A stretch of 40,555 nt of DNA from assembly GCA_004138175.2 (NCBI GenBank), contig RYFE02000044.1, positions 1 to 40,555 on the forward strand, in the 5' to 3' direction. A model generated the notes under the pieces. The model was given only the letters and a program-made list of their open reading frames with translations, did not search any database and was not told where the DNA came from. The position numbers and the translations under genes are program-made. Within the stretch, counting starts at the first letter, position 1. Each line of letters begins with the position of its first letter. This document shows positions 1 through 40,555 of this stretch, piece by piece. The stretch is from Chloroflexales bacterium ZM16-3. GTDB taxonomy: Bacteria > Chloroflexota > Chloroflexia > Chloroflexales > Chloroflexaceae.

Positions 1-6
1 TTGAAG

Positions 7-27
7 CCCAGGAGCTTTAGCCCTGGG
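7..27. terminator. Hairpin at the 3' end of the CHAT-SIR2 remnant
   Basis: A 6-bp stem (cccagg / cctggg) is extended by gct/agc around a tiny loop and overlaps the stop codon of the last reading frame. There is no clear T-run. It may mark the true 3' end of the minus-strand gene, or it may be a small palindromic repeat. Confidence 0.3.
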
Positions 28-1052
28 AGCCGTCACCGCCTTCTTTGCTGATAACGCTGCGGAAGAGCACCCGGAAGTTCCAGTCGTCCATGCGGAAGCC
101 CAGGAAGAGCATGGCGGTTTCGACCAGAGCCGCCCGTATCTCCTCGGGGATCAGCCGGGGGTCGCTCGTCACCGCGAGTACGTAGTCGAAAGGGAGTCGC
201 TCTCTGCGTTCTCCCCGAGCACCTTGCTGTACTGCTTCAGCAGCTCCACGCGCAGCGACTTGGAGAAGTGGCTGTATAAGAACCTGGGGCTCTGGTTCAC
301 GCGGAGGAACTGGGCCACCTGGGGAAGATCCTCGCGCTCGTGCGGGGCCAGGGGGAAGGTGTACTGATCGGCCCAGCGCTGGGCGATCTCGCGGGTCGAT
401 CCCAAGATCGGCTCTACCAGCCCAGGCCCGAGGATGGGCGTGCATTGCTGATCCTTGATGCTCTCGATGATCGCCGGCCACTTCGGGAAATCGGCATCAT
501 CGTTGGCGAATCCCGGCACATACCAGACCCGCCCGCTCTTGAGGCGCATGATCAGCACGGGAATCCACGCGTCGGGCCGGGCACGCACGGTGCCACGGGC
601 CACCGCCATAGCCCGGTCGATCTGCCCGTCGCGGCTCAGCTCGCGGAAGAAGACCGGCATAAAGGCGGCGTTTGTCTCCATGCTGATCTTGCCCTGCATC
701 GCCAGCACCGCCGGGATGCCCGCCTCGGCCAGGCGCGGCCCAATCGCCAGGAGGACGTCCTGATCCACCCCGGTGCCGGCGCTCTGGCACGAGGCCAGCA
801 CGATCAGGCGCGGGCGCGGGCGCTCTGGAAGGCATCGCGCAGCTTTGGGTCGGTGAAGAGCTGGCCTGAGAGGTAGCTCCCGTAGTCCGCCGGGTTGCCG
901 GAGAGCTCTAAGAGGTGCGCCAAGTCGATCTCGATGTCGCGCATCACGCGGTTGTCGGTCTCGTTATCGGCCTGGTTAAAGCGCAGGTCGGCGCTGTAGC
1001 GCCCGTCGGGGCTGCGGCTCAGCCCGAGTTCAAGGTCGGCAAATGTGGACAT
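17..1052 (-). pseudogene. Broken CHAT-SIR2-like gene, at least two internal lesions
   Basis: Read from 1052 downwards. The first 82 residues look like the start of a CHAT (caspase-like) domain, with the family's YGSYLSGQLFTDPKLRDAF stretch, and stop at 804. In another frame the reading resumes directly with LIVLASCQSAG, the loop carrying the CHAT catalytic Cys. The intervening part of the domain, with the PWE-type core and the catalytic His, is absent. A SIR2-like segment follows (PILGPGL, then PQVAQFLRVNQSPRF) and stops at 169. A third frame from about position 205 gives LIPEEIRAALVETAMLFLGF and MDDWNFRVLFRSV, the usual end of such SIR2-like domains, stopping at 17. The reading therefore changes frame twice, and domain cores are missing at both joins. 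The first join lies in a run of alternating gcc/cgc triplets, a plausible deletion site. Intact relatives are long CHAT proteins with NAD-hydrolase-like domains, often linked to defence. I read this as a decayed gene; sequencing or assembly error is the alternative. Confidence 0.7.
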
Positions 1053-1089
1053 AGAATAGTGCTATCCTCGGATCATTGTGCGATATTGA

Positions 1090-1153
1090 ACGCACTAGCA
1101 CAACGTGTTATACGCACTAGTATAGCAGAAAGGGTGATCCAGGCGTGTATAAT
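1090..1153. promoter_or_regulatory. Divergent promoter region with paired acgcactag sites and a murT -10
   Basis: This is the space between the divergent CHAT remnant and murT. The 9-mer acgcactag occurs at 1090-1098 and again at 1112-1120, 22 bp apart, so on the same face of the helix as expected for an operator. A TATAAT lies at 1148-1153, about 46 bp before the murT start; no good -35 is visible. Confidence 0.4.
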
Positions 1154-1199
1154 GCCCGACCAGAAAGCCATATATCGGCCTATCGGCCAGGAGACAGAG

Positions 1200-2600
1200 A
1201 TGGCCATCCTTACGCCGCTCGCCGTGGCCCTCGGCAAGGCGGCAGGGCAGATATCGCGCCGTCTGGGCGCGGGCGGCGGCACCACCCTGCCCGGCACCCT
1301 GGCCCGCCGCCTCGCCCCCGGAATCCTCAGCGAGCTGAGCGCCCGCCTGCCTCACGGAGCCTTCCTGATCAGCGGCACCAACGGTAAGACCACCACCAGC
1401 CGCATGCTCAGCGAGATCCTAAAAGCCTCTGGCGAGCGGGTGCTGCACAACCGCGCCGGGGCCAACCTGATCGCCGGACTCACCGCCACCGCCGTGGCCG
1501 ACGCCCGCTGGGACGGCAGACCCCGCGCCAGCATCGGCCTGTTCGAGACCGATGAGGCCGCCCTGCCCCAGGCCGTCGCCGAGGTGCGCCCGCGCCTGGT
1601 GCTCATCCATAACCTCTTCCGCGACCAACTCGACCGCTACGGCGAGGTGGATACCGTGGCCGCCACATGGCGCGCCGCGCTGGCCGAGCTGCCGCCCGAC
1701 GCCACCCTGGTGCTCAACGCCGATGACCCCGCCGTGGCCGACCTCGGGCGCGACCTGAAGGCACGCGTCGTCTACTATGGCCTGGATGATCCCCGCCACG
1801 CCACGGGGGCCGGCGCACACATCGCCGACTCTCAATTCTGTCGGCGCTGCGGGGCACGCTACACATTCAGCCTAACCTTCTACTCGCACATCGGCCACTA
1901 CAGCTGCCCTAGCTGCGGCCACGCCCGCCCCGCGCCCGACGTGCGCCTGGCCCGCCTAGAGCTTCAGGGCACCGCCGGCAGCCGGAGCGCCATCACCTAC
2001 CCCGGCGGCGCGATGGAGATTGACCTGCCGATCCCCGGCCTCTACAACGCCCTGAACGGCCTGGCCGCCAGCGCCGCCGCCCTCAGCCTGGGCGTGGCTC
2101 CCCGCCTCGTGCGCAGCGCGCTGGAGCAGTTCAGCGCCGCCTTCGGCCGAATCGAGCGGGTCTCCGCCGGCCCCGACGGCCCGCCCATGCTGATCGCCCT
2201 GATCAAAAACCCCGTGGGCGCCAGCGAGACGGTGCGCATGCTCATCGGCGACTCAGCCGCCGCCGCTGGACTGCACCTGCTGATCGCCATCAACGACCGC
2301 TACGCCGACGGCACCGATGTCTCCTGGCTCTGGGATGCCGAGTTCGAGTCGCTGGCCGACGCCGCGCACATCACCGTGAGCGGCACCCGTGCCGACGACA
2401 TGGCCGTGCGCCTAAAGTACGCCGGCCTCCCCGAGGGTCGCATCGGCGTTGTGGACGAGCTGCCCGCCGCCGTAGACGCCGCACTGGCCGAGCTGCCGCC
2501 CGGCGCGACCCTCTTTCTGCTGCCGACCTATACCGCTATGCTAGAGCTACGCGAGAACCTTGCCGCCCGGGGCTGGGTGCGCCAGTTCTGGGAGGAGTAG
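1200..2600 (+). CDS. murT: MurT-type Mur ligase (lipid II isoglutaminyl synthase subunit)
   Basis: This is a 466-aa Mur-ligase-family ATPase of the MurT type. With the glutaminase GatD, MurT amidates the D-Glu carboxylate of lipid II in the cytoplasm. The ATP loop SGTNGKTTTSR lies near residues 57-67. A four-Cys ribbon (CRRC near 217-220 and CPSC near 236-239) is the zinc-ribbon insertion that distinguishes MurT from MurC-F. The C-terminal DUF1727 domain has the motif NDRYADGTDVSWLWD near residue 365; in characterised MurT-GatD pairs this domain contributes an Asp to the GatD active site. The ATG at 1200 is chosen because it follows an AGGAGACAG ribosome site and begins the conserved N-terminus; an upstream in-frame extension lacks similarity. 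No gatD lies next to it: downstream is a hairpin and a lipoprotein gene, upstream a remnant on the other strand. Confidence 0.9.
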   Translation: MAILTPLAVALGKAAGQISRRLGAGGGTTLPGTLARRLAPGILSELSARLPHGAFLISGTNGKTTTSRMLSEILKASGERVLHNRAGANLIAGLTATAVADARWDGRPRASIGLFETDEAALPQAVAEVRPRLVLIHNLFRDQLDRYGEVDTVAATWRAALAELPPDATLVLNADDPAVADLGRDLKARVVYYGLDDPRHATGAGAHIADSQFCRRCGARYTFSLTFYSHIGHYSCPSCGHARPAPDVRLARLELQGTAGSRSAITYPGGAMEIDLPIPGLYNALNGLAASAAALSLGVAPRLVRSALEQFSAAFGRIERVSAGPDGPPMLIALIKNPVGASETVRMLIGDSAAAAGLHLLIAINDRYADGTDVSWLWDAEFESLADAAHITVSGTRADDMAVRLKYAGLPEGRIGVVDELPAAVDAALAELPPGATLFLLPTYTAMLELRENLAARGWVRQFWEE

Positions 2601-2601
2601 G

Positions 2602-2646
2602 TTATTGACGGGGTTGCGTGGCTACGCCACGCAACCCCGTCAATAA
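2602..2646. terminator. Perfect 21-bp hairpin after murT
   Basis: The arms 2602-2622 and 2626-2646 are exact reverse complements around a 3-nt loop, starting one base after the murT stop. There is no T-run, so it may end transcripts poorly or protect the 3' end; the perfect symmetry also fits an interspersed palindrome. Confidence 0.7.
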
Positions 2647-2728
2647 GGCGCAGTGTGGCGGAACATTCTCCTCGTCTGAGCCGTCTCTGACACAGAACGT
2701 CAGATTCCCCGCACCGAGGAGGCTCCCG

Positions 2729-4108
2729 ATGAGACAGTATCCCGCCCGGCGGCGCGCCGCCCTAGCCCTCCTGCTCGCCCTAGCCCTGTCGCTGCTGGCC
2801 GCCTGTGGCGGCGCTCCCGCCGCTGCGCCTACAAGTGGTGTCAATCAGGGGCTGGGGAATTCCCCAACGGCTGCGGCGGCCGCCCGCGAGAGCGCCGACC
2901 CCGCCGCGCCAGCTGCCACCCAGGCGCCCGCCGCCGAAATGTCTGCCGCCGACCTGGAGGCGGCCGTGCCCCTTGCTGGGGCCGAGGGCGCGCCTAATCC
3001 CAGCGGCGACGGGGCATCTTCCGACACCACCAGCGCCGCCGGGCCGCGCCCCCTCGGCCAGGAGGCCAGCCTCAAGGCCGGTGAGATCAACGACAACGAG
3101 CGCTTCGGCGAGTACCTCGACTACCTCAGCTCCTACCAGGGCGGCGGCGTGCGCCCGGTCGATGTGAGCGAGCGCTACCTGATCCGCGTGCTCGATGACA
3201 GCCAGCGCCCCTTCCTCGACGCCCGCGTGACGATCTACGCCGACGACCAGGTGGTCTTCCAGGGCCGCACCTACGCCAGCGGCGAGACGATCTTCCTGCC
3301 CCGCGCCCTCGGCGTCAGCCCCAACGCCACCCGCTTCCGCGCCGTGGCCGAGTATGGCAGCGCCAGCGCCGAGACGAGCTTCGAGCGCAGCCCCGGCGGG
3401 AAGATCGAGATCGGCCTGCGCGGCGTGCAGCGCGACGACACCCTGCGCCTCGATCTGCTCTTCCTGCTCGACACCACCGGCAGCATGGGCGACGAGCTTG
3501 GCCGCATCCAGCAGACCATCGACAGCATCGCCCAGCGCATCGACGGCTTCACCCCGCGCCCGCAGATCCGCTACGGCCTGGTGGCCTATAAGGATCACGG
3601 CGACGACTACGTGACTAGCCCGGCCGACTTCACCACCGACCTGGGCCAGTTCCGCGCGGCCCTGAACCAGCTCACGGCCAAGGGCGGCGGCGACACCCCC
3701 GAGGCGGTGGATGAGGCCATGTACGACACGGTGATGCGCTCCAGCTGGAGCGACCAGCCAGCGGTTCGCCTGGTCTTCCTCGTGGCCGACGCCGGGCCGC
3801 ACACCGACGGACAGCAGCAGTTCACCTACCTCGACGGGGCGCGCGAGGCGGCTGCTCGCGGCGTGAAGATCTACCCGATCGCCGCCAGCAACACCGACGC
3901 CCCCGCAGAGTACGTCTTCCGTCAATTAGCCCAGCAGACCATGGGCGGGTTCGTCTTCCTGACCTACCAGCCCGGCCAGAACTCCGGCGCGCCGGGCGAG
4001 AGCACCACCCTGGAGGCGGGCGACCAGCCCTACAGCGTCGAGCGGCTCGACGACCTGATCGTCAGCATTGTCGAGCGCGAGCTCGCCGCTGCTGTTGGCG
4101 CACGTTAG
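2729..4108 (+). CDS. Lipoprotein with von Willebrand factor A domain
   Basis: A 459-aa secreted lipoprotein. It starts with RR-rich residues, a hydrophobic stretch and the lipobox LLAAC (Cys26), so it should be anchored outside the membrane. Residues about 30-115 are low-complexity Ala/Pro, probably a spacer. A vWA domain follows with the MIDAS motif DTTGSMG near residue 248 and later GGGDTPEAVDEAM and LVFLVADAGPH segments. Such domains bind a divalent metal and mediate protein-protein contacts. The ATG at 2729 is chosen over a longer frame because a GAGGAGG ribosome site precedes it and it begins the signal peptide. It has no operon partner: murT ends upstream at a hairpin and the next gene is convergent. 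The ligand is unknown. Confidence 0.85.
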   Translation: MRQYPARRRAALALLLALALSLLAACGGAPAAAPTSGVNQGLGNSPTAAAAARESADPAAPAATQAPAAEMSAADLEAAVPLAGAEGAPNPSGDGASSDTTSAAGPRPLGQEASLKAGEINDNERFGEYLDYLSSYQGGGVRPVDVSERYLIRVLDDSQRPFLDARVTIYADDQVVFQGRTYASGETIFLPRALGVSPNATRFRAVAEYGSASAETSFERSPGGKIEIGLRGVQRDDTLRLDLLFLLDTTGSMGDELGRIQQTIDSIAQRIDGFTPRPQIRYGLVAYKDHGDDYVTSPADFTTDLGQFRAALNQLTAKGGGDTPEAVDEAMYDTVMRSSWSDQPAVRLVFLVADAGPHTDGQQQFTYLDGAREAAARGVKIYPIAASNTDAPAEYVFRQLAQQTMGGFVFLTYQPGQNSGAPGESTTLEAGDQPYSVERLDDLIVSIVERELAAAVGAR

Positions 4109-4192
4109 GGTCTCGCCCTAAAAACCTGCGTTGTGTTGGCAAAAGGGCTTACCTTGATGCGCATAGGGCGAAGCCCCAGACCCTGCTACTGT
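4105..4192. repeat. Imperfect inverted repeat after the vWA gene
   Basis: agggtct-cgccct just after the stop is matched by agggcga and agaccct about 60 nt later, the right arm carrying a few extra bases. It is a long, interrupted stem in otherwise empty sequence, and could contribute to termination of the plus-strand gene. Confidence 0.35.
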
Positions 4193-4217
4193 AATGTATC
4201 TGCGAACTTTGTCTAAC

Positions 4218-4254
4218 AAAAAAGGTGCGTGGGCGACTTTGTCGCCCACGCACC
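4218..4254 (-). terminator. Intrinsic terminator of the LolA-like gene
   Basis: The perfect 14-bp arms 4224-4237 and 4241-4254 with a 3-nt loop are followed, on the minus strand, by a run of six T (aaaaaa at 4218-4223). This is a textbook intrinsic terminator about 15 bp after the minus-strand stop; the hairpin can also serve the convergent gene. Confidence 0.85.
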
Positions 4255-4268
4255 CCCACCGAAGGTAG

Positions 4269-5393
4269 CTACTTCAGCCCCTCGGCGACCTTCACCGCCT
4301 CGTCGCCGCTGATCGTGCCGGCGATCACCGTCTTGATGCCGCCCTCGTCCCAGCGCAGCAGGCTGCCCTGGCCATCGGCACCAGTGATCAGGGTGGCCTG
4401 CTGGCCACGCACGGTGATCTGCTGGACGTTGCTGCCCGCCGGGGGCTCGCGGTCGTTGCCCACGTCACCGTTGCTCTGCACCAGGCTCATGCTGCCGCTG
4501 TCGCCGTTGTAGTTCATAATCACTGTGTCGGTGCCGACCACACGCACCTCAACGAGGGCAAGCCCGGCGGGCAGGTAGCTCGGCTCGCGCAGGGTGAAGC
4601 TGACGCTGCTGCGGGCCTCCTCAAGCGTGGCAGGCTTCGGCGCCATCTGGGCGATCAGGTCGGCGGCCTGCACAACCGTGGCGTCCGCCGGGGGCGTGTA
4701 GGTGAACAGGTCGTCGCTGACGCCGGCGTTAACCTCGATCCCCTGCACCTCGACGGTGCCGCTGCCGAAGTCGCTGGCGTCCACGCTCAGCTTGAGCGGC
4801 ATGGCCAGCTCCTCGTCCACCCACATCGTGCCATCGACCACACCGGCCAGCTGGAGGTTGGCGGTCGTCTCGGGCTTGGGCGTCACCTTCACCTTCCAGG
4901 TGTTCTTGCCAGCCACCTGCTCCTCGCCCTGCACCTCAAGATCCACGGCGTCGAGCCCCTTCTGGATGACATCCTGGAGCATCTGGGTCGCCCCAGCAGG
5001 TGTGGAGGGGGACTGGTTCTTCATCTCGTCGGCGGTACCAACGACGACGGTGTTCTTGGCGGGGTTGTAGAGCCAGAACTGCTGGCCGTCGCTCACTACG
5101 AGCGAGCCGACGAGGTCGGCCTGGCTGGCCTCAAGCACCTCAGCGCGCACCCGCGCCTTGGGCTGGCCGTCGGCGGCGTCGGGCAGCTTCTGCATCCAGC
5201 CCTCGATCACCATGCTGCCCGTCTGGTCGGGCGAGGTGAAGTTGATCGCCACGGTGGCGTGGACATCGTTGGTGCTGGCGCGGGCCGCCTCCATCTTCGC
5301 GACGATCTCGTCGGCGGTGGGGAGCTTGGCGGCGCAGGCGCCGAGCAGGAGCGAGCTGATGATCAGTGTGATAAAGACGAGTGTGCGGCGCAT
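4269..5393 (-). CDS. LolA-like lipoprotein with DUF4367-like C-terminus
   Basis: A 374-aa secreted lipoprotein. Its signal peptide ends in the lipobox LLLGAC (Cys20). Residues about 25-235 resemble the LolA/LppX half-barrel fold: ADEIVAKMEAARAS at the start, GSMVIEGWMQK, then GQQFWLYNPAKNTV and GTMWVDEELAMPLKL. These folds bind lipids or lipoproteins. Residues about 255-374 (SFTLREPSYLPAGL, then RGQQATLITG and LLRWDEGG) resemble DUF4367, often joined to anti-sigma or LolA-like domains in Gram-positive-type envelopes. The start is well supported by AGGAGGAAC before the ATG. It is transcribed alone and ends at an intrinsic terminator. Function beyond probable lipid or envelope binding is not evident. 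Confidence 0.8.
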   Translation of the reverse strand: MRRTLVFITLIISSLLLGACAAKLPTADEIVAKMEAARASTNDVHATVAINFTSPDQTGSMVIEGWMQKLPDAADGQPKARVRAEVLEASQADLVGSLVVSDGQQFWLYNPAKNTVVVGTADEMKNQSPSTPAGATQMLQDVIQKGLDAVDLEVQGEEQVAGKNTWKVKVTPKPETTANLQLAGVVDGTMWVDEELAMPLKLSVDASDFGSGTVEVQGIEVNAGVSDDLFTYTPPADATVVQAADLIAQMAPKPATLEEARSSVSFTLREPSYLPAGLALVEVRVVGTDTVIMNYNGDSGSMSLVQSNGDVGNDREPPAGSNVQQITVRGQQATLITGADGQGSLLRWDEGGIKTVIAGTISGDEAVKVAEGLK

Positions 5394-5566
5394 AGTTCCT
5401 CCTCAGGGTATAGTTCCTACAGCTCTGTTGTACCACGCCGCGCTGCATCGTTTCCAGGCTATCTGTGTGAGCGGGATGTTACCAATTGTGAACGCGCCCG
5501 ACGACGTACGCGGCGCGACACCCGGACTTCGCCGAGGCGGTAGACGCCGCCAGGGCTGCGTAGCGG

Positions 5567-5596
5567 TTGCCCTGGGCGGGTGTGGGCTGGTACAAT
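5567..5596 (+). promoter_or_regulatory. Promoter of the toxin-antitoxin pair
   Basis: TTGCCC at 5567-5572 and TACAAT at 5591-5596, 18 bp apart, lie about 40 bp before the antitoxin start. The last base before the -10 gives GGTACAAT, like other -10 regions in this window. Confidence 0.55.
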
Positions 5597-5635
5597 GTCA
5601 GGCATAGCAAAGGCAAGAACGCAGGAGATACCCGG

Positions 5636-5887
5636 ATGACCGCTATAACGACCTATGATGAGGCGCTGGCCGTTGCCCGGCGTCTGCCGCTCCCTGAGCG
5701 GCTGCGCCTCGCCAGCGCACTGGCGGGCGAGGCGGCCGGTGCGCTGGCGGCATGGCCGCCCCCAGGGGTAATCGTCCGTATGCCAACCGCCCCGCTCGCA
5801 TCGCCGCCCGTCCTTCGGGGCGGCACCTGGGCCTCTGACATCCCACTGCGCCGAGAGGATCTGTATGACGACCGTGGCCGCGCCTGA
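5636..5887 (+). CDS. Putative antitoxin of a VapBC-type pair
   Basis: An 83-aa protein beginning MTAITTYDEALAVARRL, with a helical first half (YDEALAVARRLPLPERLRLA) and a Pro/Arg-rich, probably unstructured tail. The last 23 nt overlap the start of the PIN-domain toxin gene, the usual translational coupling in toxin-antitoxin operons. The tail would be the part that neutralises the toxin. The ATG at 5636 is chosen because an AGGAG site precedes it and it follows the promoter at the right distance. I do not recognise a specific DNA-binding family, so the antitoxin call rests on size, position and overlap. Confidence 0.65.
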   Translation: MTAITTYDEALAVARRLPLPERLRLASALAGEAAGALAAWPPPGVIVRMPTAPLASPPVLRGGTWASDIPLRREDLYDDRGRA

Positions 5888-6302
5888 TCGGCTCTTCATC
5901 GACACCAACATCCTGGTTTACGCGAGCTGGCCCGCCGCGCCGCTGCACGCGCAGGCCCGCGCTGCGCTCGCCAGCTACGCCACTGCGGGCACGCTGCTGA
6001 TCATCAGCCGCCAGGTGCTGCGCGAGTTCCTGGCCACGCTCTACCGCCCGCGCACCGGCCTGCCCATCGCTGACATCGTCGCCGAGGTGCGCCGCCTCGA
6101 AGCGGGCTATGTGGTCATTGAGGACGGCCCCGCCATCACCACTGAGCTTCTCACGCTCCTGGAGGCCGGGGCAACCCAGGTACACGATACGAACATTGCG
6201 GCTACCTGTATCGTCGCCGGGGTCGGCCATATCTTGACCAACAACCCGGATGATTTCGCCCGCTTTCAGGGGCAGCTTACCGTTATCCCGCTCCTCACGT
6301 GA
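5865..6302 (+). CDS. vapC: PIN-domain ribonuclease toxin (VapC-like)
   Basis: A 145-aa single-domain PIN protein. VapC toxins cut specific RNAs, often tRNA or rRNA, with Mg2+. The expected acidic residues are visible: Asp13 in FIDTN, Glu54 in VLREFLA, Asp108 in VHDTNIAAT and Asp129/130 in TNNPDDF. The length fits the family. It starts inside the end of the antitoxin gene and should be made from the same transcript. Nothing suggests inactivation. Confidence 0.85.
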   Translation: MTTVAAPDRLFIDTNILVYASWPAAPLHAQARAALASYATAGTLLIISRQVLREFLATLYRPRTGLPIADIVAEVRRLEAGYVVIEDGPAITTELLTLLEAGATQVHDTNIAATCIVAGVGHILTNNPDDFARFQGQLTVIPLLT

Positions 6303-6441
6303 TGTGGTGAACAGCTGTATACGCCCTCCCGCCCCTTCCTCTTGTCACCGCGCCCGCTTGCCCCGCCCGCAACTCCTGCTTGTTGCCTACGCTGTCTGCG
6401 CCAAAAGGCCGATGGCCCGCATTTGCTGTGCGGCTACTATG

Positions 6442-6476
6442 TGATTGCAGATTGTAGATTGCAGATTGTAGATTGC
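6442..6476. repeat. attgcagattgtag-family interspersed repeat
   Basis: Alternating attgcag / attgtag heptamers in one orientation, in the 311-bp gap between vapC and the GNAT gene. The same family recurs at seven other loci in the window, mostly at gene edges. The rest of the gap holds no gene; it contains the partial palindromic element at 6535-6567. Confidence 0.8.
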
Positions 6477-6534
6477 CGGGCAGCCCTCATCCCCCCTGCC
6501 TTTGTTTTTCTTTGCGCGGCCTCGGCCAGCCCGC

Positions 6535-6567
6535 ACAGGGTGACAGGGCGAGTTTTGCGGTATTGCC
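6535..6567. repeat. Partial copy of the nested palindromic element
   Basis: gggtgaca and, 20 bp on, the 12-mer tgcggtattgcc (6556-6567) match the inner and outer arms of the full element at 21640-21755. Only one side is present, so this is probably a truncated copy. Confidence 0.45.
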
Positions 6568-6613
6568 TACAATCCATCCCCCCGCCGTCGTCGGCGAGAA
6601 CGGAGGAACAGCG

Positions 6614-7621
6614 ATGTCCTTGAGCCATGAGAAGAGCGTCCAGCGAACCCCCGCGCCCGTCGGCCTGCAAATCCGCCCCTTCACCGGCAGAGACTCCGAC
6701 TATGTCGCCGCTGTGGATCTGGTGAACGCCGTCTTCCCGGAGTACCCGGATACAATAGACGAGTGGCGCTTCGGCGACGCCAACCGGCCCGCGCATATTA
6801 AGAAGGAGCGCTGGCTGGCCGATCTCGACGGCGTGCCGGTGGCCTACGGCGACTATCATCAGTTTGAGGGCATGTACCACCCGCGCAAGTTCGGCATCTT
6901 CATCGCTGTGTCCCCCGCGTACCAGGGGCGCGGGATCGGCGCGGCCCTCTACGACGAGGTTGTCTCCGCCGTTGATCGCCACGGCCCGACCTCGCTCCGC
7001 TCGCGCGCCCGCGAGGATGTGGCCCGCAGCATGCGCTTCCTGATCGACCGTGGCTATCAGGAGGATATGCGCGACTGGGAGTCGCGCCTGGATGTGACCG
7101 CCTTCGACCCGGCCCCGTACGCAGGCCACGAGGACGCCCTGCGCGCCGACGGCATCCGCGTCGTCACGCTGGCCGAGTTGCTGGAGAAGGATATCGACTG
7201 CCGCGAGAAGCTCTGGGCGCTGGATGTGGAGCTGACCCGCGATGTGCCTCACCCTGAGCCGCAGACCCCGATCAACCGCGAGTCCTTCGACTCCTGGGTC
7301 TTTAACAACCCCAACTTCCTGCCCGAGGGCTACTTCGTGGCCCTCGACGGGGCCGACTACGTCGGCTCCAGCGCCCTCTGGAAGAGCCAGGCCGACCCGA
7401 GCGAGCTCTACACCGGGCTCACCGGGGTGCGCCGGGCCTACCGCCGCCGTGGGATCGCCCTGGCCCTCAAGCTGCGCGACATCGCCTATGCCCGAGAGCG
7501 CGGCGTGCGGGTGATCAAGACATGGAACGAGTCGAACAACCGCGGTATGCTTAGTATCAATGTGGCCCTTGGCTTCGTGCGGCAGCCGGCCTGGGTGAAC
7601 TTTGTTAAGAAGCTTGAGTGA
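6614..7621 (+). CDS. Tandem-GNAT N-acetyltransferase
   Basis: A 335-aa protein with two GNAT folds. Domain 1 (about residues 20-155) has FIAVSPAYQGRGIGAALYDE, with the Q/R-x-x-G-x-G/A acetyl-CoA loop. Domain 2 (about 190-335) has TGVRRAYRRRGIALALKLR and ends WNESNNRGMLSINVALGF, the classic late GNAT motif. The second domain looks catalytically competent; the first may also bind CoA. The substrate cannot be read from sequence; mycothiol-synthase-like double GNATs are a structural parallel, not an assignment. The ATG at 6614 is chosen for its CGGAGGAACAG ribosome site. Upstream in-frame sequence is repeat-derived. The next gene starts 53 bp later and may be co-transcribed. Confidence 0.85.
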   Translation: MSLSHEKSVQRTPAPVGLQIRPFTGRDSDYVAAVDLVNAVFPEYPDTIDEWRFGDANRPAHIKKERWLADLDGVPVAYGDYHQFEGMYHPRKFGIFIAVSPAYQGRGIGAALYDEVVSAVDRHGPTSLRSRAREDVARSMRFLIDRGYQEDMRDWESRLDVTAFDPAPYAGHEDALRADGIRVVTLAELLEKDIDCREKLWALDVELTRDVPHPEPQTPINRESFDSWVFNNPNFLPEGYFVALDGADYVGSSALWKSQADPSELYTGLTGVRRAYRRRGIALALKLRDIAYARERGVRVIKTWNESNNRGMLSINVALGFVRQPAWVNFVKKLE

Positions 7622-7623
7622 CC

Positions 7624-7651
7624 CTCACCCTCTAGCCCTCCAGGGGGTGAG
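7624..7651. repeat. Short ctcaccc/gggtgag palindrome
   Basis: ctcaccc at 7624-7630 pairs with gggtgag at 7645-7651, just after the GNAT stop. The sequence resembles the larger C-rich palindromes at 30448-30724. Confidence 0.45.
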
Positions 7652-7674
7652 TAGGGCATCATAAGGATCGACGC

Positions 7675-8766
7675 ATGACCCTCCCGCTGGTACACCTATC
7701 CGGCACCCCCTATGAGCAGGGCCTCCAGCACGGCGAGGCCCTGCGCGAGGCGATCATCGAGAATATGGCGATCTACTTCGCCCGCTTCGAGCGCGAGCTG
7801 CGCCTGACGCGGGCGGAGACTCTGCGCCGCGCCGCCGTCTACGCCGGGGCGATCGAGCGAGAGAGCCCGGCCTACGCGGCGGGCATGCGCGGCGTGGCCG
7901 AGGGCTCCGGCCTCAGCTATAACGAGATCGCCGCCCTGAATGTGCGCTACGAACTGTTCTACTACCAGTTCGGGGTGAACGCCGTCGCCGACGGCTGCAC
8001 CGCTGTCGCCGTGCAGCCCGAGGCTAGCGCCGACGGCCACCTGCTGCTCGGCGAGAACTGGGACTGGGTCTCTGGCGTGCGTGGGGCCGTGCTCCACAGC
8101 CGTGAGCCTGACGGACTTGAGGTGCTCTGCTTCTCGGAGGCCGGCATCGTCGGCGGGAAGATCGGCCTCAACTCGGCCGGCATCGGCCTGCTGATCAACG
8201 GGCTCACCTCGACCGACGACGACTGGGCGCGCCTGCACAAGCCCTTCCACGTCCGCTGCCACGAGATCCTGCGCGCCCACAGCTTCGATGCCGCCACCCG
8301 TGTCGTCACCGAGGGCGACCGCTCCTGCTCAGGCAACTTCGTGATCGCTCAGTCCCCCAACCGGGTGATTAATATCGAGACCTCGCCCCACGCGGCGGCC
8401 ATCACCGGCTGCACGAGCGGCTGCCTGGTTCACGCGAACCACTTCATCAACCCGATCGCCCTCGCCGTCTCTGAGCCGCCGGTCGAGAAGAACCCCCACT
8501 CCTACCGGCGCCTTGAGCGTATGGCCGAGCTGCTTGCCACCCACCGGCCCCTGACCATGGGCGACCTCCAGGCGGCCCTGCGCGATCACCAGGGATACCC
8601 CTACTCGATCTGTTTCCATATCGACCCCGAGGAGCCGCCCGAGGAATACTACGAGAGCGTCATCTCGGCGATCATCGACCTCCGCGCCGGTGCCCTCTAC
8701 CTGAGCGACGGCCCGCCATGCGAGAACTCCTACCAGCGCTACACGATTGCAGATTGCAGATTGTAG
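7675..8766 (+). CDS. C45-family autoproteolytic amidohydrolase/acyltransferase
   Basis: A 363-aa protein of the peptidase C45 / acyl-CoA:6-aminopenicillanate acyltransferase family (Ntn hydrolases). In this family a precursor cuts itself before a Cys, which then becomes the N-terminal nucleophile. The expected junction is seen as VADGCTAVAV with Gly107-Cys108. Other family features are GENWDW near 125, the EAGIVGGKIGLNSAGIGLLI stretch, and LVHANHF near 260. No signal peptide is seen, so it is probably cytoplasmic and acts on an amide or acyl-amine of unknown identity. The last seven residues (TIADCRL) and the stop codon come from an interspersed repeat that begins at 8745, so the native C-terminus has probably been replaced. 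The ATG has a weak AAGGA site. Confidence 0.85.
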   Translation: MTLPLVHLSGTPYEQGLQHGEALREAIIENMAIYFARFERELRLTRAETLRRAAVYAGAIERESPAYAAGMRGVAEGSGLSYNEIAALNVRYELFYYQFGVNAVADGCTAVAVQPEASADGHLLLGENWDWVSGVRGAVLHSREPDGLEVLCFSEAGIVGGKIGLNSAGIGLLINGLTSTDDDWARLHKPFHVRCHEILRAHSFDAATRVVTEGDRSCSGNFVIAQSPNRVINIETSPHAAAITGCTSGCLVHANHFINPIALAVSEPPVEKNPHSYRRLERMAELLATHRPLTMGDLQAALRDHQGYPYSICFHIDPEEPPEEYYESVISAIIDLRAGALYLSDGPPCENSYQRYTIADCRL

Positions 8767-8867
8767 ATTGCAGATTGGGCGCTCCGCCCGAAGGCCGATT
8801 GTGTGATTCAGCCAGATCAGCTATAGTTGTTCTACAATCCACAATCTGCAATCTGCAATCTGCAATC
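8745..8867. repeat. Inverted pair of attgcagattgtag repeats
   Basis: A left array (8745-8777) runs attgcag/attgtag and a right array (8832-8867) is its reverse complement, with about 55 bp between. Together they can form a long stem. The left array supplies the end of the C45 gene. A promoter-like sequence lies in the loop. Confidence 0.8.
8799..8827 (+). promoter_or_regulatory. Candidate promoter of the RIO kinase leader
   Basis: TTGTGT (8799-8804) and TATAGT (8822-8827) are 17 bp apart, between the arms of the inverted repeat. A start near 8834 would give a leader of about 255 nt before the RIO kinase gene. Confidence 0.4.
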
Positions 8868-8882
8868 CCGAAGGAGGCTCAT

Positions 8883-8939
8883 ATGACGAAGGTAATCATT
8901 GCCCTCTATAACCCTGTATGTGCCCCCTCAGTTAGCTGA
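8883..8939 (+). CDS. 18-codon leader ORF upstream of the RIO kinase
   Basis: An ATG preceded by a strong GAAGGAGG ribosome site encodes MTKVIIALYNPVCAPSVS and stops. It is followed by alternative hairpins and an intrinsic terminator (8975-9068) before the RIO kinase gene. The strong ribosome site on such a short frame suggests either a leader peptide that senses translation, or the stump of a lost gene. No run of one amino acid is present, so no classical amino-acid attenuator can be claimed. Confidence 0.4.
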   Translation: MTKVIIALYNPVCAPSVS

Positions 8940-8974
8940 CCAGCTCAGGCCGATAGCCTGGGGCTGCGCTGGCT

Positions 8975-9068
8975 CGCCGCGATGGTCGCGGCCCGCTTGC
9001 GTATGACCCGCTCCTCGCCTGCTCGCGGCGGCCGTGGCACACACAGGGTGCCCGGTCGCCTTTTTTTT
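8975..9068 (+). terminator. Intrinsic terminator with a competing upstream pairing
   Basis: The terminator is 9027-9068: arms 9027-9040 and 9048-9060 pair over 13 positions, including one G-U and one bulged T, around a 7-nt loop, and are followed directly by eight T. Upstream, 8975-8982 (cgccgcga) can pair either with 8986-8992, forming a local hairpin, or with 9023-9030 (tcgcggcg), which includes the first four bases of the terminator. The second choice would break the terminator. The RIO kinase start is 22 bp after the T-run. Confidence 0.65.
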
Positions 9069-9090
9069 GTTTAGCGCACACGAGGAGTCT

Positions 9091-10074
9091 ATGGCTCGCT
9101 ATATCATCATCGATAAGTCTCAGATCAACCCAGACGAGGACGCCGCCCCGGCCTACGGAACCCGACACAAGGAGCAGAAGCGCCGCAAGGCCACGGCCCG
9201 CGAGGGTGTGGCCAAGCACAGCTTCGAGTCTAACCCCGACGTGCAGCGCTGGCTGACCGAGGCCCGCGAGGCTGAGGGAGCCAAGGCACCTTTCGCCCCC
9301 GAGGCGCTGGTGGGCCGGCGCGATGGCGAGTGGGTGCTCTCCTCGCTCACCGCCTTTTACGAGCAGGACATGATCGCCGACGTGCTGCGTGAGGTGAAGA
9401 GCGGCAAGGAGGCGACGGTCTTCTGCTGCTCGGGTGGCCCGGCCTGCGCCCACAATCTGCTGGCCGCCAAGGTCTACCGGCCGCGCATGTTCCGCAGCCT
9501 GAGCAACGACGCCCAGTACCGCGAGGGCCGCACGGTGCGCAACGAGTCGGGCAAGCAGGTGAAGCTGACCGGCAAGGGCGTGCCGGGGCGCAACACCGCC
9601 AAGGGCCGCGCCTTCCAGGTGGAGAGCTGGATCGGCTACGAGTATGCCGCCCAGGAGCTGGCCTTCAGCCTCGGCGTGAGCACCCCGCGCCCCTACTCGC
9701 AGGTTGGCAACAGCCTGCTGATGGAGTATATCGGCGATGAGGAGACCGTCGCGCCGCGCCTTTGCGAGATCGATGTAGATCGGGGCGAGGCCCAGAGCCT
9801 GCTCGACGGCCTGCTGGAGAGCATCGAGCTGCTGCTTGGCGGGCACCGCATCCACGGCGACCTGTCCTCCTACAACATCTTGGCCTGGGAGGGCCGCCCC
9901 TACATTATCGACTTCGCCCAGGCGGTGGACCCACGCCACGGCGACGGAGCCCGCGACCTGCTTATCCGCGACGTGGTTCGTGTCGCTGAGGCTCTGGCCC
10001 CCTTCGGCGCCCGCGTGGACGCCCGCGCCGCCGCCGACCGCATGTGGTGGGGCTACCTCGGCCAGCCGACTTGA
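9091..10074 (+). CDS. RIO-family atypical serine protein kinase
   Basis: A 327-aa RIO1-like kinase. The visible features are SGKEATVF (104-111), the ATP-binding Lys127 in LLAAKVYRPRMFRSL, the catalytic loop HGDLSSYNIL (His255, Asp257, Asn262) and the metal-binding IIDFAQ (Asp274). The N-terminal 85 residues are charged and include a basic patch (HKEQKRRKATAR). RIO kinases are best known in archaeal and eukaryotic ribosome maturation; bacterial members are less studied. All key catalytic residues are present. The ATG at 9091 is chosen over an upstream in-frame ATG because GAGGAG precedes it and the longer form would begin before the terminator. Its transcription should depend on read-through of that terminator. 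pth follows 75 bp later. Confidence 0.88.
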   Translation: MARYIIIDKSQINPDEDAAPAYGTRHKEQKRRKATAREGVAKHSFESNPDVQRWLTEAREAEGAKAPFAPEALVGRRDGEWVLSSLTAFYEQDMIADVLREVKSGKEATVFCCSGGPACAHNLLAAKVYRPRMFRSLSNDAQYREGRTVRNESGKQVKLTGKGVPGRNTAKGRAFQVESWIGYEYAAQELAFSLGVSTPRPYSQVGNSLLMEYIGDEETVAPRLCEIDVDRGEAQSLLDGLLESIELLLGGHRIHGDLSSYNILAWEGRPYIIDFAQAVDPRHGDGARDLLIRDVVRVAEALAPFGARVDARAAADRMWWGYLGQPT

Positions 10075-10075
10075 C

Positions 10076-10146
10076 ATTGTAGATTGCAGATTGTAGATTG
10101 CAGATTACGAGTGGCAATCTACAATCTACAATCTGCAATCTGCAAT
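10076..10146. repeat. Inverted attgcagattgtag repeat abutting pth
   Basis: Forward heptamers and their reverse complements form a near-continuous stem with a loop of about 8 nt between the RIO kinase stop and the pth start. It ends four bases before the pth ATG and occupies the place where a ribosome site would be. Confidence 0.85.
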
Positions 10147-10149
10147 TAT

Positions 10150-10716
10150 ATGTGGCTTATTGTTGGCCTGGGCAACCCAGGCGAGAAGTACGACCGGACG
10201 CGGCATAATATCGGGTTCGCCTGCGTGGACGCCCTGGCCCGCAGGCACGGCCTGGAGTTCCGGGTGAAGCGGGCGAACAGCCTGGTGGCCGAGGGCAGCA
10301 TCGGCGGGCAGCGGGTGGCCCTGGCCAAGCCGCAGACCTATATGAACGAGAGCGGGCGGGCGGTGTCGGCCCTGCGCTCCTGGTACAAGGTCGAGCACGC
10401 CCGCGAGCTGCTGCTGATCTACGACGACATGGATCTGCCCTTCGCCAAGCTGCGCCTGCGCGAGCGGGGCAGCCCTGGCACCCACAACGGCATGCGCTCG
10501 ATCGTCGGCCAGCTCGGCGGCAACGAGTTCCCGCGCCTGCGCGTCGGCATCGACCAGGCCCCCGGCAAGATGGACGCCGCCGCCTATGTGCTCGCCCGCT
10601 TCTCCAAGGATGAGGATGCCCAGGTGCCCGATCTCTGCGACCGGGTGGCCGATGCGGTGGATCTCACCCTGCGCGAGGGCTTTACGGCGGCGATGAATAG
10701 ATATAACGCGATGTAG
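10150..10716 (+). CDS. pth: Peptidyl-tRNA hydrolase
   Basis: A 188-aa protein of the bacterial Pth family, which frees tRNA from peptidyl-tRNA that drops off ribosomes; it is normally essential. The active-site set is visible: VGLGNPG with Asn9, TRHNIGF with the catalytic His19, YMNESG with Asn66, IYDDMDLPFAKLRLR with Asp92/93, and SPGTHNGMRSI with Asn113. Full length for the family. The ATG at 10150 begins the conserved MWLIVGLGNPGEKY. No Shine-Dalgarno is visible because an interspersed repeat abuts the start; an in-frame ATG at 10084 lies inside the repeat. Translation may be coupled, leaderless-like or inefficient. Confidence 0.95.
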   Translation: MWLIVGLGNPGEKYDRTRHNIGFACVDALARRHGLEFRVKRANSLVAEGSIGGQRVALAKPQTYMNESGRAVSALRSWYKVEHARELLLIYDDMDLPFAKLRLRERGSPGTHNGMRSIVGQLGGNEFPRLRVGIDQAPGKMDAAAYVLARFSKDEDAQVPDLCDRVADAVDLTLREGFTAAMNRYNAM

Positions 10717-10792
10717 TCTCGGGATGGCCTACGCGCTGTCTTGACGCTGACTCTGGCGGCGACACACATAGCCAGGTCTATAAGTTCACCCT

Positions 10793-13729
10793 ATGAGCAA
10801 TCGCGCACTCGCCCCGACGATGGTTGGCCGACAGCAGCCGCTCTCTGAGCTGGCCGAGCACCTGGCCCTGGCTCAGGCCGGTGCCGGTCGGCTGGTGCTG
10901 GTGGCCGGTGAGGCCGGCGTGGGCAAGACGCGACTGCTGCGCGAGTTCGCCCGCAGCCTCGATCTGACGGTCTACACGGGCCACTGCTTCGATGAGCGCC
11001 CGGCCCCGCCCTACGGCCCCTTCGTCGAGCTGCTGCGGGCGGTGGCCCAGGCCCCCGGCGGGCCGTCGCTCGACCAGGCGGCCGGCCCCTGGGCCGATGA
11101 GCTGCGCCGGCTGCTGCCCGAGATTACGCAGCTCGCCCTGGCTGAGCCGCTGGGCAACCTGCCGACTGAGCGGCATCGGCTCTTCCAGGCGATCTACCAG
11201 ACCCTCTGCCCTATCGGCGGCGCGGCCCGCGTGCTGATCGTCGAGGATCTGCACTGGGCCGACGAGGCCAGCCAGGATCTGCTGCACTTCCTGGCCAGGG
11301 TGATCGCGGACGAGCGCATCCTGCTGATCGGCACCTACCGCAGCGATGAGATCAACCGGCTGCACCCGCTCGTCGGACTGATCGCCCGCCTCGTCCGCGA
11401 CCGGCGTTTTCACGAGATCCGCCTAGCCCCGCTGGGCCGGGATGATCTCGCCGAGATGCTCGCCGCCATCCTCGACAAGCCCCCCGCGCCTGATCTGCTC
11501 GCCGCACTCTATGAGCGCACCGAGGGCAACCCCTTCTTCGCCGAGGAGCTGCTCGGGCCGCTGATCGCCGACCAGGGGCGCGGCCTGAGCGATGCGGCGA
11601 TCCCGATCTCGATCCGCGAGAGCGTCCTGCGCCGGGCGGCCGATCTCGACGAGCCCACGGTGACAGTGCTGCGGGCCGCCGCCGTTATCGGCAGGCGCTT
11701 CGACTTCGACCTGCTGCTGAGGCTCACGGGCTTGGGCGAGCGCGCCCTCCTGACCAGCCTCTCGGCCCTGGTGGAGCGCCAGCTGATCGTCGAGACCCCC
11801 GGCGAGGCTGGCGACACCTACAGCTTCCGCCACGAGCTGATCCGCGCCGCGCTCTACGAGGAGATGCTACGCCGCGAGCGGCGCATGCGCCACCAGGAGG
11901 TGCTGCGCGCCCTGGAGGAGCTGCACGCCGACAGCCCCGAGGCTGTAATCGACCTGCTGGCCTACCACGCGATCCAGGCCCGCGCCACGCCCCAGGCCGC
12001 CCGCTACAGCGAACTGGCCGGCGATCGGGCCGCCGCCATCCACGCCTACCGGGCCGCCCTCGGCCACTACGAGGCCGCCCTGGAGGCCGCCGAGCTGGGT
12101 GCCGACGACCCGCGCTGGCGGGCGGATCTGCTCTCGCGGCTCGGCCAGTCGGCCTTCCTGATCGGCGACCTGGCCCGCGCCTCCGGCTACTGGCGCGAGG
12201 CTCTGGCGCTCTACCAGCGGCTCGACGGCACCCATCGGGCCGCCGACACCCAGCGTATGCTCGGGCGGGTCGCCTGGGACCAGGGGAAGCGGGAAGAGGC
12301 ATTCGCCCACGCCCGCGCAGCCCTGGCCACCCTGGAGGGCGCGGGGCCATGCCGCGAGCTGGCCATGGCCTACAGCACCCTCTCGCACCTCTCCATGCTG
12401 CTCATCTCCGAAGATCAGGCCAGCGCCGCCGAGTGCATCGTCTGGGGCGAGCGGGCCTTGGCCATGGCCCGCCAGCTCGATGACCGGGCGGCGATCTGCC
12501 ACGCGCTGAACAATATCGGCGTCGCCAAGGTCGAGTCAGGCCAGGCCGAGGCAGGCATCGCCAACCTGGAGCATAGCCTGGCGATCGCCCTCGACGCCGA
12601 CCTGCCGGCCGACGCGGTGCGGGCCTACCTCAACCTTGGCGGCAAGCTCTCCCAGGTCGGGCGGCACGACGACAGCCTGGCCCTACAGCACGAGGGGCTG
12701 GCGTACGCGGCCCGCCACGGCTACATCCGCGGCAGCGGCAAGCTCTTCGGCGTGCTGGTCTATGGCCTGTTTGAGGCCGGCCGCTGGGATGAGGCCGACG
12801 CGCTGCTGGCGGATGCGCTGCGCCCGAGCTTCCCCTGCCTGCTCGATGATGGCGGGCTGGCCATGTATATGCGCGCACGTATGCTGTGGGCGCGCAATCG
12901 CCTGGCCGAGTCGCGCGGGCTGCTGGAGCACCTGATCGACGGCGACCCTGAGACCGCCATCCTCGCCACGGGCATGCTGATATTTATCCACCGCGCCCAG
13001 GACGATCTGGTGCGCGCCGAGGCGCTCGCCGACCGCATGGTTGCGCAGGCGCGCGACAGGGCCGGCATCGCTCCCGACTCGCTCGCCCTCGGCAGGCTGG
13101 CCTTTACGCTCACCGCGCCGGTCGAGATCTACCTGGACGTGGGCCGCCGCAACGAGGCGCTGGCCCTGATCGCGGCGATGGAGACGAGCAAGGTCGCCGA
13201 CTCAGCCAGCTACGAGGCGGCGATACTCGCTGAGCTGCGGGGCGCGACCGATATGGAGCAGAGCCCCCGCCGCGCCGCCGAGCACTTCGCGGCGGCGGCC
13301 GCATTCTGGAAGCAGAGAGGCGCCGTGCCCGATGTGGTGCGCCTCGGCCGTCGGCAGGCCCAGGCCCTGCTGCGCTGCGACGGCGCGGACGCGCGCGCCC
13401 AGGCCCGCCAGCTCATCGCGGAGGCCCGCGCCATCGCCGAGCCGATCGGCTACGCCTACGAACGGGCCAAGCTCGACGCCCTGGAGCCGCCCGCCCCCGC
13501 CCGCGCCCACCCCGCCCCGCGCTCGCCCGATGGCCTCACCCCCCGCGAGCTGGAGGTGCTGGCGCTGATCACCCGTGGCCTCTCCAACCGCGCCATCGCC
13601 GAGGCTCTGGTGATCTCCGAGAAGACCGCCGAGGTTCATGTGCGCAACATCCTCGCCAAGCTCGGCTTCAGCTCGCGCACCCAGGCCGCCACCTACGCGG
13701 TCGAGCGCGGCCTGTCCCCGAGGGCGTAG
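10793..13729 (+). CDS. MalT-like AAA/TPR regulator with LuxR DNA-binding domain
   Basis: A 978-aa large ATP-dependent regulator (LAL/MalT class). The N-terminal AAA-like domain has the Walker A GEAGVGKT (39-46) and Walker B VLIVEDLHWADE (near 146). The middle, about residues 390-880, is Ala/Leu-rich helical repeat of the tetratricopeptide type, which senses ligands or partners in this class. The C-terminus, about 914-975, is a LuxR/FixJ helix-turn-helix: LTPRELEVLALITRG, then SEKTAEVHVRNILAKLGF. It should bind DNA after ATP- and signal-dependent assembly. Its target genes are not evident from the neighbourhood. The stop codon TAG lies within a palindromic repeat. A weak TTGACG at 10741 could be a -35, about 50 bp before the start. 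Confidence 0.9.
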   Translation: MSNRALAPTMVGRQQPLSELAEHLALAQAGAGRLVLVAGEAGVGKTRLLREFARSLDLTVYTGHCFDERPAPPYGPFVELLRAVAQAPGGPSLDQAAGPWADELRRLLPEITQLALAEPLGNLPTERHRLFQAIYQTLCPIGGAARVLIVEDLHWADEASQDLLHFLARVIADERILLIGTYRSDEINRLHPLVGLIARLVRDRRFHEIRLAPLGRDDLAEMLAAILDKPPAPDLLAALYERTEGNPFFAEELLGPLIADQGRGLSDAAIPISIRESVLRRAADLDEPTVTVLRAAAVIGRRFDFDLLLRLTGLGERALLTSLSALVERQLIVETPGEAGDTYSFRHELIRAALYEEMLRRERRMRHQEVLRALEELHADSPEAVIDLLAYHAIQARATPQAARYSELAGDRAAAIHAYRAALGHYEAALEAAELGADDPRWRADLLSRLGQSAFLIGDLARASGYWREALALYQRLDGTHRAADTQRMLGRVAWDQGKREEAFAHARAALATLEGAGPCRELAMAYSTLSHLSMLLISEDQASAAECIVWGERALAMARQLDDRAAICHALNNIGVAKVESGQAEAGIANLEHSLAIALDADLPADAVRAYLNLGGKLSQVGRHDDSLALQHEGLAYAARHGYIRGSGKLFGVLVYGLFEAGRWDEADALLADALRPSFPCLLDDGGLAMYMRARMLWARNRLAESRGLLEHLIDGDPETAILATGMLIFIHRAQDDLVRAEALADRMVAQARDRAGIAPDSLALGRLAFTLTAPVEIYLDVGRRNEALALIAAMETSKVADSASYEAAILAELRGATDMEQSPRRAAEHFAAAAAFWKQRGAVPDVVRLGRRQAQALLRCDGADARAQARQLIAEARAIAEPIGYAYERAKLDALEPPAPARAHPAPRSPDGLTPRELEVLALITRGLSNRAIAEALVISEKTAEVHVRNILAKLGFSSRTQAATYAVERGLSPRA

Positions 13730-13752
13730 GGGCGCGTTGCGACGCGCCCCTA
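13727..13752. repeat. Palindrome of the taggggcgc type, overlapping a stop codon
   Basis: taggggcgcgt (13727-13737) and acgcgccccta (13742-13752) form an 11-bp stem with a 4-nt loop. The first three bases are the stop codon of the regulator gene. It is related to the palindromes at 14080, 20374, 29488 and 37559 and may act as a terminator. Confidence 0.75.
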
Positions 13753-13894
13753 CGGGAATCCCCTTACGCCTCTGGTCCTACCCCCTGATCGCCGACAGAT
13801 CAGAATATACCTGACCCCGTCGATGCGCCTGCGCCCCGCAACCGCTACCATAGGCTCAGTGGCGAGATGCCTGTTGGTGAAGCGAGGTAGAACC

Positions 13895-14083
13895 ATGCAC
13901 GTCGATACCGAGCGAGCGCTGCGCGAGGCCCACGAGGAGATCCGCCGACGACATCAGTGGGCCGACCAAGAGCGCATGATCCGCCAGACGGCAGACGGCG
14001 AGCGGCAGACCGCCGAGCACGAGATGGAGCAGCCCCGCCCCAGCCCGCTGGACTGGCTGCGTCGCCTCGCCGGGGCGCGGTAG
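13895..14083 (+). CDS. Small charged hypothetical protein
   Basis: A 62-aa protein starting MHVDTERALREAHEEIRRRH, rich in Glu, Arg and Gln, predicted as one long helix, with a C-terminal SPLDWLRRLAGAR that could be an amphipathic end. A GCGAGGTAG ribosome site precedes the ATG. It lies between the regulator and the convergent histidine kinase. Its stop TAG is the start of a tandem-expanded palindrome. I do not recognise a family; membrane or partner binding by the amphipathic tail is a guess. Confidence 0.55.
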   Translation: MHVDTERALREAHEEIRRRHQWADQERMIRQTADGERQTAEHEMEQPRPSPLDWLRRLAGAR

Positions 14084-14167
14084 GGGCGACGAGCCGCAGG
14101 GGCGACGAGCCGCAGGGGCGACGAGCCGCAGGGGCGACGAGCCGCAGGGGCGACGAGCCGCCCCTAC
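14080..14167. repeat. Palindrome with interior expanded to five 16-bp tandem units
   Basis: aggggcgacgagccgc occurs five times without a break (14082-14161), bounded by gtagggg on the left and gcccctac on the right. The outer arms match the palindrome family at 13727, so the middle seems to have multiplied by slippage. The left edge supplies the stop codon of the 62-aa gene. Confidence 0.9.
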
Positions 14168-14170
14168 GAG

Positions 14171-16585
14171 TCAGGGCAGGGCAGATAGATAGAAGGTGAA
14201 GATGCTCCCCTGCCCCTCGACGCTCTCTACCTGGATGCGCCCCTTGTGTTGCTCGACAATCTGGCGCGCGCTCGCAAGCCCCAGGCCAGTCCCCGCGATC
14301 CGCCCAGCCACATTGTCCCCACGGTAGAAGCGCTCGAAGATTTGCGGCAGATCTGCGGCAGGGATACCTATCCCTGAGTCCTGCACGCTCACGACTGCCC
14401 ACGTCCCGGCTTCGTCAGCCGCAGAGCTGATCTGCACCATGATCGGGCCGCCTGCCGGGCTGTAGGTAACCGCGTTGCCGAGAAGGTTCTCGCACACCAG
14501 CATTAGGCGTCGCTGATCGCCGAGACAGAGGATGCCGGAATCTGGCAGCGTCAGCTGGATCTGGTGCCGGTTGGTTGTCGCCTGCGTGGCCTTTACCACC
14601 TCCTGCACCAGCGCCACCAGATCGAGCGGCTGGAGGTTGAGGATGAGCTTCTGCCCGGCGCGGAGCCGGGCCACATCAAGCAGATCCTCAAGCTGCCCGT
14701 TCATCTGGCCGACCATGTCACAGATCATCGACAGCCTGTTGATAAAAGGCTGGCCTTGATCATCGAGACGCTTGACCTGCTTCATCATGATCTGCGCCTG
14801 GCCGAGGATAATCGTCAGCGGATTGCGCAGATCATGAGAGACGAGCGACAGCAGATCATCACGGGTGCGCACCGCATCCTCTGCCGCGAGGCGAGCCTGC
14901 CGCTCGGCCTCGTAGAGCCGGGCGCGATCCAGCGCCTGCGCGCACTGATGGGCGATCACCTGCAAATAGAGCTTGTCGTCTGGAGAGAAGTCCCTGGGGT
15001 TGGCAAAGATCATGCCCAGACCGCCAATCACGCGCTGCTGGATCGTCAGCGGGAGCGCGGCGCACGCACACGGCTCCGGCAAGAACTCTTGCAAGCGCGG
15101 GTAGCGCGCACTGATCTCCGCAGGGTCTGTGATCCATACTGGCTGCCCGCTGTGGATCGCATCCACAAGCGGAAAGGGCATGTCCATATCTATGCGCTGC
15201 TTGACGAAGTCCCGCGTCGGCGGATAGACCATGTTTCTCAGCAGCTCCACGCTATGCTCATCTTCGCCCAGCATTGCGACAGCCCCAGCCTGGGCGTCTA
15301 ACACGTTATAGACCTTCTCAAAGATCACCGCGATGACCTGCTCCGGCGTGAGGGCATCGGCGAGGGCGGAAGCGAATGCCAGCAGGTGGGACTGCTCCAG
15401 CTCCACGCGCTTGTCCCGAGTAATATCGCTAAAGATGATCGCCAGCCCGTCGCCCATGCGGACGACCATATTGCGATACCATGCGCTGATGCCATCGGCA
15501 TCGTAGTGATGCTCAAAGACCAGCGGCTCGCCGCTGGTGGCCACCTGACAATAGCGCGCCAGCAGGCCGCTCGTCACAACGCCGGGAAGAGCCTCGGCCA
15601 TGCGCTGGCCCTGCACCTGTGCCAGGGGCTGTCCGACCAGGCGCTCGGCGACGGGGTTTAGGTACGCGCAGGTAAAATCGACGATGGTGCCGCTAGCATC
15701 GCGGAGGTTACGCACAAGCGCGACGCCATCGAGCGAGATCTCCTGGATCGTGCGAAAGCGCTCCTCGCTCGCGCGCAGCGCCACCTCGGCCCTGCGGTGA
15801 TCAGTTATGTCACGGATAACCGAGAGGATGCCGGTGATAGTGCCCTGCGCATTTGTCAGCGTGCTGGCCGACGCCGCAATCGTGAGCAGCCCGCCGCCCC
15901 GCTGCACATGGCGCAGCTCGCCGCGCCACGCGCCGGTCTCTCGCAACGCTTTGTGCGCGGCCTGGTCATCGGCCGGGTTACGCCACTGATAATGAATCAC
16001 ATCGCCAAGCGGGCGGCCGAGCGCCTCCTTGGCGCTGAAACCGTACAGCCGCTCGGCCCCCGGCCCCCAGTAGGTGATGCGCTCGGCCAGATCCATCGCG
16101 ATCACCGCGTCGTTCAAGTTGGCGAGGATCGTCGCCTGGAATGCGATCTGGTTTGTCGCCTGGTATAGCGCCGCCTGGGTGGTGGCGAGCGCGGTGAAGG
16201 GTGCGCGCTGGTCGAGGGCGTGTACCGCGCACTCAACCGCGATCACCGACCCGGTACGTGTGGCGACCGGATAGTAGCTCACGAGCCAGCGACAGAGGTT
16301 CCCATTGGGCAGCTCGCCGCGCACATCGACATCGAGGATCGGTTCACCTGTTGTTAGGACGTGGTTCAGCAGCGGCGAGATCAGCGGCTCCAGCGTGGGC
16401 AGGGCGGCAGCTAGCGGCTGGCCTAACAGCGCGGCGGCGGGCATACCATGAAAGGCGGCAAGCGTCTCATCAACCGTAAGAAAGCGCAGATCATGGTCGA
16501 ATGCGCCGCGCCCAACCGGGATTGCACGGGAAGAGTCTCTCACGACTGGCCAGTCGGAGCTATGGCTTTCCAAATAAGGCCTCAC
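14171..16585 (-). CDS. Cytoplasmic PAS/GAF sensor histidine kinase
   Basis: An 804-aa sensor kinase without membrane segments. In order: a PAS-like region (about 30-130), a PAS domain (about 145-270, ILANLNDAVIAMDLAERITY, ending DITDHRRAE), another PAS (about 275-400, ending FSDITRDKRVELE), a GAF domain (about 405-555), then HisKA and HATPase. The phospho-accepting His584 is in SLVSHDLRNPLTI; the N box is ENLLGNAVTYSP (near 699), the G1 box DSGIGIP (736), the F box FERFYRG and the G2 box GTGLGLAS. All kinase motifs are intact. No response regulator lies next to it. The start is a GTG with only a weak upstream GGAG, so the N-terminus is uncertain. It converges on the 62-aa gene. Confidence 0.88.
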   Translation of the reverse strand: MRPYLESHSSDWPVVRDSSRAIPVGRGAFDHDLRFLTVDETLAAFHGMPAAALLGQPLAAALPTLEPLISPLLNHVLTTGEPILDVDVRGELPNGNLCRWLVSYYPVATRTGSVIAVECAVHALDQRAPFTALATTQAALYQATNQIAFQATILANLNDAVIAMDLAERITYWGPGAERLYGFSAKEALGRPLGDVIHYQWRNPADDQAAHKALRETGAWRGELRHVQRGGGLLTIAASASTLTNAQGTITGILSVIRDITDHRRAEVALRASEERFRTIQEISLDGVALVRNLRDASGTIVDFTCAYLNPVAERLVGQPLAQVQGQRMAEALPGVVTSGLLARYCQVATSGEPLVFEHHYDADGISAWYRNMVVRMGDGLAIIFSDITRDKRVELEQSHLLAFASALADALTPEQVIAVIFEKVYNVLDAQAGAVAMLGEDEHSVELLRNMVYPPTRDFVKQRIDMDMPFPLVDAIHSGQPVWITDPAEISARYPRLQEFLPEPCACAALPLTIQQRVIGGLGMIFANPRDFSPDDKLYLQVIAHQCAQALDRARLYEAERQARLAAEDAVRTRDDLLSLVSHDLRNPLTIILGQAQIMMKQVKRLDDQGQPFINRLSMICDMVGQMNGQLEDLLDVARLRAGQKLILNLQPLDLVALVQEVVKATQATTNRHQIQLTLPDSGILCLGDQRRLMLVCENLLGNAVTYSPAGGPIMVQISSAADEAGTWAVVSVQDSGIGIPAADLPQIFERFYRGDNVAGRIAGTGLGLASARQIVEQHKGRIQVESVEGQGSIFTFYLSALP

Positions 16586-16753
16586 TTGTAGATTCGGAAA
16601 GCCTGCTCCTATGCAGAAGCAGGCTGATGACTATTTAGGGTGGCGAAGATATCGGTATGTGGGGATGCGAAGATGAAGTTATAGCTGCCCTGTAGTTCGG
16701 TACACTAAAGAATCTAGCAGAACTCACATAGATTGTCAAAGCCCACCCAGCGA

Positions 16754-16802
16754 ATTGCAGATTGTAGATTGTAGATTTCCGCAACAATCTACAATCTACA
16801 GT
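16754..16802. repeat. Inverted attgcagattgtag repeat
   Basis: attgcagattgtagattg units (16754-16777) and their reverse complement (16785-16802) flank a short loop. It lies in the 271-bp gap between the divergent kinase and DUF4838 genes, just before the latter's -10. The rest of the gap shows nothing else. Confidence 0.8.
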
Positions 16803-16816
16803 TCCCCGATCCGGCG

Positions 16817-16822
16817 TATAAT
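16817..16822 (+). promoter_or_regulatory. -10 element of the DUF4838 gene
   Basis: A TATAAT, preceded by gcg, lies 35 bp before the start codon. The -35 would fall in or next to the repeat arm at 16785-16802 and no good match is seen. Confidence 0.45.
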
Positions 16823-16856
16823 CTCCAGGCCCGCACCTACCTGGAGATAACGCGCA

Positions 16857-19079
16857 TTGGACCTCACCCTCACCCCGCAGTGGTCGATCGAGCTAGAGAG
16901 CGATAGCCCCGTGGCCCGCTTCGCCGCCGAGGAGCTGCGCCGCACCCTCCGGCGGATCGGCGCGCCGGCCCTGCCCGTCGCCCCCCGCGCCGACGGCCCG
17001 CGCATCGCCCTGCGCCATGGCCAGGGGGGCGACGGCTTCCTGCGCGCGCCCGACCAGGGCGGCCTGCTGCTGCGCGGCGACGGCCCGCGCGGCCTGCTCT
17101 ACGCCGTCTACGACCTGCTCGAAAGCCTGGGCTGCTGCTGGGTGGCCCCCGGCCCCGACGGCGAGCGCCTGCCGCGCCACGAGCGGGTGACGCTCCCCGC
17201 CAACGGCAAGGCCGACCGCCCCGCCATCTGCGGGCGCGGCCTGATCATCGGCCACGACCACTTCCTCGCCGAGGCCGAGCCCTGGGTCGAGTGGGCCGCC
17301 CGCAGCCGCCTGAGCACGATCTTCATCCACACCATCGGCCACGGCCCGGCCATGGGCGCCTGCCGCCTGTCGAGCTGGCGCGCCCGCCGCCGTGTCCTGC
17401 TGCCCCTGATCGCCGAGCGCGGCCTTGACATCGAGCTGGGCGGCCACCACCTGAGCGACCTGGTGCCGCGCCGACTCTTCCGCGAGCGGCCCGAGCTCTT
17501 TCGCCACGATGGCACCCACCGCACGCCCGACCGTAACTTCTGCCCGAGCCACCCCGAGACACAGGCCATCCTGCGCGAGCGCGGCGGGGCCTTCTTTAAG
17601 GCATACCCCGAGGCGCGGGTCTACCACCTCTGGCCGGACGACCTGCTGGGCGGCGGGTGGTGCGCCTGCCCGCGCTGCGCCGGTCTCACGGCGGCCGACC
17701 AGGCGCTGCTGGCCGCCAACACCCTGGCCGAGGCGCTGGCCACGCTGCGCCCCGACGCCAGCGTGAGCTACCTGGCCTACCACGACACCGAGGACGCCCC
17801 GCGCGCGCTGCGCCCGCATCCCCAGGCCGCGCTGATCTTCGCCCCGCGCCCGCGCTCCTACGCCCAAGGCATCGGCGACCCAGCCAGCCCGATCAACGCG
17901 CCCTACGCCGCCCGCCTCGCTGAAAACCTTGCCTTGTTCGGGAGTCGGGGGTCAGGAGTCGGGAGTCGGGGGCCGGACACCGCACTCCAACACTCGCCAC
18001 CCGCCGCCCAGCGGTGGAGCACCGACTCCCGACTCCCGCCCCCCGAGCCCTCGCCACCCGTCGCCCAGCGGTGGAGCACCGACTCCCGCCCCCCGACTCC
18101 CGACTCCCGCCCCCCGACCCCCGAGCCCTCGCCACCCGCCGCCCAGCGGTGGAGCACCGACTCCCGCCCCCCGACTCCCGACTCCTGCACGGCAGTCTTC
18201 GAGTACTACCTGGACGGCATCCTGTTCAAGTCGTCCGTGCCGCCGCTGCCCGAGCTGATCGCCGCCGACATGGCCCACTACCGCGCCGCCGGGGTGGGCA
18301 GCGTCCACGCCCTGATGACTGGCGACCGGCCCTGGGCCTTCCCGCCGCTGAACGCCTACCTCTTCGCCCGGCTGGCCTGGTCGCCCGAGCAGGATGTGGG
18401 GGCGCTGCTGGCGGTCTACGCCGCCGCCCGCGCCCCGCGCGCGCCCGAGGCGCTGGCCCGCGCCTACACGGCCCTGGGCCTAGCATGGCGCGCCGCCCTC
18501 GACCGCACGCCCGCCGAGGCCGGTCAGCGCCGCGAGGTTGTCGGGAGCCACGACGTGGTGGCCACACCGCCGCTGGATGTGCTCGACTACATGGCCGCGC
18601 CGCGCCCCCACAGCGAGCGGCGTATGGAGCGCCTGCGCGCCGCCGAGGACGACCTCGCCCTCGGGCGGGTCGCCTGGGGCGAGGTGATGGCCACAGCGTT
18701 TGCCGACGCGCCCGCCCTAGCGGCCGAGCGGGCCGAGTGGGAGCTGGGCGCGGCCCTGCTGCACTTCCTGGCTCTGCGCCAGCAGCTCTATGTGCTTGCC
18801 GAGCGCGGCGCGACCCGGCAGGTGCTGCGGCAGACTCTCGACGCAGCCCAGGCCGCCCTCGACGCACTGAGCGCATGGGCCGGTGAGCACGTGCCGCCGC
18901 GCGCCCGCGCCGGGCACCTCCTGCTGCGCGCGATCTTCCAGCTCCACATCGACCACATCGCCGACCGCCAGCTGGCCCTGCCCTGGCAGCGGGCCGCCCT
19001 GCGCGCCCGCCGCGCCGCCGCCGCCCGCGCCATCCTCGCCGACCCGCGCCTGGCATGGGAGCTGCTGCGCAATCACTAA
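16857..19079 (+). CDS. DUF4838 protein (glycoside-hydrolase-like) with repeat-derived insertion
   Basis: A 740-aa protein. The N-terminal about 115 residues (FAAEELRRTLRRIGAPALPV, then GLLYAVYDLLESLGCCW) match the accessory domain that precedes DUF4838. The DUF4838 region follows with RPELFRHDG, NFCPSHPETQAIL, YHLWPDDLLGGGWCACPRC and a long helical tail. Relatives are alpha-glucuronidase-like enzymes of uncertain substrate. No signal peptide is seen. Residues about 362-443 are a foreign low-complexity segment made of PPAAQRWSTDSR-type repeats, encoded by an interspersed repeat in frame (17940-18186). It falls between SINAPYAARLAENLALF and VFEYYLDGILFKSS, which are conserved-looking. The start is a TTG after CTGGAGATAAC. 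Whether the enzyme tolerates the insertion is unknown. Confidence 0.8.
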   Translation: MDLTLTPQWSIELESDSPVARFAAEELRRTLRRIGAPALPVAPRADGPRIALRHGQGGDGFLRAPDQGGLLLRGDGPRGLLYAVYDLLESLGCCWVAPGPDGERLPRHERVTLPANGKADRPAICGRGLIIGHDHFLAEAEPWVEWAARSRLSTIFIHTIGHGPAMGACRLSSWRARRRVLLPLIAERGLDIELGGHHLSDLVPRRLFRERPELFRHDGTHRTPDRNFCPSHPETQAILRERGGAFFKAYPEARVYHLWPDDLLGGGWCACPRCAGLTAADQALLAANTLAEALATLRPDASVSYLAYHDTEDAPRALRPHPQAALIFAPRPRSYAQGIGDPASPINAPYAARLAENLALFGSRGSGVGSRGPDTALQHSPPAAQRWSTDSRLPPPEPSPPVAQRWSTDSRPPTPDSRPPTPEPSPPAAQRWSTDSRPPTPDSCTAVFEYYLDGILFKSSVPPLPELIAADMAHYRAAGVGSVHALMTGDRPWAFPPLNAYLFARLAWSPEQDVGALLAVYAAARAPRAPEALARAYTALGLAWRAALDRTPAEAGQRREVVGSHDVVATPPLDVLDYMAAPRPHSERRMERLRAAEDDLALGRVAWGEVMATAFADAPALAAERAEWELGAALLHFLALRQQLYVLAERGATRQVLRQTLDAAQAALDALSAWAGEHVPPRARAGHLLLRAIFQLHIDHIADRQLALPWQRAALRARRAAAARAILADPRLAWELLRNH
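17940..18186. repeat. gggagtcggggg-family repeat inside the DUF4838 gene
   Basis: It opens with gggagtcgggggtcaggagt and closes with the reverse complement (cccgactcccgactcct). Inside, the unit cgcccagcggtggagcacc recurs three times between runs of actcccg. The frame stays open across the whole insert. A related array forms the tail of the ABC ATPase gene (39538-39590). Confidence 0.9.
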
Positions 19080-19110
19080 CTGCGAGTGTTTCCACATGCC
19101 GTACAATAGA

Positions 19111-19138
19111 TTGACAGCACCTTGCTTCATGCTATAGT
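19111..19138 (+). promoter_or_regulatory. Promoter of the polyprenyl synthase gene
   Basis: A perfect TTGACA (19111-19116) and TATAGT (19133-19138) are 16 bp apart. The start would be near 19145, giving a leader of about 140 nt that contains the whole shared element at 19178-19272. Confidence 0.65.
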
Positions 19139-19177
19139 AATATTGTGTCGAATATCACAATCTCTGCGCTCCGTGGA

Positions 19178-19284
19178 CAGAACAACTGAGCCGGTCGGAT
19201 CAAAGCGCGAGCGCAGCGAGCCACCAGCTTCCGTGCCTCAGTGACTCACGCATTCCGCTCAGTCCTATAGGAAGGAACAGCCTG
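19178..19284 (+). promoter_or_regulatory. Conserved leader element, copy 1 (polyprenyl synthase)
   Basis: Positions 19178-19272 align without gaps to 39601-39695, 78 of 95 identical. The longest identical block covers 22 nt and begins cgcgagcgcagcgagcc; others are gtgcctcagtg, gctcagt and ctatagga. The element ends at the ribosome site, and the ATG follows 12 nt later. No known riboswitch class was recognised. Confidence 0.7.
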
Positions 19285-20364
19285 ATGGCTGCGTACCAAA
19301 TCAACTCGCCCCTATCAGATACCGAGGTGCCCGTGAGCACAATACCTGGAGGCAACAACAAGCGCTACGCCCAGCAGCGAATCTCCCAGGGTACCGGCCT
19401 CCTCGATCTCTTCGAGCGAGCGAACCTGACAGCCGATCTCCGCGCCGTCGAGGATCTGCTGCTAGAACGCTCGCGCTCGCGCTCCGAGCTGATCACCGCA
19501 GCCAGCATCCACACTGTGCGCTCGGGCGGCAAGCGCCTGCGGGCGGCAATGGCCCTCCTGGCCGCGCAGCTGGGCAGCTACCAGCTCAGCAACGTCATCC
19601 ACGCCGCAGCCTCGGCTGAGCTGATCCACGCCGCATCCCTCGTCCACGACGACCTCGTCGACCAGGCGGCCCGCCGGCGCGGCCGCGTCACGGTACACAC
19701 CCGCTGGGACAACGACGTGGCCCTGATGGTGGGCGACTACTTCTTCGCCCTGGCCGCCGCCGAGATGTCGCTCAGCCCCGACCCGCGCATCATCACCTTC
19801 TACGCCCAGGCCGTGCAGACGATCGTCGAGGGCGAGCTCAGCCCGGTGATGGTGGCCGAGCCCGCAGAGACGGCCCTGAGCCAGTACTTCTACAAGACGG
19901 GGGCCAAGACGGCGGTGCTCTTCGAGGCGGCATGCAAGGCCGGGATGGCGGCTGGCGGCGGCGACGATGCCCAGACCAACGCGCTCGGCGCCTACGGCTT
20001 CGATGTCGGCATCGCCTTCCAGATCGTGGACGATGTCCTCGACTTCATCGGCGACGAGGACACCCTCGGCAAACCGGCGGGCAACGACCTGCGCCAGGGC
20101 ACGATCACGCTGCCCCTGATCTACGCCCTTGAGGCGACCGGCAGCCCGCTGCTGCGGGCGCTTATCGAGCAGGACGCGCCAGATGATGCCGCCGTGGAGG
20201 CCGCCATCGCCGAGGTGCGCACTGCTGGCGGGGTCGATGCGGCCATGGCCGAGGCCCGCCGCTACATCGCCCAGGCCATCGGCCACCTGGATGTCTTCCC
20301 CGACACGCCCGCCCGCCGCGCCCTGATTGACCTGACCCTCTTCGTCGTCGAGCGGGAATCATAA
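19285..20364 (+). CDS. Long-chain trans-polyprenyl diphosphate synthase
   Basis: A 359-aa prenyltransferase that adds isopentenyl units to an allylic diphosphate. Both Mg2+-binding Asp-rich motifs are present: DDLVD (122-126) and DDVLD (249-253), with GGKR at 81-84 for IPP binding. The residues before the first motif (IHAASLVH) are small, as in enzymes that make long chains for quinones or lipid carriers rather than the bulky residues of short-chain enzymes. The N-terminal about 35 residues are extra and polar. AGGAAGGAA precedes the ATG. It is transcribed alone, with its own promoter and the shared leader element, and ends at a palindrome. The product is probably a quinone side chain or undecaprenyl-like chain, which cannot be decided here. 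Confidence 0.9.
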   Translation: MAAYQINSPLSDTEVPVSTIPGGNNKRYAQQRISQGTGLLDLFERANLTADLRAVEDLLLERSRSRSELITAASIHTVRSGGKRLRAAMALLAAQLGSYQLSNVIHAAASAELIHAASLVHDDLVDQAARRRGRVTVHTRWDNDVALMVGDYFFALAAAEMSLSPDPRIITFYAQAVQTIVEGELSPVMVAEPAETALSQYFYKTGAKTAVLFEAACKAGMAAGGGDDAQTNALGAYGFDVGIAFQIVDDVLDFIGDEDTLGKPAGNDLRQGTITLPLIYALEATGSPLLRALIEQDAPDDAAVEAAIAEVRTAGGVDAAMAEARRYIAQAIGHLDVFPDTPARRALIDLTLFVVERES

Positions 20365-20373
20365 AGAGGCGCA

Positions 20374-20403
20374 CGTAGGGACGCAGCGCGCTGCGTCCCT
20401 ACG
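20374..20403. repeat. Perfect 30-bp palindrome between convergent genes
   Basis: cgtagggacgcagcg is followed directly by its reverse complement. The same core is at 29488-29519. It separates the convergent polyprenyl synthase and PAS-STAS genes and may terminate both. Confidence 0.85.
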
Positions 20404-20409
20404 CCGTCC

Positions 20410-21603
20410 CTACCGCCGACGCAGCGCGTAGGCGATCCCGCCCATCAGGTCGGCCCGCGTCACCACGCCCTCAAGATCGATCCCCAGCGCCACCATCGTC
20501 TGCGCGACATCGGGGCGGATGCCGGTGAGCACGGTGGATGCGCCGAGCAGCCTGACCGCCTGGGCGCACTGGAGCAGCACGTTGGCGATCTGCGTGTCCA
20601 CCACCGGCACCCCGGTGATGTCTATGATGGCGACCTCGATCCGCTGACCCTCCACCGCGTGCAGCAGTGAATCCACCACCAGCGATGCCCGCGCGGTGTC
20701 GATCGAGCCGATCAGCGGCAGCACCACCACGCGCTCGCTGATCCGCAGCAGCGGCGTCGAGAGCTCGGCCAGCAGCGACGCCTGGATGCGGATCAGCTCG
20801 GCCTGCTGCTCGCTCTGTCGGCTCAGCGCCTCGGCCTGCTTCATATAGGTGATATCGGTGCGGATGCAGACAGTGCCGCCATCGCTGGTGCGCTGATCGA
20901 CCGAGCGCAGCCAGCGATCACCAAGCATCCGCAGCTCCGCCGTCTCGTAGGCGTGATGCTGCCGGATACGCTCGCTGGCCCACTCCTCCTCATGCCCGAC
21001 CGCATCGGGGTACTGCCCGCGCTTGAGGCCCGCCCACACGATCTCCGTGAAGGTCTTCCCTGGCACCATCACATCCGCGCTCTCGGGGTAGAGCTTCCGG
21101 TAGCGCTGGTTACAGAAGACGAGACGGTCCTGGCTGTCGTAGAGCGCGAACCCGTCCGAGATACTCTCCAGGGCGGCGCGGATCTGGTACCAGACCCGCG
21201 CCGTCTCCTCCTCGGCGATGCGCCACTCGCTCACATCGTGGGCCTGCCAGAGCAGCCCGCCGCCCAGAGACGCGTGGGGCACCAGGGTATTGTCGAAGCA
21301 GCGCTCGGGCGGCTCGGCGAGCACTTCCTCAAAGCGGCAGATCGGCGCGGAGCCGGCGATCAGATCGCGCAGATCCTGCTGCACCAGAGGCCAGTCGGCA
21401 CGCTCCCAATGAAACATCCGCGCGCAGACATCGATCAGGTTCTCGCCGAGGCCGGTGGTGAAGAAGGCGTCGCGCCATGCCGGGTTGACGAAGCGGATTG
21501 TGCCGTCGGGTGCGATGAGCGCACAGGGGTCGGGGAGAATCTCGATGAGCGAGTCAAGGGCTGTTGAAACGCTGCGGGGTTCATCGGGAGCATGATCATT
21601 CAT
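20410..21603 (-). CDS. PAS-PAS-STAS protein (RsbR-like)
   Basis: A 397-aa cytoplasmic protein. A first PAS domain (about 15-130, starting LIEILPDPCALIAPDGTIRF) and a second (about 140-260, starting RAALESISDGFALYDSQDRL) are followed by a linker helix and a C-terminal STAS domain (about 275-395). The STAS segment has VVLPLIGSIDTARASLVVDS and IDITGVPVVDTQIANVLLQC, as in RsbR stressosome proteins, whose STAS Thr residues are phosphorylated by partner kinases. It should couple a ligand sensed by PAS to a partner-switching cascade. No RsbS, RsbT or RsbW is adjacent, although a sigma factor gene is divergent 409 bp away. A weak AGAGG precedes the ATG. Confidence 0.85.
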   Translation of the reverse strand: MNDHAPDEPRSVSTALDSLIEILPDPCALIAPDGTIRFVNPAWRDAFFTTGLGENLIDVCARMFHWERADWPLVQQDLRDLIAGSAPICRFEEVLAEPPERCFDNTLVPHASLGGGLLWQAHDVSEWRIAEEETARVWYQIRAALESISDGFALYDSQDRLVFCNQRYRKLYPESADVMVPGKTFTEIVWAGLKRGQYPDAVGHEEEWASERIRQHHAYETAELRMLGDRWLRSVDQRTSDGGTVCIRTDITYMKQAEALSRQSEQQAELIRIQASLLAELSTPLLRISERVVVLPLIGSIDTARASLVVDSLLHAVEGQRIEVAIIDITGVPVVDTQIANVLLQCAQAVRLLGASTVLTGIRPDVAQTMVALGIDLEGVVTRADLMGGIAYALRRR

Positions 21604-21639
21604 GTCCGGCCTCTCAACAACATTGGCGAAAGCATGAAG

Positions 21640-21755
21640 GGCAATACCGCAGAAGTAACGCTGTCACCCTGAGCGAAGCGAAGGGTCCCGGCCGGGATTC
21701 TTCGCTTCGCTCAGAATGACAAGCTCTCCCACAGCGCCACTTATGCGGTATTGCC
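21640..21755. repeat. Nested palindromic element, copy A
   Basis: Outer arms 21640-21663 and 21732-21755 pair with three mismatches and begin with the 12-mer ggcaataccgca / tgcggtattgcc. Inside lies an imperfect palindrome (21662-21721) of the ctgagcgaagcgaag type. It fills much of the 409-bp gap between the PAS-STAS and sigma genes. Copy B is at 24951. Confidence 0.8.
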
Positions 21756-21851
21756 ATGAAGGTTAATTGTACCACGCCGCGAAATCAGACATGGCGGCCC
21801 TTGCCTGCGCATGAGGTAAAAAAATCACCGCAAAATCCGCGCACATGACCC

Positions 21852-21880
21852 TTGACAATTACTGTGCAAAAGGTGAAAAT
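21852..21880 (+). promoter_or_regulatory. Candidate promoter of the sigma factor gene
   Basis: A perfect TTGACA (21852-21857) lies 17 bp before GAAAAT (21875-21880). The leader would be about 125 nt and contains gccag/ctggc, able to form a small stem, shortly before the ribosome site. Confidence 0.5.
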
Positions 21881-22012
21881 GTACACATCCAAAATTTTGA
21901 GACTCCGTATATCTCGGTAGAGAAATAAGCGACCAGGTGGCCCGCCCCCGCCAGGGTTTTTACCAACCACTGGTTCTGGCAGAGCCCCCCCGAGGGATAG
22001 AGGAGAACTGAC

Positions 22013-23077
22013 GTGTACGCCTTCCGCAACCCAACCAAGAGCGACGATGTGCTGGAGCAGGACTCGCAGGCCGAGGTTAGCCCGGACGAAGATGGCGACT
22101 CCTGGGAATCCGAAGATATAGCTGAGGCTGAGGCTGAAGTCGAGGAGCCTGAGGAGAACGATGGCGAGCCCGTCGAGGACTCGGTGCAGCTCTACCTCCA
22201 CGAGATCGGCCAGGTATCGCTGCTGACGGCGGTGGAAGAGCGCGATCTGGCGATCCAGATCACGGATGGGAAAGCGGCGCGGCAGCGTCTCGATAATGAG
22301 GACTACAGCAGCGGGCGCGAGCGGGCTACGCTTGAGCTAAAGGTGGCCCGTGGCATCGACTCGCGCCGCAAGCTCATCCAGGCCAACCTGCGCCTGGTGG
22401 TGAGCGTCGCCAAGAAGTATATCGGCAGCCCCATGGCCTTTATGGACCTCGTCCAAGAGGGCAACATCGGCCTGATGCGCGCCGTCGAGAAGTTTGACTA
22501 CACCAGGGGCAATCGCTTCAGCACCTACGCGACATGGTGGATCCGCCAGGCCGTCACCCGCTCGATCGCCGAGCAGAGCCGCCTCATCCGCCTGCCCGTC
22601 CACCTCAGCGAGTCGCTCGTCCACATGCGCCGAGCGATCTACAAGCTGGAGCAGGAGCTGGAGCGCGAGCCGACCCCCCAGGAGATCGCCCATACCATGG
22701 GCATGAGCCTGCGCAAGGTGAAGCGGCTGCTCCAGGCATCTACCCAGCCGGTCTCGCTGGAGCAGCCGCTCAATAACGAGAGCGAGGGCCGGGTGAGCGA
22801 GGTGCTGGCCGACGAGAGCCTGGAGGCACCGATAGAGATCGCGGCGCAGAATATGCTCCACCAGGAGCTGAGGGCCGCGCTGAACGACCTGCCCGAGCGC
22901 GAGCGCAAGATCCTCCAGCTGCGCTACGGCCTGCTCGATGGCCAGCGCCGCACCCTGGAGGAGGTCGGCGTGGCCTTCGGGATCACCCGCGAGCGCACCC
23001 GTCAGATCGAGGCCGAGGCCCTGCGTCGCCTGCGCCACCCCAGCGTCGGCCAGCGGCTCCACGGGTATCTGGATTAA
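22013..23077 (+). CDS. RNA polymerase sigma-70 factor, primary-like (RpoD/SigA group)
   Basis: A 354-aa sigma factor. After an acidic N-terminal tail (about 1-55) come region 1.2 (EDSVQLYLHEIGQVSLL), region 2 (LRLVVSVAKKYIG, then FMDLVQEGNIGLMRAVEKFD and FSTYATWWIRQAVTR), region 3 (TPQEIAHTMGMSLRKVKRLL) and region 4 (LPERERKILQLRYGLLDG and GITRERTRQIEAEALRRLRH). Region 1.1 of the housekeeping type is missing or replaced by the acidic tail, so it may be an alternative group 2 factor or the primary one. The start is a GTG with AGAGGAGAAC. It is transcribed alone with a candidate TTGACA promoter and ends at a 26-bp hairpin. Confidence 0.92.
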   Translation: MYAFRNPTKSDDVLEQDSQAEVSPDEDGDSWESEDIAEAEAEVEEPEENDGEPVEDSVQLYLHEIGQVSLLTAVEERDLAIQITDGKAARQRLDNEDYSSGRERATLELKVARGIDSRRKLIQANLRLVVSVAKKYIGSPMAFMDLVQEGNIGLMRAVEKFDYTRGNRFSTYATWWIRQAVTRSIAEQSRLIRLPVHLSESLVHMRRAIYKLEQELEREPTPQEIAHTMGMSLRKVKRLLQASTQPVSLEQPLNNESEGRVSEVLADESLEAPIEIAAQNMLHQELRAALNDLPERERKILQLRYGLLDGQRRTLEEVGVAFGITRERTRQIEAEALRRLRHPSVGQRLHGYLD

Positions 23078-23131
23078 TAAGCAAAGGTGGCCGCAGGAGT
23101 GCGTCGCACTCCTGCGGCCACCTTTGCTTAT
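23077..23131. terminator. 26-bp perfect hairpin between convergent genes
   Basis: Arms 23077-23102 and 23106-23131 are exact complements around a 3-nt loop, directly after the sigma factor stop and 25 bp from the ubiB-like stop. No long T-run is present. It resembles the post-murT hairpin in design. Confidence 0.8.
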
Positions 23132-23155
23132 GAACGGCATGTCCAAGCCTTAGCG

Positions 23156-24772
23156 CTACCGCCCACGGTCGCCCCGCAGCGCGCCGACCCCGGCGATAAT
23201 CATGCCGAAAAACCCGATGGTGACCATCGCCTCGCCGAGCAGATGCAGCCAGCCATCTAACCGCGCGATCAAGAGCAGCGAGCCGCCGATGATCAGCGCC
23301 GCCACCGCCATGGTATTGGTGAGCCGCTCTAGGTTGCGGCTGACCTGATTGCCCAGCGCCTCCAAGGACGGGGCCTGCACGCGGCCCAGGTTGCCCTCGG
23401 CGATCCGCCGGAGCACCCGCCGGGCGTCGCCGGGCGCATCATTCATCAGGCGCTCCAGCTCACGCGCCAGCGTGGTGCTCTTGCGCTTTGCCCGCTCCAC
23501 CGAAAAGTGCTGCGCCGTCAGGCGTGCGATCTCTTCGCGAAACGATTCCATGTAGTCGTGGTGGGGGGCGAGCACGCGCAGCAGCGACTCGAGGATGACG
23601 AAGGCGCGGGTCAGGAGAAAAAACTCGCCGGGGTTGCGCACCCCGTTCCGGCTGCCGACGCGCAGCAGCGAATCTAGGGCGTCGCCGATGGAGACCTCTG
23701 CCAGGTTGCTGCGGTGGATCTCATAAAGCACCGCCTTGATGTCCACCAGCAGCGTCGCGTGGTTGACTAACTCGCTCATCGGAGCCATTTCGAGGTATGC
23801 CTCTGAGACGGCCCGCGCATCGAACTTGATGATCGCTTCGAGCAGCAGGATCAGCGATTCGCGCATCGGCTCATCAAGCTCGCCCGTCATGCCAAAATCG
23901 AGCAGGGAGAGCCGCCCGTCGGGCAGCACAAAGATATTGCCGGGATGCGGGTCGGCGTGAAAGAGCCCCTCCTCAAAGATCGTCTGGAGCATCAGGCGCA
24001 CCAGGGTGCTGATCGAGCGCGGGATCACCTCTGGGTGCAGCTTGGCGTAGACATCGACCCGCTCGCCGGGCGAGAACTCTAGGGTGAGTACGGTTCGACC
24101 CGAATACTCCGCCACGACATCCGGGATCCAGAGGTCGGGGAGATCGGCCAGCGCAGAGCGAAAGAGCACGATCGAGCGGGCCTCGCGGCCAAAGTCAGTC
24201 TCCCGCTTGAGGCTTTTGCCAAACTCATACACCATCAGCGGGATGTCGAGGGCCCGTAGACGTGGAAAGAAGCGCTCCCCTAGCGATACCAGGTACCGCA
24301 GCGTCTCAATGTCGGTGGCGATCAGCACGTCAAGGCCGGGCCGCTGCACCTTGACGACCACGTGTCGGCCGTTCCGCATCGTCGCCTCGTGGACCTGGGC
24401 AATGGTGGCGGCGGCGAGCGGCGTCGTGCTGAACGATGAGAACAAATCTTTGAGCGGAGCGCCAAGCTCAGTCTCAACCGCAGCGCGGACGACGCCGATG
24501 CTCATCCCCGGCAGCTGGTCGTGCAGCAGCTCCAGCTCGTCGATGTAGGAGGCCGGCAGCAGGTCGCGCCGCATCGCGAGCACCTGGCCAAACTTAAGAA
24601 AGGCGAGGCCCAGCTCCTCGAATGTCTCCCGCACCTCCTGCGGCGGCGGCCACGGGCGATTGCCGATCAGGGCACCCAAGAACTTGCGTCGGATGAGGAC
24701 GCGCACGATCTGTACGAGCCGCGGCATCACACGCAGCAGGCTGCTTTTCTCCGGGCCGATCATGATATCCAT
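23156..24772 (-). CDS. UbiB/ABC1 (AarF) family atypical kinase, membrane-anchored
   Basis: A 538-aa protein of the UbiB/ABC1 family, ATPases needed for isoprenoid quinone or lipid metabolism. The family hallmarks are visible: the KxGQ motif in LAFLKFGQVL, the Ala-rich loop in LAAATIAQVHEAT, the catalytic Lys in VVVKVQRPG, ETDFGREA, the loop GLFHADPHPGNIF and the metal site LLDFGMTGEL. Two C-terminal hydrophobic helices (about the last 50 residues, TNTMAVAALIIGGSLLLIA and onward) anchor it in the membrane. The ATG at 24772 is chosen because GGAGTGGAG precedes it; a TTG at 24802 in the same frame is the alternative. Its proximity to a polyprenyl synthase fits quinone metabolism but they are not one operon. 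Confidence 0.9.
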   Translation of the reverse strand: MDIMIGPEKSSLLRVMPRLVQIVRVLIRRKFLGALIGNRPWPPPQEVRETFEELGLAFLKFGQVLAMRRDLLPASYIDELELLHDQLPGMSIGVVRAAVETELGAPLKDLFSSFSTTPLAAATIAQVHEATMRNGRHVVVKVQRPGLDVLIATDIETLRYLVSLGERFFPRLRALDIPLMVYEFGKSLKRETDFGREARSIVLFRSALADLPDLWIPDVVAEYSGRTVLTLEFSPGERVDVYAKLHPEVIPRSISTLVRLMLQTIFEEGLFHADPHPGNIFVLPDGRLSLLDFGMTGELDEPMRESLILLLEAIIKFDARAVSEAYLEMAPMSELVNHATLLVDIKAVLYEIHRSNLAEVSIGDALDSLLRVGSRNGVRNPGEFFLLTRAFVILESLLRVLAPHHDYMESFREEIARLTAQHFSVERAKRKSTTLARELERLMNDAPGDARRVLRRIAEGNLGRVQAPSLEALGNQVSRNLERLTNTMAVAALIIGGSLLLIARLDGWLHLLGEAMVTIGFFGMIIAGVGALRGDRGR

Positions 24773-24868
24773 GCGCTCCACTCCGGTAGGCGTTGAGCTC
24801 AATCAGCCCACACAGATAGGCATGCGGGGTCAGGGGCTTCCGCTTGACTCGTGCGCGACGACGCCGCT

Positions 24869-24930
24869 ATATTAGAGATACAGCAGCACACTAGCAAGGG
24901 GGATGCCAATCTAGCAAGGGGGATGCCAAT
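24869..24930 (-). promoter_or_regulatory. ubiB-like gene promoter with tandem 20-bp duplication
   Basis: On the minus strand TTGCTA (24892-24897) and TAATAT (24869-24874) are 17 bp apart, about 100 bp before the start codon. The -35 lies in the first of two exact 20-bp tandem copies (ctagcaagggggatgccaat, 24891-24910 and 24911-24930), so a second -35 or a binding site lies one copy upstream. Confidence 0.55.
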
Positions 24931-24950
24931 AAAAAGCGGATGGGATGGGC

Positions 24951-25071
24951 GCGGATCTTTTAAAGTATCCCATCGCCTCTCCATGTCACGCTGAGCGCAG
25001 CGAAGCGTCCCGGTCGGGACGCTTCGCTGCGCTCAGCGTGACATGGGGCCGGGATACTTTAAAAGATCCGC
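24951..25071. repeat. Nested palindromic element, copy B
   Basis: Outer arms 24951-24971 and 25051-25071 are perfect 21-bp complements. Inside is a perfect 31-bp hairpin (24981-25011 with 25016-25046, 4-nt loop) of the ctgagcgcagcgaagcg type. It lies in the 382-bp gap between the ubiB-like and cyclase genes. Confidence 0.9.
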
Positions 25072-25122
25072 TTCCCTGACAAGGTTTCAGCCAGGCCAGT
25101 TTTACGTTACCGTCTCATCTGG

Positions 25123-25154
25123 CCCAACCCCCAACCCCCAACCCCCGACCCCCA
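25123..25154. repeat. C-rich caaccccc-type array
   Basis: Short repeats of caaccccc and related units run up to the stop codon of the cyclase gene. The array resembles the longer one at 40459-40555. Confidence 0.6.
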
Positions 25155-28121
25155 CTAATACCCGACCTCATAGATCCGGTGCGGCTCCTGCTTCCCCTTC
25201 AGCTCAACCGCGCCGAGGGAGCGCAGGGGCCAGGCGGCGGCGGCGGCGGGCAGTGCGTCGTAGAGGTGGTATGAGATGATCACCTGGCCGGCGCGGGCCA
25301 GCCCCGAGAGCCGGCTGGCTGTGTTCACCACATCGCCGATCAGCGTGTAGTCCTGGCGCTGGGTCGAGCCGATGTTGCCAACCACCGCCCGGCCATAGCT
25401 GACCCCCACGCCCATACCGATCTCCATGCCCAGATCCTCGCGCCAGATGGCGGCCAGGTCGCCAAAGGCCCGCTGCATATCGACGGCGGCGGCCAGTGCG
25501 CGGCGCGGGTCGTCGGGGTGGGAGATCGGCGAGCCGAAGACGCCGATCACGCCATCGCCTAAGAACTTATCGATCGTGCCATCGTGGGCGTAGAGCACCT
25601 CGGTCATCGCCGTGAAGTAGCGGTTGAGGATCTGCGTGATCAGCACCTGAGGGTCCATGCGCTCCGTCAGGGCGGTGAATCCGCGCAGGTCGGCGAAGAG
25701 CACCACCACATCAGACTCGGTCGGGTCGCCGAAATCGCCGCCGGCGATCAGCAGTTGCTCGGCCACCTGCGGCGAGACATAGCGGCGGAAGACGCTGCGC
25801 ACGCGCTCGCGCTCCTGGCGCTCAAGCCGTCTCGTCGCGCTGATGTCACGCAGGACAGCAACCCGGCCGAGGGGCTGGTCGTCGGCGCTCTGCACGGGGG
25901 ACATGCTGACGCTGTAGACCACATCCTCTGACATGCCGATCTCGGCGGCCTCGCCGGGGGGGTGATCGTCGCCTAGCAGGGGTATCAGCCGGGCCAGGGG
26001 CGAGTCGGCGGCGGCCCCGGCTAGGGCGTCGAGAGTCTTGCCACGGTCGGCGTCGATGCTGATGCGCAATCGCTCCTCGGCGGCGCGGTTGGCCAGCAGC
26101 AGCTCGCGCTCTGGGCCGATCAGCAGGATCGGGTCGGCCGCGCCGCGCAGCACCGCGTTAAGTGTAGATCGCTCATCGGCCACCACGCGGTAGAGCCGGG
26201 CGTTCTCGATCACCTGGACAATCAGGCTGGCGACGGTGGTGGCCAGCTCTAGGTCGGCCCGGTCGAAGCCGCCCTCGCGGCCGGTGGCGTCAATAAAGAG
26301 CACGCCGAGGGTCAGCTGGCCAGCCATCAGCGGCACCGCCAGGACATCGCTGATCGTGCGGGACTCCAGGAAGCGCCGGGCGATGGCGAGGTCGTTGCGG
26401 GCGGGCAGGTTGCGCAGCAGCCTCGGCTCACGCAGGCGGGCCACGATCTGCTGGGCATCGGGGAAGGTGAAGATCAGCCGGGTGAGGTCGCCATCATAGG
26501 GGCTCGACGCGCCATAGAGGGCCACCAGGGCGTTGCTGTGATGCTCGGCGTCGCCAAAGAGCAGCAGGCCGGCCTGACGGACATCGAAGATCTTGGCCAC
26601 CGCTTCGGCGGCCAGCTGTAGGTTCTGTGGCGCGTCGAGCTGGGCGGTGATCGCCACCGAGAGCCGGTTCACCTGGCTGAGCTGCTGGATGCGTTGCTGC
26701 TCATTCTCCAGGAGGCGCGCGTTGCCGAGGGCGATGCTGAACTGGCCCATGATCGCGCCAAGCACAGCCTCGTCGCTGGGGCCGAATGCGCCCACCTGAG
26801 CGCTGCGCACATCAAGGGTGCCCAGAGCCTCGCGGCGCAGGATAATCGGCACCACCAGCTCAGAGCGCACCAGCGTGTCGTCGGGGAAGAGCGCCGCAAA
26901 GCGCGGGTCCTGCCGCACATCATCCACACGCACATTCTGGCTATGCTGGAGCGCCCAGCCATTCAGGCCGTGGCCCGAGCGCAGCCGCAGATCCTGGGGC
27001 GTCTTGCCGCCGAGGCTACCGGCCGATGCCTGGAGCACCAGGTCGTTGCCGTCGCGCATCAGCAGGCTCACCTGAGGGTAGCCGAACTGCTGCTGAATCA
27101 TATAGACCAGCAGGCGCGTGACTTGCTCGGGCTGCATCAGCTCGGAGAGGAAGGCGTTGATCTCATTGATCTTGCGCAGCTCCTCGGCGCGCTGGGCGAG
27201 CAGCTCTTTCTGGCGCTGGGCCACGCGGAAGAGCTGGGCGCTCTCTAGGGCCACCGCGCTCTGGGCGGCCACCGAGCTGAGCAAGGCCACGTGCTCATCG
27301 CTAAAAAAGCCAGGCGTGTGATGGACAAGCGTGATCACCCCGAGGATGTTATGCTCGCGCATCACCGGCATAGCCGCCACCGAGCGCACGTTCAAATGCG
27401 CATCAATGGCCGAGAACCAGCGCATGTCCTGGCGGGTGTCCTGGATCACGGCGGGGACGTGCTCACGCAGCACCCAGCCGGCCACGCCGTGGCGCAGGAT
27501 ATCGGTGAACATCGGGGAGGCGGGGTTGCGGCTGCTAGAGTAGCAGAGGGTGCGGTCATCCTCAAAATCTGTCAGGATAATGCTCGCCCTGATCGCGCCC
27601 ACGGCGTCGGCCAGGTGGTCGAGGAAGCCGGTGAGCAGCACATCGAGCTCGATGCTTGCCCCCAGATCGCGGGTGAGGTGCAGGAGCAGCTCGGTCTTGC
27701 GCTGCTCATTGCTCAGGCCGCGCTGGGCACGCTGGAGGCGCAGCATAGCCCGCACGCGGGCCAGCAGCTCGTCGATCTGCACTGGCTTGACCAGAAAGTC
27801 ATCGGCACCGGCGTCGAGGCTGGCCACGCTGATCGAGAGGTCGGCATGCGCAGAGAGCACCATGACCGGGGTAAAGGGCTTGCTGCGGTCAGCCTTGATC
27901 CGGCGGGTGACCTCGTTGCCATCGATCCCAGGCAGGCCGAGGTCGAGCAGAATAATATCAGGCGTGATCAGCTGGAGGTAGGCGAGGGCCTCCTCGCCGC
28001 TCGCCGAAAGCGAGACCCGGTAGCCGCTGCTGGCGAGGACATCGTGATAGATTCGGCGGATGAGCGCGTCGTCCTCGACGATCAGGATGTGGGCCAACTC
28101 AATCATGGAGGGTGCCCGCAT
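25155..28121 (-). CDS. REC-GAF-GAF-GAF-PAS-class III adenylate cyclase
   Basis: A 988-aa cytoplasmic signalling protein. The receiver domain (about 8-130) has the acidic pair in VEDD, phospho-acceptor Asp60 in IILLDLGLPGIDG and Lys112 in FLVKPVQ. Three GAF-like domains (about 145-315, 325-490, 495-650) and a PAS domain (about 655-780) follow. The cyclase (about 800-985) has both metal Asp sites, VVLFADLRGFT and DKFLGDGVIGVFG, and YTLIGDVVNTASRL. The Lys of DKFLGD and Thr of YTLIGD fit ATP rather than GTP specificity. It should make cAMP in response to phosphorylation and ligand binding. No partner kinase is adjacent. Neither candidate start (28121 or 28106) has a clear ribosome site. The 241-bp space upstream, shared with the divergent M50 gene, holds one promoter-like site. 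Confidence 0.9.
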   Translation of the reverse strand: MRAPSMIELAHILIVEDDALIRRIYHDVLASSGYRVSLSASGEEALAYLQLITPDIILLDLGLPGIDGNEVTRRIKADRSKPFTPVMVLSAHADLSISVASLDAGADDFLVKPVQIDELLARVRAMLRLQRAQRGLSNEQRKTELLLHLTRDLGASIELDVLLTGFLDHLADAVGAIRASIILTDFEDDRTLCYSSSRNPASPMFTDILRHGVAGWVLREHVPAVIQDTRQDMRWFSAIDAHLNVRSVAAMPVMREHNILGVITLVHHTPGFFSDEHVALLSSVAAQSAVALESAQLFRVAQRQKELLAQRAEELRKINEINAFLSELMQPEQVTRLLVYMIQQQFGYPQVSLLMRDGNDLVLQASAGSLGGKTPQDLRLRSGHGLNGWALQHSQNVRVDDVRQDPRFAALFPDDTLVRSELVVPIILRREALGTLDVRSAQVGAFGPSDEAVLGAIMGQFSIALGNARLLENEQQRIQQLSQVNRLSVAITAQLDAPQNLQLAAEAVAKIFDVRQAGLLLFGDAEHHSNALVALYGASSPYDGDLTRLIFTFPDAQQIVARLREPRLLRNLPARNDLAIARRFLESRTISDVLAVPLMAGQLTLGVLFIDATGREGGFDRADLELATTVASLIVQVIENARLYRVVADERSTLNAVLRGAADPILLIGPERELLLANRAAEERLRISIDADRGKTLDALAGAAADSPLARLIPLLGDDHPPGEAAEIGMSEDVVYSVSMSPVQSADDQPLGRVAVLRDISATRRLERQERERVRSVFRRYVSPQVAEQLLIAGGDFGDPTESDVVVLFADLRGFTALTERMDPQVLITQILNRYFTAMTEVLYAHDGTIDKFLGDGVIGVFGSPISHPDDPRRALAAAVDMQRAFGDLAAIWREDLGMEIGMGVGVSYGRAVVGNIGSTQRQDYTLIGDVVNTASRLSGLARAGQVIISYHLYDALPAAAAAWPLRSLGAVELKGKQEPHRIYEVGY

Positions 28122-28298
28122 AGCGGTGGTTATCGTGACAAGCTTTCAGGTGGCAGGGGTTGCGCATTGGGATGGCTTGCGCTATGACACGCGGTAACGC
28201 TCTCTGAAACCTTGCCTAAGCATAGGACAAAGCAAAACCGCACCAGCAAGCGCGGCTTGGCGATCAGTATAGCATATGCGGCAGCGGGCGAGATACGG

Positions 28299-28307
28299 TG
28301 GTATGAT
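28299..28307 (+). promoter_or_regulatory. Extended -10 of the M50 protease gene
   Basis: TGG followed by TATGAT (28302-28307) matches an extended -10, about 55 bp before the start codon. Similar TGG-TATAAT-type sites precede other genes here (29532, 32325). Confidence 0.45.
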
Positions 28308-28362
28308 GCCAGGGCAGGGCGTCTGGATCGCGGATGGTGCATAGCCACACAAACAGGATGAC

Positions 28363-29493
28363 ATGGCACAGCAGGTGACAGAAATACCCGACCTGACCGT
28401 CGAGGCGCTGCGGGCCTTGGCCGCCGAGGTCATGCAGATCGACGATGTACGGCTCGACCGGCGGGGCAATCTTGTCTCGCCGCGATTCATCGGGCGGCTG
28501 CGTATGGAGGCCCAGGCCGCCCACGACGCGGTATCCCCGCGCTTTCAGGCGCTGGGCTACACGGCGCTGCTCCAGGATGAGCGCGAGGGCGTGGCCCTAG
28601 AGGCGCTGCCGGGCCTGTTCAACCCCGCGCCCTCACGGCTCTGGGTCGCCCTGCTGCTCTTCGCCCTCACCATCGCCTCCACCTTCGCCGTCGGCAGCCA
28701 GGATCTTGTAGATGGGCAGCCGGTCTTCAACCTGGGCTACGGGCTCTCGTACAGCGCGGCCCTGCTGGGTATCCTGCTGGCCCACGAGCTCGGCCACTAT
28801 ATCGTAGCCCGGCGGGCCGGCGTGGCGGTGAGCTACCCCTTCTTCATCCCGCTGCCCCCGCCGATCGGCATCCTCGGCACCATGGGCGCATTCATCTCGA
28901 TCAAGGAGCCGGTGCCCAACCGGCGCACGCTGCTGGCCATCGCCGCCGCCGGCCCGCTGGCCGGCCTGGCCGTCACCATCCCCGTCCTGCTGATCGGCCT
29001 GAGCCTCTCCGAGGTTCATAGCGTGGCCGCGATGCACCAGGCGATGCCTGGCCAGATGTACTTCACCGAGGGCAACTCGCTGATCTACGCGGCCGCCAAG
29101 CTGCTCATCTTTGGGCGAGCGCTGCCGGGCGGCGGCGAGGATGTGTTTCTGCACCCGGTGGCCATGGCGGGCTGGGCGGGGCTGCTCGTCACCGGGCTGA
29201 ACCTCATCCCCGCCGGGCAGCTCGACGGCGGGCACATCTTCTTCTCCCTGTTCGGCCCGCGCGTCGCCCAGATCGTCAGCATGATCATCGCCGCGCTGCT
29301 GCTCGCCATGGGCTTCATCTGGAGCGGCTGGTTCCTCTGGGCGGTGCTGGTGGCCCTGCTCGGCCGCGCCCGCGCGCCCCTGCGCAACGAGGTGACGCCG
29401 CTTGAGGGGCCGTGGCGGCTGCTGGCTGTCGCCGGCCTGCTCGTCTTCATCCTCGTCTTCACCCCGGTGCCGATCACCATTGTGACGCCGTAG
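28363..29493 (+). CDS. M50-family site-2-type membrane metalloprotease
   Basis: A 376-aa intramembrane protease. A cytosolic domain of about 90 residues is followed by several membrane segments. The zinc site HELGH is at 141-145 (LLAHELGHYIVARRAGV) and the third ligand is in LIPAGQLDGGHIF (Asp288). Between them is PYPFF-like SYPFFIPLPPPIG and a Gly-rich GTMGAFISIKEP, as in plant EGY-like and cyanobacterial/Chloroflexota S2P relatives. Such enzymes cut membrane-bound regulators such as anti-sigma factors. No PDZ domain is seen. The stop TAG sits inside a perfect 32-bp palindrome. It reads through its own promoter; the FAH gene lies 84 bp downstream. Confidence 0.9.
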   Translation: MAQQVTEIPDLTVEALRALAAEVMQIDDVRLDRRGNLVSPRFIGRLRMEAQAAHDAVSPRFQALGYTALLQDEREGVALEALPGLFNPAPSRLWVALLLFALTIASTFAVGSQDLVDGQPVFNLGYGLSYSAALLGILLAHELGHYIVARRAGVAVSYPFFIPLPPPIGILGTMGAFISIKEPVPNRRTLLAIAAAGPLAGLAVTIPVLLIGLSLSEVHSVAAMHQAMPGQMYFTEGNSLIYAAAKLLIFGRALPGGGEDVFLHPVAMAGWAGLLVTGLNLIPAGQLDGGHIFFSLFGPRVAQIVSMIIAALLLAMGFIWSGWFLWAVLVALLGRARAPLRNEVTPLEGPWRLLAVAGLLVFILVFTPVPITIVTP

Positions 29494-29519
29494 GGACGCA
29501 GCGCGCTGCGTCCCTACGG
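29488..29519. repeat. Perfect 32-bp palindrome supplying the M50 stop codon
   Basis: ccgtagggacgcagcg and its reverse complement meet without a loop. TAG at 29491-29493 is the M50 stop. The core equals that at 20374-20403. Confidence 0.9.
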
Positions 29520-29531
29520 CACATGATGATG

Positions 29532-29540
29532 TGGTAGGAT
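29532..29540 (+). promoter_or_regulatory. Extended -10 of the FAH-family gene
   Basis: TGG followed by TAGGAT (29535-29540), about 38 bp before the ATG. It suggests the gene is transcribed separately from the M50 gene, whose end is closed by the palindrome. Confidence 0.4.
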
Positions 29541-29577
29541 ACGGGTATTCCCTCTATTGAGAAGAAAGGATCCCCCC

Positions 29578-30438
29578 ATGCGGCTGGTAACGTACCGCGA
29601 TGGCGCGGCGGAGCGGATCGGCGCTGTGCGCGACGATCTGGTGATCGACCTGGGCGATATCGCCCCTGATATGCTCGCCCTGATCGCGGCAGGCCCGGCG
29701 GCGCTGGATGCGGCCCGCAGCCGGGTGGCCGCCGCCGAGGGCGGCGCGCCCCTGGGCGAGATCACTCTGCTGGCCCCCATCCCGCGCCCGCGCCAGAACA
29801 TCATCTGCCTGGGCATGAACTACGCCGCCCACGCCATCGAGTCGCTGCGGGCCAAGGGGCTGCCCGAGAAGCTGCCCGAGTACCCCGTCTTCTTCACCAA
29901 GTCGCCCTCGGCGATCAACCACCCCGGCGCCGCCATCCCCCTGCTGCCCGAGGTCTCCTCCAAGCGTGACTGGGAGGTCGAGCTGGCCTTCATCATCGGG
30001 CGGTCGGCGCACGGCGTGGCCCCCGAGGACGCCATGGGCGCGATCTTTGGCTACACCATCCTCAACGATGTGTCCGCGCGCGACCTACAGAATAAGCACC
30101 AGCAGTTCTTCTTCAGCAAGAGCCTGACGGGCAGCGCGCCCATGGGGCCGTGGATCGTCACCGCCGATGAGATCCCCGACCCGCACGCACTGGGCATTCG
30201 GCTGCGCCTGAACGGCCAGACGATGCAGGAGTCGCGCACGGGCGACATGATCTTCGATATCCCGACGATCATCGCCACGCTGACGAAGGGCATGACTCTG
30301 GAACCCGGCGACATCATCGCCACCGGCACGCCCTCGGGCGTGGGCATGGGGATGACGCCGCAGCTCTGGCTGAAGTCGGGCGATGTGATGGAGGCCGAGG
30401 TGGATGGGGTCGGGGTGCTGCGCAACCCTGTGGAGTAA
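29578..30438 (+). CDS. Fumarylacetoacetate hydrolase family protein
   Basis: A 286-aa enzyme. The N-terminal about 70 residues form the small domain (MRLVTYRDGAAERIGAV). The FAH core has IICLGMNYAAHAIES, PVFFTKSPSAINHPGA, the metal Glu pair in DWEVELAFIIG, YTILNDVSARDLQ, GPWIVTADEIPDP and TGTPSGVGMGM. Members hydrolyse or decarboxylate 2-keto acids (acylpyruvase, 2-hydroxyhepta-2,4-diene-1,7-dioate isomerase or oxaloacetate decarboxylase); the exact substrate cannot be told. The ATG at 29578 follows AAAGGA. The malic enzyme gene, which also handles C4 acids, is convergent downstream; oxaloacetate chemistry is a possible but unproven link. Confidence 0.9.
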   Translation: MRLVTYRDGAAERIGAVRDDLVIDLGDIAPDMLALIAAGPAALDAARSRVAAAEGGAPLGEITLLAPIPRPRQNIICLGMNYAAHAIESLRAKGLPEKLPEYPVFFTKSPSAINHPGAAIPLLPEVSSKRDWEVELAFIIGRSAHGVAPEDAMGAIFGYTILNDVSARDLQNKHQQFFFSKSLTGSAPMGPWIVTADEIPDPHALGIRLRLNGQTMQESRTGDMIFDIPTIIATLTKGMTLEPGDIIATGTPSGVGMGMTPQLWLKSGDVMEAEVDGVGVLRNPVE

Positions 30439-30447
30439 GGTTGCCGG

Positions 30448-30724
30448 CCCTCACTCCCCAGCCCCCTCCCTTATTAGGGGCGGACAGAACGTTTGGGCGA
30501 TAAGGTAATTCATGGCGTTGGGGCGACTTTTGGCCCTCACCCCCCCAGCCCCCTCTCCCGCTGCGGCGGGAGAGGGGGGGCGATCCTTTGCTGATGCAGT
30601 GAATGGTTGCGTGAAACACTTTTTCTGTCCGCCCCTAAACCCTGAGCGGGAGAGAGGGGGTATTCTGCACCAGGAAGGGATACACCCCCCTCTCCCTCAA
30701 AGGGAGAGGGGCTGGGGGTGAGGG
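30448..30724. repeat. Cluster of ccctcacccccagccc-type palindromes
   Basis: This is most of the 335-bp gap between the FAH and malic enzyme genes. ccctcac-ccccagcccc arms on the left are answered by ggggctgggggtgagggg on the right. A separate 12-bp hairpin (cccctctcccgc / gcgggagagggg) lies near 30550. No gene is visible. An element with its own inverted ends (30475-30637) interrupts the cluster. Confidence 0.75.
30475..30637. mobile_element. MITE-like 163-bp element with 15-bp inverted ends
   Basis: taggggcggacagaa (30475-30489) is repeated exactly inverted at 30623-30637. No coding capacity. It breaks the surrounding C-rich palindrome, which suggests insertion. No target-site duplication is certain and no transposase is nearby. 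Confidence 0.5.
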
Positions 30725-30773
30725 GCGTCCGGCGGTGAGCAGAGTCGCGCCAGCCGCTCTCTGCCCACCCGCG

Positions 30774-32195
30774 TCACGTGTTTGTTGGGATGTGGGTGCG
30801 CCGCGCGATCCCTTCGTCGATGGCGGCCTGGGCCACTGCCGCCGCGATCGCCGGGACGACGTGGCGGTTAAAAACGCTGGGGATGATATACTCCTCGCTC
30901 ACCTCATCGGGCGGGATCACCCCGGCCAGAGCCTCGGCGGCGGCAAGCCGCATCCCTGAGGTCATCTTTTGGGCGTGAACATCCAGGGCGCCACGGAAGA
31001 TGCCAGGGAAGCTCAGCACATTGTTGATCTGGTTGGGCTGATCTGAGCGCCCGGTGGCCACCACGCGGGCATACTGCCGCAGCATGTCGGGGTCGCCCTC
31101 GGGCACTGGGTTGGCCAGGGCGAAGACGATCGCGTTCCACGCCATGCTCTGGATCATCTCTGGGCTGAGGATGTTGCCGCGCGAGACGCCAATAAACACA
31201 TCGGAGCCAGCCATGGCGTCGGCCAAGTCGCCCCGCCGCTGGTCGCGGTTGGTCTGCGAGGCGATGATCCGCTGCATCGGCGTCTGGAGGGCGTCGTCGC
31301 CGCTGCGGATGATCCCGTGGCGGTCGACGGCGATAACATCACCGATGCCAGCCTCAAGCAGGGCGCGGATGATCGCCGTGCCGGCCGCACCCACGCCGTT
31401 CACCACGGCGCGCACATCTTTGATCTGCTTGCCCGCCAGGAGCAAGGCGTTGCGCAGGGCGGCGAGCACCACCACCGCCGTGCCGTGCTGGTCGTCGTGC
31501 ATAACGGGGATGTCCAGGCTCTCGTGGAGCCGCCCCTCGACGAGGAAGCAGCTCGGCGAGGCGATATCCTCCAGGTTGATCCCGCCGAAGCTGGGCGCAA
31601 TCTGCTCGACCGTCTGCACGATGATGTCGGGGTCCTGCGAGCGCAGGCAGATCGGCACGGCGTCGATGTCGGCCAGCTCCTTGAAGAGGATGGCCTTGCC
31701 CTCCATCACCGGCATGGCCGCCTCGGGGCCAAGGTTGCCCAGGCCGAGGATGGCGCTGCCGTCGCTCACCACCGCCACGCTGTTGCGCTTCCATGTGTAG
31801 GTGAATGCCTTGGCGGGATCGTTGGCGATCGCCGTGCAGACACGGGCGACGCCGGGGGTGTAGGCGATCGAGAGGTCATCGCGGGTCTTGAGCGGCACGC
31901 GGCTCTGCATGGCCAGCTTGCCGCCCAGGTGGGCCAGCAGGATGCGGTCGCTCACCCGGATGACACGGGCGCCGGGCACGGCGTTGATCGCGCCGGCGAG
32001 CCGTTCGCCGCGCTCCTCATCGTGAACGCGCACGGTGATGTCGCGCACCAGCAGGTTGCGCTCGGCGCGGACGATGTCGATCGCGCCGATATCACCGCCG
32101 ATATCGCCGATGACGGTGGCGATACGGCCGAGCATGCCCGGCTGGTTATCGATCTCGCAGCGCAGAGTCAGTGTGTAGGATACTCCGACGGACAT
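30774..32195 (-). CDS. NAD-type malic enzyme with N-terminal ACT domain
   Basis: A 473-aa enzyme that decarboxylates malate to pyruvate with NAD(P)+. Residues about 5-85 form an ACT-like domain (LRCEIDNQPGMLGRIATVIG) that may bind an amino acid regulator. The malic core follows: SIAYTPGVARVC with the catalytic Tyr, WKRNSVAVVSDGSAILGLG, VMEGKAILFKEL, the metal-binding VMHDDQHGTAVV, the nucleotide fold VVNGVGAAGTAII and LANPVPEGDP. The ATG at 32195 is chosen because AAGGGAGAC precedes it and the ACT domain begins there; a longer frame upstream runs through repeat sequence and an antisense gene start. ACT-malic enzymes are common in bacteria. It is divergent from the hydrogenase-like operon. Confidence 0.92.
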   Translation of the reverse strand: MSVGVSYTLTLRCEIDNQPGMLGRIATVIGDIGGDIGAIDIVRAERNLLVRDITVRVHDEERGERLAGAINAVPGARVIRVSDRILLAHLGGKLAMQSRVPLKTRDDLSIAYTPGVARVCTAIANDPAKAFTYTWKRNSVAVVSDGSAILGLGNLGPEAAMPVMEGKAILFKELADIDAVPICLRSQDPDIIVQTVEQIAPSFGGINLEDIASPSCFLVEGRLHESLDIPVMHDDQHGTAVVVLAALRNALLLAGKQIKDVRAVVNGVGAAGTAIIRALLEAGIGDVIAVDRHGIIRSGDDALQTPMQRIIASQTNRDQRRGDLADAMAGSDVFIGVSRGNILSPEMIQSMAWNAIVFALANPVPEGDPDMLRQYARVVATGRSDQPNQINNVLSFPGIFRGALDVHAQKMTSGMRLAAAEALAGVIPPDEVSEEYIIPSVFNRHVVPAIAAAVAQAAIDEGIARRTHIPTNT

Positions 32196-32208
32196 ATGTC
32201 TCCCTTTC

Positions 32209-32277
32209 GATTGCAGGTTGTAGGTTGCAGATTGTAGATTGCAGATTGCAGTGATGGTTTCAATCTGCAATCTGCAA
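32209..32277. repeat. Inverted attgcagattgtag repeat
   Basis: Forward heptamers (with some ggttg variants) and a shorter reverse-complement array lie in the divergent space just before the malic enzyme ribosome site. Confidence 0.8.
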
Positions 32278-32324
32278 TGGCGCGATAGCGCCGCATGGTA
32301 CCACAGCTTATCCGATAGCCTGTG

Positions 32325-32333
32325 TGGTATAAT
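32325..32333 (+). promoter_or_regulatory. Extended -10 of the hydrogenase-like operon
   Basis: TGG followed by a perfect TATAAT (32328-32333), 35 bp before the GTG start. accacag / ctgtgtggt flank it as an imperfect inverted repeat that could be an operator. Confidence 0.6.
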
Positions 32334-32368
32334 GCGCCCTCGACGCCACTCTACTGCGGGAGATCTGC

Positions 32369-33439
32369 GTGAGCTACACCCTGACGCTTGAGCCGGCCGC
32401 GGCTGCCTGGCGTGGCCCCCAGCAGCTGGTGCTGAAGGTTGCCGCCGAGCGAGTTGCCGATGTAGAGTATCGCCTGGATCTGCCCACGCGCCCGCGCGCC
32501 GCCGGCAAGCCCGCCCTGCTCCAGGAGGTTGCCCGCATCTGCCCAACATGCACACACGCCCACAGCCTGGCCTTCTCGCTGGCGGTCGAGTCGCTGCTGG
32601 GCCGTGATGCGCCGCCGCGCGCCGCCCGGTTGCGTCTGGTCGCCGCCGAGCTTGAGCGGGCCGTCTCGCACCTGGTCACCCTGGACGCGATCTTTGTCAC
32701 TATGGGAATGACGCATCTGGCGGCATCTCTGGCTGGGCTGCGCGATACGGCTGCGCAGGGGATGGCCTTGCTGGCCGGTGCCCCCGATGGCGGCGCGCTC
32801 ATCCTGCCGGGCGGCCTGCGCCGCGACCTGTCCGACGATGAGCGCCTCGGGCTACGCCAGCTGCTCTCTGGCGCGAGCCGACGGCTCTACCAGCTTGCCG
32901 ACTCGGTGATTGACCAGCGGCTCATCCTGGCCCGCACGGTGGAGGTGGGCGTCCTAAGCGGCTCGGCGGTGACGCAGTTTGGCCTGCACGGCCCGCTGGC
33001 CAGGGCCTCGGGCATCACGGAAGATGTGCGCCTAGACACGCCCTATGGCGCCTACGGCGATCTGTCGCCCCAGCTGATCACCCAGGAGAGCGGCGATGTC
33101 TACGCCCGGCTAGTGCTGCTGCTGCTTGAGGCGCTAGAGAGCCTCAAGCTGAGCGACCGGGCGCTGGAGGATCTGCCCGATGGCCCGCTGAGCGCCCAGA
33201 TGCCGGCCAGCCTGCCGGAGGGCGAGGGCGTAGCCACGGTGGAGGCGCCCAGGGGGGCGCTGCGCTACCGCGTCGAGAGCGACGGGCGACGGATCAGCGG
33301 CTACCAGGCCGATCCGTCACCGCAGCTCGACCGCCTGCTGGCCAGGACGATCCTCAGCCGGGCCGCGCTCGATGACGTGGTGCTAATCGCGCTCTCGACC
33401 GACCCGTGTAGCGCGTGTCAGGGGGCGAGCGGCGAGTGA
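32369..33439 (+). CDS. Group 4 [NiFe]-hydrogenase-like large subunit (NuoD/EchE/HycE-related)
   Basis: A 356-aa protein, the length of EchE/CooH-type large subunits. The first metal motif is RICPTCTHAHS: Cys58, Cys61 and His65 in the spacing of the family's RxCGICxxxH, but with Pro-Thr in place of Gly-Ile. The last is STDPCSACQG: Cys347 and Cys350 in the place of DPCxxC, with Gln-Gly after it in place of the usual basic or His position. All four Ni-ligand cysteines are therefore present, unlike in NuoD. Internal matches include RLRLVAAELERAVSHL and DTPYGAYGDL. It begins with GTG after GGGAG and its own -10. It is followed by four membrane subunits. No electron-transfer subunit is in the window. 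Function could be H2-linked or a different redox reaction. Confidence 0.8.
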   Translation: MSYTLTLEPAAAAWRGPQQLVLKVAAERVADVEYRLDLPTRPRAAGKPALLQEVARICPTCTHAHSLAFSLAVESLLGRDAPPRAARLRLVAAELERAVSHLVTLDAIFVTMGMTHLAASLAGLRDTAAQGMALLAGAPDGGALILPGGLRRDLSDDERLGLRQLLSGASRRLYQLADSVIDQRLILARTVEVGVLSGSAVTQFGLHGPLARASGITEDVRLDTPYGAYGDLSPQLITQESGDVYARLVLLLLEALESLKLSDRALEDLPDGPLSAQMPASLPEGEGVATVEAPRGALRYRVESDGRRISGYQADPSPQLDRLLARTILSRAALDDVVLIALSTDPCSACQGASGE

Positions 33440-33482
33440 TTGCAGATTGCAGATTACTGATTGCAGATTGCAGATTGCAGAT
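33438..33482. repeat. attgcag-family repeat after the large subunit
   Basis: Repeated gattgcag units, with one gattactg variant, start within the TGA stop of the large subunit and occupy the first third of the 121-bp junction. The rest of the junction shows nothing clear. Confidence 0.8.
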
Positions 33483-33560
33483 GGACACCCTCGCATCCTC
33501 GCGTAATCCGCAATACGGCGCATTCCCAACTAGGATGCCAAGTCTGCACTTGTACCATAT

Positions 33561-35282
33561 ATGCTAGTCATCGTTGTTAGCCTGCTTCTGATCGTGGCCG
33601 CTGCCTGCTTCGGGCTGAGCCGCGTTGTCGCGACGCGCCTGCTGGGCCTGGGCGCGGCCGCCGCCTGTGTCGTAGGTGGCCTGCTGCTCCTCGCCGCGCC
33701 GGCGGTCTTCCCGGATCTGGCCTTCCCCACCTTCAGCGTTGGCAGCGCCTCTTTCGATCTGGCGGGACGCCTGAGCCCCGGCGATCTTGCGCTGGCGGTA
33801 GCGCTGCTCTGGGGCGGGGCGATGGCCCTGGCGGCCCTGGCGGCGGCTATCGCCCCGACTGTACGCAACTTCGGCGCGATCTTTGGCTGGGCATGCCTGG
33901 CGATTGTCGCTACCTTGCTTGGGCATGCCGCGTCACCGCTCTCGATGATCACGCCCCTGGCGTGGTCGATCGGCACCCTGGCGAGCTACGCCGCCCTGCG
34001 GGCCAGCGGTGCCCTTGGACAGAGCGAGGCGATGCCGCGCGGGCTGGCCCTCGGGCTCCTGGCCAGCGGCCTGCTGCTCGGCGCATTGCTCGGTGCGCGG
34101 GCGGCGATCTCGCAGGGCGAGCTGCCCGCGCCCGGTATTGCCATTGCGCTGCTGCTGGCCGCGCTGGCGATGGCTGGCGCGGCACCGTTCGGCATGGCCC
34201 GCGATGAGGCGGTGGAGGCACCGGCCCCGCTCGGCGCGCTGATCTACGGCCTCGTCATGCCAACCCTCGGTGTGGGCTACCTGCTGCGCCTGGTCGCCTC
34301 CCTCCCAATCTTGCCGACGCCCTGGGCGACGACGCTGGTTGCCTTCGGCGCGGTGGGTGCCCTGGCGAGCGCCGCCGGAGCCTACGGCGAGGGGCGGCTG
34401 CGCCCGCTGCTCGGCTGGGTCGCTGGCGCGCAGGTCTGCCTCGTGGTGGCCGCCGCCGGGCTCTCCGGCCCCCTGGCCGCCCTGGCCGGCCCGGCCCTGC
34501 TGATCAACCTAATGCTGTCCTCGGTCGCTGGCGCGGCCGCCGTGGTGGATCTGGAGCGGAACACGGGCGGCGACGCCTTCGCCGAGGCGGAGCCGGGGCC
34601 GCGACTGGCGTTCGCCGGTGTCCTCTGGGCTGTGGCCAGCGCGGCGGCCCTGGGCATCCCGCCGCTCTGGGGCTTCTGGGGACGGCGCTGGCTCTTCGAG
34701 GCCGCCCTTGAGCAGATGCCATGGGCGCTGCCGCCCCTCGTGGCCGGTGCGGCGCTGCTCGCCCTGGCGCTGATCATGCCCCTCGCCCGCTTCTGGCCCG
34801 CGCCCGACCCGCGCAGCCACCCGGCTGCCCCCGGCCAGTTCGACCTCCTCGCCGGCGCTATGAGTCTGGCCCCGCTGTTGCTGCTCGGGGTCGCCCCGCA
34901 GCTGGCCTGGTCGCTCTGGATGCGCGCCCTGCCCTTCGCCCCGCCCGAGCTGCCGGTGAGCCCTGCTGGGCAGGGTGTGGCCGTTGCCCTCGGCCTGATT
35001 GTTGCGATCCTGGCCCTGCTGATCGCCCGCGCGCCCGTCGCCCGGCAGATCGCCCGCGACCCCGAGGAGGTCACGGTGCAGCTGGCGGGCGACGCCCTCG
35101 GCCAGAGCCTGCGTCCGCTATCCTGGCTCGGTCGCGCCGACTCACTCCTCGCCGCGATCTGGGCCGGGATGCTCCAGGCCAGCCGCTGGCTCCAGGTCAT
35201 CATGTCTGTCTTCGAGCAGCGCTATTACCTGCTGGGCGTCCTGGTGGCGCTCCTGGTGGTGATGCTCCTGATGGCGCAGTAG
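33561..35282 (+). CDS. HyfB/NuoL-like antiporter-type membrane subunit
   Basis: A 573-aa protein of about 14 membrane segments, related to the proton-translocating NuoL/M/N and hydrogenase-4 HyfB subunits. Family traits are the TM5-like PLAWSIGTLASYAALRA and the APAPLGALIYGLVMPTLGVG segment, which matches the PTPVSALIHAATMVTAG signature. Two key residues seem changed: the family's WE in TM5 is Trp135-Ser136, and the Lys of KSAQLP is non-basic (around Met204, in AMAGAAPFGMA). GIPPLWGFWGRRWLFEAAL fits the later conserved region. The start ATG has no visible ribosome site. It is the second gene of the cluster. The alignment is by eye, so the loss of charged residues needs a proper comparison. 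Confidence 0.75.
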   Translation: MLVIVVSLLLIVAAACFGLSRVVATRLLGLGAAAACVVGGLLLLAAPAVFPDLAFPTFSVGSASFDLAGRLSPGDLALAVALLWGGAMALAALAAAIAPTVRNFGAIFGWACLAIVATLLGHAASPLSMITPLAWSIGTLASYAALRASGALGQSEAMPRGLALGLLASGLLLGALLGARAAISQGELPAPGIAIALLLAALAMAGAAPFGMARDEAVEAPAPLGALIYGLVMPTLGVGYLLRLVASLPILPTPWATTLVAFGAVGALASAAGAYGEGRLRPLLGWVAGAQVCLVVAAAGLSGPLAALAGPALLINLMLSSVAGAAAVVDLERNTGGDAFAEAEPGPRLAFAGVLWAVASAAALGIPPLWGFWGRRWLFEAALEQMPWALPPLVAGAALLALALIMPLARFWPAPDPRSHPAAPGQFDLLAGAMSLAPLLLLGVAPQLAWSLWMRALPFAPPELPVSPAGQGVAVALGLIVAILALLIARAPVARQIARDPEEVTVQLAGDALGQSLRPLSWLGRADSLLAAIWAGMLQASRWLQVIMSVFEQRYYLLGVLVALLVVMLLMAQ

Positions 35283-35304
35283 AGGACACAGAGGACAGGC
35301 ACTC

Positions 35305-36030
35305 ATGCAAATTAACTGGTTGTTGATAGGAATAGGGGTGACGGCGGCCGTCGTGCTACTGTTTCGCGACTGGAGGCTAACCTTCCCCGCCCTGCTGCTC
35401 AACTACATCTCGCTGGCGATCTTCCTGGCCGAGCAGAAGTTTGTCGCGCCCGATATGATCCTGGTTGGCCAGATGAGCACGCTGGTGCTGGTGAAGCTGA
35501 TCACCGGGGTTGCGGTGACGCTGATCCTGACGCTCACGGCGCTGACCTTCTCGCGGGAGTACGGCCTGGAGAACCTGGATGAGTTCGGCCTGTCCGAGCT
35601 ACGGAGAGCCGCCCGCGCCGCGCAGCGCCAGCGGGCCAGCCAGCCCTTCCACATGAGCGACTATGTGGTGCCCTTCTGGGCGGGCATACTGGCCCTCTTC
35701 GCCAGCACATCCCTGCCCTGGATCTACGCGATCGCGCCGACGCCGGCCGCCGACTTCGCCTGGTACTGGCTGGTGCTCACCGGGGTGCTGACGATCGCCA
35801 CCGCCAGCGACCTGCTGAAGATCGGGCTGGGCCTGCTGCTCTGCGCCAGCGGCGTAGATGTGCTCTACACGGCGGTGGTGAGCACGCCGAGCGCCAGCGG
35901 GCTGAACGTGATCCCCCTGGCCCTGCTTAGCCAGGTCCATATCCTGCTCGCCCTAGCCATCGCCTACCTGAGCGGGCTGCTCTACGGCCGCCTGAAGACG
36001 CTGGAGCTGAACGAGCTCTACAAACGGTAA
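35305..36030 (+). CDS. HyfE/NuoK-like membrane subunit
   Basis: A 241-aa membrane protein. The first half has three hydrophobic segments and a charged loop (EYGLENLDEFGLSELRRAA). The second half, LLKIGLGLLLCASGVDVLYT then LALLSQVHILLALAIAYLSG, resembles the NuoK/HyfE pattern, with the position usually held by the conserved Glu (ENG) occupied by Ala-Ser-Gly near residue 182. It ends with a basic tail. The ATG is preceded by AGGACAGG, 22 bp after the HyfB-like gene, the tightest junction of the cluster. The HyfE call rests on context and this C-terminal pattern. Confidence 0.6.
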   Translation: MQINWLLIGIGVTAAVVLLFRDWRLTFPALLLNYISLAIFLAEQKFVAPDMILVGQMSTLVLVKLITGVAVTLILTLTALTFSREYGLENLDEFGLSELRRAARAAQRQRASQPFHMSDYVVPFWAGILALFASTSLPWIYAIAPTPAADFAWYWLVLTGVLTIATASDLLKIGLGLLLCASGVDVLYTAVVSTPSASGLNVIPLALLSQVHILLALAIAYLSGLLYGRLKTLELNELYKR

Positions 36031-36031
36031 T

Positions 36032-36102
36032 TATGAATGTTGAAGGTTGAGTATTGAATGCTTAGAGCATTCAGCATTCAACCTTCAACATTCAACATTC
36101 AT
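36032..36102. repeat. Inverted attgaatgttgaaggttga repeat
   Basis: A second heptamer-like family: atgaatgttgaaggttga on the left and its complement (tcaaccttcaacattcaac) on the right, ending against the ATG of the next gene and displacing any ribosome site. Confidence 0.85.
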
Positions 36103-37554
36103 ATGCTCTACCTTCTGCTCATCTTCTTCCCAATTACGATGGCCGCGAGCGCCTTTGTGCTGCGGAAGAACAGCGGCCTCGCGATCTCCATCGCCCTCGG
36201 GACGGTGATCACCTGCATGCTGATCGCCGCGCAGATCCCGCTAGACAACCCGACGCGCTTTGTGGGCGTCACGCTGACCCTAAACGCGCTGAACCGCATG
36301 TTTATGCTGCTGTTCCTGGCGCTGGGCGGGTTCGCCTTTGTGGCAGCATGGCACCTGCCCCACGGCGAGAACTTTGTGCCCACGACACTGCTCCTGCTCA
36401 GCGAGATTAGCGGGGTGCTGCTACTCCAGAACCCGTTTATCACCACGCTGCTGCTGGCGGTGACGGGGCTGAGCGCGGTGCTGGCGATTGTGGATCTGCC
36501 GGCGGGCACGAGCAGCCTGGTGGGAACGCGGGCCATCGCGGCGGCCCTGAAGTACCTGGTGCTGATGGTGCTTGCGGCGATGCTGATGTATATCGCCTTT
36601 GTGCTGACCGACATCTTCCGGCCGGGCGAGCTGCCGGGGCGGATCTCGCTGGCCCACTTCATCCTGGCCCTGCTGGCGGTGAGCTTCGCGCTGCGCCTCG
36701 CGCTCATCCCCTTCCACGCCTGGCTGATCGACCTGATGGAGCACGCCGAACTGCTGGCGGTGGCGCTGGTGATCACGCTGTTGAACACCAGCAGCCTGCT
36801 GGTTCTGCTGATGGCCTTCCAGAGCTTCCCGACGCTGCTCATCGAGAACGAGCTGTCGCTGACCGTGATGCGGATCGGCGCGGCGATCAGCGCGCTGCTG
36901 GGGGCGGGGCTGGCGCTGGGGGCGAGATCGCTGCGGCGCGGCCTAGCCTACCTGATCCTCTACAATTGTGGTATGGTATTCTATGGGCTGTCCTCGGTGT
37001 CTACCCTCGGCCTAACCGGCGCAGTCTTCGGCGCGCTGAACCAAACCCTGGCGGTGCTACTGCTCCTTGTGAGCCTGTCCTTGATCGAGCGGCCCGACGG
37101 GCGCACGCCGGGGGTGCAGCGGCGCGATCTGCTGCGGCGCTGGCCGGTGGCCGGGATGGGGCTGCTGGCCGGGGGGCTCTCGCTGATCGGCATGCCGCCC
37201 CTGGGCGGTGCGATGAGCCACCTCCTAATCTACCAGGCGGCGGCGGAGAAGGGCTGGCCCGAGCTGCTGGCGCTGCTCGCGGCGACGCTGCTGGCCGGGC
37301 TGGGCCTGGCCCGCGCCGCCCACGAACATCTGCTTGGGCCGAGCGAGGACGAGGTTGTCCCCGAGCCGCTGATGCTCGGCGAGACGGAGCTCGACCGGCC
37401 CGCGCCGCGTCGGCTGGCCCCGGAGCCGCGCAGCGCTGCCGCCCTCACGCTGATCTTGCTACTGATCTGCCTGACGATTGGCCTCTACCCCGGCCCGCTC
37501 CTGACGACGATCGACGGGGCGATCCGCGAACTGGCGTTTATCCGGGCGTTGTGA
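36103..37554 (+). CDS. HyfF/NuoN-like antiporter-type membrane subunit
   Basis: A 483-aa protein of about 13 membrane segments. The family signature around TM7-8 is seen as FALRLALIPFHAWLIDLMEH (the usual afK..lvPfHtWLpdah). The Lys is Arg198 here, and the TM5 Glu position appears to be Thr121 (LLLAVTGLSAVLAI). TM6-like ALKYLVLMVLAAMLMYIAF keeps Lys150. LIGMPPLGGAMSHLLIYQAA matches the late GxPP segment. The ATG at 36103 begins a hydrophobic N-terminus; an in-frame upstream ATG at 36058 would add 15 repeat-encoded residues. Without a visible ribosome site, translation may rely on coupling to the upstream gene. Confidence 0.78.
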   Translation: MLYLLLIFFPITMAASAFVLRKNSGLAISIALGTVITCMLIAAQIPLDNPTRFVGVTLTLNALNRMFMLLFLALGGFAFVAAWHLPHGENFVPTTLLLLSEISGVLLLQNPFITTLLLAVTGLSAVLAIVDLPAGTSSLVGTRAIAAALKYLVLMVLAAMLMYIAFVLTDIFRPGELPGRISLAHFILALLAVSFALRLALIPFHAWLIDLMEHAELLAVALVITLLNTSSLLVLLMAFQSFPTLLIENELSLTVMRIGAAISALLGAGLALGARSLRRGLAYLILYNCGMVFYGLSSVSTLGLTGAVFGALNQTLAVLLLLVSLSLIERPDGRTPGVQRRDLLRRWPVAGMGLLAGGLSLIGMPPLGGAMSHLLIYQAAAEKGWPELLALLAATLLAGLGLARAAHEHLLGPSEDEVVPEPLMLGETELDRPAPRRLAPEPRSAAALTLILLLICLTIGLYPGPLLTTIDGAIRELAFIRAL

Positions 37555-37558
37555 GGAA

Positions 37559-37583
37559 GGGACGCAGCACGCTGCGCCCCTAC
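37559..37583. repeat. Degenerate gggacgcagc palindrome
   Basis: gggacgcagc-acgctgcgcccctac is a decayed member of the family at 20374 and 29488. It fills the junction between the HyfF- and NuoH-like genes and abuts the next start. Confidence 0.65.
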
Positions 37584-37591
37584 GAGTGGTG

Positions 37592-38413
37592 ATGGATATT
37601 CTGAGCATAATCCTGGCGGGCCTGATGTACCCCGGCCTGATCACGGCGCTGGCCCTGGGTCTGCTCTACCGGCTGCTGCTGACTGGCGCGGCCCCGAGGG
37701 TGCGTCCCGGCGCGGCCCTGGGATCGCGCGAGGGGCTGGCCGCACTGGCGGGCATTCTGTCCGCCGCTGCGGGGCTGGCCGCGCTGCCCTGGCCTTTCCA
37801 CCCGGCGGGCGCGCCTCGCGCATGGCTGTGGGCATGGGCTGGCCTGGAGCTAGCCTTTCTGCTGCCGCTCGTTCCGGCCCTGGCCTCCGGCGTGCCGAAG
37901 GTCGCGCGGGCCGCCATCCGTCGCGCGCAGATCGGCGTCTTTGGGCGAACGCTGCTCTGGGCGGCAATGGCCACCGGGCTGACGACCCATGCCTCCTGGG
38001 GGCTGAACGCGCTGCCGGCCCACCTGCTGGCCCTCGTCGCCACCGTGATCGCCTTCCCAATCGCGATTGGCTGGGGGCCGTTTGACGATGAGGTCAGCGT
38101 CACCGGGGCTGGCGTACAGGCCGGCCTACCGCCAGAGCTGCGGCAGATCGATGACCTTGCGCGCGACGTGGCATCGGGCGCGCTGCTGGCCGCTGCGCTG
38201 CTGGCCACGCTACCCACCGGAGTTGGGCCAGCCTGGCTCGCGACGATCATGATCGTCGCCGGGTTTACTGCGGCCACCGTCGCCATGCGCCGCCTGAGCG
38301 GTCGGCTGCCGCGCCTGTCGCTGCCGGCCATCCTGCGGCTCGGCTGGGCCTACGCGGCACCGCTCGCCGCCGCGGCCGCTGTCGCCCTGATCATCGCCGG
38401 GAGACTTGCGTAG
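37592..38413 (+). CDS. NuoH/HyfC-like membrane subunit
   Basis: A 273-aa protein with about eight membrane segments. In complex I and membrane hydrogenases this subunit sits next to the large subunit and couples it to the membrane arm. Visible family features are the N-terminal LAGLMYPGLITALALGLLYR, the Arg-rich loop PKVARAAIRRAQIG and the loop WGPFDDEVSVTGAGVQAGLP followed by ELRQIDDLARDVAS, in the place of NuoH's FD-x-x-EAE...E loop; only part of the acidic pattern is kept. ATG at 37592 is chosen; a GTG two codons earlier is also possible. No ribosome site is visible because a decayed palindrome lies upstream. Confidence 0.75.
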   Translation: MDILSIILAGLMYPGLITALALGLLYRLLLTGAAPRVRPGAALGSREGLAALAGILSAAAGLAALPWPFHPAGAPRAWLWAWAGLELAFLLPLVPALASGVPKVARAAIRRAQIGVFGRTLLWAAMATGLTTHASWGLNALPAHLLALVATVIAFPIAIGWGPFDDEVSVTGAGVQAGLPPELRQIDDLARDVASGALLAAALLATLPTGVGPAWLATIMIVAGFTAATVAMRRLSGRLPRLSLPAILRLGWAYAAPLAAAAAVALIIAGRLA

Positions 38414-38415
38414 CG

Positions 38416-38438
38416 CAATTGCAGATTGCAGATTGCAG
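38416..38438. repeat. Short attgcag-family repeat
   Basis: Three attgcag units between the NuoH-like gene and the ABC ATPase gene. Confidence 0.75.
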
Positions 38439-38450
38439 ACGGAGTGTGGT

Positions 38451-39593
38451 GTGAGCACGGATGTCGCCGATGTGATCGAGATCGAGGATCTGTCTAAGTC
38501 GTACGGCAACCTACAGGTGATCAATGGCCTGAGCCTGCGGGTGGCCGCAGGTGAGGTCTATGGGCTCCTCGGGCCGAACGGCGTCGGCAAATCGACTCTG
38601 CTGCATCTGATCCTGGGCTTCCTCAAGCCAACCTCGGGCCGCCTGCGCGTCCTGGGCAGCAGCAACCTCGATTCCACGCGGGCACAGATCGGCTACATCC
38701 CCGAGCGACAGCGCTACCATACACGCTACAGCGCCCGCGAGTACCTAAGCTTTATCGGCAAGTTTAGCGGCATGCATGGGCACGACCTGATCACCCGCGT
38801 CGAGCAGGAGCTTCAGACAGTCGGCCTCGATATGGATGCCGACCGCACGATGGGCACCTTCTCAAAGGGGATGCTCCAGCGGGTTGGTGTGGCCCAGGCG
38901 CTGCTCTGCGACCCAGCCCTGCTCCTGATCGATGAGCCAACCAGTGGACTCGACCCGGTCGGCCAGCGCGAGGTGATCGACCTGCTGGGCAAGCTGCGCG
39001 ACCGCGGACACACGGTGTTTCTCTGCACCCACTACCTGCACGAGATCGAGCAGCTCTGCGACCGGGTGGGTGTGCTGACCGGGGGTAAGATTGCGGTTGA
39101 GGCGCGGGTGAGAGACCTGCGAGCGCCCGGCGGCAGCGTGATGATCGAGGTTGATGCCATCAGCACCGAGCTGCGCGGGAGCCTACAGGCCATCAGCCGG
39201 GGGGTGAGCTGCGACGCACGCACGGTGCGAATCAGGCAGAACACGCCGCAGATCCAAGCGACGGTGCTGCACCGGCTGCTCGATGCCGGGGCGGCGATCA
39301 TCGCGCTTGAGCCGATGGAGAGCCCGCTTGAGCAGCTCTATGTGCGGGCGGTGCGCGGCACCTCCGCTGCCCAGCAGCCACCCAATCTGCTGATGGGAAC
39401 GCTGGAGCCGCCGCCAATACTCCCTCGCGGCCCCAGCGTCGCGCCGGAGTACGCCGCTCCCTCCTCACCCCTCGTGCGCCAGCCAGGCGAGGGCGATACG
39501 CTGCTCAACGAGCTGCTTCGTCGGGGCGGCAGTCAGGACTCCTCGGAGTCGGGGGATGGGAGTCGGGAGTCTGGGGACGGGGGTAATTTATAG
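38451..39593 (+). CDS. ABC transporter ATP-binding protein
   Basis: A 380-aa ATPase of the CcmA/ABC-2 exporter type. Walker A is GPNGVGKS, the Q loop follows in IGYIPERQRYH, the signature is TFSKGMLQRVG (S-K-G-M rather than SGGQ), Walker B is LLLIDEPTSGLDP and the switch His is in FLCTHYLHEIEQL. After the domain (about residue 230) comes a regulatory segment, then a Pro-rich linker. The last about 18 residues (SSESGDGSRESGDGG) are encoded by an interspersed repeat. GTG at 38451 follows CGGAG. The matching permease is downstream, so they should form an exporter. The cluster may continue the hydrogenase-like operon, since the junction is only 37 bp. Substrate unknown. Confidence 0.9.
   Translation: MSTDVADVIEIEDLSKSYGNLQVINGLSLRVAAGEVYGLLGPNGVGKSTLLHLILGFLKPTSGRLRVLGSSNLDSTRAQIGYIPERQRYHTRYSAREYLSFIGKFSGMHGHDLITRVEQELQTVGLDMDADRTMGTFSKGMLQRVGVAQALLCDPALLLIDEPTSGLDPVGQREVIDLLGKLRDRGHTVFLCTHYLHEIEQLCDRVGVLTGGKIAVEARVRDLRAPGGSVMIEVDAISTELRGSLQAISRGVSCDARTVRIRQNTPQIQATVLHRLLDAGAAIIALEPMESPLEQLYVRAVRGTSAAQQPPNLLMGTLEPPPILPRGPSVAPEYAAPSSPLVRQPGEGDTLLNELLRRGGSQDSSESGDGSRESGDGGNL
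39538..39590. repeat. ggagtcgggggatggga array coding the ABC ATPase tail
   Basis: Degenerate ggagtcgggg/gatgggagtc units at the 3' end of the ATPase gene, in frame. They match the family inserted in the DUF4838 gene at 17940. Confidence 0.8.
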
Positions 39594-39600
39594 CGGCGGG

Positions 39601-39705
39601 CAGAAGGATTGAGCCTGTCATAGAAAGGCGCGAGCGCAGCGAGCCACCAGGTTCAGTGCCTCAGTGGCTCAAACATGCTGCTCAGTGCTATAGGAGCGAG
39701 GGCGT
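39601..39705 (+). promoter_or_regulatory. Conserved leader element, copy 2 (ABC permease)
   Basis: Aligned without gaps to 19178-19272 over 95 nt (78 identities), ending at the permease ribosome site; ATG follows 10 nt later. In this copy gagccac pairs perfectly with gtggctc, with agg/cct inside, giving a stem-loop. Copy 1 has mismatches in both helices. It lies between two ABC genes that should share a transcript. Confidence 0.7.
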
Positions 39706-40458
39706 ATGCGCACGCTACGGTTTACCGGCTTCACACTGCTTGAGTATATTCGCTCTGGCCGGGTCGCTCTTGAGATTATCGCCACGCTGATCGTCTACTT
39801 TGTGTTTCTGCGCCGGGTCGGCCTGGGTATGAACGCCGAGTACTTCTTCAGCGTCACCGGGGTCTACACGCCGGCGCTCACGCTCTACACCACGGCGGCG
39901 TTTATCGGCATCGGAGACCGGCCACAGGGATACGTGCTGCTCTCGCGCGGGCTGAGCCGGGCCAGCTACTTGCTAGGGATCTTCTTCAGCGCGCTGGTGA
40001 TTGTCGCTGGCTCCTACGGGCTACTCTCGACCCTGGCAGCCCTGTTCAACGGCCCACCAGACCTGGATTTTATCGGGTGGATGCTGGGCACGCTGCCGCT
40101 GCTGCTGAATGTCGGGCTGCTGTCCGCCCTGATGATCATGCTCTCGCCACTAGTCTTCGCCACAAGCTGGCGGCTGTTTGTGCTCGGCCTGATCGCCCTG
40201 GCCTTCTCTAGCAACTTCATCGGCGGGCCGCTGCTCGAGTCACTGCCACCGATAGTGCGAACCCTCCTGCACGCGGCGCAGGCTGTGCTCGGCGGGCCGC
40301 TGGTGCCAGCCTTCTATGGCTTCCAGCTGGCCGTCACCCGCGACTATACAACGGGCACCGCCGTGGCCAACCTGTTCGCCCAGACATCGCTTCTGATCTC
40401 GCTGCTCGGCCTGGCGATCTACTCCTTCTCGCGGCGGGATCTGATCTTTAGCAGCTAG
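39706..40458 (+). CDS. ABC-2-type transporter permease
   Basis: A 250-aa membrane protein with six predicted helices and no clear catalytic motif, in the size range of ABC-2 permeases. The N-terminus RFTGFTLLEYIRSGRVALEI is the typical start of these subunits, with the amphipathic segment before the first helix. It follows the ATPase gene by 112 bp in the same direction, and this context makes the assignment. The ribosome site (TAGGAG) and the 95 nt before it belong to the shared leader element. It probably forms a homodimer or, with a further subunit beyond the window, a heterodimer. Confidence 0.8.
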   Translation: MRTLRFTGFTLLEYIRSGRVALEIIATLIVYFVFLRRVGLGMNAEYFFSVTGVYTPALTLYTTAAFIGIGDRPQGYVLLSRGLSRASYLLGIFFSALVIVAGSYGLLSTLAALFNGPPDLDFIGWMLGTLPLLLNVGLLSALMIMLSPLVFATSWRLFVLGLIALAFSSNFIGGPLLESLPPIVRTLLHAAQAVLGGPLVPAFYGFQLAVTRDYTTGTAVANLFAQTSLLISLLGLAIYSFSRRDLIFSS

Positions 40459-40555
40459 GTGGGGGTTAGGGGTTGGGGGTTGGGATGTGACTGCTAACCC
40501 CTAACCCCCAACCCCTAACCCCCAACCCCTAACCCCTAACCCCCAACCCCCAACC
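40459..40555. repeat. Telomere-like ttaggggttggggg array with inverted arms
   Basis: gttaggggttgggggttggg runs into gatgtgactg and then its complement of taacccc/caacccc units continues to the window edge. The 7- to 8-bp units vary between ttagggg and ttggggg. It starts right after the permease stop. It may extend beyond the window. Confidence 0.8.

Follow-up and report, generated by a model that had tools for sequence, protein, structure and literature searches.

A TA-flanked mobile repeat, best read as a non-autonomous IS630 derivative, lies ahead of two unrelated genes in Chloroflexales bacterium ZM16-3

The window analysed here is a 40,555-nt stretch of contig RYFE02000044.1 (positions 1 to 40,555) from Chloroflexales bacterium ZM16-3, whose genome (G000) amounts to 6.27 Mb. 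Within it, 19178-19272 and 39601-39695 are identical at 78 of 95 positions without a gap, and these segments end 12 nt and 10 nt upstream of ATG codons at 19285 and 39706, respectively. Both observations reproduce the original prediction exactly. No other near match to the first segment (copy 1) was found on either strand of the window, the next best ungapped alignment reaching 43 of 95 positions.

Copy 1 (19175-19270, plus strand; 82% identity over query positions 11-106 in a BLAST comparison to the family consensus described below) is the older of the two and its left terminus is unrecognisable. A polyprenyl synthetase gene (19285-20364, plus strand; PF00348, E 2e-63) lies downstream, as had been proposed, and copy 1 separates its promoter from its ribosome site. 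The promoter-like site, TTGACA-N16-TATAGT at 19111-19138 on the plus strand, is host sequence outside the element, and its counterpart is conserved in the sister genome G004. The ribosome site GGAAGGA (19270-19276, plus strand) is likewise host sequence and is also present in G004. Directly 3′ of the -10 hexamer, at 19141-19162, there is an operator-like host palindrome, TATTGTG-N8-CACAATC (core ATTGTG-N8-CACAAT), which we take to resemble a CRP/FNR-type operator. G004 and G005 have a perfect version, GATTGTG-N8-CACAATC, at this promoter. At one mismatch or fewer the window palindrome was the sole match in G000, and ten such sites were found in G005. The palindrome is a better candidate than the element for conserved control at the polyprenyl synthase promoter.

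Copy 2 is full length (39589-39693, plus strand; 97% identity to the consensus). It consists of a TA at 39589-39590, the element at 39591-39690 and a second TA at 39691-39692, followed by G. Upstream lies an ABC ATPase reading frame (38406-39593; PF00005), for which a TAG in the left terminus of the element (39591-39593, plus strand) now serves as stop codon. Downstream are the ribosome site GGAGCGAG (39693-39700, plus strand), which is host sequence and was also found in G004, and a gene of 250 amino acids (39706-40458, plus strand) that had no match in Pfam or NCBIfam. Of the two gene identities originally given, polyprenyl synthase was confirmed, but the only basis for calling the second gene an ABC permease is its ABC ATPase neighbour.

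Other repeats were also noted in the window. A 14-nt unit (GATTGCAGATTGTA and variants) forms short tandem arrays in both orientations at 6429-6485, 8738-8880, 10054-10146, 32195-32265 and 33424-33494. A 30-nt palindrome, CGTAGGGACGCAGCGCGCTGCGTCCCTACG, occurs at 20374-20403, 29489-29518, 13725-13754 and 37555-37584, with two of the four instances identical, and looks like another dispersed repeat. A long hairpin at 24951-25071, with 90% complementarity in its 41-nt inner arms and 71% over wider arms of 52 nt, is perhaps another small mobile repeat; a stretch similar to it, judged by eye, interrupts a copy of the element on contig C59 of G000.

When copies were aligned, the family unit was about 100 nt between TA steps, with the layout CTATAGCGGCGGGCAGA...TTGAGCCTGTCAT...GCGCGAGCGCAGCGAGCCACCAG...TTCAGTGCCTCAGTGGCTCAAGCATGCTGCTCAGTGCTATAG. 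The 95-nt match therefore stands, but the repeat is longer than that match and has dozens of further copies. Its inverted termini are imperfect (CTATAGCGGCGGGCAGA...TTGAGCC on the left, GGCTCAA...GCTCAGTGCTATAG on the right, with TA on both flanks), and they agree with 15 (left) and 14 (right) of the 15 fixed positions of TAGC-N3-GGGCA-N6-TTGAGC. A BLAST search of G000 with copy 1 gave at least 41 matches, the best 40 of 139 first-look candidates having been scored. With the consensus and E values up to 1 there were at least 43 (best 40 of 192 candidates scored), two of which were weak (E 0.3 and 0.6). The fetched G000 loci contained 23 full-length copies. At up to 3 mismatches, the 19-position right terminus was found at 61 sites in G000, against 1 for the reversed pattern, and the left terminus at 38 against 11 with up to 2 mismatches and at 21 against 0 with up to 1. 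Among 65 matched pieces, which are not 65 insertions since an interrupted copy can account for two of them (C59, C36:18935/19040), 31 were on the plus strand.

Thirty aligned copies from two species, comprising 22 of the 23 full-length G000 copies (a 129-nt copy was excluded) and 8 of the 20 G004 matches, had a mean identity of 88%. As identity spanned 71% to 100%, both old and recent copies are present. Family matches were found in 5 of 41 genomes sampled from the same genus, family and order, including the genome itself: G000, G004 and G002 from the genus, and G024 and G018 from other genera. G002 and G018 had one partial match apiece. An exact search for the core pattern in a named genome collection, from which ZM16-3 itself may be absent, detected it in only five contigs of Oscillochloris sp. 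ZM17-4. The family is young and patchy in its distribution.

TA adjoined all 34 left and all 49 right termini in the fetched loci, TA being part of the matched consensus. The base 5′ of the left TA was C in 22 cases, T in 10, A in 1 and G in 1 (C/T in 32 of 34), and the base 3′ of the right TA was G in 37, A in 7, T in 3 and C in 2 (G/A in 44 of 49), giving a target preference of C/T-TA-G/A. IS630 itself reportedly prefers TA within CTAG, according to one published study.

Empty sites were sought by comparing 13 joined loci with five sister genomes; apart from the four loci named next, they gave one flank or low-complexity matches only. Two clean empty sites were found, both in G004 and both uninterrupted. 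One corresponds to the copy on contig C13 (TCCC-TA-GATAGAG) and the other to window copy 2 (CT-TA-GGAGCG, within TTAGGAGCG). The places of a copy on C95 and of window copy 1 also lack the element in G004, where divergence of the DNA obscures the exact join. Judged by eye, the copies at C41:65402 and C24:22889 look common to both species, and the worn, right-end-only piece at C54:9913 in G000 has an intact counterpart at the apparently orthologous place in G004; some right-end-only pieces are worn copies. The element moves, and its target is TA.

The sister genomes also settle the origin of the sequences next to the window copies. At the copy 2 junction, TTAGGAGCGAGGGCGTATG in G004 and GAATAGGAGGAGAG in G002, the stop codon of the preceding gene runs directly into the ribosome site. 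Because the site TTAGGAGCG is uninterrupted in a sister genome, the copy 2 ribosome site belongs to the host gene. At copy 1, G004 shares the promoter and GGAAGGA, and the DNA that separates them there is unrelated. The element was absent from all three readable orthologous leaders for copy 1 (G004, G005, G002; the contigs of G001 and G003 end before the leader) and from all four for copy 2 (G004, G003, G005, G002). A mobile repeat that carries a ribosome site had been offered as the second possibility. The mobile repeat is borne out, but it carries no ribosome site: the GGAG is located beyond the terminus, and sister genomes that lack the element have it too.

The preferred reading at the outset had been a cis-regulatory leader RNA or translational operator, here of a small regulon, and it was to be abandoned if many copies lay in varied positions and orientations or if paired bases were not conserved. 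Both window copies do lie 5′ of a ribosome site, and the plus strand of copy 2 folds better than shuffled sequences (z -3.19). However, the plus strand of copy 1 folds no better than shuffles (z +1.26), another full copy is ordinary (z -0.89), and the minus strands of copy 2 and copy 1 gave z -1.68 and z -1.31. RNAalifold on the 30 aligned copies returned a covariation term of -0.04, with two-sided change in 1 of 24 predicted pairs. The end-to-end stem of the element, in which 94.6% of 614 cells were paired, had two pairs with two-sided change, a count that was attained in 49 of 500 shuffles and surpassed in 2 of 6 slid versions; covariation thus did not go beyond controls. Paired ends are in any case expected from transposon end repeats. 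No Rfam match was found in the window at gathering score, a result that bears on described RNA families only. In addition, the dozens of copies lie on both strands and in varied gene contexts, the stop codon of the adjoining gene falls within 19 of the 60 pieces that have a terminus (out of 65), and none of the readable orthologous leaders holds the element. The element shows no sign of RNA selection; we give the regulatory reading very little probability, and as a conserved regulator it counts as refuted.

The position of the copies relative to genes is less easily explained. Genes, as assigned by a simple codon-score caller rather than by annotation, contained 366 of the 556 YTAR sites that were free in the fetched loci, yet no full-length copy among the 23 reached more than 30 nt into one. 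The depletion test was run with a cautious 1 of 23 inside a gene. The copy at C40:167181 may split a gene, and a partial copy at C1:259386 overlaps a called one. Nine of the 23 full-length copies end 10-23 nt 5′ of a start codon, against 80 of 1411 free intergenic TA sites and 15 of 189 free intergenic YTAR sites with a start codon at 8-25 nt. These free sites come from the loci chosen for holding copies, and the distance ranges (6-24 nt from the match end for copies, 8-25 nt from TA for free sites) differ by 1-2 bases. This enrichment is the only feature that a neutral account does not fully explain, and it accounts for the leader-like look of the two window copies.

The enrichment could also indicate that some copies of the MITE were later used as leader modules, serving as an RNase III processing site, a gene-decoupling spacer or an outward promoter. 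Comparable behaviour has been reported for Correia copies before mtrCDE in the part of PMC10969869 that deals with them. However, only 3 of 17 copies examined in G004 and G024 end close 5′ of a start codon, and the orthologous genes of sister species have leaders without the element. As for a promoter carried by the element, its right end has TGCTATAG, and the one promoter-like site that the scan placed near copy 2 (39721-39750) is inside the downstream gene. We consider later use of this kind unlikely. A more specific form of the idea, in which copies inserted at stop/ribosome-site junctions inside operons were retained at ribosome sites as ready-made leaders, supplying a new stop codon on the 5′ side and a hairpin leader on the 3′ side, seems quite improbable. 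If leader modules of this sort did exist, adjacent genes at many genomic sites would have their translation uncoupled by them.

The MITE reading calls for a transposase. Duplication of a TA target by an IS630-family transposase is described in the portion of PMC2170065 concerned with target sites. In G000 and its copy-rich relative G004, which are drafts in 127 and 180 contigs, no PF13358 (DDE_3) or transposase match was found. Repeated insertion sequences are easily missing from draft assemblies. Since no transposase was found in either genome, the partner was inferred from other genera. IS630-type DDE_3 genes occurred in 19 of the 41 family genomes examined. Most of their loci had other ends or none that could be recognised, and IS630 elements of other lineages within this family end differently. 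Exceptions were three IS630-family elements, each about 1.01 kb long and bounded by TATA (G021:C405, G021:C485 and G012:C37). Their ends are TATAGC-N3-GGGCA-N6-TTGAGC with at most two changes, and both the letters and the spacing are as in the MITE left end. The six ends score 13, 15, 15, 14, 15 and 15 of 15, beside 15 and 14 for the left and right ends of the MITE, on a signature that was defined after the MITE and these three elements had been seen, so that the independent cases are a G042 end and the more distant insertion sequences. The former belongs to a truncated insertion sequence (G042:C387) whose opening 17 nt match the MITE without a difference and precede a frame like both transposase parts. 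The more distant insertion sequences mostly scored 11-13 of 15, as did the best chance matches in shuffled loci, and some had no such end. In G024, the ends of a diverged relative of the element reached no more than 10 and 5 of 15. Short elements with similar termini and other interiors were found in G021 (about 129 nt) and G041 (105 nt).

Each of the three G021 and G012 elements has two reading frames, and the scanned one (G021:C485) encodes an HTH domain (PF01710) and a DDE part (PF13358). In the IS630 elements at L194 1033-2045, L212 1034-2045 and L211 925-1937, the two transposase frames meet at an A run (CGCAAAAAAAGTC), an arrangement that appears to be as in programmed frameshifting; the similar protein of G042 is in one frame. 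A search with this transposase across the order gave matches in 16 of 82 genomes, and none in G000 or G004. Two left ends 1.2 kb apart on C59 of G000 (30672 and 31859) had been considered as a parent transposon, but the stretch was found to contain two separate elements and host DNA, with no transposase among its reading frames. The first element (G000:C59:30672-30884; L111 1673-1885) is a single copy split by another hairpin-like repeat of more than 100 nt, a case of small repeats nested in one another.

The matching ends also bear on a further alternative, in which the element would be a REP/BIME-type repeat mobilised by a tyrosine transposase of the RAYT type, or belong to another repeat class that does not duplicate TA. 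Such repeats would likewise be short, intergenic and present in many copies; REPs reportedly carry a GTAG/CGTC tag, according to one published study. However, TA lies on both sides of the element, the corresponding TA sites are uninterrupted in a relative, and the ends are common to the element and a DDE-type IS630 lineage. We regard this alternative as exceedingly improbable.

A MITE of about 100 nt, of IS630 type, mobilised in trans by an IS630-type transposase and inserted before two unrelated genes very probably accounts for the shared sequence. We read the family as most likely a non-autonomous derivative of IS630, the partner of which may have been lost, be missing from the draft or reside in another strain. 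An IS630/Tc1-mariner-type transposase would have recognised the termini TAGC-N3-GRGCA-N6-TTGAGC and pasted copies into the TA of C/T-TA-G/A sites, duplicating the TA. We infer mobilisation by the lineage seen in G021 and G012, and selection against insertions in genes; insertions within genes would mostly have been lost, leaving copies in intergenic gaps, often at a stop codon or 5′ of a ribosome site. Copy 2 split TTAGGAG, the junction of stop codon and ribosome site, at its TA, and copy 1, between promoter and ribosome site, lengthens the polyprenyl synthase leader. Points against the MITE account are the lack of a transposase match in G000 and G004, the late definition of the end signature and its poor fit in more distant insertion sequences and in G024, the start-codon enrichment and, at copy 1, the unrecognisable left terminus and the inexact empty site in the G004 leader.

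The closest analogue in kind, though not in sequence, is RUP of Streptococcus pneumoniae, a member of a different phylum. The description in part of PMC2229807 gives RUP as a 107-bp intergenic element of 108 copies that targets TA and has terminal repeats like those of the IS630 transposon IS630-Spn1, by which it is thought to be mobilised. RUP and the Chloroflexales element share a length of about 100 bp, intergenic location, multiple copies, a TA target and IS630-like ends. Unlike RUP, the Chloroflexales element had no resident partner that we could find, and its terminal repeats are imperfect and about 24-28 bp long rather than 9 bp (PMC2229807, in part). At about 107 and 155 bp, the Correia (NEMIS) elements of Neisseria have TA at their ends and 24-bp terminal repeats, as stated in the same portion of PMC2229807. 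In the section of PMC10969869 on these elements, copies are often just 5′ of genes, one lies just 3′ of the mtrCDE promoter, as window copy 1 does at its own promoter, and copies are reported with promoters, an IHF site and RNase III cleavage, some affecting expression. IS630/Tc1-mariner transposons such as ISY100 duplicate a TA target (PMC2170065, in part), in agreement with the TA flanks of the element, and the termini of one lineage in related Chloroflexales share its end signature. The element differs from them in having no transposase gene and about one tenth of the length.

The element constitutes a new MITE family of a well-known kind of bacterial repeat; a literature search of limited reach detected no earlier report of it. 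A leader motif shared by genes of one genome can derive from a mobile repeat, and comparison with sister genomes settles its origin. The finding adds an IS630-type MITE family from Chloroflexales, together with its likely partner transposons, and the copies that provide stop codons or lie at ribosome sites are natural test cases for the effects of small transposons on operons.
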